A stretch of DNA of 64,000 bases from Rhodovarius crocodyli (GTDB lineage: Bacteria > Pseudomonadota > Alphaproteobacteria > Acetobacterales > Acetobacteraceae), in contig NZ_SACL01000001.1 in assembly GCF_004005855.1 (NCBI RefSeq), positions 992,001 to 1,056,000 of the forward strand. Reading direction: 5' to 3'. Both the position numbers and the translations under genes were made by a program. Below, piece by piece: positions 1-64,000 of the stretch (position 1 is its first letter; every line of letters begins with the position of its first letter). Under the pieces are notes generated by a model. That model searched no databases. It worked only from the letters and a program-made list of their open reading frames with translations, and was not told the DNA's origin.

Positions 1-266
1 CGATCACAGCCGAGCGCCGTACCGCGCTCATCGCCGAATACGCGACCAAGCCCGGTGACACCGGCAGCCCCGAAGTGCAGGTCGCCCTGCTGACGGAGCG
101 GATCAGCAACCTGACCGAGCACCTGAAGACCCACGCGAAGGACTTCCATTCGCGCCGCGGCCTGCTGGTGCTGGTCGGTCAGCGCCGTGGCCTGCTGGAC
201 TATGTGAAGCGCAAGGAAATGGCTCGCTACCAGAGCCTGATCCAGCGCCTGGGCCTGCGCCGCTAA
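1..266 (+). CDS. rpsO: 30S ribosomal protein S15 (5' end cut by window)
   Basis: S15 is a primary 16S rRNA-binding protein of the small subunit platform. The reading frame is open from base 3 ([14 protein letters not shown]...) and runs through the family core [14 protein letters not shown], the HSRRGLL segment and the C-terminal [17 protein letters not shown]. Only the first few residues lie outside the window. The usual alphaproteobacterial partner pnp does not follow: a terminator and an AT-rich gap come next, so this gene ends its transcription unit here. Confidence 0.97.
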
Positions 267-286
267 TATCGGCAACGGTAACGAAG

Positions 287-319
287 AACCCGCCCGGCGA
301 GAGCCTGGGCGGGTTTTTT
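287..319 (+). terminator. Rho-independent terminator of rpsO
   Basis: A 9-bp stem (AACCCGCCC pairing with GGGCGGGTT) encloses a loop of about 10 nt and is followed by six T. It starts 20 nt after the rpsO stop codon. Confidence 0.9.
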
Positions 320-536
320 GTTTTCGCTCTCAGGATGAGTATCATTCATTTTAATGATATCGACACTCAAGAGAAGAAAAGTCGTTACTGTTTATATTAA
401 TATTATTTAATATATTAATTTTTCCTTTAATATCAATGAAATACTATATTATTCGTCACTGTTTTACATATCAATTATCATTGATCATCTTAGCGTGACC
501 ATCGCAATGTATCTCCTCCGCAAAAGGAAGGGGATT
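320..536. other. AT-rich intergenic tract
   Basis: About 215 bp between rpsO and the lipoprotein gene are dominated by A and T, unlike everything else in this GC-rich window. Two inverted repeats are visible: TATCATT/AATGATA at 340-359, and ATCAAT/ATTGAT at 470-485 just upstream of the lipoprotein gene. The tract probably holds the promoter and possibly an operator of that gene. No ORF or RNA gene is recognised in it. Confidence 0.6.
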
Positions 537-1952
537 ATGCTAAAATACGTCACGCTTGGGATTTCAGCATCTCTCTTACTTGGCTGTGTATCACCACCAG
601 ATCTGAATGTGCGAGATCAATGGGGGCGAGCCTTAACCCCGCTCGGCATACAGGCCGTCTACCCGATGCGGGAAAGCTTCTATCCGGGAGACATCCTGCT
701 CTACACGCCAAATTCCTGCGGTGAGAACGTTTCCCGGTCCCCGGAGACCGCCAGGTTGGGTTCCGTACCGCTACCACTGCTGCGGCAGGCTTTGCTGGGC
801 GCATACGGTACACAGCCGCAATTCGCGCCGAGTTTTACCGCAGCCCGAACATCCGCACCCGCTCCCAACAGGCCGGATGCAACGACGCAGGCCTTGCCCA
901 TCTTCTCGCAGCCCGTGCTCGACGGTTCCGTGGCGCAAACCTTCCTGCCTGATGACGCCACGCCACGCACCGTGCTGCGCGGCAGGCTGGCTGCCTTCCC
1001 GGGTGTCGAGGTGGCAAGCTTCCAGCGCGCTACCCTGACGGGAACCTTGGGCGGCGGAGGAGGCCTCGGAAGCTTTCTGGGCCTGAGCGGCGAAAGGCAG
1101 CAACGCACCTCCATTACCGTCTCGCAGGTGGAGGAACTGGAAATACCTGGGCCCATCATGCTGAACATGATCGCCCAGTACCTGAACAGACCCGAGGCAC
1201 TGGAAACCTTCAACCCCGAGCGCATTCGTGAGATGGAAAGTGCGATGCGGCTGCAGGGCGCCGCTGTTCCCTGTAGAGAAGGCCAGTACCCGCCTTCGAC
1301 GGTCGTTTTCGTCAACCGCGTCTTCTATGCCCGGGCCATCGATTATGATTTCGGCCAGCGCACCGCTCTCGTCGCGGAGGCCGCGGTCGCTTTGTCGCAG
1401 AGAGCGATCAGAAACCGGATCTCGGTCGCGGCGACGCCGAGCGCCGCCAATGGCCTTGTGCAAAGCCTGGAAACCGATGCCAATGAGATTCTCACGGCGC
1501 TCACGACACTGTCCTCGGGCACTGTCCCCGGTGTCAGTTCCACGATAGCGGTGGGGACTTCCGGATCGCTCGTGCTGCGGCAGGCATTCGATCGCCCACT
1601 GGCATTCGGCGTGCACGTCTCCTACCGCTACGGCCTTGACCAGCTATGGAACAGACTGGCCGACGCTCTCGAAGCCCGGCAAACGCCTCAGCCTAAAGAG
1701 GTGGCGGAGATAATCACCATCAGCGCCGATCCGCCAACCCTGACACCAGCCAACCGCTTGTCGGCCAGCTGGCAATGCGATCCGCCTCGCACCGACATCG
1801 AGCGACTTCGTTGCGCCGCACGTGATGAACTTCAGCGTGGCGGAGGGCATACGGGACCATTGGGACCGTTGGGAGGAGGGGGGCCTCTCCGCACTACGCC
1901 GGAAACCATGATGTTGCAGCAGCGCCTGGGTCGCGGGGCTATCTCTCCCTGA
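537..1952 (+). CDS. Predicted lipoprotein of unknown function
   Basis: The 471-residue product starts MLKYVTLGISASLLLGC. This is a short signal peptide with an L-L-G-C lipobox (Cys at about residue 17), so the protein should be lipidated and membrane-attached. I chose the ATG at 537 because AAGGAAGGGG lies just before it and the signal peptide then has a normal length; a GTG at 495 is also in frame. The body has no family I recognise. Around residues 310-400 there are helical, alanine-rich stretches, and near the C-terminus there is a Gly/Pro-rich tail. The AT-rich upstream tract and slightly lower GC at the 5' end suggest possible acquisition by transfer. Confidence 0.75.
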   Translation: MLKYVTLGISASLLLGCVSPPDLNVRDQWGRALTPLGIQAVYPMRESFYPGDILLYTPNSCGENVSRSPETARLGSVPLPLLRQALLGAYGTQPQFAPSFTAARTSAPAPNRPDATTQALPIFSQPVLDGSVAQTFLPDDATPRTVLRGRLAAFPGVEVASFQRATLTGTLGGGGGLGSFLGLSGERQQRTSITVSQVEELEIPGPIMLNMIAQYLNRPEALETFNPERIREMESAMRLQGAAVPCREGQYPPSTVVFVNRVFYARAIDYDFGQRTALVAEAAVALSQRAIRNRISVAATPSAANGLVQSLETDANEILTALTTLSSGTVPGVSSTIAVGTSGSLVLRQAFDRPLAFGVHVSYRYGLDQLWNRLADALEARQTPQPKEVAEIITISADPPTLTPANRLSASWQCDPPRTDIERLRCAARDELQRGGGHTGPLGPLGGGGPLRTTPETMMLQQRLGRGAISP

Positions 1953-2226
1953 CGCGGACGGCTGCAGTTCTGACCGCGATCACATCCTCGGTGCGCGCCC
2001 GGACATCGGGCGCCGCCAGACAACTCTCCACCGCCTCATAGCCCGGCGCACCCGGCTGCGCCGTCACCCGCATCGGTGGGCTGTGGTTGGCGGGGCAGAA
2101 CAGGATGTCCTCACGCGCCGTCAGCGCGCCCAGGTCGAGCATGGCCGTCGAGCGCGTCATCAGGAACAGGCAGCGCTTGCCCGTGGGGCGCAGGCGCAGA
2201 TGGGCGGAAAGCGCCTGCTGGGTCAC
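1939..2226 (-). pseudogene. C-terminal part of the MerR-ATPase, out of frame
   Basis: This frame (95 residues from a GTG at 2226) reads on from the MerR-ATPase in a different frame. Joined by a -1 shift in the G run at 2236-2238 (minus strand), the sequence becomes IDLVEQGLDAVTQQ. That resembles the Walker B/D-loop region of a P-loop ATPase, followed by KRCLFLMTRSTAM and FCPANHSPP. The GTG overlaps the stop codon of the upstream ORF, so a separately translated, coupled small protein is formally possible. I think it more likely that this is the broken-off end of one protein of about 315 residues. It overlaps the convergent lipoprotein gene by 14 nt. Confidence 0.6.
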
Positions 2227-2885
2227 GGCATCCAGCCCTGTTCCACCAGGTCGATCACCAGGTTCTCGCCCGGGCTGTCCAGCGCGGCCAGGACGGCCGA
2301 CAAGGCGTCGGAGGGGGTGGCACCCTCCCCGAGCAGCCATTCCATCCGTGCGGAGGGGCCGGGCGGGCGGTCCAGCGGCAGGAAGCGCGTGTCCGGCAGC
2401 ACCTCCGCGATGCGTTGCGCCAGCCGCGTCTTGCCGCTGCCCAGGGGCCCCGTGATCCAGGTGATGGGGGCGATGGCCGGCAGCGAGAAGGGCTCGCCGC
2501 CCCAGGGCCAGGGCAGGTCGAAGGCGAGCGACGGGCCGGTTTCCAGCAGGCCGGACAGCGCGCCGGGCGCCAGGCGCAGGGCACGCAGCTTCGCCAGGCT
2601 GCCGGCGATGCGCGCGGCCTCGGATTTCAGCGCGGCCTCATGGGCATCGAGCGCCGCGGTCCATGCCGCCTCGTCGCCGGCCAGCACGCGGCCCACCTGC
2701 GCCAGCGACAGGCCGAGCGCGCGCAGCGCCGCGATCTCCGCCGCCCGCGCCGTCTCGGCGGGGCCATAGGCGCGCCAGCCGGCGGCGGTGCGGCCGGGCG
2801 TCAGCAGCCCTGCCTGCTCATACAGGCGCAGCGCCTTGACGGAGACACCCAGCCGGGCGGCAGCCTGGGACAGGCTGAGAGACAT
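2223..2885 (-). CDS. MerR-family regulator fused to a P-loop ATPase (truncated by frameshift)
   Basis: Residues 1-70 form a MerR winged-helix DNA-binding domain (LSQAAARLGVSVKALRLYEQ, then GWRAYG and ALGLSLAQVGRVL). A linker helix follows to about residue 110. From about residue 120 there is an ATPase-like segment with a Walker A motif, GPLGSGKT, near residues 146-153. The ORF stops after IDLVEQGWMP (220 residues), exactly where Walker B and downstream motifs should continue, and those appear in the adjacent frame at 1939-2226. MerR proteins with an ATPase effector instead of a metal- or drug-binding domain are unusual. Transcribed divergently from the MarR gene; ligand unknown. Confidence 0.75.
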   Translation of the reverse strand: MSLSLSQAAARLGVSVKALRLYEQAGLLTPGRTAAGWRAYGPAETARAAEIAALRALGLSLAQVGRVLAGDEAAWTAALDAHEAALKSEAARIAGSLAKLRALRLAPGALSGLLETGPSLAFDLPWPWGGEPFSLPAIAPITWITGPLGSGKTRLAQRIAEVLPDTRFLPLDRPPGPSARMEWLLGEGATPSDALSAVLAALDSPGENLVIDLVEQGWMP

Positions 2886-2967
2886 GGTGCGGCACTCCTG
2901 TGGTGGCGCTCGCTCTATCCACGCTGCCCCAGGGGCTGGGTCAAGCGGTTTCCGCGCGGCCGTATTA

Positions 2968-3100
2968 GCGAAGTAAGTTAGACATTATCTGCCCACGCCC
3001 GATGCAGGGCCGCACGCGGTCGCCCGGAATCCGTGCAACCTTCGTTTCGCAGGCGCGAACCTACTGTGAAATTTCAGATTGAGATTGCGAAGTAGCTTAG
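2968..3100. promoter_or_regulatory. Paired direct repeats in the MerR/MarR divergent gap
   Basis: GCGAAGTAAGTTAG (2968-2981) and GCGAAGTAGCTTAG (3087-3100) match at 12 of 14 positions and lie about 120 bp apart, between the MerR and MarR genes. The second copy abuts the palindrome AGCCTAGGCT (3099-3108) a few bases before the MarR start codon. They could be operator sites for the MarR protein or flank the two divergent promoters. This is inference from position and repetition only. Confidence 0.35.
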
Positions 3101-3114
3101 CCTAGGCTCCGTCC

Positions 3115-3672
3115 ATGGGCCTGAAGACGACACCGACCCCCGCGATCCCGCGCACGACATCCCGCGATGCGCTGCTGATCGACGGGTCCGACGCGGAGTT
3201 CCGCAAGCTGGTGCACGGGCTGCTCGCCCTCAGCACCCGGCATGAGGCACTGCGCGATGGCCATGGCGCGCGCATCGGTCTGGCGGGCCCGGCCTACACC
3301 ATCCTGATCTCGGTGCGGGACCTGGCGGCCCAGGGGCCGATCACCGTCTCGGGCGTGGCCGAACACCTGAAGGTCTCCGGCGCCTTCATCACCGCCGAGA
3401 CCAACAAGCTCGAAACGCGCGGCCTGGTCACCAAGACGCGTCACCCGGAGGACGGGCGCCGGGTGCTGCTCTCCGTCACCGAGGCCGGGCGCGCGCTGCT
3501 GGCGGACCTCGCCCCGGTGCAGACCATCCTGAACGACGTGGAGTTCGGCCCGCTCACCCGCGCCGAATTCCGCACCATGCTGCGCGTGATCGAACGGCTG
3601 ATCCCGGCCGCCGACCGCGCGCTCGAACTCCAGGCGGCGATGGCCGCCGGCGATGCCCGAGGCGTCGCATGA
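3115..3672 (+). CDS. MarR-family transcriptional regulator
   Basis: A 185-residue winged-helix regulator. The helix-turn-helix reads ITVSGVAEHLKVSGAFITAE (about residues 77-96), followed by the wing with TRHPEDGRRVLLSVTEAGRAL, a classic MarR signature. Its TGA overlaps an in-frame ATG of the downstream hydroxylase gene (ATGA), so the two are likely co-transcribed. By analogy with HpaR-type regulators next to 4-hydroxyphenylacetate hydroxylases, it probably represses this operon and responds to an aromatic substrate. The ligand is inferred from context, not from the sequence. Confidence 0.9.
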   Translation: MGLKTTPTPAIPRTTSRDALLIDGSDAEFRKLVHGLLALSTRHEALRDGHGARIGLAGPAYTILISVRDLAAQGPITVSGVAEHLKVSGAFITAETNKLETRGLVTKTRHPEDGRRVLLSVTEAGRALLADLAPVQTILNDVEFGPLTRAEFRTMLRVIERLIPAADRALELQAAMAAGDARGVA

Positions 3673-3686
3673 CAAAGGAAACCCTC

Positions 3687-5171
3687 ATGGCCGACGTCAA
3701 GAACGGCGCACAGCACATCGCCAGCCTGAAGGATGGCCGCCAGGTCTATCTGGACGGCACATTGGTCAGCGATGTGACGACCCACCCCGCCTTCCGGGGC
3801 GCCGTGGCCTCGGCGGCGAATTTCTACGACATCCAGTCCAAGCCCGAGAACATCGACTGGATGACCTTCGATTGCGGCGGCGGGCGGCGGGTGTCCCGCG
3901 CCTGGGAAATGCCGCGCAGCTATGAGCAGCTGGTGTCCCGCCGCAAGTCGCTCTCGGCCTGGGCGGCCAGCTCCTGCGGCTTCATCGGCCGCAGCCCGGA
4001 CCATGTGGCGTCCTGCATGATCGGCCAGGTGATGGCCGGCGACGTGTTCGAGAATTACAGCCCCGCCCGTGCCAAGGCGCTGCGGGATTATGTGGCCGAG
4101 GCCACGCGCAACGACTGGTTCCTGACCTACGTCATCATCAACCCGCAGGCCGACAAGTCGAAGGGCTGGGGCGAGCAGGCGGAGCCCGATCTCTCGGCCC
4201 GCATCGTGGATGAGGATGCCGAGGGCATCACCATCCGCGGCGGCAAGATGCTGGGCACCAGCGCCATCATGGCCAATGAGGTGCTCGTCGCCTCCCTGCA
4301 GCCGCTGCGCCCCGGTGAGGAAGACCTCGCCTTCTCCTGCTGCCTGCCGATGAACGCGAAGGGGCTGAAGGTGCTCTCGCGCAAGTCGTATGAGGCGCAT
4401 GCGGTCAGCGAGTGGGACAACCCCCTCTCCTCGCGCTTCGATGAGAATGACGCGGTGCTGTGGTTCGAGGACGTGAAGGTGCCGTGGGAGCGCGTGTTCG
4501 TTCACCGCAACACTGACATGTGCCGCGCGATGTTCCACGACACCTGGGCCCACACCATGCAGAACTACCAGGCGCAAATCCGCCTGGTGGAGAAGCTGCG
4601 CTTCCTGACCGGCCTCGCCCGCCGCGTGACCGAGACCATCGGCACGGTGAACATGCCGCCGGTGCGGGATGCGCTGGGCAAGCTCGCGGCGCAGACCGCG
4701 ATGGTGGAGGCGATGCTGCACGGCATGGAGGCCAGCGGCAGCCAGCAGGGCGAATGGTTCGTGCCCAACAAGCACATGATGTATTCCGCCCAGGTCATCA
4801 CCCAGACGCTGTACCCCGAGATCGCGAACATCGTGCGTGAGCTGTCGGGCGGCGGGCTGATCATGCTGCCGTCCAGCGCCGCCGATTACGGCAATGACGA
4901 GATGGCCCGCATCATCCGCACCACCCAGCAGTCGCCCGCCGCCGGCAGCGACGAGAAGGTGAAGTTCATGAAGCTGGCCTGGGATGCGGTGGGCAGCGAA
5001 TTCGCGTCGCGGCACCTGCAATACGAGATGTTCTATGCGGGGGCGAACTTCGTCACGCGCGGGCACAGCTTCCGCACCTATGACTGGGCGCGGGCGACGG
5101 CGATGGTGGATGATCTGATGGCCAGCTACGACCGGCCGGCCATGGCGCCCATCCAGTGGCGGGCGGCCTGA
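3687..5171 (+). CDS. 4-hydroxyphenylacetate 3-hydroxylase (HpaB) family oxygenase
   Basis: The large, reduced-flavin-dependent component of a two-component aromatic hydroxylase, 494 residues, as usual for HpaB. The N-terminal NGAQHIASLKDGRQVYLDG and the motif GRSPDH (about residues 101-106) are family hallmarks, followed by an acyl-CoA-dehydrogenase-like helical domain. The ATG at 3687 has AAAGGA 7 nt upstream; an ATG at 3669 overlapping the MarR stop is the alternative. No HpaC-type flavin reductase gene is adjacent, so FADH2 must be supplied from elsewhere. The gene runs directly into the Liv transporter genes, suggesting the transporter brings in its substrate. The exact substrate cannot be told from sequence. 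Confidence 0.9.
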   Translation: MADVKNGAQHIASLKDGRQVYLDGTLVSDVTTHPAFRGAVASAANFYDIQSKPENIDWMTFDCGGGRRVSRAWEMPRSYEQLVSRRKSLSAWAASSCGFIGRSPDHVASCMIGQVMAGDVFENYSPARAKALRDYVAEATRNDWFLTYVIINPQADKSKGWGEQAEPDLSARIVDEDAEGITIRGGKMLGTSAIMANEVLVASLQPLRPGEEDLAFSCCLPMNAKGLKVLSRKSYEAHAVSEWDNPLSSRFDENDAVLWFEDVKVPWERVFVHRNTDMCRAMFHDTWAHTMQNYQAQIRLVEKLRFLTGLARRVTETIGTVNMPPVRDALGKLAAQTAMVEAMLHGMEASGSQQGEWFVPNKHMMYSAQVITQTLYPEIANIVRELSGGGLIMLPSSAADYGNDEMARIIRTTQQSPAAGSDEKVKFMKLAWDAVGSEFASRHLQYEMFYAGANFVTRGHSFRTYDWARATAMVDDLMASYDRPAMAPIQWRAA

Positions 5172-6046
5172 TGGTCGCGCAGCAGCTCGTCAACGGCCTC
5201 ATGCTCGGCGCCATCTACATGATGGTGGCGGTGTCCTTCACGCTGTTCTTCGGGTGCCTGAACTTCCTGAATTTCTCGGTGCCCGCGCTGTTCATGCTGG
5301 GCGGGTTCCTGACCTGGGCCTTCGTGCAGATGGGCATGCCCTGGGTGGTGGCGGTGCTGGGCGCGCTGGCCGTGGCGGCGGTGGCATCGCTGATCGTGGA
5401 ACGCCTGACCTGGCGCATCCAGCGCGGCGGGCCGCCGCTGATCCCGCTGGTGTCCTCGCTGGGCTTCCTGATCCTGTTCGAGAACCTGGTGCTGGTGCGC
5501 TGGGGTTCCGATGCGCGCTCCATCCCCTCACCCTTCGGCGACGCCAATATCCGCATCGGCGAGGTGGTGTTGGGCGTGCCGCAGCTGGCCTGCCTGGTCG
5601 TCGCGATCGGGCTGGTGTTCGGGCTGCAGTTCCTGCTGGCGCGCAGCAAGCTGGGGCGCGGCATCCGCAGCGTGGCCGAAAGCCCCGAGACCGCGACCAT
5701 CCTGGGTGTCGAGGTCAACAAGGTGGTGCCGCGGCTGTTCCTGCTGGCGGGCCTGTTCTGCGCGCTGGCGGGGGTGATGTTCTCCCTCAGCTACCAGCTG
5801 GTCTCGCCCTTCATGGGGGACCAGGTGGCGCTGAAGGGGCTGGCCGCCATGGTGCTGGGCGGCATGGGCAGCGTGTGGGGCGCCGTGATCGGCGGGCTGG
5901 TCATCGGGCTGATCGAGATCTTCGCCATCAGCGCGCTGTCGGCCGACCATGTCAGCGTGGTGGTCTACGGGCTGCTGCTGGCGGTGCTGATCGTGCGGCC
6001 CACGGGCCTGTTTGGTGACGCCGGGCTGGGGCAGCAGAAGCTATGA
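5171..6046 (+). CDS. livH: Branched-chain-type ABC transporter permease (LivH family)
   Basis: An inner-membrane permease of 291 residues with about eight hydrophobic segments, starting MVAQQLVNGLMLGAIYMMVA. The segment GLAAMVLGGMGSVWGAVIGG near residues 220-240 is the LivH/LivM cytoplasmic loop that contacts the ATPases. The ATG overlaps the hydroxylase stop codon (TGATG), indicating translational coupling. Liv-type importers often carry aromatic or other carboxylates rather than leucine, and the hydroxylase neighbour supports that here. Confidence 0.93.
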   Translation: MVAQQLVNGLMLGAIYMMVAVSFTLFFGCLNFLNFSVPALFMLGGFLTWAFVQMGMPWVVAVLGALAVAAVASLIVERLTWRIQRGGPPLIPLVSSLGFLILFENLVLVRWGSDARSIPSPFGDANIRIGEVVLGVPQLACLVVAIGLVFGLQFLLARSKLGRGIRSVAESPETATILGVEVNKVVPRLFLLAGLFCALAGVMFSLSYQLVSPFMGDQVALKGLAAMVLGGMGSVWGAVIGGLVIGLIEIFAISALSADHVSVVVYGLLLAVLIVRPTGLFGDAGLGQQKL

Positions 6047-6870
6047 GCGGCTATTGGGCGGGCATTCTCGTCATCCTGGCGATCAACGTGATCGCCGCCT
6101 ATTCCGCCTGGCTGCCGCTGGCGGCGGGGCAGGTGAATCTCGGCACCGCGGGCTTCATGGCAGTCGGCGCCTATGCGGGCGCGGTGTTGAGCGGCGACTA
6201 TGAATGGCCGGTGGGTGCCGCCATCGCGGCCGGTGCAGTCGCCAGCGGGTTGCTGGCGCTGCTGGTGGGCTCTGCCGTGCTGCGCACGCGGGGGCTGTAT
6301 CTGGCACTCGCCACGCTGGCGGTGAATGAGGTGGTGCGCGGCATCCTGCTGAACTGGGATGCGGTGGGCGGTGCCTCCGGCTATCCGGTGATCGCGCATA
6401 TCGAGCTGCTGCCGATCGCCATCGCCGCGCTGTGCGTGTTCCTGGTGGCGGCCTGGCTGGGCGCCAGCCGCTTCGGCATGACGCTGCACGCCATCGAGCA
6501 GGACGAGACCATGACCGGCCTGTTCGGCGTGCATGTGTCGCGCGTGCAGCTGGCGGCCTTCACCATCGGCGGCGTGATGGCGGGGTTGGCCGGCGCGCTC
6601 TACGCGCATCATTTCTCCTATATCGAGGCGCAGTATTTCACCGTGCTGATGTCCGTCACCATCGTGCTGTCGGTGGTGCTGGGGGGTGTTCAGACGGTGT
6701 GGGGGCCGCTGGTCGGCGCCGCCTTCTTCACCCTGCTGCCGGAGCTGTTCCGGGGTGCCTCCAACTGGCGCTACGTGCTGTTCGCGGCGGGGGTCATCGC
6801 CATCATGGCGCTGCGGCCGCAGGGCATCGTGACCCGTGCCGCGCTGATGCGGCTGCGGAGGGCGGCATGA
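6043..6870 (+). CDS. livM: Branched-chain-type ABC transporter permease (LivM family)
   Basis: The second membrane subunit, 275 residues, overlapping livH by 4 nt. It shows the LivM pattern of hydrophobic helices, GTAGFMAVGAYAGAVL near residues 33-48, the cytoplasmic stretch FGMTLHAIEQDE, and the coupling loop VVLGGVQTVWGPLVGAAFF near the C-terminus. It should pair with LivH to form the channel. Its stop overlaps the start of livG. Confidence 0.93.
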   Translation: MSGYWAGILVILAINVIAAYSAWLPLAAGQVNLGTAGFMAVGAYAGAVLSGDYEWPVGAAIAAGAVASGLLALLVGSAVLRTRGLYLALATLAVNEVVRGILLNWDAVGGASGYPVIAHIELLPIAIAALCVFLVAAWLGASRFGMTLHAIEQDETMTGLFGVHVSRVQLAAFTIGGVMAGLAGALYAHHFSYIEAQYFTVLMSVTIVLSVVLGGVQTVWGPLVGAAFFTLLPELFRGASNWRYVLFAAGVIAIMALRPQGIVTRAALMRLRRAA

Positions 6871-7629
6871 CCCTGTTCCGCATCGAAAACCTGCGCAAAA
6901 GCTTCGGCGGCCTGGAAGTGATCCGGGGCGTGTCGCTGGAGGTGGCGCAAGGCCAGCGCCTGGCGCTGATCGGCCCGAACGGCGCCGGCAAGACCACCGT
7001 GTTCAACCTCATCAACGGCTATTACCGGCCGGATGAGGGGCGCATCCTGCTGGATGGCCAGGACCTGGTGCCGATGGCGCCGCGCCTGCGCATCCGCCAT
7101 GGCCTCGCGCGCAGCTTCCAGAACATCCGGCTGATCCCGCATCTGACGGTCGAGGAGAACGTGCTGCTCGGCGCGCATATCCACGCCGGCGGCATGCTGG
7201 CGCAGGCGCTGCCGCTGTTCATGGGGCGCGGGCGCAAGCTGCGCGAACAGGCGCGCGGGTTGCTGGAGGATGCGGGGCTGACCGCGCATCGCGGCGCGCT
7301 GGCGGGCTCTCTCGCCTATGGGCTGCGCAAGCGGGTGGAGGTGGTGCGCGCGCTGATGGCCCGCCCCCGCCTGCTGCTGCTGGATGAGCCCTGCGCGGGC
7401 CTGAACACCCAGGAACGCGGCGTGCTGATGGAGGAGCTGCAGCGCATCGCGGCCAGCGGCGTGACCATGATGGTGGTCGAGCACGACATGCACTTCGTGG
7501 GCGGCCTGTGCGACCGCGCCATCGTGCTGAACTTCGGCGAGAAGATCGCCGAGGGCACCCCCGCCGAGGTCGCCCGCGACCCCGCCGTGATCGAGGCCTA
7601 TCTGGGCCATGAGCCGGAGAAATACGCCC

Positions 7630-7637
<8 letters not shown>
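6867..7637 (+). CDS. livG: Branched-chain-type ABC transporter ATP-binding protein (LivG family)
   Basis: A 256-residue ATPase. Walker A is GPNGAGKTT (about residue 36), and the Q-loop region FQNIRLIPHLTVEENVLLG is typical of LivG. Walker B is LLLLDEPCAGLN and the H-loop is VEHDMHFV. The ABC signature is degenerate, reading LAYGLRKRVEV where many ABC proteins have LSGGQ; this form is common in LivG. It starts 4 nt inside the end of livM. Confidence 0.94.
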
Positions 7638-8337
<700 letters not shown>

Positions 8338-8373
8338 TGGCGCGCCGCCTGCCCGGCACGGGCGCCGCACTCA

Positions 8374-8458
8374 CGGTTTCCAAAGGCCTTTCGGCCTTTG
8401 GCGGGGTGTTTGAGGGGCGGCGCCCCTCAATGGGGGTTTCCGGGGGCAAAGCCCCCCG
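8374..8458. repeat. GC-rich triple-hairpin repeat, copy 1
   Basis: Three hairpins in a row: CCAAAGGCC/GGCCTTTGG with a TTTC loop (8380-8401), TGAGGGGC/GCCCCTCA (8411-8429) and GGGGGC/GCCCCC around an AAA loop (8442-8456). Close relatives lie at 42253-42315 (inverted) and 42396-42462. It sits between livF and the binding-protein gene, where it may act as an mRNA stabiliser or attenuator that sets the higher level of binding protein. The family is seen directly; the role is inference. Confidence 0.7.
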
Positions 8459-8486
8459 CGTGCAACATCACAAGGAGGCTAACAAC

Positions 8487-9671
8487 ATGATTTCCCGTCG
8501 TCCGCTACTCGCTGCCGGCCTGGCTCTGCCGGCGGTCTCGGCCCGTGCGCAGGGCGCGCCGCTGCTGCTGGGCTTCACCACCAGCAAGTCCGGCAACTGG
8601 GTCACGCTGACGCGCCGCAACGAGATCGCGGTCTCGCTGGCCGTCGAGGAAGTGAACGCGGCCGGCGGCGTGAATGGCCGCCCCATCGCGATCAAGATGT
8701 TCGACTGCGCGTCGCGCCCCGAGCAGGCCGCCGTGGCCACCCGGCAGTTCGCCGAGGATGACGGCGCGCTGGCCGTCATCGGCCCGTTCAGCAGCAGCGA
8801 ATGCCGCGTGGCCTTCCCGGTGGGTGACCGCCTGGGCATCCCGCAGATGGCCATCGCCAGCTCCGCGCCCGGCCTGTCCGCGCCGTTCCGCTTCGCCTTC
8901 CGCAATACCTCGGACGAGGCCTATCTGTTCGAGCGCCTGCTGCCTGTCTCGCGTGAGGCCGGCATCCAGATCCGCCGCGCCTCCATCGCCTATACCACCG
9001 ATGAGGTGGTGGGCCGGTCCATGGGCACGGATGTGTACCCCAAGCTGCTGCAGGCGGCCGGCATTCCGGTGGCGGGCACCGTGTCCTTCCCGGTCGCGGC
9101 CTTCGACATGTCGGCCCAAGTGGCGCAGCTGAAGGCGCAGAACCCCGATATCGTGTGCATGGGCGGCCCGCCGGAGCCCGCGATCGCGCTGGTGAAGGAA
9201 ATGCGCCGCCAGGGCATGACCGCGCGTCTGGTGGGCGGCACCACCATCATGGACGTGAACCTGCCCGAGCGCATGGGCGCGGACGGCAACGGCACGCTCA
9301 TCAGCTCCACCCACTTCTACAACTTCGACACCCCCGCTGCGAAGGCGTTCAGCGACAAGTTCGTCGAGCGCGCCCGCGCCGCCGGTGAGACGGGCGAGCT
9401 GCGCCCGGGCATGTATGACGCGACGGCGCACAGCATCGTGCATTTCTATGCCCGCGCCATGGCCAGCGCCCGCGTGACCGGTGAGCGCGGCAAGCTGGCG
9501 GCCGAGCGTGCCGCCATCCGCGATGCGCTGCGCGCCATGCGCGACGTGGACACCATCGAGGGGCGCCTGGCGCGCTTCACCGATGGCGGTGATGCGCTCA
9601 AGACCGCCTATGTGCTGGAGATCCAGAACGGGTCCTTCCGCCTGATCGGGCAACGCGCGCCCACCGCCTGA
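8487..9671 (+). CDS. Branched-chain-type ABC transporter substrate-binding protein (LivK/Peripla_BP_6 family)
   Basis: The periplasmic receptor of the Liv-type system, 394 residues. The signal peptide MISRRPLLAAGLALPAVSARAQG has twin arginines at positions 4-5 and a cleavage site near residue 22. The mature part opens with LLLGFTTSKSGNW and has the type I binding fold pattern (VNAAGGVNGRPIAIK, VIGPFSSSECRVAFPV). The start at 8487 has a strong AAGGAGG 9 nt upstream; the long upstream extension of the frame runs through repeat DNA and is not coding. Ligand unknown; an aromatic acid fits the operon. Confidence 0.92.
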   Translation: MISRRPLLAAGLALPAVSARAQGAPLLLGFTTSKSGNWVTLTRRNEIAVSLAVEEVNAAGGVNGRPIAIKMFDCASRPEQAAVATRQFAEDDGALAVIGPFSSSECRVAFPVGDRLGIPQMAIASSAPGLSAPFRFAFRNTSDEAYLFERLLPVSREAGIQIRRASIAYTTDEVVGRSMGTDVYPKLLQAAGIPVAGTVSFPVAAFDMSAQVAQLKAQNPDIVCMGGPPEPAIALVKEMRRQGMTARLVGGTTIMDVNLPERMGADGNGTLISSTHFYNFDTPAAKAFSDKFVERARAAGETGELRPGMYDATAHSIVHFYARAMASARVTGERGKLAAERAAIRDALRAMRDVDTIEGRLARFTDGGDALKTAYVLEIQNGSFRLIGQRAPTA

Positions 9672-9689
9672 ACAGGGGCGGCGACATGT

Positions 9690-9729
9690 CAGCCGGGGGG
9701 CGCTGGTCGCCCTCCGGCTGTTCTTTTTT
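9690..9729 (+). terminator. Terminator of the hydroxylase/Liv unit
   Basis: AGCCGGGGGGCG pairs with CGCCCTCCGGCT around a short loop, followed by TTCTTTTTT. It lies 20 nt after the binding-protein stop. Confidence 0.85.
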
Positions 9730-10128
9730 CGCGTGACGGAATATTGGCGATCACGGGTCTGCCAGAATCCTTTCCTTGGAATTACACAACGTCCATGTAA
9801 TCGCTGCTGTGGCGGGCGGGCGGAGAAGCGCCGGATATTGCGCCGCAACATCGCTGGTCAGGCGAGGGCAGGCCCCAGACATGGCAGGGGCCGCCAGGTG
9901 AATCCGCCACAAAGAAACGATGGAATTTTTCACTGACCGCGCGACCGATAGTCGGACAATCTGCATTTTATGAATACGCAAGAAATATTGTTTATGTCAC
10001 TTCATTGCGGTTGGTGTCAGTTTATTATTTGCACGTCGATTTCTTCATGAAACTGACTTCATGATGGCATTGGTCTTCCCGGCCCGGATCCGTAGACAGC
10101 GGCCACAACACATCCGGGAACTAGGGTT
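9730..10128. other. Intergenic region upstream of the porin gene
   Basis: About 400 bp without a convincing gene. Short ORFs on both strands here have no family match and no good ribosome-binding site. The right half (about 9940-10070) is AT-rich for this genome and contains CTTCATGA twice, at 10043-10050 and 10057-10064, so the porin promoter and a regulator site probably lie here. No RNA gene is recognised. Confidence 0.5.
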
Positions 10129-11355
10129 ATGCGGGTCCGTTCTTGCCTCCTCGCAGGGCTTGTCCTTTCAACCAGCGGTGCCGCCATGGCCCAGACCACG
10201 GGCGACGGCATCAGCTGGTCGGGCATCCGCCCGCAGCTGAACCTGGCTGACGGCAACTTCACCATCACGCCCGTCGCGCGGCTGGACCTGCATGCGGGTT
10301 CCTATTTCGACCAGGACCGCGACGTGTCCGACCGCTTCTCCAGCGGCGCCAATGTCCGCCGGGCGCGCGTGGGCGTGCGCGGCACCATCCTGAAGGACAT
10401 CAGCTACAACTTCACCTGGGAGCTGGCGCCCTCGACCCCGCAGGATCCCTCGCGCGGGGGCCGCATCTTCGAGGCGTCGATGTCCTATACCGGCATCCGC
10501 GGCCTGCGCATTTCGGCCGGCGCCTGGACGCTGCCGCACACCCTCGCCTACGCCTCCTCCTCCTCCGAGATGATGATGCTGGAGCGCCCGGCGATCGCCG
10601 CGATGGCGACCAGCCTGGCCTCGGGCGATACCCGCCTGGCCGTGGGCGCCGAGGCGTTCAACAGCCGCCTGTACGGCGCGGCCTTCCTGACCCAGGGCGT
10701 GCTCTCCACCCTGCATGACGACCGCCAGCGCGGCGTGGTGGGCCGTGTGGCCGGCCTCGCGCTCGACGGCTTCGTGAAGCTGCAGCTGGGCGCCAACTTC
10801 GCCTATCAGGACCGCCCCGGCAGCAACAACCGCGAGGCCCAGCGCCTGCGTGACTACCCGGAGCTGCGGCTGAACAGCTTCCGCTACCTCGACACCGGCA
10901 CCATCCCCGCCAGCTCCGCCTGGGCGGTCGGCCCGGAAGTGTCGGGCATGATCGGGCGCATGCACTTCGCGGCCGAGTACCAGCACATCCGCATCAACGC
11001 CAACACGGGCGGCGAGCGCAACTTCAATGGCTGGTACATCCAGACCGCCATCCCGCTGATGGGTGAGCCGCGCACGCGCAACAACTCCAACGCCACCTGG
11101 CGCCGGGGCCGCTCGCGCGATCTGGATTTCAACGGCAACTGGGGCGGGCTGGAGGCGGCCTTCGGCTACAGCTACGCCAACCTGCACGACGCGCCGACGC
11201 GCGGCGGCAGCCAGGAAATCTATACCGCTGCCCTGAACTGGTACCCGATCTCCAACATCAAGTTCACGGTGCAGTACCAGGTCGGCAACATCGCCCAGAC
11301 CACGCAGAACCGTGGTTTCCAGGCGATCAGCTTCGGCACCATCCTCAGCTTCTGA
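10129..11355 (+). CDS. Outer-membrane porin of the OprP/OprO (Porin_O_P) type
   Basis: A 408-residue beta-barrel protein with a signal peptide (MRVRSCLLAGLVLSTSGAAMA, then Q). After it come alternating aromatic/hydrophobic strands such as FTITPVARLDLHAGSYFDQD, RARVGVRGTILKDISYNFTWE and the C-terminal FGTILSF, which ends in Phe as outer-membrane barrels do. OprP-type members take phosphate, but the family is broader. Position after the Liv operon suggests it could admit the same anionic aromatic substrate; this is inference. It has its own promoter region and a terminator. Confidence 0.85.
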   Translation: MRVRSCLLAGLVLSTSGAAMAQTTGDGISWSGIRPQLNLADGNFTITPVARLDLHAGSYFDQDRDVSDRFSSGANVRRARVGVRGTILKDISYNFTWELAPSTPQDPSRGGRIFEASMSYTGIRGLRISAGAWTLPHTLAYASSSSEMMMLERPAIAAMATSLASGDTRLAVGAEAFNSRLYGAAFLTQGVLSTLHDDRQRGVVGRVAGLALDGFVKLQLGANFAYQDRPGSNNREAQRLRDYPELRLNSFRYLDTGTIPASSAWAVGPEVSGMIGRMHFAAEYQHIRINANTGGERNFNGWYIQTAIPLMGEPRTRNNSNATWRRGRSRDLDFNGNWGGLEAAFGYSYANLHDAPTRGGSQEIYTAALNWYPISNIKFTVQYQVGNIAQTTQNRGFQAISFGTILSF

Positions 11356-11409
11356 GGATCACTACCCCGGGCCGCCTATCGTCCGGACCTACTACTTCCC
11401 TCGACTGTC

Positions 11410-11446
11410 ATCCGGGTGGCTTCGGCCGCCCGGATTTCCTCTTTTC
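11410..11446 (+). terminator. Terminator after the porin gene
   Basis: ATCCGGGTGGC pairs with GCCGCCCGGAT (one G-T pair) around a short loop, followed by TTCCTCTTTT. Confidence 0.75.
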
Positions 11447-11476
11447 GGGGGCCGCGTTTTCGCCTCTGATCACGGC

Positions 11477-12430
11477 ATGGAACGTCCCATCAGAGCCTTA
11501 ACGGCCGCCCTCGCCCTGCTGTGTCTTGCCGCGCCTGTCCGCGCGCAGGACGCCACCCCCAACCGCCCCATCCAGCTGATCATCCCCTTCCCGCCCGGCG
11601 GCAACACGGACCTGATGGGCCGCGCGCTTCAGGCCGAGCTGACCCGCGCGCTGGGGCAGACCGTGGTCGCGGTGAACCGGGGCGGGGCCGCCGGCGCCAT
11701 CGGGGTGGCGGAGGCATTCCGCGCGCGGCCGGACGGCACGACCATCGCGCTGTCGCCCAACAACGCCATCACCACCCAGCCCTTCATGCAGGCCACGCCG
11801 TACCAGGCGGACGGGTTCCGGTATCTGTGCCAGGTGTACGACAACCCGCAGGTCGTGATCCTGGGGCGCGGCGCGCCGTTCGAGGATGTGCGCGGCATGC
11901 TGGGCCAGGCCCGGCGCGGGCCGGATGCGCTGACCTATGGCGTGCCGGGCATGGGCAGCACCCAGCATATCCTGACCGCGCAGATGCTGCGCACGGCGGG
12001 CGTGCAGGCGCTGGCGGTGCCATTCACGGGCGCGGGGCCGATCGCGACGGCAGCACTCGGCGGGCAGATCATGATGTTCGTGGAGAGTGCGGCGGTGTCG
12101 ACCAGCACGGGGCTGACGGCGATCGCGGTGCTGGGTGAGCGGCGCCTGCCGGGCATGCCCAACGTGCCGACGGCCGCCGAGGCCGGGATTGCAATGGTGG
12201 GCAGCACCTATGGCGGGCTGGTGGCCCCTGCGGGCCTGCCGGACGATGTGGCAGCCACCATCGAGCGCGCGTGCGAGCGCGCGGTGGCGAGCGAAGGTTT
12301 TCGGAGTGCGGCGGAGCGGCTGAACGCGGGCGTGGCCTTCCTGCCCGGGGCGGCGTTCCGCGCGCGCTTCCTGGCGGAGGCGGAAGTGAACCGGGGGCTG
12401 TTGGCGGAACTCGGGCTGACGAATAGATGA
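11477..12430 (+). CDS. Tripartite tricarboxylate transporter (Bug family) substrate-binding protein
   Basis: A 317-residue periplasmic binding protein with the signal peptide MERPIRALTAALALLCLAAPVRAQ. The Bug hallmarks are RPIQLIIPFPPGGNTDLMGR at the mature N-terminus, a VNRGGAAGAIG loop and the LPGMPNVPTAAEAG segment. Bug proteins bind carboxylates for TctAB-type permeases, but no TctA or TctB gene is nearby, which is common for this family. The ATG at 11477 gives a proper signal peptide. One of three Bug genes in this window. Confidence 0.92.
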   Translation: MERPIRALTAALALLCLAAPVRAQDATPNRPIQLIIPFPPGGNTDLMGRALQAELTRALGQTVVAVNRGGAAGAIGVAEAFRARPDGTTIALSPNNAITTQPFMQATPYQADGFRYLCQVYDNPQVVILGRGAPFEDVRGMLGQARRGPDALTYGVPGMGSTQHILTAQMLRTAGVQALAVPFTGAGPIATAALGGQIMMFVESAAVSTSTGLTAIAVLGERRLPGMPNVPTAAEAGIAMVGSTYGGLVAPAGLPDDVAATIERACERAVASEGFRSAAERLNAGVAFLPGAAFRARFLAEAEVNRGLLAELGLTNR

Positions 12431-12434
12431 GGGC

Positions 12435-12887
12435 ATGACCCTCGATTTCCTCAGCCACTTCTACCCCTGGACCAAGGCGCTGCACGTGATCAGCGTGATC
12501 GCCTGGATGGCGGCGCTGTTCTATCTGCCGCGGCTGTTCGTGTACCACCACGAGACCGCGGCGGGGTCGGCCGAGGAAGCGCGCTTCGTGGTGATGGAGC
12601 GGCGGCTGGCCCGCGCCATCATGGGGCCGGCGATGCACGCGACCTGGACCTTCGGGCTGATGCTGGTGCTGACGCCGGGGGTGGTGGATTGGGGTGCGGG
12701 GTGGTGGCACGTGAAGTTCGCGAGCGTGGTGGGGATGACGGTGTTTCATACCGTGCTGGCAAGGTCGCAGAGGCGGTTTGCGAAGGGGGAGCGGGTCAAG
12801 AATGGCCGCTACTGGCGCTTCATGAACGAGGTGCCGACGCTGTTGATGATCGTGATCGTCATCATGGTGATCGTGCGGCCGTTCTGA
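12435..12887 (+). CDS. hemJ: Protoporphyrinogen IX oxidase HemJ
   Basis: An inner-membrane enzyme of 150 residues with four hydrophobic helices, the oxygen-independent-type oxidase converting protoporphyrinogen IX to protoporphyrin IX. The motif WTKALHVISVIAWMAALFYLPRLF holds the conserved His, and WWHVKFASVVGMTVFH and the C-terminal NEVPTLLMI match the family. In many alphaproteobacteria hemE, hemH, hemJ and rho are contiguous. Here hemJ sits two genes upstream of rho, while hemE-hemH are about 40 kb away. Confidence 0.95.
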   Translation: MTLDFLSHFYPWTKALHVISVIAWMAALFYLPRLFVYHHETAAGSAEEARFVVMERRLARAIMGPAMHATWTFGLMLVLTPGVVDWGAGWWHVKFASVVGMTVFHTVLARSQRRFAKGERVKNGRYWRFMNEVPTLLMIVIVIMVIVRPF

Positions 12888-12888
12888 G

Positions 12889-12910
12889 GATCGGTACGCC
12901 CCCGATCTTT
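12889..12910 (+). terminator. Weak hairpin after hemJ
   Basis: GATCGG pairs with CCGATC around a 7-nt loop and is followed by TTTT. The stem is only 6 bp, so termination efficiency is doubtful. Confidence 0.4.
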
Positions 12911-12985
12911 TGACCTACGCAACGCCATGTCGGCCGTGCGAGACTTCGACCCGCTGCGACTACCTACCTCGAAAGGCTTTCGGAC

Positions 12986-13471
12986 GTGCTGCGACTGATC
13001 CTGCGGGCTGCGGCGTTCCTGTCGGTGATGGCCGTCGCCATCCCCGATGCACCCGCGCAGCCGACGTCCGGCGCGGCGCAGAGCCGGGGCACCGCGCAGG
13101 TCCAACCCGGACCGCAACTGCCTGACTGGCTGCGCCATATCGAGGCGCTGTTCCAGCGGAACCGCCAGTATCCGGAGGAGTCCCGCCGCGCCCGGGAGGA
13201 AGGCGTTGTGATGGTGGCGTTCCGGGTGGCGGCCGATGGCCAGGTGAGCAACCTGCACCTGTCACGCTCATCCGGCTTTCAGCGCCTGGACGAGGAGGCC
13301 GTGGAGCTGGTGCGGCGGTCCTCGCCCCTGCCCGTGCCGCCGGCCGATCTTCACCAGAACGCGCGCAACCTGATACTGCCCGTGCGCTTCAGCCTGCGCG
13401 CGGCGGCACCGCCCCAGGGCGGGCCATCCCCTTCTTCCCACAGCGACAATCCGGGCCACGCCGGCAGTTGA
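12986..13471 (+). CDS. Exported TonB C-terminal-domain protein
   Basis: 161 residues from a GTG start. An N-terminal signal-like segment (LILRAAAFLSVMAVAIPDAPAQ) is followed at about residues 55-140 by a TonB/TolA C-terminal domain: QYPEESRRAREEGVVMVAFRV, then SRSSGFQRLDEEAVELVRRSSPLP and a final beta strand. Unlike classical TonB it lacks the long proline-rich periplasmic linker, and the N-terminus may be cleaved rather than act as a membrane anchor. It may be a periplasmic TonB-like protein. It overlaps the next gene by 4 nt. Confidence 0.8.
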   Translation: MLRLILRAAAFLSVMAVAIPDAPAQPTSGAAQSRGTAQVQPGPQLPDWLRHIEALFQRNRQYPEESRRAREEGVVMVAFRVAADGQVSNLHLSRSSGFQRLDEEAVELVRRSSPLPVPPADLHQNARNLILPVRFSLRAAAPPQGGPSPSSHSDNPGHAGS

Positions 13472-13971
13472 TCCGCGCCCTCATCGCCGGCCTGCTCGCC
13501 ATCGGGCTCTCCCTGTTCATCGAGACCCTGGCGCTCACGGAACTCTCGCGCGGCGCGGTGGGGCCGGTGCTCGCCGTCATCATGATGGCGGTCATCCTGG
13601 GCCCGATCATCGAGGAAGCCGCCAAGCGGCTGTTCGCTGATATCCTGCGCGCCCGCTGGGGCGCCACCGGGCTGGTTTTCGGTGTGTATGAGGGGCTGGG
13701 CAAGCTCGACTCACCCCTGCTGATGGAAAGCCAGGCACTGCTGGGCGGGCTTGCCTCCCTCGCCTTCCATTGGGGCCTCGGGCGCGTCTCCTGGCCCGGG
13801 CGTTGGCCGATGGGGGCCGTCATCCTCATTCACGCCGCCTATAACGGGTTCAGCGTGGTGGCGCAGCATCTGGTGGGGGATGTCTCCAGCTGGCTCACCG
13901 CCGGCATCGCCTTCGCCATCCTGGCGGTTTCCTTCGCGAAAACCACGCCCCGCACCACAACCACTCATTGA
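13468..13971 (+). CDS. PrsW-like polytopic membrane protein
   Basis: 167 residues with about five hydrophobic segments. Three polar motifs sit in membrane helices: IIEEAAKR (about residue 48), FGVYEGLGK (about 70) and HAAYNGF (about 115). The EExxK, E and H pattern recalls PrsW-type intramembrane metalloproteases and CPBP-like proteins. It is shorter than typical PrsW, and whether it is an active protease is unproven. The TTG start overlaps the TonB-domain stop (TTGA), suggesting the two are made together. Confidence 0.6.
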   Translation: MIRALIAGLLAIGLSLFIETLALTELSRGAVGPVLAVIMMAVILGPIIEEAAKRLFADILRARWGATGLVFGVYEGLGKLDSPLLMESQALLGGLASLAFHWGLGRVSWPGRWPMGAVILIHAAYNGFSVVAQHLVGDVSSWLTAGIAFAILAVSFAKTTPRTTTTH

Positions 13972-14137
13972 CGCGGGGCCCCCGCGTCCCTAATCCATAG
14001 CGCAGCGACGCCCTTCGGGCCTCGCCCTTCCCAACGCCAGCGCAGCGGCCGCATGCCGGTACGGTTTCCACTACGGGAACCAGGCCGGACCCCGCCCCAG
14101 GTTGCGCGCGGCCCATGCTCCGGAACATCCATCAGCG

Positions 14138-15412
14138 ATGCATCTCTCCGAACTCAAGGCCAAGAGCCCGCCCGACCTTCTCGCCTTCGCCGAGGAAGTG
14201 GGTGTCGAGAACGCCTCCACCCTGCGCAAGCAGGACATTCTCTTCGCCATCCTCAAGGTGCTGGCCGACAACGACCAGGCCATCTACGGCGAAGGCACGC
14301 TGGAAATCCTGTCGGACGGCTTCGGCTATCTCCGCAGCCCGCAGGCGAACTTCCTGCCCGGCCCCGATGACATCTACGTCTCCCCCGCCCAGGTGCGCCG
14401 CTTCGGCCTGCGCACGGGCGATACGGTCGAAGGCCAGATCCGGGCGCCGAAGGATGGCGAGCGCTACTTCGCCATGCTCAAGGTCAACCACGTCAACTTC
14501 GAGCCCCCCGAAGCGCTGCGCAGCCGCATCAACTTCGACAACCTCACGCCGCTGTATCCCACCCGCCGCCTCCAGATGGAGAACCCGGAGCTGGAGAGCG
14601 TGGGCAAGGGCCCGACCAAGGACTACACCCACCGCGTGATCGACCTGGTGGCGCCGATCGGCATGGGCCAGCGCGCCCTGATCGTGGCGCCGCCGCGCAC
14701 CGGTAAGACGGTGATGCTGCAGAACATCGCCAAGTCCATCACGGCCAACAACCCGGACGTGTTCCTCATGGTGCTGCTCATTGACGAGCGCCCGGAGGAA
14801 GTGACCGACATGGCCCGCACCGTGCGCGGTGAGGTGGTGGCCAGCACCTTCGACGAGCCCGCGACCCGCCACGTCCAGGTGACGGAAATGGTGCTGGAGA
14901 AGGCCAAGCGCCTGGTCGAGCACAAGCGCGACGTGGTGATCCTGCTGGACAGCATCACGCGCCTGGGCCGTGCCTACAACTCCGTCGTGCCGTCCTCGGG
15001 CAAGGTGCTGACCGGTGGTGTGGACGCCAACGCCCTGCAGCGCCCCAAGCGCTTCTTCGGCGCGGCCCGCAACATCGAGGAAGGCGGCAGCCTGACCATC
15101 ATCGCGACCGCCCTGATCGACACCGGCAGCCGCATGGACGAGGTGATCTTCGAAGAGTTCAAGGGCACGGGTAACAGCGAGCTGGTCCTCGACCGCAAGC
15201 TGTCGGACAAGCGCGTGTTCCCCGCGATCGACATCACCAAGTCCGGCACCCGCAAGGAGGAGCTGCTGGTGGATCGCGGCACGCTGTCCAAGATGTGGGT
15301 GCTGCGCCGTATCCTGAACCCGATGGGCACGCAGGACGCGATGGAATTCCTGGTCGACAAGCTGAAGTACAGCAAGACCAACCAGGACTTCTTCGATGCC
15401 ATGAACACCTGA
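14138..15412 (+). CDS. rho: Transcription termination factor Rho
   Basis: 424 residues. The N-terminal helix bundle begins [20 protein letters not shown] and the RNA-binding cold-shock-like domain contains GFGYLRSP. The ATPase core has Walker A ([16 protein letters not shown]), Walker B ([15 protein letters not shown]) and the Q/R-loop segment ([10 protein letters not shown]-like [15 protein letters not shown]). The ATG at 14138 gives the canonical N-terminus. The 166-nt leader before it is long enough for the autoregulation known for rho genes. Confidence 0.98.
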
Positions 15413-15459
15413 TCGGGGCAGCGCCCCGATCCCGCGTCGGGGGCCATGCCCCCGGCGTT
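15411..15459. terminator. Double hairpin between convergent rho and Bug gene
   Basis: GATCGGGGC/GCCCCGATC (15411-15431) is followed by GCGTCGGGGGC/GCCCCCGGCG (15434-15457) and TTT. It lies between two convergent genes and could serve both. Confidence 0.6.
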
Positions 15460-15460
15460 T

Positions 15461-16432
15461 CTAGTCCAGCCTGATATTCGCGGCCCTGACCACGGGGGTC
15501 CAACGCTCATATTCCTGCCGCACGAAGGTGTCGGTGCCGGCGGGGTCGGTCCAGATCGCCTCGCTGGCGATATCGACCAGGCGGCGCTTCACGGCATCGC
15601 TTTCCAGCGCTTCCTTGATGGCATCGGACACGGCGGTCAGCACCGGGCGGGGCGTGCCGCGCGGCACGAAGGCGCCGGTCCAGCTGCGCACGGCATAGTT
15701 CTCCACCCCCTGTTCCGTCACCGTCGGCAGGTCCGGCCGCAGGGCCACGCGGTTCTGCGTGCAGACCGCGAGGATGCGCACCCGGCCGGATGCCGCGGGC
15801 GGCGCCACGGTGGGCAGATTCATGAAGCACAGCAGCACATTGCCCGCGATCAGGTCCGTGATGGCCGGCCCGCCGCCGCGATAGGGCACATGCGTCATCT
15901 CCAGCCCCGTGCGCATGCGGAACAGCTCACCCGCCAGGTGGTTGGAGGTGCCGACGCCCGAGGAGCCATAGGACACGCCGCGGTCCTGCGTGCGGATCCA
16001 GGCGATCAGCTCCTGGATGTTGTTGGCGGGGACGGAGGGATGGACGGCCACCACATTGGGCACGTCCGTCAGCATCGAGATGCCGTCGAAGGCCTCCCGC
16101 GCGTCATAGGGCTGCTCATGCGAGGCGAGCGGGTGGAACAGGTGGTTGGAGGCGGAGGAGATGAGCATGGTCAGCCCGTCCGGCCGGGCGCGGGCCACCA
16201 TGGTCATGCCGACGGAGCCGCCGCCGCCCGCCCGGTTCTCCACCACGAAGGGCTGGCGGAACTTGGCTTCCAGCGTGGGGGTCAGCATGCGCGCCACCAC
16301 GTCGTTCGACCCGCCGGCGGCATAGGGCACGATCATGGTCACGGCGCGGCCGGGCCAGGCGGGGGCTTGGGCATATGCCGGGGCGGCCAATGCGGCTGCC
16401 GGCGCGGCCAGAAAGGCGCGACGGGTGCTCAT
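15461..16432 (-). CDS. Tripartite tricarboxylate transporter (Bug family) substrate-binding protein
   Basis: 323 residues. Signal peptide [22 protein letters not shown], then [20 protein letters not shown], the Bug ligand-loop signature, [13 protein letters not shown] and [15 protein letters not shown] chose the ATG at 16432 because GAGGAAA precedes it at good spacing; the upstream in-frame extension reads through the promoter region. No membrane subunits are nearby. Convergent with rho. Confidence 0.92.
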
Positions 16433-16560
16433 TCGGATGTTTCCTCGGTATGAATCTGTGCAGTTCCATGCCCGATATCGCGGTTTCTTGCCAGCGGCGT
16501 TTGGCATGACGCGCCCGTGAGGCTAATAGATCGTTGCGGGTAGGCTGGAGGCTGACTGGA

Positions 16561-17523
16561 ATGGCGCGCGCGATGGTGACCAAGATGGGCGTGCTGGCGG
16601 GCCTGGGCCTGCTGACAGCCTGCGGCAATCCGCAGACGACGGGCATCGTGGCCATCGGGCCGGACACTTTCGCCGTGGAGACGCGCGGCCGTGACCTGTC
16701 CACCGCCGTGGAACGCGGCCTGACCGAGGCCACCAGCTTCTGCGCCGCGCAGAGCAAGCAGACCGAGCTGCTGGGCACCCGCATCAACCCGTCCAACTAC
16801 CAGGTGGCCTTCCGCTGCACGGGCGCGGGCTTCGCGAACAATCCCTCCGGCGGTGTGCTGGGCCGGGTGCCGGCGGGCTATGCCGGGCGCCAGGCGCCCG
16901 CAGGCTATGCGACGCGCCAATCCGCGCTGGGCAGCGTGCCGGTCAGCAACCCGCTGCCGGGTGGCTACAGCAATGCGCCCGTCCTGTCGGGCCAGGCCTT
17001 CCGCCAGGCGCCGCCGCCCCCGGGCCCGCTGGACCTGGGCACGGTGGGCAGCGTGCCCGCGCGCACGGCCAATGTGCCGGGCAACCCCTTCGCGGCGCCG
17101 GCCGCCGCCCCTGCCGCGGGTGGGCTGAACCTGCCGCCGGCCTCCTCGATCCTGGGTGGGGGTGCGCCCGTGGCCGCGGCCCCCGCGGTTCCGGCTGGCT
17201 TCCAGCCTTTGAGCAGCCCGCTGGCCAGCGCGCCGGCCGCGCCCGCCTATCAGGCGCCGCGCTTCGCGCCGGCGCCCAGCGCCGCCCCCCTGCCGCCGAT
17301 GCCGGCCGCCGGTGGTGCCTCTGTTCCGTCTGGTGGCTTCGCGCCGCTGACCAGCCCGCCACCGGGCGCCGCCGCGCCGGCCGCCGCCCCCAGCGGCTTC
17401 CAGCCCCTGCCGGGCGCGCGCAGCGCGCTGCAGCCCGTGGCCTCGCCCAACCGGGGCGCCGCGAGCGTGCCGGCGGCACCGACCGGCTTCCAGCCGCTGC
17501 CGCCGCCGCCGGTCCTTCAGTAA
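16561..17523 (+). CDS. Proline/alanine-rich lipoprotein of unknown function
   Basis: 320 residues. The N-terminal signal MVTKMGVLAGLGLLTAC ends in a lipobox (L-T-A-C), so the protein is probably lipidated. Residues 30-100 form a small ordered part with two cysteines (FCAAQSKQTELLG, QVAFRCTGAGF). The rest is low-complexity and rich in Pro, Ala and Gly, with a degenerate repeat GFQPLxxP or GFAPLTSPP four times in the last 120 residues. Function unknown. Convergent with the flagellin gene, with only 3 nt between stops. Confidence 0.7.
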   Translation: MARAMVTKMGVLAGLGLLTACGNPQTTGIVAIGPDTFAVETRGRDLSTAVERGLTEATSFCAAQSKQTELLGTRINPSNYQVAFRCTGAGFANNPSGGVLGRVPAGYAGRQAPAGYATRQSALGSVPVSNPLPGGYSNAPVLSGQAFRQAPPPPGPLDLGTVGSVPARTANVPGNPFAAPAAAPAAGGLNLPPASSILGGGAPVAAAPAVPAGFQPLSSPLASAPAAPAYQAPRFAPAPSAAPLPPMPAAGGASVPSGGFAPLTSPPPGAAAPAAAPSGFQPLPGARSALQPVASPNRGAASVPAAPTGFQPLPPPPVLQ

Positions 17524-17526
17524 GGC

Positions 17527-18360
17527 TTACTTGAACAGGCTGAGCAGCAGCTGCGGCGACTGGTTGGCGATGCCCAGCGCCTGGCTGCCCAGCTGCTGAC
17601 GGATCTGCAGCGCCTGCAGGCGCGCGGATTCCTTGGCCAGATCGGCGTCGATCAGTGACCCAAGGCCGCTTTCCTGCGCGTCCAGGATGTCCTTGTTGTA
17701 GCTGATCTGGTTCTCGATGTAGTTCGAGTAGCTGCCGAAGCTGTTCAGCTGCGTCAGCGTGTTGGTGATGGCCGTGCTCAGCGCGCCGCTGGTGGTCAGC
17801 GCCGCCGCCGCCCCACCCGTGGTGTAGGTGTTGGCGTCCGAGACGCCGTTGTACACGTTGGTCACGGCGCTGTAGCCGCTGAAGGTGTAGTAGCCGCCCT
17901 GGCCGTTGCTCACGACCTTCACGCCCAGCGCCGCCGGGTCATTCAGCACGTTCAGCCCGTTGTAGCTGGCATCGGTGATGAAGGACTTGATGTTGTTCGT
18001 CAGCTCCTTCACCTGCGCCTGATATTGGGTGCGCTGTTCGGAGGTGATCGCGCCGTCGGCCAGCTTGATCGTGATCTCCTTCAGCTTGTTCAGCGAGGTG
18101 GACACGTTCTCCAGCGCGGAGTTGCTGACCTCCAGCAGGCCCTTCACGCCGCCCAGCTGCTGGTTGGCGGAGGTTGTGGCGGCCATGTCGCCGCGGATGC
18201 GCTCCGCCACCGCGAAGGCGGCGCCGTCATCCTTCGCGTCGGCGACGCGATAGCCGGTGGAGATGCGCTTCTGGACGGACGACAACTCATCGTTGGTCCG
18301 GTTCAGCGATTGAAGCGCCACCATGGCGCCCATATTGGTGTTGATCGAGTTCAACGGCAT
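17527..18360 (-). CDS. Flagellin
   Basis: 277 residues, a short flagellin. The N-terminal D0/D1 domain reads MPLNSINTNMGAMVALQSLN and ISTGYRVADAKDDGAAFAVAERIR; the C-terminal D1/D0 has SGLGSLIDADLAKESARLQALQIRQQLG and ends NQSPQLLLSLFK. The variable middle is reduced to about 90 residues. I start at 18360, where the canonical N-terminus begins. No other flagellar, chemotaxis or export gene is in the window, so this is an isolated filament gene. The hairpin GCCCCGC/GCGGGGC in its leader (about 18395-18413) may influence translation. Confidence 0.93.
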   Translation of the reverse strand: MPLNSINTNMGAMVALQSLNRTNDELSSVQKRISTGYRVADAKDDGAAFAVAERIRGDMAATTSANQQLGGVKGLLEVSNSALENVSTSLNKLKEITIKLADGAITSEQRTQYQAQVKELTNNIKSFITDASYNGLNVLNDPAALGVKVVSNGQGGYYTFSGYSAVTNVYNGVSDANTYTTGGAAAALTTSGALSTAITNTLTQLNSFGSYSNYIENQISYNKDILDAQESGLGSLIDADLAKESARLQALQIRQQLGSQALGIANQSPQLLLSLFK

Positions 18361-18599
18361 GGGCTTTTCCCAGGGCAGGCCCGACGGGCGACGAGCCCCG
18401 CGTGATGCGGGGCCGCGTGCCAACCGGACAGGTTGACGAATGGCCGCCCGGGACATCCTGCCGGGCAGGCAGAGTGTGAGTCGCGCCGGGTAAACGAAAC
18501 CTTTCGGCCCCAGGATAAAATCGCCCCACTGGACGAAGGGCCGTGCCCCATGCAGCCTTGCGCAATCGGTTGCTCACCGCGCCGCCAAGGAGGAAACCC

Positions 18600-19055
18600 A
18601 TGATCGAGATCCAGAACCCCAGCGCCATCGCCGAATGGGTGGGCAAGAAGCTGGGCACCAGCGAATGGTTCACCGTGGACCAGAAGACCATCGACCTGTT
18701 CGCCGAGGCGACGGGCGACCACCAGTGGATCCACATCGACGTGGAGCGCGCGGCGAAGGAAATGCCGGGCGGCAAGACCATCGCGCATGGCTACCTGACC
18801 GTCTCCCTGCTGCCGCGCCTGACGCCCAGCATCTATCGCGTCGTGAACCGCAGCCGCTCCATCAACTACGGCAGCAACAAGGTGCGCTTCACCTCGCCGG
18901 TGCCGGCCGGCAGCCGGGTGCGGCTGCACCTGACCATCGCGGGGGTGGAACCCATCAAGGGCGGCGTGCGGGTGACGATGACCAATGAGATGGAGCTGGA
19001 AGGCGCGGACCGGCCTTGCCTGGTCGCGGAGACGATGGCGCTGGTGTATGATTGA
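18600..19055 (+). CDS. MaoC-family (R)-specific enoyl-CoA hydratase-like protein
   Basis: 151 residues with a single hot-dog domain. The hydratase motif ATGDHQWIHIDVERA (about residues 38-52) supplies the catalytic Asp and His, followed by GKTIAHGYLTVSLLPRL. Such proteins hydrate trans-2-enoyl-CoA, often feeding polyhydroxyalkanoate synthesis or beta-oxidation. The ATG at 18600 has AAGGAGGAAA just upstream. A double-hairpin repeat follows directly after the stop. Confidence 0.9.
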   Translation: MIEIQNPSAIAEWVGKKLGTSEWFTVDQKTIDLFAEATGDHQWIHIDVERAAKEMPGGKTIAHGYLTVSLLPRLTPSIYRVVNRSRSINYGSNKVRFTSPVPAGSRVRLHLTIAGVEPIKGGVRVTMTNEMELEGADRPCLVAETMALVYD

Positions 19056-19063
19056 GTATTAAT

Positions 19064-19176
19064 CTTCTTTTTCTGAAGAAAAAGAAGCAAATAGACTTTT
19101 CGGGTTTGGCGCGCCCTGGCCCCAGGCGCGCGCCAGACTCACAGAATTTTTTTGGTTCTTTTTTCCAAAAAAGAAC
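19064..19176. repeat. AT-rich double-hairpin element, copy 1
   Basis: Unit A (CTTCTTTTTC/GAAAAAGAAG, loop TGAA, 19064-19087) is followed by AAATAGACTTTT, a GC-rich core with its own hairpin (TGGCGCGC at 19107-19114 with GCGCGCCA at 19128-19135), and then unit B (GTTCTTTTTT/AAAAAAGAAC, 19155-19176). It fills the gap between convergent MaoC and ChrA genes. Related copies: 24927-25012, 30672-30793 and 50624-50754. Confidence 0.85.
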
Positions 19177-19178
19177 AT

Positions 19179-19703
19179 TTACCTGGCGAAGATCATTCCC
19201 ACGATCCCGCCCGCCAGCAACATCCACAGCGGGTTCCGGTTGCTGCGCCACACGAACACCGCCATCGCCACCGTGATCAGCGGCGCGGCCCAGAAGGTGA
19301 AGGCGGCGTCGCCCAGGATGTAGCCGCTGGCCAGCATCAGCCCCAGCGCCACCGGCACCAGCCCGGCCTGGGCCGGCTTGATCCACCAGGCGTTCTTCAG
19401 CCGGTCGATGGCACCGCCCACCGCGAAGGCGATGCAGGCGGCCGGGCCCAGGATGCCCACGGTGGCCGCCAGCATGCCCATGAAGCCGCCCAGATGCATG
19501 CCCAGCACGCTGGCCGACAGGATGTTCGGGCCAGGCGCGGCCTGGGCCAGCGCATACAGCTGGCTGAAGGTCTGGTCGTCCATCCAATGCAGGCTGTCCA
19601 CCAGCAGGCGGTGCATCTCGGGCGACAGGGCATTGGCACCGCCGACCGCCAGGATCGAGAGCAGCGCGAATTGCAGCAGGATATCGAGCGGTGTCGGGCT
19701 CAT
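19179..19703 (-). CDS. Chromate transporter, C-terminal-type half protein (ChrA family)
   Basis: 174 residues with about five hydrophobic segments. MSPTPLDILLQFALLSILAVGGANALSPEMHR and LAQAAPGPNILSASVLG carry the conserved ChrA G-G and PGP motifs. It overlaps the upstream half gene by 4 nt, so the two half-size proteins probably act as a pair, as in bipartite ChrA systems that export chromate by proton exchange. The physiological substrate is unproven. Confidence 0.88.
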   Translation of the reverse strand: MSPTPLDILLQFALLSILAVGGANALSPEMHRLLVDSLHWMDDQTFSQLYALAQAAPGPNILSASVLGMHLGGFMGMLAATVGILGPAACIAFAVGGAIDRLKNAWWIKPAQAGLVPVALGLMLASGYILGDAAFTFWAAPLITVAMAVFVWRSNRNPLWMLLAGGIVGMIFAR

Positions 19704-20260
19704 GCCGCCTTCCTCTTCTTCCAGCCGCGATAGAGCGACAGCGCCAGCGTGACCGGCGTGCAGAACAGGATGATCCAGCCCAGCGGCACCCGCGCCCAGG
19801 CGGCCAGCAGGCAGATGACGCCCACGGCCACCAGCTGCTCGACCGGCAGGGTCAGCTTCGAGAGCGACTTCAGCGCGGAACCCACCGCGAGCCCGGCGGC
19901 GGCGGCGGCCACCCCCTTCATGAAGGCGTCCAGCCAGGGGTTCTGGCCGTATTCCATCCAGAGCGCGACCAGGCCCAGCACGATGAACAGCGGCAGCAGG
20001 ATGAAGCCGCCCATGGCTGCGACGGAGCCCATCAGCCCCCGGCATTGCCGGCCGTAGATCACGGCGAAATTGCCCACATTCGGGCCGGGCAGCACCTGGC
20101 CCAGGCCCAGCAGCTCGGCGTATTCACGCTCGGTCAGCCATTTGCGCTGGTCCACCAGCACCGACCGCGCGAAGGCGACAGCGCCCCCGAAGGCCAGTCC
20201 GCCGATCTGCAGGAAAGCCAGGAACAGCTCCCCTGTCGTCGGCACATGTCGTTCCGTCAT
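19700..20260 (-). CDS. Chromate transporter, N-terminal-type half protein (ChrA family)
   Basis: 186 residues. FLQIGGLAFGGAVAFARSVL near the start and LGLGQVLPGPNVGNFAVIYG near residue 55 are the ChrA domain motifs, followed by hydrophobic helices and a Lys/Arg-rich C-terminus. It is the first gene of a two-gene unit with 19179-19703. Confidence 0.88.
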   Translation of the reverse strand: MTERHVPTTGELFLAFLQIGGLAFGGAVAFARSVLVDQRKWLTEREYAELLGLGQVLPGPNVGNFAVIYGRQCRGLMGSVAAMGGFILLPLFIVLGLVALWMEYGQNPWLDAFMKGVAAAAAGLAVGSALKSLSKLTLPVEQLVAVGVICLLAAWARVPLGWIILFCTPVTLALSLYRGWKKRKAA

Positions 20261-20322
20261 GGCGCCCCCACCCCAACTATCTGCGCGCCCTGCCGATCCG
20301 CGCCGATGGCGGGGGCAGGACG

Positions 20323-21288
20323 CTATTCCCGGGGCGCGGCCGCACGCCCCAGCCGGTCATTGATCGCGACCCCGAGCCCGGTCTCGGGGATGGGCTGCAC
20401 CGCGATGCCCTTGCAGCCCAGGCGGGTGCCTTCCTCGTCCAGCCGGCGCAGCCCGGCGAACAGCCGTGCCGCGGCCTCACGCAGGTCGCCCGCGGGGGAA
20501 AGGTTCCATACAAGTGCCGCGCCGGGAAGCGGGGGGCCGAAAGCCAGCAGCGCCTCATCGGGGCCGACCTGCGCGGCATTCAGGCGCACCGGCAGGCCGG
20601 GCGCGTAGTGCGACAGCATCATGCCCGGGCTGCGCAGGGTCGGCTCGGGTGCGGCGGCGATGGGCAGGGCGGTGCCGATCGGGCCGATCACGGCCTCTAT
20701 CTGCTCACGCGTGATGCCGCCGGGGCGCAGCAGCGCGGCCCCGCCCGAGGACAGGTCCAGCACGCTGCTTTCCACCCCCACCGTGCAGTCGCCGCCATCC
20801 AGCACGGCGGCGATGCGGCCGGAGAGTTCCTCCAGCACATGCGCGACGGCGGTGGGGCTGACCCGGCCGGAGCGGTTGGCCGAGGGGCCCGCCACCGGGC
20901 GCCCGGTTTCGCGCAGCAGCGCCTGCGTCAGCGGATGGGCGGGCACGCGCACGGCCAGCGTATCCAGCCCCGCGCCGGCCAGCAGCGCCACCGGGCATTC
21001 GGGGCGGCGGCGCAGCACCATGGTCAGCGGGCCGGGCCAGAAGGCGGCGGCCAGTTTCCGGGCGCGCTCATCGGCCACCACATGGGCGAAGGCGGCCTCG
21101 GCATCCGGGTAATGGCAGATCAGCGGGTTGAAATGCGGGCGGCCCTTGGCGTCGAAAATGCCGGCCACCGCGTGGTCGTTGGTGGCGTCCCCGCCCAGCC
21201 CGTAGACCGTCTCGCTGGGGAAGGCGACGAGCTGGCCGTCGCGCAGCAGGCGGGCGGCCTCCGCCACATCGGTCAGCAGCGCGGTCAT
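20323..21288 (-). CDS. sua5: Threonylcarbamoyl-AMP synthase, Sua5 type
   Basis: 321 residues. It makes threonylcarbamoyl-adenylate for the t6A37 modification of ANN-decoding tRNAs. The YrdC domain (residues 1-190) shows FPSETVYGLGGDATND, KGRPHFNPLICH and VAGPSANRSGRVSPT. A C-terminal Sua5 domain (from SPGMMLSHYAPG to the end) makes this the long form rather than TsaC. The ATG at 21288 overlaps the cysQ stop, so the two are co-transcribed. Confidence 0.95.
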   Translation of the reverse strand: MTALLTDVAEAARLLRDGQLVAFPSETVYGLGGDATNDHAVAGIFDAKGRPHFNPLICHYPDAEAAFAHVVADERARKLAAAFWPGPLTMVLRRRPECPVALLAGAGLDTLAVRVPAHPLTQALLRETGRPVAGPSANRSGRVSPTAVAHVLEELSGRIAAVLDGGDCTVGVESSVLDLSSGGAALLRPGGITREQIEAVIGPIGTALPIAAAPEPTLRSPGMMLSHYAPGLPVRLNAAQVGPDEALLAFGPPLPGAALVWNLSPAGDLREAAARLFAGLRRLDEEGTRLGCKGIAVQPIPETGLGVAINDRLGRAAAPRE

Positions 21289-22043
21289 CGGCCCCAGCCG
21301 ATGAAGCCCGCATTCAGATAGCCGGGCTTGCCGTAGCGCATGGGCGCGCCGTCCAGCGTGGTGACGCGGCCGCCGGCGGCCTCCAGCACCGCCTGGCCGG
21401 CCGCCGTGTCCCATTCCATGGTCGGGCCGGGGCGGGGGGCCAGGTCATAGGCGCCCTCTGCCACGCGGGCGAATTTCATGGCGGAGCCCATGGGGCGGGT
21501 TTCCGCCACCTTGGTGCCGCCCAGCATTTTCGCCAGCGCCTCGGGCTTCGCGTGGCTGCGGCTGTCCAGCACGTGCAGGCCCTCGGGCGGGGCGGGGCGG
21601 GTGCTGATGGGGTGGCGGCCGGTGCTGGTTTCCTTCCAGGCCGCGCGCTCGGGCACCAGCCCGCCGAACAGTTCCCCGGTCACGGGCAGGTAGAGGACGC
21701 CCAGCAGCGGGGTGTCGCCCCGCACCAGCCCGATGCAGACGCAGAACTCGTCCCGGCCCTTGGCGAATTCCTTGGTGCCGTCCAGCGGGTCCACCAGCCA
21801 GAACAGCGGCGCGGGTTCCGGGCAGATGCCGTCGGCCGCCGCTTCCTCGGCCACGATGGGGATGCCGGTGGGCAGCAGCCCCTCGGTGATCAGGGCCTCC
21901 GCGATCGTGTCGGCCACGGTCACGGGGCTGGCATCGGGCTTGTGGGTCACGGAAAAACCCTGCGCGCGCACGCCCATGATGGCGTGTCCGGCCTGTCGGG
22001 CCAGGGTGCCGGCCAGTTCCAGCAGGGCGTGGGCGTTTTCCAT
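21285..22043 (-). CDS. cysQ: 3'(2'),5'-bisphosphate nucleotidase CysQ
   Basis: 252 residues of the inositol-monophosphatase superfamily; it removes the 3'-phosphate of PAP formed during sulfate assimilation. Metal-binding motifs are visible: the VAEEAA acidic loop, WLVDPLDGTKEFAKG (D-P-L-D-G-T) and TMEWDTAAGQAVLEAAGG near the C-terminus. The ATG at 22043 is preceded by AAGGAGG. It is the first gene of the cysQ-sua5 pair. Confidence 0.93.
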   Translation of the reverse strand: MENAHALLELAGTLARQAGHAIMGVRAQGFSVTHKPDASPVTVADTIAEALITEGLLPTGIPIVAEEAAADGICPEPAPLFWLVDPLDGTKEFAKGRDEFCVCIGLVRGDTPLLGVLYLPVTGELFGGLVPERAAWKETSTGRHPISTRPAPPEGLHVLDSRSHAKPEALAKMLGGTKVAETRPMGSAMKFARVAEGAYDLAPRPGPTMEWDTAAGQAVLEAAGGRVTTLDGAPMRYGKPGYLNAGFIGWGR

Positions 22044-22130
22044 GCCTCCTTCGTTGCGCCAAGCCGTGCGGGCGCGCAAGGGTAGGCAGCGCCGCAAACC
22101 GGCCTATTCTCAGTCTGTAACGGCAACAGC

Positions 22131-23615
22131 ATGGATCAACCGATGCTCGACATCTCCTTCGTGAAGCCTGCCTTGCCCAAGGCGGGCGCGATCGTGGCGC
22201 TGCTGCCCGAGGGCGCGGAGCCCGCCGGCCTGCTGAAGGCGCTGGACGAGGCCTCGGGCGGCAATGTGGCCCGCGCGCTGGATGCGGCGGGCTTCAAGGG
22301 CCGCAAGGGCCAGTCCGCCACCATCTGGGCGCCCGTGCCGGGCGTGACCAAGCTGCTGGCCATCGGGCTCGGCGCGCTCGACAAGCTGACGCCGGAACAG
22401 GCCGAGGCCGCCGGCGGCAATGCCTGGCCCGCCATCAGCGGTGAAGCCGCCGCGCTGCTGGCGACCGACGCGCTGGAGGCCCCGGTGGCCGTGCGCGCCG
22501 CCATGGGCGCGCTGCTGCGCAGCTATCGCTTCGACAAGTACCGCACCACCGAGAAGCCCGAGGACAAGCCGAAGCTGGCCAAGCTGTCGGTCGCGGTGGC
22601 CAACGCCACGGCGGCGAAGAACGCCTTCGCCCCCTTCCGCGCCGTGGCCGAGGGCGTGTTCCTGACCCGCGACCTGGTGTCCGAGCCGCCCAACGTGCTG
22701 AACCCGGTCGAGATGGCCGAACGCTGCAAGGTGCTGGAAAAGCTGGGCGTCACCGTCCAGATCCTGGGCCCGAAGGAGATGAAGAAGCTGGGCATGGGCG
22801 CGCTGCTGGGCGTGGCCCAGGGCAGCGCGGTCGAGGCCCGGCTGGTGGCCATGCGCTGGAAGGGCGTGACCCCCAAGAAGGGCGACAAGCCCATCTGCTT
22901 CATCGGCAAGGGCGTGACCTTCGACACCGGCGGCATCTCCATCAAGCCCGCCGGCGGCATGGAGGACATGAAGTGGGACATGGGCGGCGCCGGCACCGTG
23001 ATCGGGCTGATGGCGGCCCTGGCCGGCCGCAAGGCCAAGGCCGACGTGGTGGGCCTGGTCGGCCTGGTCGAGAACATGCCGAGCGGCACCGCGCAGCGCC
23101 CCGGTGACGTGGTGACCAGCGCGTCCGGCCAGACCATCGAGGTGATCAACACCGACGCCGAGGGCCGCCTGGTTCTGGCGGACGTCATCCACTACGCGAT
23201 CACGCAGTTCGATCCGAAGTGGATGGTGGACCTCGCGACGCTGACGGGTGCCATCATCATCGCGCTGGGCCATGAGCATGCGGGCCTTTTCAGCAACGAT
23301 GACGAGCTGGCCGCGCAGCTGCTGGAAGCGGGCAAGACCACGGGCGAGGCCTGCTGGCGCATGCCGCTGGGCGATGCCTATGACAAGCAGCTGAAGTCCG
23401 ACATCGCGGACATGAAGAATGTCGGCGGGCGGCCGGGCGGGTCCATCACCGCCGCGCAGTTCATCCAGCGCTTCGTGCAGGGCCGCCCCTGGGCGCATCT
23501 GGACATCGCCGGCACCGCGTGGGCGGGCAAGGATACGGCGACGACGCCCAAGGGCGCCACGGCCTATGGCGTGCGGTTGCTCGACCGCCTGGTGGCCGAC
23601 CATTACGAAGGCTGA
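22131..23615 (+). CDS. pepA: Leucyl aminopeptidase (M17, PepA)
   Basis: 494 residues; a cytoplasmic dizinc or dimanganese aminopeptidase. The catalytic domain shows FIGKGVTFDTGGISIKP (metal and catalytic Lys), MKWDMGGAGTV, and the family signature NTDAEGRLVLAD. An N-terminal macro-like domain occupies about residues 1-160. ATG codons at 22131 and 22143 are both possible starts, and neither has a strong ribosome site. A second M17 gene overlaps the end of this one. Confidence 0.95.
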   Translation: MDQPMLDISFVKPALPKAGAIVALLPEGAEPAGLLKALDEASGGNVARALDAAGFKGRKGQSATIWAPVPGVTKLLAIGLGALDKLTPEQAEAAGGNAWPAISGEAAALLATDALEAPVAVRAAMGALLRSYRFDKYRTTEKPEDKPKLAKLSVAVANATAAKNAFAPFRAVAEGVFLTRDLVSEPPNVLNPVEMAERCKVLEKLGVTVQILGPKEMKKLGMGALLGVAQGSAVEARLVAMRWKGVTPKKGDKPICFIGKGVTFDTGGISIKPAGGMEDMKWDMGGAGTVIGLMAALAGRKAKADVVGLVGLVENMPSGTAQRPGDVVTSASGQTIEVINTDAEGRLVLADVIHYAITQFDPKWMVDLATLTGAIIIALGHEHAGLFSNDDELAAQLLEAGKTTGEACWRMPLGDAYDKQLKSDIADMKNVGGRPGGSITAAQFIQRFVQGRPWAHLDIAGTAWAGKDTATTPKGATAYGVRLLDRLVADHYEG

Positions 23616-24921
23616 CGCCTTCCTGCCCGTCTCGGTGCGCTTCGCCACCGAGACGGAGCATTTCTCCGCCCGCGCCGGGGTGGGAATGCAGGATGGCTTC
23701 GACGGGCTGGGGCAGACCATCGCCCTCGACCCCGCCCAAGGGGACGAGGAGATGGGCGCGCGCGCCTGGGCGAAGCTGGCCGAGCCCTCACGCGGGTTGG
23801 AGATCGACGCGCGCGAATGGCCCGACATGGCGGCGGCCAGCATCGCGGCCGGGGTGGCCCTGCGCGCCTGGCGCATGCCCAAGGCGGCACCCCCGCCGCG
23901 CAAGCCGCAGCTGCTGGTGTTGTGCCGGGACCCGGATGCGGCGAACCGCCACTGGCCGCGCCTGGCGGCCGCGGTGGCCGGCAATCTGTTCGCGCGCTGG
24001 CTGGTGGCGGAGCCCGCCAACCGACTGACCCCCGCCACCTTCGTGGACAGGCTGCGCAGCCTGTCGGAGCATGGCCTTGCCGTGTCCGTGCTGGGGCCGG
24101 AGGAGCTGGAGCGCCGGGGCTATGGCGCCATTTCCGCCGTGGGGCGCGCGGCCCCCACCGGCCCCTATCTGGTCACGCTGGAGTGGAAGCGCGCGGGCGC
24201 CCCGCTGGCCTTCGTCGGCAAGGGGCTGTGCTTCGACAATGGCGGCATCTCCATCAAGCCCGCCGCCGGCATGGAGGCGATGCGTGCCGACATGGCCGGT
24301 GCCGCCGCCTGTGCCGGGGCCATGCTGTCGCTCGCGCTGCGCGATGCCGAGGGCGCGGCGGTAGCCGTGCTGGGCGTGGCCGAGAACGCGATCGGCGCCG
24401 ATGCCTATCGCCCCGGCGATGTGCTGAAGACCGCCAGCGGCCGCACGGTCGAGATCATCGACACCGACGCCGAGGGCCGGCTGGTGCTGGCCGATGCGCT
24501 GCATCACGCCATCACCCATCACGCCCCGCGCGCCGTGATCGACATCGCGACCCTGACCGGCAGCATCGTGACGGCGCTGGGCCATCACCGCGCCGGGCTG
24601 TTCGGCAATGACGAGGCGCTGCGCGACCGCCTGATGGCCGGCGCCATGGCCGTGCGCGAGCCGCTGTGGCCCATGCCGATCGGTGAGGCACATCGTCGGG
24701 ACATCGACAGCGACATCGCGGACCTGAAGCAATGCGCGCCGGCCGGCAAGCTGCTGGCCGATGCCTGCCACGCGGCGGCATTCCTGCGGGAATTCGTGGG
24801 CAGCACGCCCTGGGCGCATCTGGATATCGCGGGGGTTGAGACGGCGGAGGAAGATACGGCCCTGGCTGCGAAAGGTGTGCCGACCGGGTTTGGGGTGCGG
24901 TTGTTTGATGGGTTAGTTTAG
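23566..24921 (+). CDS. M17-family aminopeptidase paralogue
   Basis: About 451 residues. The catalytic half is complete: [27 protein letters not shown] and DTDAEGRLVLADALHH, with IDIATLTGSIVTALG. The N-terminal domain is shorter and differs from the upstream pepA. Known metal ligands appear present, though the family DTGG is DNGG here. The start is uncertain: the ATG at 23566 overlaps pepA by 50 nt, while a GTG at 23635 has no ribosome site. The arrangement looks like an old tandem duplication with divergence. Confidence 0.85.
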   Translation: MACGCSTAWWPTITKADAFLPVSVRFATETEHFSARAGVGMQDGFDGLGQTIALDPAQGDEEMGARAWAKLAEPSRGLEIDAREWPDMAAASIAAGVALRAWRMPKAAPPPRKPQLLVLCRDPDAANRHWPRLAAAVAGNLFARWLVAEPANRLTPATFVDRLRSLSEHGLAVSVLGPEELERRGYGAISAVGRAAPTGPYLVTLEWKRAGAPLAFVGKGLCFDNGGISIKPAAGMEAMRADMAGAAACAGAMLSLALRDAEGAAVAVLGVAENAIGADAYRPGDVLKTASGRTVEIIDTDAEGRLVLADALHHAITHHAPRAVIDIATLTGSIVTALGHHRAGLFGNDEALRDRLMAGAMAVREPLWPMPIGEAHRRDIDSDIADLKQCAPAGKLLADACHAAAFLREFVGSTPWAHLDIAGVETAEEDTALAAKGVPTGFGVRLFDGLV

Positions 24922-24926
24922 GGTAT

Positions 24927-25012
24927 CTTCTTTTTCTGTAGAAAAAGAAGCAAAAAGACTTTTATCTGTTTAATAATAAGAAGTTTATGGGTTCTTTCTT
25001 ATAGAAAAGAAT
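24927..25012. repeat. AT-rich double-hairpin element, copy 2 (degenerate)
   Basis: Unit A is perfect (CTTCTTTTTC/GAAAAAGAAG, loop TGTA, 24927-24950) and is followed by CAAAAAGACTTTT. The core is short and AT-rich with no GC hairpin, and unit B (24991-25012) has mismatches. It fills most of the gap between the M17 paralogue and the malic enzyme gene. Confidence 0.75.
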
Positions 25013-25141
25013 ATCCTGTTTTTCTATCTCGCACCCGCGAACCCACTTCCCGCCACGAGCTTTCGCCGCTGGCCCTTGCTGTGCAACAAAGGGAATGACC
25101 CTCGCGCCTCTGGCGCAACTTGCATGCAAGGCACTCATTCC

Positions 25142-27436
25142 ATGGACGACACCCGCAACAACCCCGTGCCTGATACCCGCACCGCGCGCGTGACCGCCGA
25201 GGAAGCGCTCGCCATGCATGCAGAAGGCCGGCCGGGCAAGCTCGAGATCCGCCTGACCAAGCCGCTGATCACGGCGCGCGACCTGTCGCTGGCCTATTCC
25301 CCCGGCGTGGCGGAGCCCTGCCTGCGCATCGCGGAAAACCCGGCGCTCGCCTACGACTACACGTCCAAGGGGAATTTCGTCGCCGTCATCTCCAACGGCA
25401 CGGCCGTGCTGGGGCTGGGCAATCTGGGCGCGCTGGCGTCGAAGCCCGTGATGGAAGGCAAGGTCGCGCTGTTCAAGCGCTTCGCTGATGTGGACGGCAT
25501 CGACCTGTGCGTGTCCACCGAGGACGCGGACGAGTTCATCAACGCGGTGAAGTACCTGGGCCCCACCTTCGGCGGCATCAACCTGGAGGACATCAAGGCC
25601 CCCGAGTGCTTCGTGATCGAGCAGCGCCTGCGGGAGATCATGGACATCCCGGTGTTCCATGACGACCAGCACGGCACCGCCATCGTCGCCGCCGCCGGCC
25701 TGATCAACGCCTGCCACCTGACAGGGCGCAAGCTGTCCGAAACGCGCCTGGTCATCAACGGCGCGGGTGCCGCCGCCATCGCCTGCGCGGAACTCGTGAA
25801 GGCCATGGGCATGAAGCCCGAGCACGTGACCCTGTGCGACACCAAGGGCGTCGTCTATCGCGGCCGGACGGAGGGCATGAACCAGTGGAAGTCGGGCCAT
25901 GCCGTCTCCACCGCCGCGCGCACGCTGAGCGACGCGCTGGAGGGGGCCGATGTGTTCTTCGGCCTGTCGGTGAAGGGCGCGCTGACACCGGCCATGATGC
26001 AGCGCATGGCGCCGAACCCGATCATCTTCGCGATGGCCAACCCGGACCCGGAGATCACCCCGGAGGAAGCCCGCGCCATCCGCCCGGATGCGATCGTGGC
26101 CACCGGCCGCAGCGACTATCCGAACCAGGTGAACAACGTCCTGGGCTTTCCGTTCATCTTCCGCGGCGCGCTGGATGTGCGCGCGCGCACCATCAACGAT
26201 GCGATGAAGGTGGCCGCCGCTGAATCGCTCGCGCAGTTGGCGCGCGAGGAAGTGCCCGAGGAAGTGGCGCGTTCCGGCACCGGGCGGCGCCTGGCCTTCG
26301 GCCCGGAATACATCATCCCCAACGCCTTCGACCCGCGCCTGATTTCCCGCGTGCCCGTTGCTGTCGCGAAGGCCGCGATGGAAAGCGGCGTGGCGCAGAA
26401 GCCCATCGCGGACCTCGCGCGCTATTCCCGCGAGCTGACGCTGCGCCTGGATGCGGCCGCCAATGCGCTGGAGACCATCCATGAGGCCGTGCGCGCCAAC
26501 CCGCGCCGCGTGGTCTTCGCCGAGGGCGAGGAGGAGCGGATCATCCGCGCCGCCATCGCCTATGCCAATGCGGGCCTGGGCACCGCCGTGCTGGTGGGGC
26601 GCGAGGACCGGATCGCGGCGGTGGTCTCCGCACTCGGCATCGGCCTGCCGCCGGGGGTGGAGATCATCAACGCCCGGCTTTCCGGCAACACCACGCGCTA
26701 TGCCGAATGGCTGTATGCCAAGCGCCAGCGCGAGGGCTTCCTGTTCCGCGACATCCAGCGCCTGGTGAACCAGGACCGCAACGTGTTCGCCGCCTGCATG
26801 GTCGGCACCGGCGATGTGGACGCGCTGGTGACGGGTGAGACGCGCAGCTTCTCGGTCGCGCTGGAAGGCGTGCGCATGGCCATCGAGCCCGCGCCGGGCA
26901 AGGTGCTGTTCGGGCTGACCATGATGGTGGCGCGGCGTTCCGGCACGGTGCTGGTGGCCGACACCGCCATTCACGAGCGCCCGGATGCCGCGACCCTGGC
27001 GCAGATCGCGCGCGATGCCGCCAGCGCCGCGCGCCGCATGGGGCTGACGCCGCGCGTGGCCTTCCTGTCCTTCTCCACCTTCGGTGACCCGAAGGGCAGC
27101 ATTCCCGGCAGCGTGCGCGATGCCGTGAAGCTGCTGGACCAGGAGCAGCCGGACTTCGAGTATGACGGCGAGATGGCGGCCGACGTGGCGCTGAACCCCG
27201 CGCTGCGCGGGGCGCTGTACCCGTTCTGCCGCCTGACGGGCCCCGCCAATGTGCTGGTGATGCCGGGCCTGCACGCCGCCCATATCCTGACCAAGGCGGT
27301 GCCGCACCTGACCAGCGCCACCACCATCGGGCCCATCCTGATGGGGCTGGAGAAGCCGGCGCAGATCGTGCCCATGCAGCTGGGTGTCAGCCAGCTGCTG
27401 GATATGGCGAGCCTGGCGGCCTACCAGTCGCTGTAA
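25142..27436 (+). CDS. maeB: NADP-dependent malic enzyme with phosphotransacetylase-like domain
   Basis: 764 residues, the usual length for MaeB. Residues 1-420 are the malic enzyme: SLAYSPGVAEPCLRI, VFHDDQHGTAIV, NAD(P)-binding INGAGAAAIACAELV and the FAMANPDPEI segment. Residues about 430-764 resemble phosphate acetyltransferase (VFAEGEEERIIRAA) and serve a regulatory role by binding acetyl-CoA in the family. It decarboxylates malate to pyruvate with NADPH production. I start at 25142 (MDDTRNN); the frame upstream runs towards repeat DNA. Confidence 0.96.
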   Translation: MDDTRNNPVPDTRTARVTAEEALAMHAEGRPGKLEIRLTKPLITARDLSLAYSPGVAEPCLRIAENPALAYDYTSKGNFVAVISNGTAVLGLGNLGALASKPVMEGKVALFKRFADVDGIDLCVSTEDADEFINAVKYLGPTFGGINLEDIKAPECFVIEQRLREIMDIPVFHDDQHGTAIVAAAGLINACHLTGRKLSETRLVINGAGAAAIACAELVKAMGMKPEHVTLCDTKGVVYRGRTEGMNQWKSGHAVSTAARTLSDALEGADVFFGLSVKGALTPAMMQRMAPNPIIFAMANPDPEITPEEARAIRPDAIVATGRSDYPNQVNNVLGFPFIFRGALDVRARTINDAMKVAAAESLAQLAREEVPEEVARSGTGRRLAFGPEYIIPNAFDPRLISRVPVAVAKAAMESGVAQKPIADLARYSRELTLRLDAAANALETIHEAVRANPRRVVFAEGEEERIIRAAIAYANAGLGTAVLVGREDRIAAVVSALGIGLPPGVEIINARLSGNTTRYAEWLYAKRQREGFLFRDIQRLVNQDRNVFAACMVGTGDVDALVTGETRSFSVALEGVRMAIEPAPGKVLFGLTMMVARRSGTVLVADTAIHERPDAATLAQIARDAASAARRMGLTPRVAFLSFSTFGDPKGSIPGSVRDAVKLLDQEQPDFEYDGEMAADVALNPALRGALYPFCRLTGPANVLVMPGLHAAHILTKAVPHLTSATTIGPILMGLEKPAQIVPMQLGVSQLLDMASLAAYQSL

Positions 27437-27440
27437 GGCA

Positions 27441-29054
27441 TCAGGGGGCCACGCCCCCTGCCCGCAGCCGGTTCAACAGGGCGGCGCTGACCACGCGGTT
27501 CCGCCCGCCCTGCTTGGCCGCGTACAGCGCCTCATCCGCGTCGCGGATGGTCTGTTCCAGGCCGTGCGATCCGCGCGGCAGCTCCGCCACGCCGAAGCTG
27601 GCGGTGATGACGGGCAGCCCCTCGTGCTGGACGGACAGGCGGCGGCGCAGCTCGTCCAGGCGCTCATACGCGCCGCCGATGTCGCAGTCGGGCAGCAGCA
27701 GCAGGAACTCCTCGCCGCCATGGCGGCAGCAGATGTCCCCCCGGCGCAGCCCCGCCGTCAGCACGCCCGCCGCGCGGCGCAGCACGGCATCGCCCACGGC
27801 ATGGCCCAGCCGGTCGTTCACCTGCTTGAAGTGGTCGATGTCCAGCAGCGCCACGCACAGATCCGCGCCGCGCCGTTCCAGCTGCCGCAGCAGGGTGGGC
27901 GTCACCTCCTGCAGGAAGCGGCGGTTGTAGAGGCCTGTCAGGCTGTCGCGCAGGGCCTCGGCGTGCAGTTTCTCGCGCAGGGTGATGTTGGCCAGCGCCA
28001 GGGCCGCGCCGTCGGCCAGGGCCTCCGCGGTGCGGCGTTGCAGCTGGGTGGCGGGGCCCGGCGGCTGGGCGGCGGGCAGGGCGAAGCGCAGCATGCCGAA
28101 CAGCTCTCCGCCGGCGGCCACCGGCACGCACAGCGTGTCGCCATGGCAGCCCACACCCTCGCAGCCGATGCCGGAGCCGTTGGCCGCCCCCCAGCAATGC
28201 AGCGCATCCAGCAGCACGGGCCCTTCGGGCGAGCCTTCCCAGGAGACGGCGCGCTCCAGCCAGTCGGGCGTCTCACCGGGCTTGAGGTACAGGCTGCCGG
28301 GCACGCCGGCCATCAGCTGGGCGGCGGTGTCGGCCACCACCCGCTGGACGTCGGCGCGGGTCTGCGCGGCCTGCAGCGCCTGGTTCATCCGCAGCAGGGC
28401 CGAGAGTTCCTCGGACCGCGCGGCCAGCGCGTCCTCCTGCCGGCGGGCGCGGGCCACGGCGCGCAGCACCAGCACCCAGGCGATGGCGATGCCGAGCCCG
28501 GCCAGCACCGAGGAGCCGAGCACCAGCGCCAGCACCCCATCCTGCAGGGGGCGCAGCCGGGCCATCTCGGCCTGCTGGCGGTGGCGCCGGTCCTCCACAT
28601 AGTCCTCGATGGCGTGCTGGGCGCGGGCGGGGACGGTCGCCGCCTCGTCACGCAGGGGCCAGGCCGGGGCGCCGCCGGGCCGGCGCAGCGCCTCTGCCGC
28701 ATCGCGCAGGGTGGCGACGAGCAGATCGGGCGCCCCGGGGCCCGCGAAGGCGCGCAGGCGCTCCAGGCTGGCCTGGCCCGGGGGTGATTCGATTTCGGCG
28801 AAGGCGAGCTGGAAGTGGCGCAGCCCGTCCGTCTGGCCCAGCAGCACATAGGCGTTGAGGCCGTTTTCCGCCTGCAGCAGATGGCGGCGCAGGTTGCTGG
28901 CCTGGGCGCGTTCCTTGTCCAGCGCCTGGGCCTCGGCCTCCAGCTGGGTCATGCGCAGATGGCCCAGGACGGCGCCGGCGGAGCCCAGCGTGCCGAGCCC
29001 CATGATGGCCGCCATCAGCAGGGGCGGCAGTCGGGATTGGCCGAGGCGCTTCAC
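27441..29054 (-). CDS. Membrane diguanylate cyclase with CHASE3-like and GAF domains
   Basis: 537 residues from a GTG. Two membrane helices (about residues 11-33 and 175-200) flank a periplasmic, helical CHASE3-like sensor. A GAF-like domain spans about 225-360 with several Cys (LDALHCWGAANGSGIGCEGVGCHGD). The GGDEF domain follows with an intact active site, GGEEF, and an inhibitory-site RxxD (RRGD) five residues before it, so active, product-inhibited c-di-GMP synthesis is expected. The stop-proximal hairpin CAGGGGGC/GCCCCCTG (27442-27460) separates it from convergent maeB. Its start overlaps the lysozyme-like gene stop. Confidence 0.9.
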   Translation of the reverse strand: MKRLGQSRLPPLLMAAIMGLGTLGSAGAVLGHLRMTQLEAEAQALDKERAQASNLRRHLLQAENGLNAYVLLGQTDGLRHFQLAFAEIESPPGQASLERLRAFAGPGAPDLLVATLRDAAEALRRPGGAPAWPLRDEAATVPARAQHAIEDYVEDRRHRQQAEMARLRPLQDGVLALVLGSSVLAGLGIAIAWVLVLRAVARARRQEDALAARSEELSALLRMNQALQAAQTRADVQRVVADTAAQLMAGVPGSLYLKPGETPDWLERAVSWEGSPEGPVLLDALHCWGAANGSGIGCEGVGCHGDTLCVPVAAGGELFGMLRFALPAAQPPGPATQLQRRTAEALADGAALALANITLREKLHAEALRDSLTGLYNRRFLQEVTPTLLRQLERRGADLCVALLDIDHFKQVNDRLGHAVGDAVLRRAAGVLTAGLRRGDICCRHGGEEFLLLLPDCDIGGAYERLDELRRRLSVQHEGLPVITASFGVAELPRGSHGLEQTIRDADEALYAAKQGGRNRVVSAALLNRLRAGGVAP

Positions 29055-29782
29055 GAGGCCGGGCTGGGCAGGGCCGCCACCGCGCGGGGCGTGGGGCGCC
29101 GGTCGCTGGCATAGGCGGTGGCGGCGAAATCGCGGATGCGGCGTTCGACCTGGGCGAAGGCCAGGCGTTCGCGCGCCGTCAGCGTGGCGTCGGGCGTTTC
29201 GGTGCGGTTGCGCAGCCAGCGCGCGACCATGCCCGCGCCCCGGCGATGGGCGGCGGCCATCAGCCCGGCCTCGGTCAGCGGGACGGCCTCGCCATCCGTG
29301 CCGGTCACGCTGGTGCCGGCGCGGGCCAGGCTGCCGTTGCGGTCCAGCGCATTGTCCACCCGGCGCAGATAGGCGCCCATGGCGGCCTCCTGCGCGGCGG
29401 GGTTGGCCAGGAAGTCATCCTCGGACCGCACGCCCTGGGCCTCGGCCAGTGAGGTCCAGCCGCCGGCGCTGTTGCGCCAGCCGATGTCCTGCAGGCTGCT
29501 GGGCAGGAACTGATAGCGGCCGAGGGCGCCCGAGGTGGCGTTGCGCAGGCCATAGCCGCCATTCGCGGCGCGGGTGCTGCCTTCGGCCTGGGCGATCAGC
29601 GCGCGGAAGCCGGCATTGCTGGTGCCGCGCCAGGGCTGGGCGGCATCGGTGCGCGCGGCTTGGGCGGCCGCGGCGCGCTGGCCGACCAGCGCCGCGAATT
29701 GCTGCCCCTGCGCGGCGGCCCGGCGGGCGGGCTGCGGGGCGGGGCTGGCGGAAGATCCGCCGATGGACAGGGGGCTGCTCAC
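29051..29782 (-). CDS. Lysozyme-like peptidoglycan hydrolase domain protein
   Basis: About 243 residues from a GTG at 29782. No signal peptide is evident. The middle (about residues 60-180) has FRALIAQAEGSTRAANGGYG and ALGRYQFLPSSLQDIGW, a pattern of lysozyme-superfamily muramidases with Glu as likely catalytic acid. The N-terminal 50 residues are Ala/Gln-rich. The stop overlaps the start of the GGDEF gene, so the two are probably co-translated. Function inferred: wall remodelling, perhaps for an envelope machine. Confidence 0.65.
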   Translation of the reverse strand: MSSPLSIGGSSASPAPQPARRAAAQGQQFAALVGQRAAAAQAARTDAAQPWRGTSNAGFRALIAQAEGSTRAANGGYGLRNATSGALGRYQFLPSSLQDIGWRNSAGGWTSLAEAQGVRSEDDFLANPAAQEAAMGAYLRRVDNALDRNGSLARAGTSVTGTDGEAVPLTEAGLMAAAHRRGAGMVARWLRNRTETPDATLTARERLAFAQVERRIRDFAATAYASDRRPTPRAVAALPSPAS

Positions 29783-29825
29783 GCCATCCCTGTCGCATCG
29801 GTGGGTTAGCGGCGGCTTAACGCCG

Positions 29826-30656
29826 TTACTGCGCGGCCTCGGCCACCTTCTTCTGGGCGCCGTAGATTTCCGGCATCGTCTTGATGTCGTGCAGGCGCAG
29901 GCCCTCGATCGCGCGCAGGCGGGCGTCATGCGTGCCGTCGGCGTGGAAGGCGTGCTCGACCCAGCCGACCAGCTTGTTGCCCATCGTCTCCTGGAAGCCG
30001 TCGCCCACCACGAAGCCGGTGGAGGGGCCCCAGACCTGGCGGATGCCGTCCACCTGGCGGTCGCGCCACTGGTGGATGTGGCCGCTGATGACCAGCGCGG
30101 GCAGCGCGCCGCGGAACAGGCCCAGCAGATGCGCGCGCAGTTCCGGCAGCACCGGCCAGTAGTTGATGGCCGTGTCGTCCAGCCGCTGCTCGGCCATCGG
30201 CTTGTGCTGGATCATGGCGATGCGCCGCGCGCCGGCATCGCGGATGCCGCGCTCGATCGTCTCCCACTGGGTACCGAGCGACAGGCTCTGCGTGTCCAGG
30301 CCGATCAGGCGCCAGCCGGGGATGTCATGCACCCAGGCGGAGGGGCCGGCGAGGCGGTTCCAGCGCGCGATGCGCTCCGCATTCACGGGCTGCTTGCCGC
30401 CGAGGACCGCCTCGTCACCCACATCATGGTTGCCGGGGATGCTGAGCCACTCCACGCCGATCTCGGCATGGGCGGCGACACCGTGGGCCAGGTCCTCATC
30501 GCTGTCGGCACCGTCCAGCGACAGGTCGCCGGTGGCCAGCAGCAGGTCGGGCTTCATGTCGCGCACCGACTGCTGGGCCAGGGCGAAATTCTCGTTGAAA
30601 TAGGGCCGGGTGGGGGAGAGGTGGGCGTCGCTGATCTGGGCGATGCGGACGGTCAT
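29826..30656 (-). CDS. Metallophosphoesterase (calcineurin-like, cyclic-nucleotide phosphodiesterase type)
   Basis: 276 residues. The dimetal motifs occur in order: QISDAHL (residue 6), LATGDLSLDG, IPGNHDV and SGHIHQW. This is the class III phosphodiesterase/CpdA-like arrangement. The ATG at 30656 has AAGGAG 8 nt upstream. The upstream in-frame extension would only translate the repeat element. Substrate unknown. Confidence 0.9.
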   Translation of the reverse strand: MTVRIAQISDAHLSPTRPYFNENFALAQQSVRDMKPDLLLATGDLSLDGADSDEDLAHGVAAHAEIGVEWLSIPGNHDVGDEAVLGGKQPVNAERIARWNRLAGPSAWVHDIPGWRLIGLDTQSLSLGTQWETIERGIRDAGARRIAMIQHKPMAEQRLDDTAINYWPVLPELRAHLLGLFRGALPALVISGHIHQWRDRQVDGIRQVWGPSTGFVVGDGFQETMGNKLVGWVEHAFHADGTHDARLRAIEGLRLHDIKTMPEIYGAQKKVAEAAQ

Positions 30657-30671
30657 GGGTGGCTCCTTTGC

Positions 30672-30793
30672 CTTCTTTTTCTGAAGAAAAAGAAGCAAAA
30701 AGACTTTTCGAACTGGGCGGTCGCCGGAGGTGAAGGTTACCCCTTCACCCCCAGCTGACAAAAATTTTTTGGTTCTTTTTTATAAAAAAGAAC
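30672..30793. repeat. AT-rich double-hairpin element, copy 3
   Basis: Unit A (30672-30695, loop TGAA), CAAAAAGACTTTT, a core with its own hairpin (GGTGAAGG at 30729-30736 with CCTTCACC at 30742-30749), AATTTTTTGG, and unit B (30772-30793). It occupies the entire gap between the binding-protein stop and the phosphoesterase ribosome-binding site. Confidence 0.85.
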
Positions 30794-30798
30794 AATGA

Positions 30799-32067
30799 CT
30801 AACCCCGCGCCCGAGGCAGCAACCTGCGCACTTCCCTGGCCATCTCCGCCAGCACCACATCCGGCGCCGCGGTCTGTTCCACGATGCGCGCCTGCTGGTC
30901 CACCAGCACCTGGGTGATGCGCGCCGTGTTGCTGCCCGGGAAGGCATACCAGGGCGCCATGATGTTGGCCTGGCTGGTCGCCGCCTGGAACAGCGGGTTG
31001 GCGCGGTAGAAGTCGGCCAGGTAGCGCGGGTCGTCCACCGCCAGCTGGTTGACCGGCACATAGCCGCTGCTGCGCGCCATGATGGCGGTGCTCTCGGCGG
31101 AGGAGGAGAAGCGCAGGAACTTCCACGCCGCCTCGCGCTTCGCCGCGTCCTTCGCGATCAGCATGCCGGCGGCGCCGCCGGTGGGCAGGCGGCCCTTGGC
31201 GGCGTCGATCACGGGCATGGGGGCGGTGCGCAGTTCGAAGTTGCGGCCGACCTGCTGCTGGGTGCCGCGGATGGCGGCCGTGGTCCAGAAGAACATGCCC
31301 AGGCGCCCGGCGGCCAGCGCCTGCTGGGCGGCGTCACGCGTCAGGTTGGGCATGCCGCCCACCTTCACCATGTCACCCAGCAGCGTGAGGGAAGCGAGGC
31401 CCTCGGGGCCGTTGAAGGCGACGTCGCGCTCGTCCTCGGTCAGGTACTGCCCGCCATGGCCGAGCAGCAGGGAGGAGAACATCCACTCATCCTGCGTCCA
31501 GGCGTACCACATGCCCTCGATGCCGTTGCCCAGCGCCTTGATGCGGGCCGAGAGCGCGAGCACGCCGGGCCAGTCGGTCGGCATGGCATCGGGGTTGCCG
31601 CCGGCGCGGCGCACCAGGTCGGCGTTGTAGAACATCACGGGGGTGGAGGCCGCATAGGCCAGCCCCGCCTGGATACCGCCGAAATGCGCCAAGTTCAGCA
31701 TGCGCTGGGAATAGCCCTGGGCGGCGTAGTCGCCCTCGGCGCGCAGCAGGGGCAGCACGTCCTGGGCGATGCCGCGCTCCGCGAACAGGCGCAGGCGGTT
31801 GAAGCCCTGGTAGGAGAGGTCGATGGTCTGGTTCGTCGCCTGCTGGCGCAGCACCAGCTGCATGCCCTCCACGTAGTTGGGCGTGGTGATCCAGTTGATG
31901 CGGATGTTGGGCTCGCGCTTCGCGAATTCGGCGGCGATCGCGTCGTAGCTTTCCTTGTAGATCACCGGCTGGGCGTAATGGACGGTGATCTCGGTCACGC
32001 CTTGGGCGCGGACCACGGCAGGCGCGGCGAGCGCCGCGCCGGAGGCGAGAAGGGTGCGGCGCTGCAT
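30799..32067 (-). CDS. ABC transporter extracellular solute-binding protein, paralogue 1
   Basis: 422 residues of the SBP_bac_1 type (sugars, polyols, glycerol phosphates). The signal peptide MQRRTLLASGAALAAPAVVRAQ has a twin-arginine start. The mature part begins VTEITVHYAQPVIYKESYDAI. It is very similar to the next gene over its whole length, with the clearest differences in the region around the ligand cleft (for example WYAWTQDEW against WYSWPGDDW). Last gene of a five-gene minus-strand operon. Confidence 0.92.
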   Translation of the reverse strand: MQRRTLLASGAALAAPAVVRAQGVTEITVHYAQPVIYKESYDAIAAEFAKREPNIRINWITTPNYVEGMQLVLRQQATNQTIDLSYQGFNRLRLFAERGIAQDVLPLLRAEGDYAAQGYSQRMLNLAHFGGIQAGLAYAASTPVMFYNADLVRRAGGNPDAMPTDWPGVLALSARIKALGNGIEGMWYAWTQDEWMFSSLLLGHGGQYLTEDERDVAFNGPEGLASLTLLGDMVKVGGMPNLTRDAAQQALAAGRLGMFFWTTAAIRGTQQQVGRNFELRTAPMPVIDAAKGRLPTGGAAGMLIAKDAAKREAAWKFLRFSSSAESTAIMARSSGYVPVNQLAVDDPRYLADFYRANPLFQAATSQANIMAPWYAFPGSNTARITQVLVDQQARIVEQTAAPDVVLAEMAREVRRLLPRARG

Positions 32068-32071
32068 CGGC

Positions 32072-33343
32072 TCAGCCCCGCGGGCGCGGCAGCAGGCGGC
32101 GCACTTCGCGGCCCATGTCGGCCAGCACCTGCTCCGGCGTCGCGGACTGCTCCACGATGCGGGCCTGCTGGTCCACCATGGTCTGCGTCACGCGCACGGA
32201 ATTGGCACCCGGGAAGGCGTACCAGGGGATCATCAGCGAGGCCTGGCGGGTGGCGGCCTGGAACAGCGGGTTGGCGCGGTAGAACTCGCCCAGGTAGCGG
32301 TCCTGGTCGATGGCCAGCTGGTTGGTGGGCACATAGCCGGTGTTGCGGGCCATCAGCGCGGTGCCCTCGGCGCTGGTGGAGAAGCGGAGGAACTTCCAGG
32401 CGGCCTCGCGCTTGGCGGCGTCCTTCGTGATCAGCATGCCGGCGGCGCCGCCGGTGGGCAGGCGGCCGCGCTCGGCGTCGATGATGGGCATCGGGCCCGT
32501 GCGCAGCTCGAAGTTGCGGCCGACCTGCTGGATGGTGCCGCGCACGGCGGCGGTGGTCCAGAAGGTCATGCCCATGCGGCCGGCGGCGAAGGCCTGCTGG
32601 GCGGCGTCGCGCGTCAGGTTCGGCATGCCGCCTTCCTTGACCATGCGGTCCAGCAGCTTCAGCGCGTTCAGCCCCTCGGGACCGGTGAAGGCGACATCGC
32701 GCTCATCCTCGGTCAGCATGCGGCCGCCATAGCCGAACAGCAGGGCGGAAAACATCCAGTCGTCGCCGGGCCAGGAATACCACATGCCCTCGATGCCGTT
32801 GCCCAGCGCCTCGATCTTCTTCGCCAGCTCGATGATGCCGTCCCAGCTGGTGGGCATGGCATCGGGGTTGCCACCGGCGCGGCGCACCAGGTCCGCGTTG
32901 TAGTACATGATGGGGTTGGAGGCGGCGTAGGCTAGGCCCGCCTGCATGCCGCCGAAATGCGCCAGCGCCAGCATGTTGGGTGAATAGCCCTCGGCGGCAT
33001 AATCGCCGCTTGCGCGCAGCATCGGCAGCAGGTCCTGCGCGATGCCGCGTTCCGCGAACAGGCGCAGGCGGTTGAACGCCTGGTAGGACAGGTCGATGGT
33101 CTGGTTCGTCGCCTGCTGGCGCAGCACCAGCTGCATGCCTTCCTCGTAGTTCGGCGTCGTCACCCAGTTGATGCGGATGTTGGGCTCACGCTTCGCGAAT
33201 TCGGCGGCGATCGCGTCGTAGCTTTCCTTGTAGATCACCGGCTGGGCGTAATGGACGGTGATCTCGGTCACGCCTTGGGCGCGCAGCACGCGCGGGGCGA
33301 ACAGGGCGGCCGTGGAGGCGGCCAGGGTGCGGCGGTCGATCAT
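32072..33343 (-). CDS. ABC transporter extracellular solute-binding protein, paralogue 2
   Basis: 423 residues, SBP_bac_1 type, with the signal peptide MIDRRTLAASTAALFAPRVLRAQ. Only 4 nt separate it from paralogue 1. The two share long identical blocks (VTEITVHYAQPVIYKESYDA, PTGGAAGMLI, KREAAWKFLRFS). This looks like a recent tandem duplication that lets one membrane complex accept two ligands. It lies 2 nt downstream of the permease gene. Confidence 0.92.
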   Translation of the reverse strand: MIDRRTLAASTAALFAPRVLRAQGVTEITVHYAQPVIYKESYDAIAAEFAKREPNIRINWVTTPNYEEGMQLVLRQQATNQTIDLSYQAFNRLRLFAERGIAQDLLPMLRASGDYAAEGYSPNMLALAHFGGMQAGLAYAASNPIMYYNADLVRRAGGNPDAMPTSWDGIIELAKKIEALGNGIEGMWYSWPGDDWMFSALLFGYGGRMLTEDERDVAFTGPEGLNALKLLDRMVKEGGMPNLTRDAAQQAFAAGRMGMTFWTTAAVRGTIQQVGRNFELRTGPMPIIDAERGRLPTGGAAGMLITKDAAKREAAWKFLRFSTSAEGTALMARNTGYVPTNQLAIDQDRYLGEFYRANPLFQAATRQASLMIPWYAFPGANSVRVTQTMVDQQARIVEQSATPEQVLADMGREVRRLLPRPRG

Positions 33344-33345
33344 GA

Positions 33346-34212
33346 TCAGCCTTTGAGTCCGGTGGTTGCGATGCCCTCGACGAAGCGTTTCTGGGCAAAC
33401 AGGAAGGCGAGAAGCAGGGGCGCCGTCATGAGGACGGAGGCGGCCATGAGGGCGCCGAAATCGTCGCCCGCTTCCTCGGTGCGGAAGTGCAGCACGCCGA
33501 GCGCAGGCGTCGCGTGCTCATGGCCCGTGACGACGATCAGCGGCCAGAACAGGTCGTTCCAATGGGCCACCACGGAGAAGATCGCGAAGGCGGTGGCGGC
33601 CGGCCAGGCATTGGGCAGGATGATGCGCCAGACGATGGTGCCCTCTCGCATGCCGTCCAGGCGGGCGGCGTGGATGATCTCGTCGGGCAGCTGCTTGAAG
33701 AACTGGCGGAACAGGAAGATCGCGAAGACCGAGATGGTGGAAGGCACGATCAGCGCGGCGAAGGTGTCCAGCCAGCCGATGGAGGCAAGCCCGATATAGA
33801 GCGGCAGGGCGGGCACATGCGCGGGCACCAGCAGGCCGAGCATGACGAAGCCGAACACGAACTCACGCCCCGGAAAGCGCAGCTTGGCCAGCGCATAGCC
33901 CGCCGGGATGGCGAACAGCAGCTGGAAGAACAGGATCCCGCCGCACATGATCAGCCCGTTCAGCAGGTAGCGGGCGATATCGACCTCTCGCAGCACGCGG
34001 CCGTAGTTCTGGATGATGGCCCAGCTTTCCGGCAGCAGCGTCATGGAGGCGCGGAAGATCTCGTCCGTCTGCTTCACGGAGGCGGAGAGCATCCAGATGT
34101 AGGGGGCGAGGAACACCAGCCCCAGCACGGAGAGGATGAGAAGGCGCGGGACCTCGCGCCAGAAGGCACTCGCCTCGCGCGGGGCTGGGGTGCTGATGGC
34201 CGCGTCAGACAT
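33346..34212 (-). CDS. Carbohydrate-type ABC transporter permease (UgpE/MalG family)
   Basis: 288 residues with six hydrophobic segments, starting with VPRLLILSVLGLVFLAPYIWML. The EAA loop near residue 190 reads IHAARLDGMREGTIVWRIILP, which docks on the ATPase. It overlaps the partner permease by 8 nt. Confidence 0.93.
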   Translation of the reverse strand: MSDAAISTPAPREASAFWREVPRLLILSVLGLVFLAPYIWMLSASVKQTDEIFRASMTLLPESWAIIQNYGRVLREVDIARYLLNGLIMCGGILFFQLLFAIPAGYALAKLRFPGREFVFGFVMLGLLVPAHVPALPLYIGLASIGWLDTFAALIVPSTISVFAIFLFRQFFKQLPDEIIHAARLDGMREGTIVWRIILPNAWPAATAFAIFSVVAHWNDLFWPLIVVTGHEHATPALGVLHFRTEEAGDDFGALMAASVLMTAPLLLAFLFAQKRFVEGIATTGLKG

Positions 34213-35074
34213 AATGCACCCGCTTGTCCAGCACCTTGGTCTGGATCCACATCAGCGCCAGCACGATCACCAGGAACACCAGGGTGATGGCGGCGGAATA
34301 GCCGAGGCGGAGGAAGGTGAAGCCCTCCGTGTACATGGTGTAGAGCAGCACCTCGCTGGCCTTGTTCGGGCCGCCGCGCGTCAGCACCGCCACCGTGTCG
34401 AACACCCGCACGGAACGGATCAGGCTGATGGTGACGACGAACAAAGTGGTCGGCCCCAGCAGGGGCCAGGTGACGAGGCGGAAGCGTTCCCAGCCGCTGC
34501 GCGCGCCGTCCACCTGGGCGGCCTCGCGCAGCTCCTTCGGGATGGCGGTCAGCCCCGCCATGAACAGCACCATGTTGAAGCCGGCACCTTCCCAGATGCC
34601 GATGGCCGACAGCGAGAGCATGACCGTGCCGCTGTCCGACAGCCAGTTGGGGCCGGTGAGCCCCACGGCGCGGATCATGGCGTTGATCGGGCCGATGGTG
34701 GGGTGCAGCAGGTATTGCCACGCCGAAGCCATGGCCACCGTCAGCGACACCACCGGCAGGAAGAACACGGCGCGGAAGAAGCCGCGCAGCGGCGCGCGGC
34801 TTTCGATCAGCAGCGCCAGCACCAGCCCCAGCAGCACGCTCACCGGGGCGACGATGCCGACGTACAGCAGCGTGTTGCGGAAGCTTTTCAGGAAGCCCTG
34901 GTCGTCCAGCAGCTCGTAGAAGTTTTCGAGGCCGATCCAGGATGGCGGGCCGGCGCCCAGCTCGAAATCGGTGAAGGCGAAGCCCACCGCCGCGAGCGTC
35001 GGCACCAGCAGCAGCAGGATGAAGGCAAGAGCGGCGGGCAGCGTCAGCAGCCAGCCGGTGGCGCTCTCACGCAT
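34205..35074 (-). CDS. Carbohydrate-type ABC transporter permease (UgpA/MalF family)
   Basis: 289 residues with six hydrophobic segments (first: GWLLTLPAALAFILLLLVPT). The EAA loop reads LREAAQVDGARSGWERFRLV. It overlaps the ATPase gene by 8 nt and the second permease gene by 8 nt, so subunit synthesis should be tightly coupled. Confidence 0.93.
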   Translation of the reverse strand: MRESATGWLLTLPAALAFILLLLVPTLAAVGFAFTDFELGAGPPSWIGLENFYELLDDQGFLKSFRNTLLYVGIVAPVSVLLGLVLALLIESRAPLRGFFRAVFFLPVVSLTVAMASAWQYLLHPTIGPINAMIRAVGLTGPNWLSDSGTVMLSLSAIGIWEGAGFNMVLFMAGLTAIPKELREAAQVDGARSGWERFRLVTWPLLGPTTLFVVTISLIRSVRVFDTVAVLTRGGPNKASEVLLYTMYTEGFTFLRLGYSAAITLVFLVIVLALMWIQTKVLDKRVHYV

Positions 35075-36188
35075 GCTGCAAGGCCGCCGTGTGAGGGGTC
35101 AGCCGCTTGCCGTCGGCGCCGAACAGCACGGCGCGGAAGAAATCCACGTGCAGCACATCGCCGGGGGCGGCACGGGTGCCGGGCTCGGCGCGCAGCAGCA
35201 GCTCGGTCTCACCCAGGCGGGTGTGCAGCAGCAGGGATTCGCCCAGGTATTCGGTGTGGTTCACGCGCACCGGCCAGCCGGTGGAATCGATGCACAGCGC
35301 CTCTGGCCTGATGCCGAGCGTGACGGGGCCGCGCGCGCGGGTCGCCATTCCGGTGGCGCGGCCGGCCAGCATCACCATGCCGTCCTCCCGCACCTCGGCG
35401 GGCAGCAGGTTCATGCGCGGGCTGCCGATGAAGCCGGCCACGCGGATGTCGGCTGGGTTGTCGTAGATCTCGGCCGGCGGGGCCAGCTGCAGCAGTTCGC
35501 CGCCCTGCATCACGGCGATGCGGTCGGCCATGGTCAGGGCCTCGGCCTGGTCGTGCGTCACGTACAGGGTGGCGGCGCCGACGCGGCGATGCACCTCCAC
35601 GATCTCTCGCCGCGTCGCCACGCGCAGCGCGGCGTCGAGGTTCGACAGCGGCTCATCGAGCAGGAACACATGCGGCTCACGCACGGTGGCCCGCGCGAGG
35701 GCCACGCGCTGGCGCTGCCCGCCCGAAAGCTGCCCGGGGCGGCGGCCCAGCAGCGGCGTCAGGCCCAGCGGGCCGGCCACGCGCTCCACATCCGCCTGGA
35801 TGGCGCGGCGGCGGTCGCCGCTGAACAGCCCGCCGATGAAGGGCGCGCGCTGAAGCGCGGAAAGCCGCCGCATGGTCAGCGGCACGGCGATGTTCTCGGC
35901 CACCGTCAGGTGCGGGTACAGGGCATAGGACTGGAACACCATGGCCACGTCGCGCGCGCCGGGATGGGCGCGCGTCACGTCGCGGCCCTTGATGGTGACG
36001 CGACCGGCGTCGGGCGTCTCGATGCCCGCCACGATGCGCATCAGGGTGGATTTGCCGCAGCCCGAGGGGCCGAGCACGGCGACGAACTCGCCGGGTTCCA
36101 CACGCAGGGACACGCCCTTCAGCACCGGGGTGGCACCGAAGCCCTTGCGGATATCCTCAACAACCAGGCCCGCCACGCGCACCCCCAT
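35067..36188 (-). CDS. Carbohydrate-type ABC transporter ATP-binding protein (UgpC/MalK family)
   Basis: 373 residues. Walker A LGPSGCGKST, signature LSGGQRQRVALARA, Walker B VFLLDEPLSNLD, H-loop VTHDQAEAL, and a C-terminal TOBE/OB region from about residue 240 (GFIGSPRMN, LGIRPEAL) as in MalK/UgpC. It is the first gene of the operon. I start at 36188 (MGVRVAGLVVEDIRKGFG); the longer frame upstream is unlikely to be coding. The order ATPase-permease-permease-SBP-SBP fits an importer for sugars or glycerol phosphates; the ligand is not known. Confidence 0.93.
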   Translation of the reverse strand: MGVRVAGLVVEDIRKGFGATPVLKGVSLRVEPGEFVAVLGPSGCGKSTLMRIVAGIETPDAGRVTIKGRDVTRAHPGARDVAMVFQSYALYPHLTVAENIAVPLTMRRLSALQRAPFIGGLFSGDRRRAIQADVERVAGPLGLTPLLGRRPGQLSGGQRQRVALARATVREPHVFLLDEPLSNLDAALRVATRREIVEVHRRVGAATLYVTHDQAEALTMADRIAVMQGGELLQLAPPAEIYDNPADIRVAGFIGSPRMNLLPAEVREDGMVMLAGRATGMATRARGPVTLGIRPEALCIDSTGWPVRVNHTEYLGESLLLHTRLGETELLLRAEPGTRAAPGDVLHVDFFRAVLFGADGKRLTPHTAALQHA

Positions 36189-36322
36189 TCCAGACGGGCG
36201 CGGCTTAGTCCCGACGGGTTCCACTGGCATGACGGGCGCGAGACGCTTCCATGACATCACTTGCGGTTTCGCGATGCACAGCGGCTGGGCTATGCAGCGC
36301 TCTCACCGACCGGAGTGGGAAT

Positions 36323-37210
36323 GTGAGCGGCGCTATCGGCATGGCGTGGGGCAGCGTGGGCGTGGCCGTGGCGGTCTTCGCGCTGAAGCTGGTCGCCTGG
36401 CAGCTGACGGACAGCGTGGCGCTGTATGCCGACGCGCTGGAATCCATCGTCAACATCGCGGCCGCGCTGGCGGCCGTGGCCGCCGTGGGCTTCGCCGCGC
36501 GCCCGGCCGATGCCAACCACCCCTATGGCCACCACAAGGCCGAGTATTTCTCTGCCGTGCTGGAAGGCGGGCTGATCCTGACCGCCGCCATCCTGATCCT
36601 GCAGGAGGCCTGGGGCGCGTTCCAGGCCCCGCGCGGGCTGGAGCTGGGGCCGGCGGCGCTGGCGTTTTCCGCGGCGGCCAGCGCGCTGAACGGCATCTGG
36701 TGCTTCCTGCTGTTCCGGCGCGGGCGGCGCCTGCGCTCTCCCGCGCTGGTGGCCGATGCGAAGCATCTGCTGACCGACATCGTCAGCAGCGCGGGCGTGC
36801 TGGCGGGCATCATCGCCGCCGCCGCCACCGGGCTGAACTGGCTGGACCCCGCCCTGGCGGCGCTGACGGCGCTGAACATCCTGTGGTCCGGCGTGGGGCT
36901 GATCCGGGACAGCCTGGGCGCGCTGATGGACGAGGCGCCCCCGGGCGAGGAGCTGAACCGCATCCGCCAGGTGGTGGGCGAGAGCGCGGAGGGCGCGATC
37001 GAGGCGCATGACCTGCGGGTGCGCCGCGCCGGGCGCCGCACCTTCGTGGAGTTCCACCTGGTGGTGGATGCCGGCATGACGGTGGCCGCCGCCCATGTGA
37101 TCTGCGACCGCATCGAGGCCGCGCTGCGCGCCGAGATCGGGGAGGCGCTGATCACCATTCATGTGGAGCCGGAGGGCAAGGCCAAGCACAGCGGCGTGCT
37201 GGTGCTCTGA
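36323..37210 (+). CDS. Cation diffusion facilitator family transporter
   Basis: 295 residues from a GTG with GGAG upstream. Six membrane helices; metal-site motifs SVALYADALES (helix 2) and DAKHLLTDIVSS (helix 5), plus HPYGHHKAEYF between them. A cytoplasmic C-terminal domain ends with IHVEPEGKAKH. Such proteins export Zn, Mn, Co or Fe by proton antiport. Metal specificity cannot be assigned from sequence alone. Confidence 0.93.
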   Translation: MSGAIGMAWGSVGVAVAVFALKLVAWQLTDSVALYADALESIVNIAAALAAVAAVGFAARPADANHPYGHHKAEYFSAVLEGGLILTAAILILQEAWGAFQAPRGLELGPAALAFSAAASALNGIWCFLLFRRGRRLRSPALVADAKHLLTDIVSSAGVLAGIIAAAATGLNWLDPALAALTALNILWSGVGLIRDSLGALMDEAPPGEELNRIRQVVGESAEGAIEAHDLRVRRAGRRTFVEFHLVVDAGMTVAAAHVICDRIEAALRAEIGEALITIHVEPEGKAKHSGVLVL

Positions 37211-37260
37211 CCCAGCCCCGGCAGAAGCTGGAAAGCGTCCTCTCCCGGCCTCGGCGCCGG

Positions 37261-37801
37261 GTGGGGGTGGTCGGTGCCTCGCTGCTGCTGCATGCGGTGG
37301 CGCTGGCGGGGCTGCTGTGGTGGCACCTGACCCGGCCCGCGCCGCGCCTGCCGGATGTGCAGGCGGAACTGTATTGGGAACAGCCCGACCAGGCCTCCCT
37401 GGCCGGGGAACCGGCCACGCCGGGCGGCCCCGCCCTCTCCGGCCGAGGAGGAAGGGCCGCGCGGCCCCAACACCCAGGAAAGCCCCGCCGGCCCGCGCGG
37501 CGGCGCCACGGCCACCGGCGCCACGCGCGGGCCGGGACTGGACCCCGAGTTCCGCAACATGGCGCCGCCCTATCCCATCGGCTCGCGGGAGCGGGGGGAG
37601 CAGGGCGTGGTGTCGCTGCTGCTGAACATCGGCACGGACGGGCGCATCATCACCCTGGAGGTCACGCGCGGGTCGGGCTATCCGGCGCTGGACGAGGCCG
37701 CGCGGCGCACGGTGGCGCAGTGGCGCTTCCGGCCCGCCATGGACCGCGGCATGCCCGTGCCGTCGCAGGTCAACACGAATGTCCGCTTCTCATTGAACTG
37801 A
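37261..37801 (+). pseudogene. Energy transducer TonB, interrupted by a frameshift
   Basis: The N-terminal part is in one frame: a basic stretch then a membrane anchor VGVVGASLLLHAVALAGLLWW and a Pro/Glu-rich linker to about base 37434. The TonB C-terminal domain is in the next frame (37436-37801): PAEEEGPRGPN, then YPIGSRERGEQGVVSLLLNIG, GSGYPALDEAARRTVAQWRF and VNTNVRFSLN. Skipping one base in the C run near 37433-37435 restores a normal protein of about 180-200 residues. The gene start is unclear: GTG at 37261 or a CTG at 37207 overlapping the upstream stop. Either a true lesion or a one-base sequencing error. Confidence 0.75.
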
Positions 37802-37809
37802 GGAAACCC

Positions 37810-38364
37810 ATGGTCAGACTGGATGTGATCACCACCCGCGGCGGCGACGGGGGCCAGACCTCGTTGGGGGATGGCAGCCGCGTGCGCAAGGACGCGCTGC
37901 GGGTGGAGGCCTTCGGCACGGTGGACGAAGCCAACGCCGCGATCGGCGTGCTGCGCCTGCATGCGGGCGCCGAGGCCGACCCGATGCTGGCGCGCATCCA
38001 GAACGACCTGTTCGACCTGGGCGCCGACCTGTGCGTGCCGGGCACGGGGGGCGACAGGCTTCGCGTCTCGGAAAGCCAGTCGCTGCGGCTGGAACAGGAG
38101 CTGGCCGCGATGAACGCCGTGATCGCGCCGCTGCGCAGCTTCGTGCTGCCTGGCGGCAGCGCGGGGGCGGCGCATGCCCATGTGGCGCGCACTGTGGTGC
38201 GGCGGGCGGAGCGCCTGGTGGTGGCGCTGGCGGCCGTGGAGGAGGTTAACCCTGATGCGGTTAAGTACCTGAACCGGCTGTCGGACCACCTGTTCGTGCT
38301 AGGGCGGAAGCTGAACGATGACGGGCGGAAGGATGTGGCTTGGGTGCCGGGTGGGGAGCGCTGA
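37810..38364 (+). CDS. Cob(I)yrinic acid a,c-diamide adenosyltransferase, PduO type
   Basis: 184 residues. It transfers adenosyl from ATP to cob(I)alamin, giving coenzyme B12. The PduO ATP-binding N-terminus reads TTRGGDGGQTSLGDGSRVRKD, followed by VEAFGTVDEANAAIG, RTVVRRAERLVV and LNRLSDHLFVLGRKLN. The ATG at 37810 has GAGGAAA upstream, 8 nt after the TonB stop. The long frame extending upstream is an artefact of the TonB frameshift. Confidence 0.95.
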   Translation: MVRLDVITTRGGDGGQTSLGDGSRVRKDALRVEAFGTVDEANAAIGVLRLHAGAEADPMLARIQNDLFDLGADLCVPGTGGDRLRVSESQSLRLEQELAAMNAVIAPLRSFVLPGGSAGAAHAHVARTVVRRAERLVVALAAVEEVNPDAVKYLNRLSDHLFVLGRKLNDDGRKDVAWVPGGER

Positions 38365-38401
38365 CGGGCGCTGGCAGCATGTCAGGGGCGCTGCCCCGGC
38401 C

Positions 38402-39574
38402 TTACCCCCAGCTCTCCACCGCCGGCCCCAGCGCCGCGTTCTTGGCACTCGGGTGCCCCGGGTTCCGGAACCGCAGCTCCCCGTTCGGCGCCGCATCCGG
38501 CACCCCGAACAGCTCGGCGCGGGAGGCGCAGGTGATGGCCACCACCGAGCGTGCCGGGGCCTCGGTCAGGAAGCGCCGCGCGGTGCCTTCCAGTTCCAGG
38601 CTGTCGCGCAGGGCGCGCCATTCGGCGCGGTCCAGGTCCTCGATGAAGGTGCTGAGAATACCGGGGCGCTCGCCGGAGAGGCGGGCCGCGTGCTCGGCCA
38701 GGCGGGTTTTCACCGCCAGGGCGATGTCGTTGCTGCGGCTGGCGCGGGCGGCCATGACGAAGACGCTGCCGCTGGCGTTGTCCGCGGTCACGGCCAGATG
38801 CGCCTCATGCCCGAATTGCTGGCGCAGGGCCGCGGGCAGCCCGGCCTGGGCGCCGGCGATCAGCAGCGGGTCCAGCTTCAGCATCGCCTCGCCGCTGCTG
38901 TCCTGGCGCTTCTGGCTGGCCAGCATCGCGCTGATGCGGCCGTGCAGGCCGCCCACCGGCGCGCCGTCCGGCAGCGTGACCTTCAGGATGTAGCGGCCGG
39001 GATGGGCGGCCAGCCAGGTCTGCAGTTCCGGGCTGATCTGGTCCATCAGCTGGAACCAGGCGCCCTTCTGCAAGGGGCGGCCTTCCTCGGCAGAGACGGT
39101 GGCGCAGGCGATCTCGGCCGAGACGCCCTCACGCTCGATCGTCAGGTCCCAGGGGGTGCCGTGCAGCAGCCCGTCGAAGCGCACGTCGAAGCCCTGGGCG
39201 CGGGCGCGCGCGGCGGTGCGGGCCAGGTGGAACAGCGGGATCAGCGTGGCCTCACCCTGCAGGCCCGCGCGCAGCTGGCGGCGCAGGCGGCAGCGCGGGG
39301 CATCGGGCAGGGAACGCGCGAGGGCCGTCAGCTCCTGGGTGAAGCCCAGCAGCAGGCGCTCGGGCGCGCCGGCCTTCCGCAGCCGGGCGGGGTCCGCCAT
39401 CCGGTGCAGCATCAGCTCCGCCGCGTGGCGCTGCTGCGCGGCGCGGCCGGTATAGCCCGCCTGGCGGCTGATGGCGGACAGGCGCTGGCCCCAGGCCTCG
39501 TCCCCGCCGGACAGGCTCAGGAACTCGCGCAGCGACGAGGCATCCATCCCGTCGATGGACGTCGAATCCAGCAT
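38402..39574 (-). CDS. Protein of unknown function
   Basis: 390 residues, with no family recognised. No signal peptide or membrane segment is seen. A central stretch, RFDGLLHGTPWDLTIEREGV followed by SAEIACATVSAEE, loosely resembles the core of PD-(D/E)xK nucleases, but the expected Lys is absent and this is weak. A C-terminal part reads GERPGILSTFIEDLDRAEW and SVVAITCASRAELFG. The start is uncertain: ATG at 39574 or GTG at 39625. It stands alone, divergent from the TRIC-type gene. Confidence 0.7.
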   Translation of the reverse strand: MLDSTSIDGMDASSLREFLSLSGGDEAWGQRLSAISRQAGYTGRAAQQRHAAELMLHRMADPARLRKAGAPERLLLGFTQELTALARSLPDAPRCRLRRQLRAGLQGEATLIPLFHLARTAARARAQGFDVRFDGLLHGTPWDLTIEREGVSAEIACATVSAEEGRPLQKGAWFQLMDQISPELQTWLAAHPGRYILKVTLPDGAPVGGLHGRISAMLASQKRQDSSGEAMLKLDPLLIAGAQAGLPAALRQQFGHEAHLAVTADNASGSVFVMAARASRSNDIALAVKTRLAEHAARLSGERPGILSTFIEDLDRAEWRALRDSLELEGTARRFLTEAPARSVVAITCASRAELFGVPDAAPNGELRFRNPGHPSAKNAALGPAVESWG

Positions 39575-39693
39575 GGAGAGAGGTTCCGCGTGTGGAAGGA
39601 GATCGGAAGGGGCGCCCAACTTCACGCCCCGTCAAGGACTTGAAAACCGGGTCTGGTTATCCTACCGCGTTGGTCCTGATTGGGAAGAGGCAC

Positions 39694-40314
39694 ATGCTGT
39701 CCTTTGATTCCGTGCTGTCGGCGATCGACACGGTGGGGATGGTGGCATTCGCCATCTCCGGCGCGCTGGCGGCGGCGCGGCAACGGATGGATGTGGTGGG
39801 CTTCGTGCTGATCGCGGTCATCACGGGGCTGGGCGGCGGCACGCTGCGCGACCTGCTGCTGGGGCGGCTGCCGCTGTTCTGGCTGCGCGCGCCGGAGCTG
39901 CTGGCCATCATCGCCATCGCGGCGGTGGCGGTGTTCGTGGCGGCACCCCGCTTCCGCATGGGCGAACGCCTGCTGGTCTGGGCCGATGCGCTGGGCATGG
40001 CGCTGTATGCGGTGCTGGGGGCGGAAATCGCGCTGCTGGCGGGTGCCGACCCCTGGGCCGCCATGCTGCTGGGCGTGGTCACGGCCAGCTTCGGCGGCAT
40101 CCTGCGCGATGTGGTGTGCAACGAGGTGCCGCTGCTGCTGACGCGGGAGATCTATCTGCTGGCCGCGCTGGCCGGGGCGGCGTGCTTCGTGTCCCTGCGG
40201 TTGACCGGCGTGTGGCGGGATCATGCGGTGGTGGCGGGCATGGTGGTGGCCTTCGGCATCAGGGCTGCGGCGATCCGCTTCGGCTGGTCCCTGCCGCCGT
40301 ATCGCGAACGATAA
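39694..40314 (+). CDS. TRIC-type (UPF0126/YadS) membrane channel protein
   Basis: 206 residues with seven predicted hydrophobic helices in two repeats. Each repeat has the family signature: GLGGGTLRDLLLGRLPLFWL near residue 45 and FGGILRDVVCNEVPLLL near 130. Prokaryotic TRIC channels conduct monovalent cations; the older guess was a glycine transporter. I begin at 39694 (MLSFDSVLSAIDTVGM), because upstream codons overlap the divergent gene. Confidence 0.9.
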   Translation: MLSFDSVLSAIDTVGMVAFAISGALAAARQRMDVVGFVLIAVITGLGGGTLRDLLLGRLPLFWLRAPELLAIIAIAAVAVFVAAPRFRMGERLLVWADALGMALYAVLGAEIALLAGADPWAAMLLGVVTASFGGILRDVVCNEVPLLLTREIYLLAALAGAACFVSLRLTGVWRDHAVVAGMVVAFGIRAAAIRFGWSLPPYRER

Positions 40315-40344
40315 AAAACCGGCCCCCCTGACGAGGGGCCGGTT
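40313..40344 (-). terminator. Terminator for the small exported protein gene
   Basis: AACCGGCCCC pairs with GGGGCCGGTT. On the minus strand the stem is followed by a T run (A run at 40313-40318 on the plus strand). On the plus strand no T run follows, so it mainly serves the minus-strand gene. Confidence 0.75.
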
Positions 40345-40403
40345 CCGTTGGGGGCGAACCCCACCGGGTCCATGGCACCTGGCGGGGGCTGGCCCCCCGC
40401 TGG

Positions 40404-40709
40404 TTACCCGCGGAGACCAGCGGCGGGCACCCAGATGGTCCGGTCACGGCCGCCCTGGTTCTGCACCACGGGCACCTGGCCCGCGATGCCCTGCTGGGCT
40501 TCGGTCGCACCGATATAGCTGATCACCGGCCGGCCCTCGTCCACGCCGGAGATGACGGCCACGCCGCCACCCACGATGTTGCCGCGCTGCGCATCGCTGT
40601 AGGCGACATGCTGGCTGGCGAAGTCACCGGTCAGGCGGGGGGCTTCCTCCGCGAAGGCAGCGGTGCTGGTCAGAAGGGCCGCGACGGCGGCGATGGCGAT
40701 CTTGTTCAT
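40404..40709 (-). CDS. Small exported protein of unknown function
   Basis: 101 residues. A clear signal peptide, MNKIAIAAVAALLTSTAAFA, is cleaved before EEAPRLTG. The mature part of about 80 residues contains GNIVGGGVAVISGVDEG and GRDRTIWVPAAGLRG; no family recognised. The ATG at 40709 begins the signal peptide; the longer frame upstream is unlikely. Its terminator lies at 40313-40344. Confidence 0.75.
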   Translation of the reverse strand: MNKIAIAAVAALLTSTAAFAEEAPRLTGDFASQHVAYSDAQRGNIVGGGVAVISGVDEGRPVISYIGATEAQQGIAGQVPVVQNQGGRDRTIWVPAAGLRG

Positions 40710-40872
40710 GGCTCTGGTCTCTCTTGTCTCTGTCTGGAAGGCGGCGCCTTGCCGCCCTCTCGGTGACGCAGAGATGCGCCGTTCCGCGGCGCTTTCCCAA
40801 TCAAGCCTCGGCATCGGCATCATACGCGGGGGTTATGGAACTTTTGCGGTTCCCTTCGCGAAGGCACCCCTC

Positions 40873-40892
40873 TATCGTTTCGCACAACGATA
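40873..40892. promoter_or_regulatory. Inverted repeat upstream of the third Bug gene
   Basis: TATCGTT and AACGATA flank TCGCAC, ending 18 nt before the start codon. The position fits an operator, but no cognate regulator can be named. The nearby XRE protein is one candidate. Confidence 0.35.
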
Positions 40893-40910
40893 CGAATGAT
40901 GGAGGAACTC

Positions 40911-41882
40911 ATGCGTTTGCCCCGCCGCGCGCTGCTGGCTGCGCCCTTGGCTACCCCGGCCTTCGCCCAGGCGCCCTGGCAGCCGGACCGGCCCATTCGT
41001 GTCGTCGTTCCCCTGGCGCCCGGCGGCGCCACCGATGTCTGGGCCAGGCTGTGCCTGGACCCCGTCTCCGAAATCCTGCGCGTGCCCATCGTCATCGAGA
41101 ACCGCTCCGGCGCCGGCACCATGATCGGGTCCGACGTGGTGGCGAAGGCGGCCCCCGACGGCCATACCCTGCTGTTCACCCTGACCACGCTGGTGCAGGC
41201 CCCCATCGTGCTGGGCAACGCCCCCTATGACGCCGTGCGGGACTTCACGCCCATCGGCATGATGGGCACCACCGTGCTGGTGTTCATGGCGCGCTCCAAC
41301 CTCGGGCCGCGCACCATGCCCGAATTCATCGACTTCGCCCGCGCACGGGCACGCGCCGGGCGCGGGCTGGCCCTCGGCTCCTACGCCGCGGGCTCCACCG
41401 GCCATGTCTTCGGCCTGCTGATCAACGAAAAGCTGAACCTGGGCATGACCCATGTGGCCTATCGCGGCGAAGCCCCCATGGTCACGGCCTATCTGGGCGG
41501 CGAACTCGACTGCGGCCTCAACAGCCTGACCATCTGCCGCGAGCACGTGAACGCCGGCAAGCTGATCCCGCTGGCGGCCCTGGGCGATACCCGCCCCGCC
41601 AGCATGCCCAACGTGCCCACCTTCGTGGAACACGGGGCCGATATCGGGCGCGGCTGGTCGGGCTTCGTGGGGCTGCTGGGGCCCGCCCGCATGCCGCCCC
41701 ATATCCTGGCCCGGCTGGAAGATGCCTTCCGCCAGTCCATGGCGCGCGAGAACGTCCGCAACCGCCTGGCCCAGCTGGATACCGAAGTGATCTGGCAAGG
41801 CAGCCAGGAATTCGGCCAGACCGTCGTGCGGTCCCGCGATATGTGGGCGGAACTCACCCGCGGGGTGGATCTCCAGCTCTGA
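40911..41882 (+). CDS. Tripartite tricarboxylate transporter (Bug family) substrate-binding protein
   Basis: 323 residues. Signal peptide MRLPRRALLAAPLATPAFAQ, then RPIRVVVPLAPGGATDVWAR, VIENRSGAGTMIG and MPNVPTFVEHGADIG as in Bug proteins. GGAGG lies 5 nt before the ATG at 40911. No permease genes are nearby. The last 29 nt overlap the convergent XRE gene. Confidence 0.92.
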   Translation: MRLPRRALLAAPLATPAFAQAPWQPDRPIRVVVPLAPGGATDVWARLCLDPVSEILRVPIVIENRSGAGTMIGSDVVAKAAPDGHTLLFTLTTLVQAPIVLGNAPYDAVRDFTPIGMMGTTVLVFMARSNLGPRTMPEFIDFARARARAGRGLALGSYAAGSTGHVFGLLINEKLNLGMTHVAYRGEAPMVTAYLGGELDCGLNSLTICREHVNAGKLIPLAALGDTRPASMPNVPTFVEHGADIGRGWSGFVGLLGPARMPPHILARLEDAFRQSMARENVRNRLAQLDTEVIWQGSQEFGQTVVRSRDMWAELTRGVDLQL

Positions 41883-42222
41883 GCACGGCCAGCATCGCCT
41901 CCAACTCCTCCGCCGAGAGCCGGCCGATCCGCTCCGCCAGCAGATTGGCCAGCTCCGTCGCCTCGGGGCTGAGGCCGGCCGTGTCCAGCGTCACCTTCGG
42001 GTGCGACACGCCAGCCAACCGGCCCATCTCATCGCCCTCATCCCAGATCAGGCCGAAAAACTCATTCACCTGATGCACCAACCCGGCCGAGGGCCGGCCG
42101 CGATGCCCGTGCTCCAACGCCGACAGATACGCCGACGACACCTGCAACGCCCGCGCCAGCTCCGCCAAGGTCACCCCCCGCTCCTGCCGCAACGCCCGCA
42201 GCTTCCGGCCGAATGGGGTCAT
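41854..42222 (-). CDS. XRE-family helix-turn-helix regulator
   Basis: 122 residues. An N-terminal HTH_3 domain (FGRKLRALRQERGVTLAELARAL then VSSAYLSALEHGHRG, about residues 4-42) is followed by a helical C-terminus ending LSAEELEAMLAVLRAG. The ATG at 42222 gives a natural N-terminus. Its 3' end overlaps the Bug gene on the other strand. Target unknown. Confidence 0.88.
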   Translation of the reverse strand: MTPFGRKLRALRQERGVTLAELARALQVSSAYLSALEHGHRGRPSAGLVHQVNEFFGLIWDEGDEMGRLAGVSHPKVTLDTAGLSPEATELANLLAERIGRLSAEELEAMLAVLRAGDPPRG

Positions 42223-42252
42223 GGGGGTGGTTCCCGGCGGCACGGGCGACAC

Positions 42253-42462
42253 GAGAGGGGCTTTGCCCCCCTCGCGCTCCCCCCACCAAAGGCCGAAGGG
42301 CCTTTGGAAACCGGGGGCTGAAAGTCTGGGGAAGGGGCACCGGGCGCGCTTCGGCCCGGCGCGCCTTCGCTGCCCCTTCCCCAGACTTTCAGAAAACCAG
42401 ATGGGGTCCAGGGGCCTTTCGGCTCCTGGCGGGAGAGCGCGAGAGGGCAGAGCCCTCTCGCA
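42253..42462. repeat. Compound palindromic GC-rich repeat
   Basis: Two members of the 8374-8458 family lie in opposite orientation (42253-42315 and 42396-42462) around a perfect 22-bp inverted repeat: CTGAAAGTCTGGGG... at 42318-42339 and its complement at 42371-42392. Between those arms is an inner GGGCGCGC-type hairpin. Individual stems include CCAAAGGCC/GGCCTTTGG (42286-42307), CCAGGGGCC/GGCTCCTGG (42408-42429) and GAGAGGGC/GCCCTCTC (42441-42459). The whole 265-bp gap between the XRE and Smr genes is filled by this structure and holds no gene. Confidence 0.85.
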
Positions 42463-42487
42463 TCCACCGCGCCGTCCGGTGCCGCCC

Positions 42488-43042
42488 TCATGCCTTCATC
42501 CGCCGCAGCAGCAGGGTGACGCTGCCGGTGTTGGTCTGGCTGGGGTGGGCGGCGGCCAGGATGTGGTGGCGCAGTTGGGGGTGGTTCAGCCAGTGGGGCA
42601 GTTCGCGTTTCAGGATACCGCCGTCGGGCCCGCCCTTGCCGGTGATGATGGCGACGACGCGGATGCCGTCGGCCAGGGCGTTCAGCAGGAAGCGGTGGAC
42701 CAGGGCGTGGGCGTCCTGGGCGAAGCGTCCGTGCAGGTCCAGCGTGCGTTCGGCGCGGGTGCGGCCGCGTGTCAGGTCGCGCCAGCGTTTGCGGTCGATG
42801 CCGGGCGCGGGCAGGCCGACGGAGAGCGCGGCCGGCGCCGCGGGTTTCGGGCGTGGGGCAGGGGCGGGGTCTGCCGGTGCGGGCGCGGCCGGGGGCGGAG
42901 CCGGCGGCAGGGCCGGGCGGCGGCGGCCGGGCAGGGGGGTGATGGCCTGCGCGAAGACGGCCCAGAGGTTGCGGTCATCCTCCGAGAGCGGCTTCGGCCC
43001 TGAGGCGCGCCGCCGGGGAGCGGGTTCCGGGCGCCGGGTCAT
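42488..43042 (-). CDS. Smr-domain protein
   Basis: 184 residues. The first 85 residues are Pro/Ala/Arg-rich and probably disordered. The Smr domain follows, with ERTLDLHGRFAQDAHALVHRFL (the DLHG motif) and VVAIITGKGGPDGGILKRELPHW (TGKG and L-K-xx-P-xWL motifs). Smr domains are nicking endonuclease-like, often in MutS2 or stand-alone proteins. It overlaps the glycosyltransferase gene by 4 nt. Confidence 0.9.
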   Translation of the reverse strand: MTRRPEPAPRRRASGPKPLSEDDRNLWAVFAQAITPLPGRRRPALPPAPPPAAPAPADPAPAPRPKPAAPAALSVGLPAPGIDRKRWRDLTRGRTRAERTLDLHGRFAQDAHALVHRFLLNALADGIRVVAIITGKGGPDGGILKRELPHWLNHPQLRHHILAAAHPSQTNTGSVTLLLRRMKA

Positions 43043-45003
43043 GGCGATGCGGGTTCCGCCAGGCGCAGTTCCAGCCCCACCAGGGTGCCGGGGCCAGGCA
43101 CCCGCACTTCCTGTGCGCCGGGCAGGACCGGCAGTTCCAGCACCCCGGCCTGCATGGTCAGCACCAGCGTGCCGGCGCCGGGTGCCGCGAAGCGCAGGGG
43201 TGCGTCCTTGCCGGACAGGCGCGTGCCGTGGCTGCCGGGATGTTCCCAGCCTTCCAGCAGCATGGCGCGCAGGGGGTGGATGAAGGGGTCGGCGTCGGTG
43301 GCCGGATGGATGCGCAGGAAGCGCCCGGCGGGCAGGGCCGGATAGTCCGGGATCGGGTGGGAAGAGGGCGGGATGGCCTCGGCGGCCGTGATCATGGCGG
43401 CGGCCACTTCCGGCCAGTCGCGCGGGCGGAAGCCCTGGGCGATGCGGGCCTCGGCCTGTGCCAGGAAGGCCCGGTCGGTCAGCAGGCGGCGGAACAGCGG
43501 CAGGGCGGCGGGCAGGTCATCGGGGTCGATGTAGAGAGCGTATTCGCCGCCGACCTCGGGCAGGGAGCCACGGTCGGAGGCGACGCACAGCTTGCCGCGC
43601 GCCAGGCTTTCGCCCACCGGCAGGCCCCAGCCCTCCATCAGGGAGGGAAAGACGGTGAACAGGCAGGCGCCGTACAGCGTGTCGATCTCGGCATCCGAGA
43701 GGTAGGAGATGGGGCGCACCAGCCCGCCGGCGGCGCGGGTCTCGGCCATGGCGGCGTCGAATTCGCCCTTCTGCCAGCCGGGCTTGCCGGCCAGGACCAG
43801 GGGCGGGGGGGCCAGCCCTTCCTGGCGCAGGGCTTCCCACAGCCGCACCAGGAAGGCGTGGTTCTTGCGGCCTTCCAGCGTGCCCACCGACAGCACGAAG
43901 GGCTTGCCGCGCAGCTGGCGGATCGCGGGGGTCCAGTGCGGGGCGGGCGGGGCGGCGCACAGGCCGTGCGCCAGCGGCACGGCCGTGACCGGCAGGGCGG
44001 GCCTGTCGTGTTCGGCCAGATTGTCCTGCACGCTTTGGCGCGAGTGCTCGCTGATGGCCAGGAAGCCGTCGGCGAAGTGGGTCAGCTCGGCCCAGGCCAG
44101 GTGGAACTCCTCGACCAGCGCGGCGGAGCAGAAGCGCGGCAGCGTCAGCGGGATCAGGTCATACACCAGCACGACGAAGCGCATGCCCTGCCGGCGGGTG
44201 GCGGCCCAGAGGGGCAGGTTGCCGCCATGCAGCCAGAAGGCGCCGCTGCACAGCAGCACCGCGCCGGGAACCGGGGCCGCGAGTGCCGCGCCCGTCACGG
44301 CCAGGGACAGCGCCCGGGCCATGGCGGGGCTGGCGCCCTGCCCGGCTTCGGCCAGGCGCAGCACCTCGCGCAGCGGCTCCCTCGGGATGGCCCACAGGCC
44401 GGGGTGCCAGGGCCGGGTCATGACACAGGCCAGCCGGTCGGGCGCAGCCAGCGCGTGGCGGGCCATTTCCAGCTGCACCCGCTGAATGCCCGAGACCGTG
44501 CGGTTGTGCATCAGATAGGCCAGGATGTCGGAGACATCGATCCAGCAGCGCGCCTGGCCCACCCCGGCATCGGGGGCGGGGTCGCTGCCCGGCAGCAGCA
44601 GGGCCGTGGCCTCTCGCCGGGCCGCTTCGGCCATGGGCGACCCTGCGGGGGCCATGGCGGCGACATGGGTGAAGCTGTCCAGCGCCTCACGCACGCGGCC
44701 TTCCAGCTTGAGCAGATGCGCGCGCTGGAGGGGGATGAACGCATCGGCCGGGTCGAGGGAGGCGGCATGGGCATAGGCGTCCAGCGCCTCGGTCCGCCGG
44801 CCCAGCTCCTTCAGGCAATGGCCCAGCATGACCCAGCCCATGGCGTGGTCGGGGCGTTGCTTCAGGTATTCCTCATACAGGCCCAGCGCCGCGCCGTAGC
44901 GTTCGGCGCGGCGTGCCGTATCGGCCCTGGCGCGCAGCGCAAAGCTGCGCCAGCGCCACGGCTTGCGGGCCAGAAAACCGCGGAGAAGCCGCCGGAGGTT
45001 CAA
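43039..45003 (-). CDS. TPR-containing glycosyltransferase (GT4-like)
   Basis: 654 residues. Tetratricopeptide-like repeats occupy about residues 25-125 (YGAALGLYEEYLKQRPDHAM, AYAHAASLDPADAF). A GT-B glycosyltransferase core follows: KPFVLSVGTLEGRKNHAFLV (donor-site region), VFPSLMEGWGLPVGESLARG (E-x7-E motif) and a C-terminal extension of about 100 residues. The TTG start overlaps the phosphatase stop. Such TPR-GT fusions often act in polysaccharide or protein glycosylation; the acceptor is unknown. Confidence 0.87.
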   Translation of the reverse strand: MNLRRLLRGFLARKPWRWRSFALRARADTARRAERYGAALGLYEEYLKQRPDHAMGWVMLGHCLKELGRRTEALDAYAHAASLDPADAFIPLQRAHLLKLEGRVREALDSFTHVAAMAPAGSPMAEAARREATALLLPGSDPAPDAGVGQARCWIDVSDILAYLMHNRTVSGIQRVQLEMARHALAAPDRLACVMTRPWHPGLWAIPREPLREVLRLAEAGQGASPAMARALSLAVTGAALAAPVPGAVLLCSGAFWLHGGNLPLWAATRRQGMRFVVLVYDLIPLTLPRFCSAALVEEFHLAWAELTHFADGFLAISEHSRQSVQDNLAEHDRPALPVTAVPLAHGLCAAPPAPHWTPAIRQLRGKPFVLSVGTLEGRKNHAFLVRLWEALRQEGLAPPPLVLAGKPGWQKGEFDAAMAETRAAGGLVRPISYLSDAEIDTLYGACLFTVFPSLMEGWGLPVGESLARGKLCVASDRGSLPEVGGEYALYIDPDDLPAALPLFRRLLTDRAFLAQAEARIAQGFRPRDWPEVAAAMITAAEAIPPSSHPIPDYPALPAGRFLRIHPATDADPFIHPLRAMLLEGWEHPGSHGTRLSGKDAPLRFAAPGAGTLVLTMQAGVLELPVLPGAQEVRVPGPGTLVGLELRLAEPASP

Positions 45004-45578
45004 ACCTGCTCGGGCGCCAGGGTCAGCGCCGTCAGTGTCCAGGCGGCGGCACCGTCCTTGGGCGGTTCCGCGAACAGGGGCAGCGCGTTGGGGGTGCGGA
45101 TATTGGCCTCAAGCCCGGCCTCCGCGCGGAAGGCGCGCCACAGGGCGCCATGCGCCACCACCAGCACCGGGCCCGGCAGGGCGGTGGCGCGGTTGATGGC
45201 CGCCACCGTGCGGTCGCGCAGGGCCTGGAAGCTCTCGCCGCCCGGGGGCGTCATCAGCCCGTCGGTCCAGTCCTGGTACCAGTCGCCCATCGGCAGGCCT
45301 TCCTGCTCACCGAAGCCCACTTCCTGCAGGTCGATGTCGGTCGAGACCGGCAGTTTCAGCGTGGCCGCCACCGTCTGCGCCGTGACCAGCGCGCGCGACA
45401 GCGGGGAGGCCACGATGGTGCGGATGGTGATGGGCGCCAAAGTGCGCGCGGCGCGGTCGGCCTGGGCGCGGCCTACGGCGTTGAGGGGAATGTCCGTCCT
45501 GCCCTGCGAACGGCCCTCGGCGTTCCAGTCGGTCTCGCCATGGCGCAGGAACCAGAAGGGGATGGGGTTGAGGCGCAT
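45000..45578 (-). CDS. Histidine phosphatase family protein (phosphoglycerate-mutase-like)
   Basis: 192 residues. The catalytic motif FLRHGETDWNAEGRSQGRTD lies at the N-terminus (residues 10-29), SPLSRALVTAQT follows, and the second His occurs in VLVVAHGALWRAF. Substrate undetermined. First gene of a three-gene minus-strand unit with the glycosyltransferase and Smr genes. Confidence 0.9.
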   Translation of the reverse strand: MRLNPIPFWFLRHGETDWNAEGRSQGRTDIPLNAVGRAQADRAARTLAPITIRTIVASPLSRALVTAQTVAATLKLPVSTDIDLQEVGFGEQEGLPMGDWYQDWTDGLMTPPGGESFQALRDRTVAAINRATALPGPVLVVAHGALWRAFRAEAGLEANIRTPNALPLFAEPPKDGAAAWTLTALTLAPEQV

Positions 45579-45632
45579 GGGGGCTCCGGTCCAGTCTCAG
45601 CCCCCGGTGTAGAGCAGTTGGCGCTTGAGGTC

Positions 45633-46205
45633 ATGATGGCACGCGGTACGGGCTGGAACTGGGTATTGCCCCTGATGGCGGCGCTGCTGGCGGCGCAGGC
45701 GGCGGTGCAGCTGGCCATGGGCCGGGTGCTGATCTGCACCTGCGGCACCATCGAGCTGTGGCACGGGGAGGTGAACTCCTCGGGCAATTCGCAGCATCTG
45801 AGCGACTGGTACACGCCGTCGCACATCGTGCACGGCTTTCTGTTCTATGGCGCGCTGTGGCTGCTGATGGGCCGGCGCGTGGGCGTGGCACCCCGCGCGC
45901 TGCTGGCCACGCTGGTGGAGGTGGCGTGGGAGGTGGTCGAGAACACCCCCATGGTCATCAACCGCTATCGCGAGGCGACGATGGCGCTGGGCTATACCGG
46001 CGACAGCGTGGTGAATTCGCTGGCCGATGTGGTCGCGATGTGGCTGGGCTTCGCGCTGGCGCGCCGGTTGCCGGTGTGGCTGTCGGTCGCGACCGTGCTG
46101 GGGCTGGAACTGCTGGCGCTGTGGGCGATCCGGGACAATCTGACGCTGAACGTGCTGATGCTGCTGTGGCCGGTGGATGCCGTCAGGCAGTGGCAGGCGG
46201 GGTGA
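45633..46205 (+). CDS. DUF2585 family membrane protein
   Basis: 190 residues with about five hydrophobic helices. WYTPSHIVHGFLFYGALWLL, EVAWEVVENTPMVINRYREA and GYTGDSVVNSLADV are the strongly conserved polar motifs of the DUF2585 (UPF0314) family of alphaproteobacteria; function unknown. Two adjacent ATGs (45633, 45636) follow GAGG. It is the only plus-strand gene between 42.3 and 53.5 kb. The long frame extending upstream is non-coding. Confidence 0.88.
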   Translation: MMARGTGWNWVLPLMAALLAAQAAVQLAMGRVLICTCGTIELWHGEVNSSGNSQHLSDWYTPSHIVHGFLFYGALWLLMGRRVGVAPRALLATLVEVAWEVVENTPMVINRYREATMALGYTGDSVVNSLADVVAMWLGFALARRLPVWLSVATVLGLELLALWAIRDNLTLNVLMLLWPVDAVRQWQAG

Positions 46206-46499
46206 TCAGCGCTTCCTGACGAATTCCGTCCGCAGCACCAGGCCCTTGATGGTGTCGTGCCTGCAGTCGATTTCCTCGGGGTTGTCCGTCAGCCGGATGG
46301 AGCGGATGACCGTGCCCTGCTTCAGCGTCTGGTTGGCGCCCTTCACCTTCAGATCCTTGATGAGGGTCACCGCATCCCCATCCGCCAGCACATTGCCCGA
46401 GGCATCGCGCACCTGGACCACGGCGGCGGCCGCGACCTCGGCGGCGGGGCGCCATTCGCCGGTCGCTTCATCGAACACGTAGTCGTCGTCGCCGGACAT
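46206..46499 (-). CDS. PhnA/YjdM-domain protein without zinc ribbon
   Basis: 97 residues. The C-terminal PhnA domain is clear: VRDASGNVLADGDAVTLIKD, LKVKGANQTLKQGTVIRSIR and LTDNPEEIDCRHDTIKGLVL. YjdM proteins normally begin with a four-Cys zinc ribbon. Here the N-terminus (MSGDDDYVFDEATGEWRPAA) has no Cys at all but keeps the spacing of the ribbon region. Not a phosphonate-degrading enzyme by current understanding; role unknown. Confidence 0.85.
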   Translation of the reverse strand: MSGDDDYVFDEATGEWRPAAEVAAAAVVQVRDASGNVLADGDAVTLIKDLKVKGANQTLKQGTVIRSIRLTDNPEEIDCRHDTIKGLVLRTEFVRKR

Positions 46500-46560
46500 C
46501 TGGTTCACTCTCGCAATGAATGGCGGCTTGTCCCAGCCGGGCGGCCGGGGCGCAAGGGGG

Positions 46561-46998
46561 TCAGCCCCGCCTGGCCTGGAAGAAGGTCTTTTCGCCGGTG
46601 ACGAAGCCCGCGCGCTCATAGAAGCGCAGGGTTGAGGCCTGCTTCGACCCGGTGGCCAGCATCACCTTGTAGCAGCCCTGTTCCCAGGCGGTGTCGAGTG
46701 CGGCGGCCAGCACGGCCTGGCCCAGGCCCTGGCGGCGGTAATCGGCGTGGGTCACCACATTCTCGATCAGCGCATAGGGGCGGGCGCCGCGCGTCAGGTT
46801 CGGGATGATGACCAGCGTGCAGGAGCTGACGGGCATGCCGTCGCGCTCCGCGATCAGCAGCCGGATCAGCGGCGAGGCCAGGAGGGCGGCCCAGGCGGCC
46901 TCGGCCGCCGCGTTGTCGGGCACCGGGTCCTCGGCGTTCAGGTGGCGGTACAGCGCCCGCATGCCGTCCAGGTCGGAGGGGGCGGCCCGGCGGATCAT
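46561..46998 (-). CDS. GNAT family N-acetyltransferase
   Basis: 145 residues. The acetyl-CoA-binding motif A reads VVTHADYRRQGLGQAVLAAA (R-R-Q-G-L-G), preceded by a beta strand LIENVV and followed by YKVMLATGSKQASTLRFYERAGF. Substrate unknown. Its start codon shares a base with the stop of the upstream glycosyltransferase gene. Confidence 0.92.
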   Translation of the reverse strand: MIRRAAPSDLDGMRALYRHLNAEDPVPDNAAAEAAWAALLASPLIRLLIAERDGMPVSSCTLVIIPNLTRGARPYALIENVVTHADYRRQGLGQAVLAAALDTAWEQGCYKVMLATGSKQASTLRFYERAGFVTGEKTFFQARRG

Positions 46999-47858
46999 CA
47001 GGCGTTGCGCCAGTTCCGGCTCGTGCTCTTGTAGTCCAGCGTCTCGAACAGGCGCAGTTCAGGCCAGTCGATGCGGATGTCGAGGTCGGGCGTGCGGCCT
47101 GCCTCCAGCATGTCCATTGCGTGGCCGGTCACGGCGCGGGTCAGGCTGGTGGGGCCCACATCCTCATGCGGGTCCACGGACCGGCCGGCCGCGACCGATT
47201 CCAGCGCGTTCATGATGGCCATCTCCAGCGCCAGCTTCAGCAGGGGGTGGGCGCGGGTGCCGAACAGGGGCGTGGTGTTGAAGTAATAGCCGACATAGGG
47301 CGCGTCCGGGCGGTCGCGCAGGGTGTCGCGCACCGGCAGCATGGTCAGCCCCTCATGCGCCAGGGGCATCAGCGCGAGGGGCGCACCGAACAGCAGCTCG
47401 GCGCCGGTCTCGCCCGGGGCCAGGCGGTCGTCGGCATCCACATACAGCCCGCCGCCGTGATAGAGCGCGGCCAGGCGCAGCAGGTCGGATTTGGAGGCGG
47501 GATGCGGGCAGGCATCGAAGGCCTGCAGCATCTGGGGCGGGTAGATCTCCGCCATGAAGGCGCGGGCCGATGCCTCGGAGAAACGCTGGATGGGCAGGCC
47601 GGTGGCGCGCCAGGATTCCATGCATTCCAGCACGTCGGGCGGTGGGGTCTCGTCGTCCCAGAACTGCACGATGCGGGCGGGGCGGAAGCGCGCGGGCAGG
47701 CCATAGGCCATGCGCCACGCGATCAGCGCCCGGCTGACGCGATGCACCGCGCCCAGGCTGTAGCGGCGGTCACCCACCGCGCGCTGGGCGTTCAGCGCCT
47801 GCAACGTCTGTGCCCTGGAGGCACCCGGCAGGAAATCTGTCCAGTCGAGGGCTGACAT
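46998..47858 (-). CDS. GT32-like glycosyltransferase (DXD motif)
   Basis: 286 residues. HPASKSDLLRLAALYHGGGLYVDADD (quoted in parts: ASKSDLLRLAALYHGGG, then YVDADD) is the DXD nucleotide-sugar motif of the Och1/GT32 and capsule-sugar transferase type. ARIVQFWDDETPPPDVLECM near residue 60 is the typical first strand (I-Q-W). The ATG at 47858 was chosen over a GTG at 47864. Possibly acts with the TPR-glycosyltransferase 3 kb away in surface polysaccharide synthesis; inference. Confidence 0.85.
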   Translation of the reverse strand: MSALDWTDFLPGASRAQTLQALNAQRAVGDRRYSLGAVHRVSRALIAWRMAYGLPARFRPARIVQFWDDETPPPDVLECMESWRATGLPIQRFSEASARAFMAEIYPPQMLQAFDACPHPASKSDLLRLAALYHGGGLYVDADDRLAPGETGAELLFGAPLALMPLAHEGLTMLPVRDTLRDRPDAPYVGYYFNTTPLFGTRAHPLLKLALEMAIMNALESVAAGRSVDPHEDVGPTSLTRAVTGHAMDMLEAGRTPDLDIRIDWPELRLFETLDYKSTSRNWRNA

Positions 47859-47912
47859 GGTCACGCTGGATAGACCGGATCGGCGCCGAACGAAATCGCC
47901 TGCACTAATGAA

Positions 47913-49631
47913 CTACTTACGGTAGCGACGCGGCCCTTCGCCCCTGGGTTCCGCCCTGGAGGCGGCGCGCGGCGGATAGCCGCCCTCGCTGCGCGGACGC
48001 TGGCGGTACTCCGGGCGGGGGCCGGAATGCGGGGCGCGCGGCAGCGCGTCCATCGGCTCCACCAGCACATCGGCGTCCTTGCCGTCACCCTTGCGGGCGG
48101 CCTCCGCGAAGCGCTGGGCGACCTGGGCGGAGACCTCGAACTGCGTCTCGTTGCCCAGGATGCGGATGCGCCCGATCATGTCGCGCGTCACGTGGCCGCG
48201 GCGGCACAGGAAGGGCAGCAGCCACTTCGGGTCGGCACCGTCCTGGCGGCCCACATTGGTGTGGAACCACACGGCGTTCGGGTTGTCCTCGCGGCGCATC
48301 GCGCGCTCGGGCCGGGCGGCGTTGGGGGAGACGTCGGCCAGTTCCTCGGGCGCCGGCAGCGGGCCGCGCAGCAGCTTGATCAGGGCGGCGGCCAGCGCGT
48401 CACGCGGGGCATCGATGAAGCCCGCGATCGCCACGTCGTTTTCCTCGGCCGGGGTTTCCAGCAGGGTCTTGGCTTCCTCGACCAGGCGCTCATTGTCGCG
48501 GCCGCGCACGGCCTCGGCATCGGGCGCGGGGCCCCATTCGGCCTGGACGCGGGCGGCGGCCAGCAGGCGCTCCGCGATCCGGCGCTTGTTCACGGGCACC
48601 AGCATCATGGAAACGCCCTTGCGGCCCGCGCGGCCGGTGCGGCCGGAACGGTGCTGCAGGGTCTCGGGGTCACGCGGCAGGTCGGCGTGGATGACGAGGC
48701 CGAGCTCCGGCAGGTCGATGCCGCGGGCGGCCACGTCGGTGGCGACGCACACCTTGGCGCGGCCGTCGCGCAGCATCTGCAGCGCGCGGTTGCGCTCGGC
48801 CTGGCTCATCTCACCGGACAGGGCCACGGCCGGGAAGCCGCGCTCGGCCAGCGAGGAGGACAGGCGCGCGACTTCCGCGCGGGTGGCGCAGAACACCATC
48901 GCCAGGCGCGGGTTCTCGAAGCGCAGCGCGTTCACCACCGCGCGCTCGCTGTCCTGCGGGGCGATCAGGGCGGCGCGGTAGGTGATGTCGCCGTGCTGCT
49001 CGTTGGCGGAGTTCACCTCGAGCCGCAGCGCGTCCTTCTGATAGGACTTGGCCAGCTGCGCGATGGGGCGCGGCACGGTGGCGCTGAACATCAGGGTGCG
49101 GCGCTCAGGCGGCGCGGCGTCCAGGATCGCCTCCAGCTCCTCACGGAAGCCGAGGTCGAGCATCTCGTCCGCTTCGTCCAGCACGACGGCGCGCAGGCCC
49201 TCGGTGGGCAGGTTGCCGCGCTCGATATGGTCGCGGACGCGGCCGGGGGTGCCGACCACGATGTGCACGCCGTGCTGGAAGGCGCGGCGTTCCGTCATCG
49301 GGTCCATGCCGCCCACGGCGCCGCCGACGCGGCCGCCGGCCTCGGCATACAGCCAGGTCAGTTCGGTGCGGACCTGCAGGGCCAGCTCACGGGTGGGGGC
49401 GATGACGAGGGCGAGCGGCGCGCCGGCGGGCGGCAGGCGCGTGGCATCGCCCAGCAGGTTCGCCGCGATGGCGACGCCGAAGGCGACCGTCTTGCCCGAG
49501 CCGGTGCGGGCGGAGACCAGCAGGTCGCGGTCGGTCGGCGCCTCCAGCACGGCGGACTGGACGGGGGTGGGCGTGTAACCGCGCGCGGTCAGGGCCGCCG
49601 CAAGCGGCGCAGGCAGACGGGAGAAAGGCAT
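47913..49631 (-). CDS. DEAD-box RNA helicase with DbpA-type RNA-binding domain
   Basis: 572 residues. The core motifs are complete: Q motif (YTPTPVQSAVLEAP), motif I SARTGSGKT, PTRELALQV, TPGRV, DEAD, SAT, ATDVAARGIDLPEL and HRSGRTGRAGRKG. After about residue 470 a DbpA-like RNA-binding domain follows (VWFHTNVGRQDGADPKWLLP, FEVSAQVAQRFAEA), then an Arg/Pro/Gly-rich tail. A ribosome-assembly or RNA-turnover role is expected. Confidence 0.94.
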   Translation of the reverse strand: MPFSRLPAPLAAALTARGYTPTPVQSAVLEAPTDRDLLVSARTGSGKTVAFGVAIAANLLGDATRLPPAGAPLALVIAPTRELALQVRTELTWLYAEAGGRVGGAVGGMDPMTERRAFQHGVHIVVGTPGRVRDHIERGNLPTEGLRAVVLDEADEMLDLGFREELEAILDAAPPERRTLMFSATVPRPIAQLAKSYQKDALRLEVNSANEQHGDITYRAALIAPQDSERAVVNALRFENPRLAMVFCATRAEVARLSSSLAERGFPAVALSGEMSQAERNRALQMLRDGRAKVCVATDVAARGIDLPELGLVIHADLPRDPETLQHRSGRTGRAGRKGVSMMLVPVNKRRIAERLLAAARVQAEWGPAPDAEAVRGRDNERLVEEAKTLLETPAEENDVAIAGFIDAPRDALAAALIKLLRGPLPAPEELADVSPNAARPERAMRREDNPNAVWFHTNVGRQDGADPKWLLPFLCRRGHVTRDMIGRIRILGNETQFEVSAQVAQRFAEAARKGDGKDADVLVEPMDALPRAPHSGPRPEYRQRPRSEGGYPPRAASRAEPRGEGPRRYRK

Positions 49632-49707
49632 GGCGCGGGCTTTTGGGCAGTTAACCCCCGAGGGTCAAACGCAAAACCCGCGCGGCAGGGGCGCATCTGC
49701 GGGGGGA

Positions 49708-50562
49708 CTACTGCCCCCGCGTCAGACCCGCGCGCAGCGTCTTGCCTTCCTCGCTTTCCGGATCGATCAAACCTTCCCGCAGGAACAGATCGATCAGTAC
49801 GAGATTCACGTTGAACTTGATGTTGTCTTGCTCCCGCAGGCATTCCAGCAGCCGGGCGGCGGGCCACAGCTCGAAGCGCTCCACCTCGTCGTCATTGGGG
49901 CGGGGGATGAAATCTTCGGGAAGATCCAGGTCGAACACATGCAGGATGTCGCGGCGCATGCCCTCGGGCGCGTCCAGCATGTAGTCCAGCCGGGCGGTGG
50001 GGCGCACGGTGTCGAGCAGGGAAGCGTGCATGCCCGCTTCCTCCTCGGCTTCCTTGATGAGGCAGGCGAGCGGCGCGTAGCCGGCGGGGATGCCGCCCGC
50101 CACGACATTGTCCAGCTGGCCGGGGGCCACGGCCTTGGTGGTGGAGCGCACGCCCACCCAGATGTGCAGCCCGTCCGCGCGGCGGACCAGCCCGTTCAGG
50201 TGCACGCCCTGGCCGATGACGCCGAAGGCCGGGATGGCACCGCGGTCCAGCGCGGCCAGGCTCTCGGCGCGCGCATCGGGGCGGACATCGAACAATTCCC
50301 GCCGGATGCGCAAGAAGCGGCGCGGCGCCAGGGCGGCGGCGACGGCGGCAAGGGCGGCGGTGCGGGCCTCAGGCGTGGTCAGCGCGGGCGAGAGGTCGGC
50401 GCCGGTCTCGGACACCGCGAAGGTCTCGGGAAATTCGCGCAGCGCCTGGTGCAGGGCGGGCTGCACCCAGCCGACATTCCGCCCTGCGATGCGCCATGGC
50501 AGGCGGGGGGCGAAGTCACGCAGGTTGTTGCAGGCTTCGATGTGGCGGATCAGGGCAGGCAT
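49708..50562 (-). CDS. DUF4743 Nudix hydrolase
   Basis: 284 residues. An N-terminal DUF4743 domain (MPALIRHIEACNNLRDFAPR...) is followed by a Nudix domain with VVAGGIPAGYAPLACLIKEA then EEEAGM. The Nudix box is of the thiamine-pyrophosphokinase-associated kind: the EAEEEAGM half is intact, but the first Glu of GX5EX7REUXEEXGU is not obvious and Arg is Lys. Related proteins act on damaged thiamine diphosphates. The start at 50562 was chosen since the frame beyond enters the repeat. Confidence 0.88.
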   Translation of the reverse strand: MPALIRHIEACNNLRDFAPRLPWRIAGRNVGWVQPALHQALREFPETFAVSETGADLSPALTTPEARTAALAAVAAALAPRRFLRIRRELFDVRPDARAESLAALDRGAIPAFGVIGQGVHLNGLVRRADGLHIWVGVRSTTKAVAPGQLDNVVAGGIPAGYAPLACLIKEAEEEAGMHASLLDTVRPTARLDYMLDAPEGMRRDILHVFDLDLPEDFIPRPNDDEVERFELWPAARLLECLREQDNIKFNVNLVLIDLFLREGLIDPESEEGKTLRAGLTRGQ

Positions 50563-50623
50563 GGGCACCCTTATGGGTGCGGCGAGGCGGGGCCTCAATC
50601 CCTGGGCAGGTGGAAAGAGTAGA

Positions 50624-50754
50624 TGTTCTTTTTTGGAAAAAAGAACCAAAAAACTTTTGGGAATTTAAGGGGGTGATGGAGGCCGGGGGGCGCCTTCATC
50701 ATCAGGGTACCAAATAGAAAAGTCTTTTTGCTTCTTTTTCTTCAGAAAAAGAAG
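50624..50754. repeat. AT-rich double-hairpin element, copy 4 (inverted)
   Basis: The order is reversed relative to copies 1-3: unit B first (50624-50646), CCAAAAAACTTTTGGG, a core hairpin (TGATGGAGGC at 50674-50683 with GCCTTCATCA at 50692-50701), then AAAAGTCTTTTTG and unit A (50731-50754) with loop TTCA, the complement of TGAA. The loop and flanks show that the whole element is inverted as a block. Confidence 0.85.
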
Positions 50755-50758
50755 ATTT

Positions 50759-50917
50759 CTATTCCCTGCCCGGCCGCGTTGCCGGGGCCTGCGTCACCGG
50801 CAGGGCCGGCACCGATGGATTGCCGGCCACCGTCTGCGAACCGGTGCTGACAGGCACCGGGGAAATACTGAGCCAGGTGGCCAGAAGCGTCGGCCAGAGC
50901 GTGCCCGAGGCGACCAT
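50759..50917 (-). CDS. Possible small protein (52 residues)
   Basis: An ORF starts MVASGTLWPTLLATWL, preceded by GGGAGTGGAAAAG as ribosome site, and ends in TAG next to repeat unit A. The N-terminal 20 residues are hydrophobic and the rest is Pro/Ala/Thr-rich. Codon use resembles that of neighbouring genes. No family recognised; it may not be real. Confidence 0.35.
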   Translation of the reverse strand: MVASGTLWPTLLATWLSISPVPVSTGSQTVAGNPSVPALPVTQAPATRPGRE

Positions 50918-51007
50918 CTTTTCCACTCCCGTTGCGGTGAAGGGGAGTTAGCCCGCGAAGTGTGGCAGCGGTTTGACCGGCTTGTGTCGAAAGATTACCC
51001 CGGATGC

Positions 51008-51748
51008 CTAAACGTGCTGGCCGCCATTGATGTGGATCTCGGCGCCGTTGATGTAGCTGCTCTGGCCCGAGCACAGGAACAGGATGGTCTGCGCCACCTC
51101 CGTGGCCTCGCCCAGCCGCTTCATCGGGATCTGCTCCTCCACGATCTTCTCGGTGCCGGGGGACAGGATGGAGGTGTCGATCTCACCAGGGGCGATGGCG
51201 TTCACGCGCACGCCGTGCGGGCCGAATTCATGTGCCATTTCCCGCGTCAGCGCGGCCAGCGCCGCCTTGGAACAGGCATAGGCCGCCCCCGCGAAGGGAT
51301 GCACGCGCGAACCCACGATGCTGGTCACGTTCACGACCGAGGCCTGGGCCAGCTTCAATTCCCGGAACAGCCCGCGCGCCAGCAGCGCCGTGCTGAACAG
51401 GTTCACGTTGAACACCGAGGTCCAGAGGTCGTGGTCGCTGTCCAGCACGCCCAGCCGCGACCCGCCCGGCCCCTTGGGGGAGATGCCGGCATTGTTCACC
51501 AGCGCATGCAGCTTGCCGTCCGGCAGGCGGTTGCGCACGACATCGACCAGCGAGGCCACGTCCTGCGGGTTTTCCAGATCGGCCTGCAGGTGGCTGTCGC
51601 GGGCCTCGGGCCAGCGGCATTCCTCGGAAAACGGCTGGCGGGAAACGGTGAGGATGCGCCAGCCCGCGGCCTGGAACACCTTGACCGTGGCATGGCCGAT
51701 GCCCCGGCTGGCGCCGGTCAGCAGCATGGTCTTCCGATAGCCGCTCAT
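51008..51748 (-). CDS. Short-chain dehydrogenase/reductase
   Basis: 246 residues, classical SDR. The NAD(P)-binding TGASRGIGHATV is at residues 11-22, NNAG near 90, and the catalytic Ser (VTSIVGS) and YxxxK (YACSK) lie near 140-160. The C-terminus is GAEIHINGGQHV. Its ATG overlaps the maf stop by 4 nt. In many relatives aroE occupies this place next to maf; here an SDR does. Substrate unknown. Confidence 0.92.
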   Translation of the reverse strand: MSGYRKTMLLTGASRGIGHATVKVFQAAGWRILTVSRQPFSEECRWPEARDSHLQADLENPQDVASLVDVVRNRLPDGKLHALVNNAGISPKGPGGSRLGVLDSDHDLWTSVFNVNLFSTALLARGLFRELKLAQASVVNVTSIVGSRVHPFAGAAYACSKAALAALTREMAHEFGPHGVRVNAIAPGEIDTSILSPGTEKIVEEQIPMKRLGEATEVAQTILFLCSGQSSYINGAEIHINGGQHV

Positions 51749-52356
51749 GCCGGCAATACCCCTTGCTGACGCAGGAAGCCCAGCACCGCCAGCATGGGCA
51801 GGCCGAGAATGCTGCTGTGTTCGCCCTCGATGCGGTCGAAAAGCTGGATGCCCGGCCCCTCGAGCCGATAGGCGCCGACGCTGGAGAGCACCGCCTCGCC
51901 TTCCAGTGCCAGATATTCCTCGATGAAGGTTTCGGACAGCGGGCGCACCCAGAGTTTCGGGCTGTCCAGATGCGTCCAGATGCGGCTGCCGCCCCGGAAG
52001 GCCACGATGCCGTTCACCAGCCGGTGCCGCTTGCCCGACAGCGCGCGCAGATGGGCGGCGGCGCCGGCCATGTCCGCCGGCTTGTCGAACCAGCTGCCCT
52101 CGCATTCCAGGATCTGGTCGGCGCCCAGCACCAGCGCCTCGGGCCGACGGCGGGAGATACGCTCGGCCTTGGCATCGGCCAGCAGCACGGCGGCGTCCTC
52201 GGGGCTGTATTCCTCGGCGCGGGCGGCGGCCTTCAGCGCGTCCTCATCCACATGGGCGGCCTCCGCCGTGAAGCGCAGGCCGGCGGCCGCGAGCAGGCCG
52301 CGCCGGGCGGAGGACTGGCTGGCCAGGACCAGCGGCGGAAATTCAGCCTGCGGCAT
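51745..52356 (-). CDS. maf: Maf-family nucleoside triphosphate pyrophosphatase
   Basis: 203 residues. [21 protein letters not shown] is the Maf substrate-binding N-terminus (SSARR replaces the common SPRR), with [20 protein letters not shown] and [20 protein letters not shown]. Maf proteins hydrolyse non-canonical or modified NTPs. It overlaps the PPDK-regulator gene by 14 nt and lies in the usual alphaproteobacterial origin-proximal neighbourhood. Confidence 0.94.
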
Positions 52357-53242
52357 CGGGGCGGCCGAGCACGATAGCGGCGGGGTCCTCGGGCGCGTGG
52401 TCCGTGTGGTTGCCGCGTTTCTTATGCCACAGCTCCATCTGCTGCATGATGGTCGCGGCCGTTTCCTCGATGCTGCGGCGGGTCACGTCGATGACGGGCC
52501 AGCCGCGCTGGGCGCAGAGGCGGCGGGCGGCGATGATCTCGGCCTTCACCGCTTCCTCGTTCACGTAATCCGTCTCGCCCTGGCGCACGCCGCCGGTGCC
52601 GATGATCTTGAGGCGCGTGCGGCGGATGTCGATCAGGGATTTCGGGTCGATGGTCAGGCCCACCACCGGGCAGGGGGGGTCGTCCAGTTCCCCGGGGATG
52701 GCGGCGCCGGGCACCAGCGGCACGTTGGCCGCCTTCACGCCGCGATTGGCCAGATAGAAGCAGGTGGGCGTCTTGCTGCTGCGGGACACGCCCACCAGCA
52801 CGACATCGGCATTGGCGATGCCGGTCAGGCCCTGGCCGTCATCATGCGCCAATACATAGTGCATGGCGTCGATGCGGCGGAAATAGTCGGCGTCCATCAC
52901 ATGCTGGGCGGCGCGCTTCTGCCGGGCGGGCATGCCGATCGCATGGGTCAGCATGTCCTCCACCGGGTCCAGCACCGAGACGCACTGGATATCCAGCCGG
53001 TGGCAGGTTTCCTCCAGCGCGGCGCGCAGGGAACGGTCCACCAGGGTGAACATGACGGGGCCGGGCTCGGCCTCCAGCCCCTCCAGCACCTGGTCCAGGT
53101 TCATGCGGGAGCGCACGAGCGACCAGCGGTGATGGATGACATGCGGGTTGTCGAACCGCGACAGCACGGCGCGCGCGATGGAGTTCAGCGTCTCTCCCGT
53201 GCTGTCGGACACCAGGTGCAGGTTGATGCTGCGGTTCACCAT
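52343..53242 (-). CDS. Pyruvate phosphate dikinase / PEP synthase regulatory protein (kinase-pyrophosphorylase)
   Basis: 299 residues, DUF299 family. It switches PPDK or PEP synthase off and on by ADP-dependent phosphorylation and phosphate-dependent dephosphorylation. The start [20 protein letters not shown] and the P-loop [20 protein letters not shown] are characteristic. It is divergent from hemE across a gap with DnaA-box-like sites, an arrangement known from other alphaproteobacteria. Confidence 0.95.
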
Positions 53243-53538
53243 GGGGAATTCCGTGAATGGTGTGGAAAAGCGGGGATGGAATCACCCCGCCCGGCACGCC
53301 GCCGGGAGTCCTGGGCATCCATTGCACAGTTTGATAACCCGGGCGGCGGCGCCGAGGGAAAATGTGGATGATGTGGACAGCTTGCGCCAGCCCAGGGGAA
53401 TCCTCGATGTTCGCGACGTGAACAAAACGGACATCCCTGATGGCGGAACGCGGATGAGTGGGGTTTCACATAATCCACAGCACCACCACCAACCCAACTC
53501 TTTCTAGATTCTCTTTATTGTTAGAGAAGGGGAGCGCG
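53243..53538. other. Candidate chromosomal replication origin between the PPDK regulator and hemE
   Basis: In this 296-bp gap I see DnaA-box-like 9-mers: 53261-53269 (complement TTTTCCACA, a full match to TTWTNCACA), 53363-53371 (complement TCATCCACA), 53372-53380 (complement CTGTCCACA) and 53471-53479 (TAATCCACA). An AT-richer stretch (about 53500-53525) lies beside hemE. In Caulobacter and some other alphaproteobacteria the origin lies next to hemE. Genes to the left run mostly leftward and hemE-hemH run rightward, as expected around an origin. The hemE promoter must also lie here. Not proven. Confidence 0.5.
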
Positions 53539-54576
53539 ATGACCGAAAAACCCCTCCTTGCCGCGCTTCAGGGCCAGCCCGTCTGGCCGCCCCCCGTATG
53601 GATGATGCGCCAGGCGGGCAGGCATCTGCCCGAGTACAAGGCCACGCGCGCCCAGGCGGGCAGCTTCCTGGCGCTGGCCACCACGCCCGAGCTCGCGGCC
53701 GAGGTCACGCTGCAGCCCGTGCGGCGCTACGGCATGGACGGCGCCATCCTGTTCAGCGACATCCTGATGGTGCCCTGGGCCATGGGGCAGAAGCTGTGGA
53801 TGGCGGAGGGCGAGGGCCCGCGGCTGGAACCCATCCAGGACATGGCGGCGCTGTCGCGCCTGAACCCGGCAGCCCTGCGCGGCACGGCCGCGCCGATCTT
53901 CGAGACGGTGTCCCGCGTGCGGGAGGCATTGGACGAGGCCGGCAGCCGCACCAGCCTGATCGGCTTCGCGGGCAGCCCCTTCACGGTCGCGTGCTATATG
54001 GTCGAGGGCAAGGGCGGCAGCGATTTCGCCCTGACGCGGGAACTGGCCTATGCCGACCCCACCTTCTTCGCGCGGCTGATCCGCATCCTGACCGACGCCA
54101 CGGTGGATTATCTGCTGGCGCAGGTGGAGGCAGGGGCCGAGGCGCTGATGCTGTTCGACAGCTGGTCGGGGCTGCTTTCGCCCAACCAGTTCCGGCGCTG
54201 GGTGATCGACCCCACGGCCGCGATCAGGCGCGCGGTGGCCCAGGCCGCGCCGCATATCCCGATGATCGGGTTCCCCCGCCTCGCGGGGCTCATGCTCGGG
54301 GATTACGCGGCCAAGACCGGCATGCAGGGCATCGGGATGGATACCCACACCGATCCGCGCTGGGCCGCGCAGGTGGTGCCGGACAACATGGCGCTGCAGG
54401 GTAACCTCGACCCGCTGGCGCTGCTGGCCGGCGGCATCGCGCTGGAGACGGAGGCGCGGACGCTGCTGTCGACCATGCGTGGGCGCCCGTTCATCTTCAA
54501 CCTGGGCCACGGCATCGAGAAGGAAACCCCGATCGAGCATGTGGTGCAGGCGCTGCGGCTGGTGCGGGGCGGCTGA
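53539..54576 (+). CDS. hemE: Uroporphyrinogen decarboxylase
   Basis: 345 residues. It decarboxylates the four acetate side chains of uroporphyrinogen III to give coproporphyrinogen III. The signature PPPVWMMRQAGRHLPEYKATR lies near residue 19, and GFAGSPFTVACYMVEG near 140. The ATG at 53539 follows AAGGGGAG. The stop overlaps the start of hemH (TGATG). Confidence 0.97.
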   Translation: MTEKPLLAALQGQPVWPPPVWMMRQAGRHLPEYKATRAQAGSFLALATTPELAAEVTLQPVRRYGMDGAILFSDILMVPWAMGQKLWMAEGEGPRLEPIQDMAALSRLNPAALRGTAAPIFETVSRVREALDEAGSRTSLIGFAGSPFTVACYMVEGKGGSDFALTRELAYADPTFFARLIRILTDATVDYLLAQVEAGAEALMLFDSWSGLLSPNQFRRWVIDPTAAIRRAVAQAAPHIPMIGFPRLAGLMLGDYAAKTGMQGIGMDTHTDPRWAAQVVPDNMALQGNLDPLALLAGGIALETEARTLLSTMRGRPFIFNLGHGIEKETPIEHVVQALRLVRGG

Positions 54577-55637
54577 TGGAAAAAGTCGCCATCGTGCTGC
54601 TGAACCTGGGTGGGCCGGACAGCCCCCAGGCGGTTCGGCCCTTCCTGGAAAACCTGTTCACCGACCCCGCCATCCTGCGCGTGCCCGGCTTCATCCGGCC
54701 GTGGCTGGGCAAGTTCATCGCCTGGCGGCGCGAAAAGCCGGCGCAGGAGAACTACGCCATCATCGGCGGGCGTTCGCCGTTGCTGGAGCTGACGGTAGCG
54801 CAGGGACAGGCGTTGGAAGGCGCGTTGGCGGGTGAGGAAGGGCGCGAATACCGTTGCTTCGTCGCCATGCGGTACTGGCACCCCTTCAGCGACGAGGCCG
54901 CCCGGCAGGTGAAGGAATGGGGGGCCACGCGGGTGCTGCTGCTGCCGCTGTACCCGCAATATTCCACCACCACGACCGGCAGCAGCCAGACCGCCTGGGA
55001 TGAGGCCGCCGCGAAGATCGGCCTGTCCGTGCCGAGCCAGACCCTGTGCTGCTGGCATTCGGACGATGATTTCGCCGCCGCCACCGCCGCGATGGTGCGC
55101 GAAAGCCTGCGCCAGGCCCAGGCAAGCCTGGCCCCCGGCCAGAAGCTGCGCGTGCTGTTCAGCGCGCATGGCCTGCCCGAGACCATCGTGAAGCAGGGCG
55201 ACCCCTATCAGTGGCAGGTCGAGCAGACGGTGGCCGCGGTGGTGAAGGCGCTGGATGAGCCCGGGCTGGACCATGTGGTGTGCTATCAGTCCCGCGTGAC
55301 GCCGCAGAAATGGATCGGGCCCAGCACGGAAGCCGAGATCGAGCGCGCGGCGGCCGGGAAGGTGGCGCTGCTGGTCTGCCCCATCGCCTTCGTCTCCGAG
55401 CATTCGGAAACCCTGGTGGAGCTGGACGTGGAATACCGCGAGATCGCGGACCACAAGGGCGTGCCGGGCTATTTCCGGGTGCCGGCGCAGAACAGCGACG
55501 CGGCGTTCATCGCCTCTCTGGCGGGGCTGGCGCGGCGCACCCTGGCGGCCGAACGCCCGCTGTGCAGCTTCAGGGGCGGCCGCCAATGCCCCAAGACCCA
55601 TACCGACTGCCCCCACGCCAAGGTTCGCGCCGCATGA
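54576..55637 (+). CDS. hemH: Ferrochelatase
   Basis: 353 residues; inserts Fe2+ into protoporphyrin IX. The family signature region includes KVAIVLLNLGGPDSPQAVRP at the start, the FSAHGLPETIVKQGDPY motif with the catalytic His, and VSEHSETLVELDVEYRE near residue 270. It is translationally coupled to hemE. The enzyme for the step before it (HemJ) is encoded about 42 kb away in this window. Confidence 0.97.
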   Translation: MEKVAIVLLNLGGPDSPQAVRPFLENLFTDPAILRVPGFIRPWLGKFIAWRREKPAQENYAIIGGRSPLLELTVAQGQALEGALAGEEGREYRCFVAMRYWHPFSDEAARQVKEWGATRVLLLPLYPQYSTTTTGSSQTAWDEAAAKIGLSVPSQTLCCWHSDDDFAAATAAMVRESLRQAQASLAPGQKLRVLFSAHGLPETIVKQGDPYQWQVEQTVAAVVKALDEPGLDHVVCYQSRVTPQKWIGPSTEAEIERAAAGKVALLVCPIAFVSEHSETLVELDVEYREIADHKGVPGYFRVPAQNSDAAFIASLAGLARRTLAAERPLCSFRGGRQCPKTHTDCPHAKVRAA

Positions 55638-56278
55638 TCCGCCCCGCTGCCGTGTTGTTCGACTGCGATGGCGTGCTGGCCGACAGCGAAGGGCTGGTGA
55701 ACCGGCTGCTGGCCGAGGAATTGACCCAGCGCGGCTGGGCCATGGAGGGCCCCGAGGCGCGGGAACGCTTCCTGGGCATGGCCTGGCCCGACATCCGCGT
55801 GGTGATCGAGAAGCATACCGGCACCCTGCCGGCGGGGTGGGAGGGCAGTTTCTCGCACAAGCTGTCGCGCACGCTGGCGACCGAGGCCATGCCCATTCCC
55901 GGCGCGCTGGAGGCGCTGCGGAAGGTGGCGGGCGCCTATACGGTCGCGATCGCCAGCAATTCCTCGCGTGAGGAGCTGGAGACCAAGATCCGCGTGCTGG
56001 CGCTGGGCGATGTGTTCGGCAGCCGCGTGTTCAGCTTCCAGGACGTGCCGCGCCCCAAGCCGCACCCCGACATCTACCTGGCGGCGGCGAAAAGCTGCGG
56101 GGCGGAAGCGCGCGACTGTGTGGTGATCGAGGACAGCGTGACCGGCGTGCGCGCGGGGCGCGCGGCCGGGTGCCGGGTGCTGGGCTTCGCGCATGAAACG
56201 CCGGCGGAGGCATTGGCCTCGGCCGGGGCGCAGGTGTTCACCAGCATGGCGGCGCTGCCGAACCTGCTGGGGGTGTGA
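55634..56278 (+). CDS. HAD-family phosphatase (beta-phosphoglucomutase/phosphatase type)
   Basis: 214 residues. HAD motif I is VLFDCDGVLADSEG, motif II VAIASNSS, motif III Lys in PRPKPHPDIYL and motif IV VVIEDSVTGVRAG. The cap domain lies between motifs I and II. It overlaps hemH by 4 nt, so it is co-expressed with the haem genes; a role in haem synthesis is not implied by sequence. Confidence 0.92.
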   Translation: MIRPAAVLFDCDGVLADSEGLVNRLLAEELTQRGWAMEGPEARERFLGMAWPDIRVVIEKHTGTLPAGWEGSFSHKLSRTLATEAMPIPGALEALRKVAGAYTVAIASNSSREELETKIRVLALGDVFGSRVFSFQDVPRPKPHPDIYLAAAKSCGAEARDCVVIEDSVTGVRAGRAAGCRVLGFAHETPAEALASAGAQVFTSMAALPNLLGV

Positions 56279-56284
56279 CGCCGG

Positions 56285-57001
56285 CTACCCCAGCCGGCTG
56301 CTTTCCCAGGTCGAATGCAGCACGCCGGGTGCCCGGTCCACCTCGGCCAGCACCTTGTCCAGCTCCGCCGGTTCCAGCGCCAGATGCACCAGGCGGGCGG
56401 CGATCTCGGCCTTGTCCTCGCCGCGTTCGGTCACGGTCACCTCGCTGATGCCGAGCTTCGCGGCCTCCAGCCGGTCCACCAGCAGGTCCCGGGCTTCGGG
56501 CATCGCATCCAGGGTGGAGATGACGGAGACCTTGTAGCTGGCCTCGCCGTCGCGTTCGTTGATGGGGGTGCGGTTGATCAGGTTCACCAGATGGCGCAGC
56601 GCGGTGTTGCCCAGCAGGACGAAGGCGGTCAGCAGCGCGGCCTCGGCCAGCATGTCGGTGCCGGCACAGGCGCCGACGGCGGCCGCGCACCACAGGGTGG
56701 CTGCGGTGTTCAGGCCGCGCACATTCGGGCCGTCCTTCATGATGACGCCCGCGCCCAGGAAGCCGATGCCGGAGACGACATAGGAAATGACCCGCACGGC
56801 CTCTGTCGTGCCGGCGATGCGTTGGGCCAGGTCCACGAAGGCAGCCGCACCCACGGCGACCAGCACGGTGGTGCGCAGCCCCGCGGTGCGCTGGCGGTAC
56901 TGGCGTTCCGCCCCGATCAGCGCGCCCAGGATGAAGGCGGCGCCTAGGCTCATCACGCTGTCAAGAAACTGAAATAATTCAAAGGTCTGGATGAAGCTCA
57001 T
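56285..57001 (-). CDS. MgtC/SapB family membrane protein
   Basis: 238 residues. Four or five N-terminal membrane helices carry the MgtC motifs GALIGAERQYRQRTAGLRT, VSGIGFLGAGVIMKDG and VRGLNTAATLWCAAAVGACAG. A soluble C-terminal ACT-like domain (about 150-238) follows. MgtC proteins are linked to survival in low Mg2+ and modulation of ATP synthase. Convergent with the HAD gene, 6 nt apart. Confidence 0.93.
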   Translation of the reverse strand: MSFIQTFELFQFLDSVMSLGAAFILGALIGAERQYRQRTAGLRTTVLVAVGAAAFVDLAQRIAGTTEAVRVISYVVSGIGFLGAGVIMKDGPNVRGLNTAATLWCAAAVGACAGTDMLAEAALLTAFVLLGNTALRHLVNLINRTPINERDGEASYKVSVISTLDAMPEARDLLVDRLEAAKLGISEVTVTERGEDKAEIAARLVHLALEPAELDKVLAEVDRAPGVLHSTWESSRLG

Positions 57002-57043
57002 GGTCGCGTGTAACCCGCCCGCGCCGGCCGGGGCAACGTAAAC

Positions 57044-57472
57044 TCAGCGCGACAGGCCCGGCCAGTTCCCGTCCGCGCGGCGGATGCGTTCATCCCGGTT
57101 TTCCCGCCAGCGGGCCTGAACGCCGTGGCTGTAGTTCAGGTACAGCCTGCCATCGACGATGGTGAAGGCGGTGGGGTCGACGGTGGCGGTATAGCCCTCG
57201 GACACCGCATAGGCGCAGAAGCCGCCATAGGCGGGGGCATATCGGGCAGGATCCTCCAGGAACAGCCGGCGGTGCTCGGCCGTGGCGAAGCGCCAGGTGG
57301 CGCCGTTCCAGCGGGTGCTGATCTCATACCGGCCGCGCCGGGCGCGGTTTTCCGTGAAATAGGCCACGGGGTCATAGCCCTGGATGGCCAGGCCGCGCGT
57401 CAGGTTCTGGCGCGCGAAGGCGGTGGAGGGCAGCAGGGCGAGCAGCGCCAGCGCGGCGCGGCGGAGGATCAT
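57044..57472 (-). CDS. Exported YHS-domain protein
   Basis: 142 residues. The signal peptide MILRRAALALLALLPSTAFA is followed by a YHS-type domain: LAIQGYDPVAYFTENRARRG, WRFATAEHRRLFLEDPARYA and PAYGGFCAYAVSEG. YHS proteins are small metal- or haem-associated domains of uncertain role. I start at 57472, where AAGGGG lies about 10 nt upstream; 57481 is the alternative. Confidence 0.85.
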   Translation of the reverse strand: MILRRAALALLALLPSTAFARQNLTRGLAIQGYDPVAYFTENRARRGRYEISTRWNGATWRFATAEHRRLFLEDPARYAPAYGGFCAYAVSEGYTATVDPTAFTIVDGRLYLNYSHGVQARWRENRDERIRRADGNWPGLSR

Positions 57473-57555
57473 GCGGGTCATGCCCCTTATACGCCGAATG
57501 GCGGTCATCGGTTCCGCTGCCCTTGCCCTCAGGCGCACGGCACGCGATATGGGGG

Positions 57556-57656
57556 GCGGAAGGTCGGCGGCGGACGGGCTCCTCGCCAACCCGGTCAGGT
57601 CCGGAAGGAAGCAGCCGTAACGGGTTCTCGCTCGGGTCGCTCAGCCGGCCTTCCAC
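57556..57656 (+). ncRNA. ffs: Signal recognition particle RNA (bacterial small 4.5S type)
   Basis: The SRP RNA hallmark GGTCAGGTCCGGAAGGAAGC (57593 onwards) forms the conserved loop region. Outer arms GGAAGGTCGGC (57558) and GCCGGCCTTCC (ending 57654) pair, giving a molecule of about 100 nt. It lies immediately upstream of dnaX, the classic position in many bacteria. Exact ends are estimated from the pairing. Confidence 0.93.
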
Positions 57657-57740
57657 CCGTGTCCTGCCCGCGCAGGTCGCTGCTGGCAGCGAACGGAGCG
57701 GATCAGCAGGCCACGCACATGGCTTTGCAAGCGGGGGTCG

Positions 57741-59672
57741 ATGACGAGCGACATGTTCGGCGCCGATGCGCCGGATCCGGCGGAAGACGCCATCCCCGAG
57801 CCCCCTGCCCCCGAAGGCCCCGGCCTGTTCGGATTCGACGATCCGCCGCCGCCGCCCGTGGCTGCCGCGGCGCCGGCACCGGTGGCCGCGCCGAAGCCCG
57901 CCGCCGATGGCCAGCCCTATCGCGTGCTGGCGCGGAAATACCGCCCCAGGGATTTCTCGGAGCTGGTGGGCCAGGACGCGCTGGTGCGCACCCTGCGCAA
58001 TGCCTTCGCCACCGGCCGCGTGGCGCACGCCTTCATGCTGACCGGCGTGCGCGGCGTGGGCAAGACCACCACGGCCCGCATCATCGCCCGCGCGCTGAAC
58101 TGCATCGGCGTGGACGGCAATGGCGGGCCCACGCCCGAGCCCTGCGGCGTGTGCGCCAACTGCACCGCCATCCTGGCCGACCGCCACCCGGATGTGATGG
58201 AGCTGGACGCCGCCAGCAACAACGGCGTGGACGATGTGCGTGAGCTGCGGGAGGCCGTGCGCTATCGGCCTGCCCAGGCGCGCTTCAAGATCTATATCCT
58301 CGACGAAGTGCACATGCTGTCCAACGCGGCGTTCAACGCGCTGCTGAAGACGCTGGAGGAACCGCCGCCGGCGGTGAAGTTCATCTTCGCCACCACGGAA
58401 CTGCGCAAGGTGCCCGCGACCATCCTGTCGCGCTGCCAGACCTTCCACCTGCCCCGCGTGCCGCAAGCGACGCTGCGTGCCCATTACGGCAATATCTGCG
58501 CGAAAGAGGGCGTGGAAGCCGAGGAAGAGGCGCTGTCCATCATCGCCCGCGCGGCGGATGGCTCGGTGCGCGACGGGCTGTCGCTGCTGGACCAGGCGAT
58601 CGCGCTCTCGGCCGGGGCCGTGACCGGTGAGACGGTGCGGGAAATGCTGGGCCTGGCGGACCGCACCCTGGTGCTGGACGCGCTGGAGGCGGCGCTGACC
58701 GGCGACATGCCGGCGCTGATCGGCCACCTGGACCGCGCGCATGAGCGCGGGGCCGAGCCCGGGGTGGTGCTGGCGGACATGCTGGAGCTGACCCACACGC
58801 TCACGCGGCTGCACGCCGTGCCTGGGCTGGCGGGCGACCTTTCCTTGCCTGAGCATGAGCGCACGCGCGGTGCCGCGCTGGCGCAGAAGCTGAGTGTGCC
58901 CGTGCTGGGCCGCGCCTGGCAGATCCTGCTGAAGGGTGTGCCAGAGATCGCTGAGGCCCCCGACCGGCGCGCGGCGCTGGAGATGGTGCTGATCCGGCTG
59001 GCGCATGTGGCGGATATGCCCACGCCGGGTGATCTGGTGCGGCGCCTGACCGAGGGCGGCGGTGCCCCCGCCGCGCCGCGCCCGAACCCGAATGGCGGCG
59101 GCGGCGGCCCCACCCTGCGCGCCATCGCGGGCGGCGGTGCCGTGGTGGTGGCGGAACCCGAGGCCGCGCCGCAATTCGCGCCGATGCCCACGACCTGGCA
59201 GGAGGTGGTGGCCCTGGCCGCCGATCCGGACCCTGCCCTGCACGCCCAGCTGCGGCATGAGGTGCATCCCGTTTCCCTGGCGCCGGGCAAGATCGAGATC
59301 GTGCCCCGCCCCGCCGCGCCGCGCGACCTGGCGGGCAAGCTGTCGCTGCTGCTGGAAAAGGCGACGGGCACGCGCTGGGTGGTCACCATTTCCCGCGACC
59401 AGGGCGCCGCGACACTGGGCGACCAGGGCAAGGCCGCCGAGGCCGAACGCCTGGCCGCCGCGCGCGTTCATCCCTTCGTGCAGGCCATTCTGGCGGCGTT
59501 TCCGGGTGCCGAGGTGCAGAATGTGCGCGACACCCGCGCCGACAATTACGGGCTGATCGGCGCGGCCCTGCTGGGGCGCGTGGCTGAATCGCCCGACGAC
59601 CTGCCCGAATTCGCCCCGCCGGACGCCATGCCGGCCTATGATGACGATGAAGCCCCTTCAGACGAGGACTGA
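57741..59672 (+). CDS. dnaX: DNA polymerase III subunits tau/gamma
   Basis: 643 residues; clamp-loader ATPase. After a Pro/Ala-rich N-terminal extension of about 55 residues comes YRVLARKYRPRDFSELVGQD. Walker A is GVRGVGKTTTARI, zinc-binding cysteines are in EPCGVCANCTAI, Walker B is IYILDEVHMLS and the SRC motif is LSRCQTFHLP. The C-terminal tau part starts near residue 440. No A-run slippery site was seen, so a frameshift-made gamma is not evident. Confidence 0.95.
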   Translation: MTSDMFGADAPDPAEDAIPEPPAPEGPGLFGFDDPPPPPVAAAAPAPVAAPKPAADGQPYRVLARKYRPRDFSELVGQDALVRTLRNAFATGRVAHAFMLTGVRGVGKTTTARIIARALNCIGVDGNGGPTPEPCGVCANCTAILADRHPDVMELDAASNNGVDDVRELREAVRYRPAQARFKIYILDEVHMLSNAAFNALLKTLEEPPPAVKFIFATTELRKVPATILSRCQTFHLPRVPQATLRAHYGNICAKEGVEAEEEALSIIARAADGSVRDGLSLLDQAIALSAGAVTGETVREMLGLADRTLVLDALEAALTGDMPALIGHLDRAHERGAEPGVVLADMLELTHTLTRLHAVPGLAGDLSLPEHERTRGAALAQKLSVPVLGRAWQILLKGVPEIAEAPDRRAALEMVLIRLAHVADMPTPGDLVRRLTEGGGAPAAPRPNPNGGGGGPTLRAIAGGGAVVVAEPEAAPQFAPMPTTWQEVVALAADPDPALHAQLRHEVHPVSLAPGKIEIVPRPAAPRDLAGKLSLLLEKATGTRWVVTISRDQGAATLGDQGKAAEAERLAAARVHPFVQAILAAFPGAEVQNVRDTRADNYGLIGAALLGRVAESPDDLPEFAPPDAMPAYDDDEAPSDED

Positions 59673-59690
59673 GCCCATGAGGAACGAGGT

Positions 59691-60026
59691 ATGAAGAACC
59701 TGACCAACATGCTGAAGCAGGCCCAGCAGATGCAAGGCAAGATGGCCGAGATGCAGGCCAAGCTTGAGGCCACCGAGGTGGAAGGCCAGGCCGGCGCCGG
59801 GATGGTGAAGGTGAAGCTGACCGGCAAGGGCGACCTGAAGCGCATCAGCATCGACCCCAGCCTGATGGTGGCCGATGAGCGCGAGGTGCTGGAAGACCTG
59901 ATCATGGCCGCCCATGCGGACGCCAAGCAGAAGGTGGAAGGCATGATGGCCGAGGAAATGCAGAAGGCCACCGCCGGGCTGAACCTGCCGGGCGGGCTGC
60001 CGGGTGGGTTCAAGCTGCCGTTCTGA
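59691..60026 (+). CDS. ybaB: YbaB/EbfC nucleoid-associated protein
   Basis: 111 residues. MKNLTNMLKQAQQMQGKMAE MQAKL-type coiled N-terminus, then VKVKLTGKGDLKRISIDPSL and VLEDLIMAAHADAKQK. It binds DNA as a dimer. It lies 18 nt after dnaX. recR, the usual third gene of this operon, is absent; a terminator follows instead. Confidence 0.95.
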   Translation: MKNLTNMLKQAQQMQGKMAEMQAKLEATEVEGQAGAGMVKVKLTGKGDLKRISIDPSLMVADEREVLEDLIMAAHADAKQKVEGMMAEEMQKATAGLNLPGGLPGGFKLPF

Positions 60027-60053
60027 GACGGCGAAGCCCCCACGCGCGCCCAT

Positions 60054-60080
60054 AAAAAAAGGCCCCCGAGGGGGCCTTTT
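60054..60080. terminator. Bidirectional terminator after ybaB
   Basis: AAAAGGCCCC and GGGGCCTTTT form a 10-bp stem with A and T runs on both sides, between convergent ybaB and the glycine-zipper lipoprotein gene. Confidence 0.92.
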
Positions 60081-60086
60081 CCGTTC

Positions 60087-60368
60087 TTACTTGCCGTAGG
60101 GCGAGGAGTAGGCCGGGGCCGGCGCATAGGCCGGCGGCGGGGCCTGCGGGGTGGTGACGACGCCGGCGGCGCCGCCGACCAGGCCACCCGCGATGGCACC
60201 GATGGCCGCACCACGGCCACCGCCGGCGATGGCGCCCAGCGCCGCGCCGGAGCCCGCGCCGATCAGGGCGCCACCGGCGGCACGCTGGCCGGGGTCATAG
60301 GGATTGGTGCAGGCGGTGGCGCCCAGGGCGCCCACCAGAACCAGCGGCAGCGCGAGCTTGCGGAACAT
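60087..60368 (-). CDS. Glycine-zipper lipoprotein
   Basis: 93 residues. The signal peptide MFRKLALPLVLVGALGATAC has an A-T-A-C lipobox. Residues 30-70 are a glycine zipper (GGALIGAGSGAALGAIAGGG, then AAIGAIAGGLVGGAAG), as in outer-membrane lipoproteins of the YMGG/OmpA-associated kind. The C-terminus is Pro/Ala/Tyr-rich. Function unknown, probably envelope structure. Confidence 0.85.
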   Translation of the reverse strand: MFRKLALPLVLVGALGATACTNPYDPGQRAAGGALIGAGSGAALGAIAGGGRGAAIGAIAGGLVGGAAGVVTTPQAPPPAYAPAPAYSSPYGK

Positions 60369-60542
60369 GGCGTCTCCATTGCGGCCCCACGGGCCGCGGT
60401 TGCATCACAAAGACAACACCATACCGGCCCCGATGGTTGCAACAATTACAGGGCCGACACGGGTTTACCGTGCCGAGTTAGGGACGCTTTGCGGCGGTTC
60501 CAAGGCGGTGCGGGGCGCGGGCGGTGGCTCGCGGCCTCGTGA

Positions 60543-61706
60543 TCACTGGCCGCCGCCGTCCTTTTTCTGGCGCGCCCGGGCGTGGCGCAGCAGGAATTCG
60601 CGACCGATCTTCACCCGCGCCGCGCCGTCATATTCGACGATATCGGCGGTGGCATAGGTCTCGTTCCAGATCTCGGGGATGAAGCTGCCGGTGCCCACCA
60701 CATCGACGGGGGCCTTGGCCTCATGCATCACGCGGCACTTGCCCACGCCGAAGCCCGAGGAAGCCACGATCTTCACCGCCGGGAAGCCCGCTTCGTCCAG
60801 TGCCTCTCGCATGCGCCAGATGGCGGCGGCGGAAACGCCGGTGCCCACCAGGTGGCGCAGCTCCGTCTCGGAGCGGTAGCGCCGCACGGCGCCCGGCGCG
60901 TGGCGTTCCAGCACGGCATAGCTCTCGGCGGGGTCCAGCCCCTCCAGGAAGCGGCCGCCATGGGTGTCCAGGCGGAAGGACATCCGGCCGGCCTTCGCGA
61001 GGTCGGAGAAGCGGTGGCAGACGGCCAGCGCATCGGTGATCTCGCGCCCGAAATAATCGACGAGGACGGTCAGGTTCTCGTCCGGGAAGGCCTCGTGGAA
61101 CATCTCGGCCGCGCGGACGGTGCTGCCGGCATAGCCGATCAGGGCATGCGGCATGGTGCCGAAGCCCTTGGGCTGGCCGAACCAGTGGGCCGTGAAGTCG
61201 TTGGCGTTGCCGATAAAGCCCTTCGCACCTTCCTTCTGGGCGGCGCGGCTGCCGACGGAGGCGGCATAGCCCATCATGTCCTGCATCTCGGCGCCGGCGC
61301 AGTGCCGGGCCTCCATCGCCAGGAAGGTGGCGTTGGGCAGTTCGAGGGCCATCTGATAGGCGTTGTGGGCCGCCACGCAGGGCGCGCCCAGCTTCTGCAG
61401 GTACAGCGTCTCAAGGTCCGACAGCTGCGCGAAGGACCCGCTGAGGTACAGCAGCGGGTCACCGGCGCCGACCCAGGTGCCTTCCTCGTGCAGCACCTCG
61501 ATGCTGATGCTGGTGCCGCGGCGGGCGGCGACGGCGCGCAGCCAGTCCACCGCCATGCGCGGCGCCGAGATGACGGGCCGGCGCAGGAACACCGCGTAGG
61601 TCACCTGGGCATCGCCGAATTTCTCGACGATGGCCCGGGTGCGGTTGAAGTAGGCATCCGTGCGCGCCCGGATGGACGCGTCGGATTCAGCTTCAGTGTC
61701 GCTCAT
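60543..61706 (-). CDS. pncB: Nicotinate phosphoribosyltransferase
   Basis: 387 residues. It makes nicotinate mononucleotide from nicotinate and PRPP for NAD salvage. [20 protein letters not shown] near the start, [35 protein letters not shown] (His of the active site), [14 protein letters not shown] and IVASSGFG are family segments. Its start overlaps the stop of the DAHP synthase gene (ATGA), so the two are co-transcribed. Confidence 0.92.
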
Positions 61707-63082
61707 TCAGCGGCGCGGGCCGCGACGATGGGCGGGTGGCGGCGGGCCTTCAGGCCCTCCGCCAGGCGGAAGGCCAGTTCCAGCGACTGCGCGGCGTTCA
61801 GCCGCGGGTCGCAGGTGGTGGCGTAGTTGGCCGACAGGTCGGCGGCGGTCAGGCGGTTGGCGCCGCCCGTGCATTCCGTCACGTCCTGGCCGGTCATTTC
61901 CACATGCACGCCGCCGGCGATGGTGCCCGCTTCCTCATGCGCGTCGAAGAAGCCCTTCACCTCGTCCAGGATGGCGTCGAAGTTCCGGGTCTTGTAGCCG
62001 GCCTGGGTGGTGGTGTTGCCGTGCATGGGGTCGCACAGCCACACCACGTTGCGGCCGGCATCGCGCACCGCGCGCAGCAGGGGGGGCAGCTTCTCGGCCA
62101 CCTTGGCCGCACCCATGCGCGTGATGAGCGTGAGGCGGCCCATCTCGTTGTTGGGGTTCAGGCGTTCGGTGATCGCGATCAGGTCCTCGGCCTCGGTGGT
62201 CGGGCCCACCTTCATGCCGATGGGGTTGGCCACCCCGCGCAGGAACTCCACATGCGCGCCGTCCAGCTGGCGGGTACGGTCCCCGATCCAGAGGAAGTGG
62301 GCACTGCAGGCGTAGTGCTTGTTGTGGGTCGAGCTCATGCGGGTCAGCGCTTCCTCGTAAGGCAGCAGCAGGCTCTCGTGGCTGGTGTAGAAGGCCGTTT
62401 CGCGGATCTGGGGCGCGTTCTCGCTGTTCATGCCGCAGGCGGCCATGAAGGAGAGCGTTTCCTCGATGCGGTGCGCCAGGCCCTGGTACTGGGCCCAGGC
62501 GTCGCTCTTGCCGACGAAATCGAGGTTCCACTTATGGACCTCGTGCAGGTCGGCGAAGCCGCCGGTCGCGAAAGCGCGCAGCAGGTTCAGCGTGCCGGCC
62601 GACTGCATGTAGGCGAATTCCATCCGCGACGGGTCGGGGATGCGGGCCTCGGCGCTGAATTCGGGGCCGTTGATGATGTCACCGCGATAGGAAGGCAGGG
62701 TGACGCCGTCCACCGTCTCGGTGTCGGACGAACGCGGCTTGGCGAACTGGCCGGCCATGCGGCCGAGCTTCACCACCGGCACCGTGGCGCCGAAGGTGAG
62801 GATGACGGCCATCTGCAGCAGCACGCGGAAGCTGTCGCGGATCGGGTCGGCGCGGAAGTCGCCGAAGCTCTCGGCGCAGTCGCCGCCCTGCAAAACAAAA
62901 GCACGGCCCTGCCCGGCCTCCGCCAGCGCGGCCTTCAGGCGTTCGCATTCGCCTGCAAAAACCAGCGGGGGAAACGACGCGAGCTTCTTCTCCATGGCCG
63001 TCAGGGCGGACATGTCGGGATAATCCGGCACCTGCCGGATGGGCATGTCCCGCCAGCTCTGCGGGCTCCATGCGCGTGCCAT
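61703..63082 (-). CDS. 3-deoxy-7-phosphoheptulonate (DAHP) synthase, class II
   Basis: 459 residues; first step of the shikimate pathway. Characteristic segments: [19 protein letters not shown] at the start, [61 protein letters not shown] and [11 protein letters not shown]. Class II enzymes resemble plant DAHP synthases and are the usual form in alphaproteobacteria. GGAGG lies about 10 nt before the ATG. A shorter promoter gap of 86 bp separates it from the reductase gene. Confidence 0.96.
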
Positions 63083-63168
63083 TGTTTGCGCTCCTCCTAG
63101 AGGGCCCAGTAGTTGGGCAAGGGGCGCACCATATGGCGGAAATATGGCGCGCGCTACTCTCGGCTTGC

Positions 63169-64000
63169 TCAGCCGCCCGCAACCCTAGTGCGCGTGCGAA
63201 GCGTGACAAACTCCTCCGCCGCCGTCGGGTGGATGCCGATGGTGCGGTCGAAATCCTGCTTGGTGGCGCCCATCACCACGGCGATGCCGATGCCCTGCAT
63301 GATCTCGGCGGAATCCTCGCCCAGCATGTGGGCGCCCAGGATCTTCTGCGTCTTCTGGTCCACCACCAGCTTCATCAGGGTCTTGCGGCCCTCCTTCTTG
63401 CTGATGGTGTGGCGCATGGGGGTGAAGCGCGCGACGTAGATGTCGCAGGGGCCGCGGGCAGCGGCCTCGGCCTCCGTCAGGCCCACCGTGCCGATCGGGG
63501 GCGAGGTGAAGACGGCGGTGGGAACGTTCTCGTAGGAAACCTTGCGCGGGTTGTTGCCGAACAGCGTGTCCGCCAGGGCATGGCCGGCGGCGGTGGCCAT
63601 GGGCGTCAGGTTCATGCGGTCGATCACGTCGCCCAGCGCGTAGATGTGCTTGATGTTGGTCGCGTGGTCGTCGTCGATGATGACGGCACCCTTCTCATTC
63701 ACCTCGACGCCGGCCTTCTCCAGGCCCAGGTCGCGCGTGTTGGCCACGCGGCCGGTGCAGAAGAAGGCGGCATCGACCTCAAGCGTCGCGTCGCCGGGCA
63801 GGTGCACCACCGTGGCCTCGCCGTTTTTGGACAGGGCCGTGGGGGTCACGCCCGGGTGCAGGCGCAGGCCGTTGGCGGTCAGCGCCTCGGGCAGCACCTC
63901 CCGGATGTCCTGGTCGAAGCCGGTGAGCGGCAGGGAGGCGCGGTAGAACACATCCACCTGCGCGCCGAGCCCCTGAAGCAGGCAGGCGAATTCGAGCGCG
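63169..64000 (-). CDS. gor: Glutathione-disulfide reductase, C-terminal part (cut by window)
   Basis: About 277 residues are visible and the reading frame continues past the window edge. Seen are the NADPH-domain end ([20 protein letters not shown]), the FAD segment [20 protein letters not shown], and the dimer domain with the catalytic His-Glu pair in [14 protein letters not shown]. The sequence [20 protein letters not shown] is typical of glutathione reductase; dihydrolipoamide dehydrogenase is less likely. The active-site disulfide lies outside the window. Confidence 0.88.

Follow-up and report, generated by a model that had tools for sequence, protein, structure and literature searches.

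Does the short gap beside hemE in the Rhodovarius crocodyli genome hold the replication origin of the main chromosome? The window that we analyzed is a 64,000-nucleotide stretch of contig C11 (C11:992001–1056000) from a 5.27-Mb draft genome in 48 contigs, and an earlier note on this DNA had proposed a candidate origin in this gap. Our sequence, comparative, and chromosome-scale tests agree in supporting that proposal. The origin's position, the cluster of DnaA boxes, its conservation, and chromosome polarity in the genome's own contig and in two relatives all mark this gap, and we consider it very probable that DnaA-dependent replication of the main chromosome starts here, at an origin of the hemE/COG1806 type described for Caulobacter and Rickettsia.

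The intergenic gap of 296 bp is bounded by two divergent genes, and profile matches to both agree with the earlier identification of a PPDK-regulator gene on one side and hemE on the other. The ppsR gene matches NF003742, a match that we take to be equivalent to COG1806. The locus is composed as follows (window positions).

51745–52356, minus strand: maf-like gene to the left of ppsR (TIGR00172, 111.7 bits, just below the cut-off of 117; PRK02478, 209 bits, below the cut-off of 269)
52343–53242, minus strand: ppsR, PPDK/PEP synthase regulator (COG1806/DUF299), left flank (NF003742, 307 bits, cut-off 225)
53243–53538, no strand: putative chromosomal replication origin (DnaA-box cluster, conserved arrangement and box enrichment, octamer polarity zero nearby)
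53539–54576, plus strand: hemE, uroporphyrinogen decarboxylase, right flank (TIGR01464, 371 bits, cut-off 303; ATG at 53539)
54576–55637, plus strand: hemH, ferrochelatase (TIGR00109, 273 bits, cut-off 125)

The strand switch that had been described at the gap stands only in part. Genes do read predominantly leftward from 42.5 to 53.2 kb, where 11 of the 12 leftward frames tested have a family match (one of them weak) and the sole rightward frame has none, but the switch is local. To the right of the gap the matched frames are, in order, hemE, hemH, a HAD hydrolase (plus), MgtC (minus), dnaX (plus), and three leftward frames (one weak), so that no strand switch exists on the scale of a replichore. 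The dnaX gene (57741–59672, plus strand), which encodes DNA polymerase III gamma/tau, is some 4 kb away from the gap. An Rfam search of 52900–53900 returned nothing up to E = 1.

Within the gap, motif scans, base composition, and alignment identified these elements.

53261–53269, minus strand: DnaA box TTTTCCACA, fully fitting the relaxed consensus TTWTNCACA, one mismatch from the strict TTATCCACA
53313–53337, no strand: conserved mid-gap element, GGG-A followed by GCACA, shared by the window with five near relatives (alignment)
53363–53371, minus strand: DnaA box TCATCCACA, one mismatch from TTATCCACA
53372–53380, minus strand: weak DnaA-like box CTGTCCACA, two mismatches, abutting the preceding box
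53471–53479, plus strand: DnaA box TAATCCACA, one mismatch from TTATCCACA, 59 nt upstream of the hemE start
53497–53525, no strand: AT-richer stretch, candidate unwinding element, 72% AT

The sequence thus bears out the earlier count of at least four DnaA-like 9-mers, three at one mismatch and one at two, and the AT-richer stretch that had been placed near 53500–53525; the description of 53261–53269 as a full consensus match is true of the relaxed form. Only four one-mismatch boxes occur in the whole window and three of them are inside the gap, where 0.02 would be expected at window density; the genome-wide total of 213 corresponds to 0.012 expected per 296 bp. GC content is 57.8% in the gap versus 69.4% in the window.

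Such a cluster could in principle serve transcription alone, the gap being only a regulatory region shared by ppsR and hemE, with DnaA as a transcription factor and the origin elsewhere. Both genes do start at the gap, and DnaA boxes are also found upstream of the genome's own gcrA homologue. Against this, no further 300 bp of C11 carries three boxes among the matches listed (100 of the 213, apparently complete for C11), and box density, together with the octamer polarity and the position relative to dif candidates described below, favors an origin; we regard the purely regulatory explanation as very unlikely.

The arrangement is conserved. We collected hemE loci from public genomes, keeping the best 80 of at least 587, among which the nearest by hemE similarity (94%) was that of Rhodovarius lipocyclicus, a species that we take to belong to the Acetobacteraceae. 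The order ppsR, gap, hemE is retained in 66 of the 80 relatives, with gaps of 244–883 bp. The fetched hemE locus of the other 14 (Rhodopila, Acetobacter, Acidisphaera, and others; L074, L075, L079, L082, L083, L084, L086, L087, L088, L091, L094, L099, L100, and L101) has no ppsR match, and a ppsR match is absent altogether from 11 of 29 genomes. The 883-bp gap, in locus L025, is almost threefold the usual length and has DnaA boxes 842, 643, 596, and 58 nt before hemE.

DnaA boxes are concentrated in these gaps at 126-fold the density of the remaining locus DNA (110 in 22,586 bp versus 43 in 1,111,813 bp), and exact boxes number 21 in the 66 gaps against 3 elsewhere in these loci. With the window's own gap included (n = 67), at least one box is present in 60 gaps, at least two in 39, and at least three in 11, while 7 have none; the density is 4.94 per kb compared with 0.23 in 204 non-coding-like control windows. 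An unbiased 7-mer count led to the same motif, TCCACAG being present in 62 of the 67 gaps and in 13 of 670 stretches drawn at random from these loci. A weaker TGGGGA form, absent from the window gap, occurs in 46 of the 66 relatives' gaps (3.63 versus 0.26 per kb in GC-matched stretches). Positions are conserved too: R. lipocyclicus (L023) has a box identical to TCATCCACA at 166 versus 167 nt from hemE, exact TTATCCACA stands 59–63 nt before hemE in 14 of 66 relatives, and AT content across the 66 peaks about 16–60 bp before hemE. Inverted box pairs less than 60 bp apart, of which the window gap has none, are spaced by 23–24, 32–33, or 44–45 bp (26 pairs), in steps of about one helical turn, although these spacings are not independent events because the loci are related. 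Among 28 further genomes, the gap holds a box in 13 of the 14 in which ppsR adjoins hemE; where it does not, a box lies within 600 bp upstream of hemE in 12 of 14, a count in which low GC raises the chance of a match in several genomes.

We infer DnaA binding, an opening site, and firing at the gap. DnaA would load on the stronger boxes, most likely above all on the forward box some 60 nt ahead of hemE, and would then spread across the weaker TGTGGA-type boxes; the AT-richer stretch beside the hemE start would open, and two forks would depart.

At chromosome scale, GC skew gives no help in this genome. The skew minimum looked for at the gap as a check is not there: skew is positive on both sides, with no sign change, and stays positive on the genome's own contig through the gap to about 1.096 Mb, where it turns negative. 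Sampled more widely over 1.02–1.22 Mb of C11, it has positive values from about 1.02 Mb up to 1.096 Mb and negative values in sampled stretches past parAB, a course that fits no simple replichore. Skew is also weak in two single-contig relatives. Over the first 20 stretches of each, with arms defined by hemE and dif, skew in G218 is positive in 7 of 10 stretches of one arm and negative in 7 of 10 of the other; the corresponding counts for G166 are 7 of 10 and 6 of 10.

The sign change near 1.096 Mb coincides with parAB (C11, about 1.095 Mb), and dnaA, which marks the origin in many other bacteria, lies on another contig.

C22:4698–6065: dnaA

An origin beside either of these genes would leave the hemE gap without that role. 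The order mnmE-mnmG-parS-rsmG-parA-parB at about 1.092–1.0965 Mb of C11, in which mnmE, rsmG, and parA were named by reading the sequence rather than by search, carries the only exact parS, and the 95% interval of the octamer polarity fit given below covers parAB. The skew change there, however, runs from plus to minus, the reverse of what an origin should show if the leading strand is richer in G than in C. No DnaA box at up to one mismatch is found in C11:1056001–1136000, around parAB, or in C22:1–20000, around dnaA, and we judge an origin beside parAB or dnaA to be highly improbable. The parS site is 49 kb from the gap, and in 13 relatives the nearest parS taken is 7.8–76.9 kb from hemE. 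Published work covering five orders places parAB near ori in nearly every genome, Rhodospirillales being among the groups with exceptions (PMC8116508).

In place of GC skew we used octamer polarity and dif position. The GGGNAGGG octamers are presumably FtsK-orienting sequences, and among all octamers GGGCAGGG shows the strongest strand skew in G166 and G218 (114 to 39, with stretches oriented by hemE and dif). A graded logistic fit that does not assume hemE, with the G166 and G218 circles cut at the dif candidate, puts the polarity zero of GGGNAGGG on the genome's own contig at 1052 kb (95% interval 928–1235, wide enough to include parAB; gap at 1045), in G166 at 2724 kb (2478–2985; gap 2722), and in G218 at 5403 kb (5116–5683; gap 5339). 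Fitted alone, GGGCAGGG gives 1036 kb (928–1185), 2776 kb (2460–3122), and 5240 kb (4790–5638), respectively.

A step-change fit to the octamers was rejected. It gave 895 kb for the genome's own contig (95% set 473–1020), 2665 kb for G166 (2636–2711), and 6308 kb, unrolled, for G218 (5454–6317), all three sets excluding the gap. We replaced it because octamer bias grows with distance from the origin, a change decided after the step-change result was known.

Terminus position was examined through dif-like candidates, which were found in 24 of 29 genomes; a reversed control pattern matched in 10 of 29, and G033, G111, G179, G233, and G090 gave no candidate. The best match was taken as dif, and in G007, G020, G034, and G167, where candidates tied at three mismatches, the choice was made by hand. 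The arms of our own genome are not measurable because the assembly is a draft in which the dif candidate falls on a separate contig (C43); with it and G211 (two weak candidates) excluded, 22 relatives could be compared, every contig, including those of multi-contig genomes, being taken as a closed circle. In 17 of the 22 relatives, several of which share a genus and several of whose dif candidates have three mismatches, hemE is roughly opposite the candidate, the longer arm being at most 56.2% of the contig. Where hemE stands beside ppsR, the longer arm is at most 53.4% in nine of ten genomes. In the remaining five of the 22 (G077, G017, G188, G034, and G095) the longer arm is 64.8–92.7% and hemE is not opposite the candidate. 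The combined p for hemE opposite dif is 1.5e-6 over ten genera with G165 used, or 3.1e-5 with its sister G188 instead, and covers only those ten genera, not the genera added afterwards. A replichore polarity switch is observed in the genome's own contig and in two relatives, and an opposite terminus in the relatives only. Standing against the origin are the missing skew switch, the 7 of 67 gaps without a box, the step-change fit elsewhere, the 5 of 22 dif exceptions, and the many weak dif candidates.

The gap also holds a cluster of GANTC (CcrM-type methylation) sites, 4 of the 31 in the window, all found by motif scan.

53279–53283, no strand: GANTC site (motif enriched in relatives' gaps)
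53306–53310, no strand: GANTC site
53398–53402, no strand: GANTC site
53507–53511, no strand: GANTC site, within the AT-richer stretch

This cluster is a real property of hemE/ppsR gaps. GANTC density is 12.46 per kb in the 67 gaps versus 2.58 in the 204 non-coding-like controls, a comparison in which the largest excess among four control palindromes of the same composition was 1.3-fold (AGNCT). Against GC-matched stretches the values are 12.44 versus 1.28 per kb (66 gaps), with AGNCT raised 2.7-fold and CTNAG 1.8-fold. Among 300-bp windows of its own locus, the gap ranks first in GANTC density outright in 44 of 67 cases, shares first place in 12, and does not rank first in 11; the G077 gap has 12 sites in 321 bp. 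Of the 28 further genomes, those with ppsR adjoining hemE have 72 sites in 4,627 bp (15.56 per kb), none of them in the G167 and G048 gaps; the others have 15 in 4,900 bp (3.06 per kb), and in these the true origin may lie outside the 350 bp taken.

The sites are also retained between relatives. In stricter alignments limited to gaps shorter than 420 bp, GANTC sites were kept at 55–65% identity in 723 of 2125 cases versus 208 of 1936 for control palindromes and 19% for random positions (228 pairs), at 65–75% identity in 236 of 349 versus 63 of 232 and 39% (32 pairs, 25 loci), and at 75–92% identity in 168 of 201 versus 74 of 144 and 54% (21 pairs); these counts are not independent because pairs share loci. 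Among sites retained at 55–65% identity, the middle base is identical in only half. Retention above controls points to selection on GA-TC itself, and the cluster looks shaped by selection. The idea that GANTC sites are seated on DnaA boxes was rejected, the sites being slightly farther from box cores than random positions (median 23 versus 16 bp).

All 20 genomes tested, our own included, encode a RAMA domain, which we take to be linked to CcrM, and a GcrA-family protein. Our gcrA homologue (G000:C11:709821–710495, minus strand) has two one-mismatch DnaA boxes about 95–135 bp upstream (710454 and 710487), as if DnaA regulated gcrA too. The methyl mark exists in the Acetobacteraceae, m6A at GANTC having been reported in a Roseomonas gilardii strain (PMC5356067).

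What the cluster is for is less clear. A promoter role for ppsR or hemE is at least as likely as a role in replication timing, and the general excess of GANTC in intergenic regions of Alphaproteobacteria (PMC3973325) also sits well with the regulatory-region explanation considered above. We entertain only as a doubtful possibility that CcrM methylation gates the origin of those Acetobacteraceae in which ppsR adjoins hemE, in a Dam/SeqA-like manner that replaces the CtrA control of Caulobacter. Under such gating the selected GANTC cluster would be half-methylated after firing, and a putative reader, perhaps GcrA or a SeqA-like protein, would bar DnaA until CcrM acts late in the cycle. In Caulobacter, initiation is normal without CcrM and excess CcrM leads to extra chromosome copies (PMC3973325). 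GANTC control of RepC-type origins has been discussed (PMC11514494, PMC6090056), and methylation control was suggested for the RepC-type ori2 of Agrobacterium (PMC11514494). Our literature search, whose coverage left out most subscription journals, listed no title on clustered GANTC sites at the hemE origin in Acetobacteraceae.

CtrA control through consensus sites is unlikely. The check for TTAA-N7-TTAA came out negative: the window gap has none even when two mismatches are allowed, and the relatives gave no exact site in 66 gaps, 10 one-mismatch sites spread over 5 of 67 gaps (no more than in controls), and no enrichment at two mismatches. Sites for IHF are likewise no more frequent than in controls at one or two mismatches across the 67 gaps, with exact sites in 2 of 66; the window gap has none at one mismatch and one at two.

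The gap belongs, very probably, to a type of origin that is already known, and only the methylation-site cluster raises a question. The placement matters because an origin can be assigned in a draft genome for which GC skew is no guide, and because DnaA boxes, octamer polarity, and dif position make the hemE/ppsR origin of Acetobacteraceae recognizable. Through the selected GANTC cluster, methylation timing of initiation becomes testable at a DnaA-dependent alphaproteobacterial chromosome origin.

Compared with known origins, the features of the hemE/COG1806 type that we observe are a gap of a few hundred base pairs, a DnaA-box cluster unusual for the genome, and raised AT content; a GC-skew shift is absent. 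As regards Cori of Caulobacter crescentus, 20 of 66 relatives have the strong form TTATCCACA, and 9 of 66 have TGATCCACA, presumably the Caulobacter G-box. The earlier appeal to an established hemE-side origin in Caulobacter has published precedent (PMC1914354), and the Caulobacter and Rickettsia origins both sit between hemE and COG1806 according to that paper. Cori, which we compared from print only, shares with our gap both flanking genes, DnaA boxes, and an AT-rich stretch (PMC1914354), as well as several GANTC sites (PMC3973325, citing Shaheen 2009). It differs in that our gap has neither a CtrA consensus site, as required of a CtrA-controlled Cori proper, nor a good IHF site. The same source reports that GC skew is insufficient in several species, that not every origin element need occur, and that there are related origins without CtrA sites (PMC1914354). 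The Rickettsia origins share the hemE/COG1806 flanks, but they are very AT-rich, with two CtrA sites reported in at least R. conorii (PMC1914354), whereas our gap is GC-rich and has none. The E. coli oriC with Dam/SeqA has a methylation site other than GANTC and a different methylase, and shares with our gap a cluster of adenine-methylation sites within a DnaA-dependent origin (PMC10073500).
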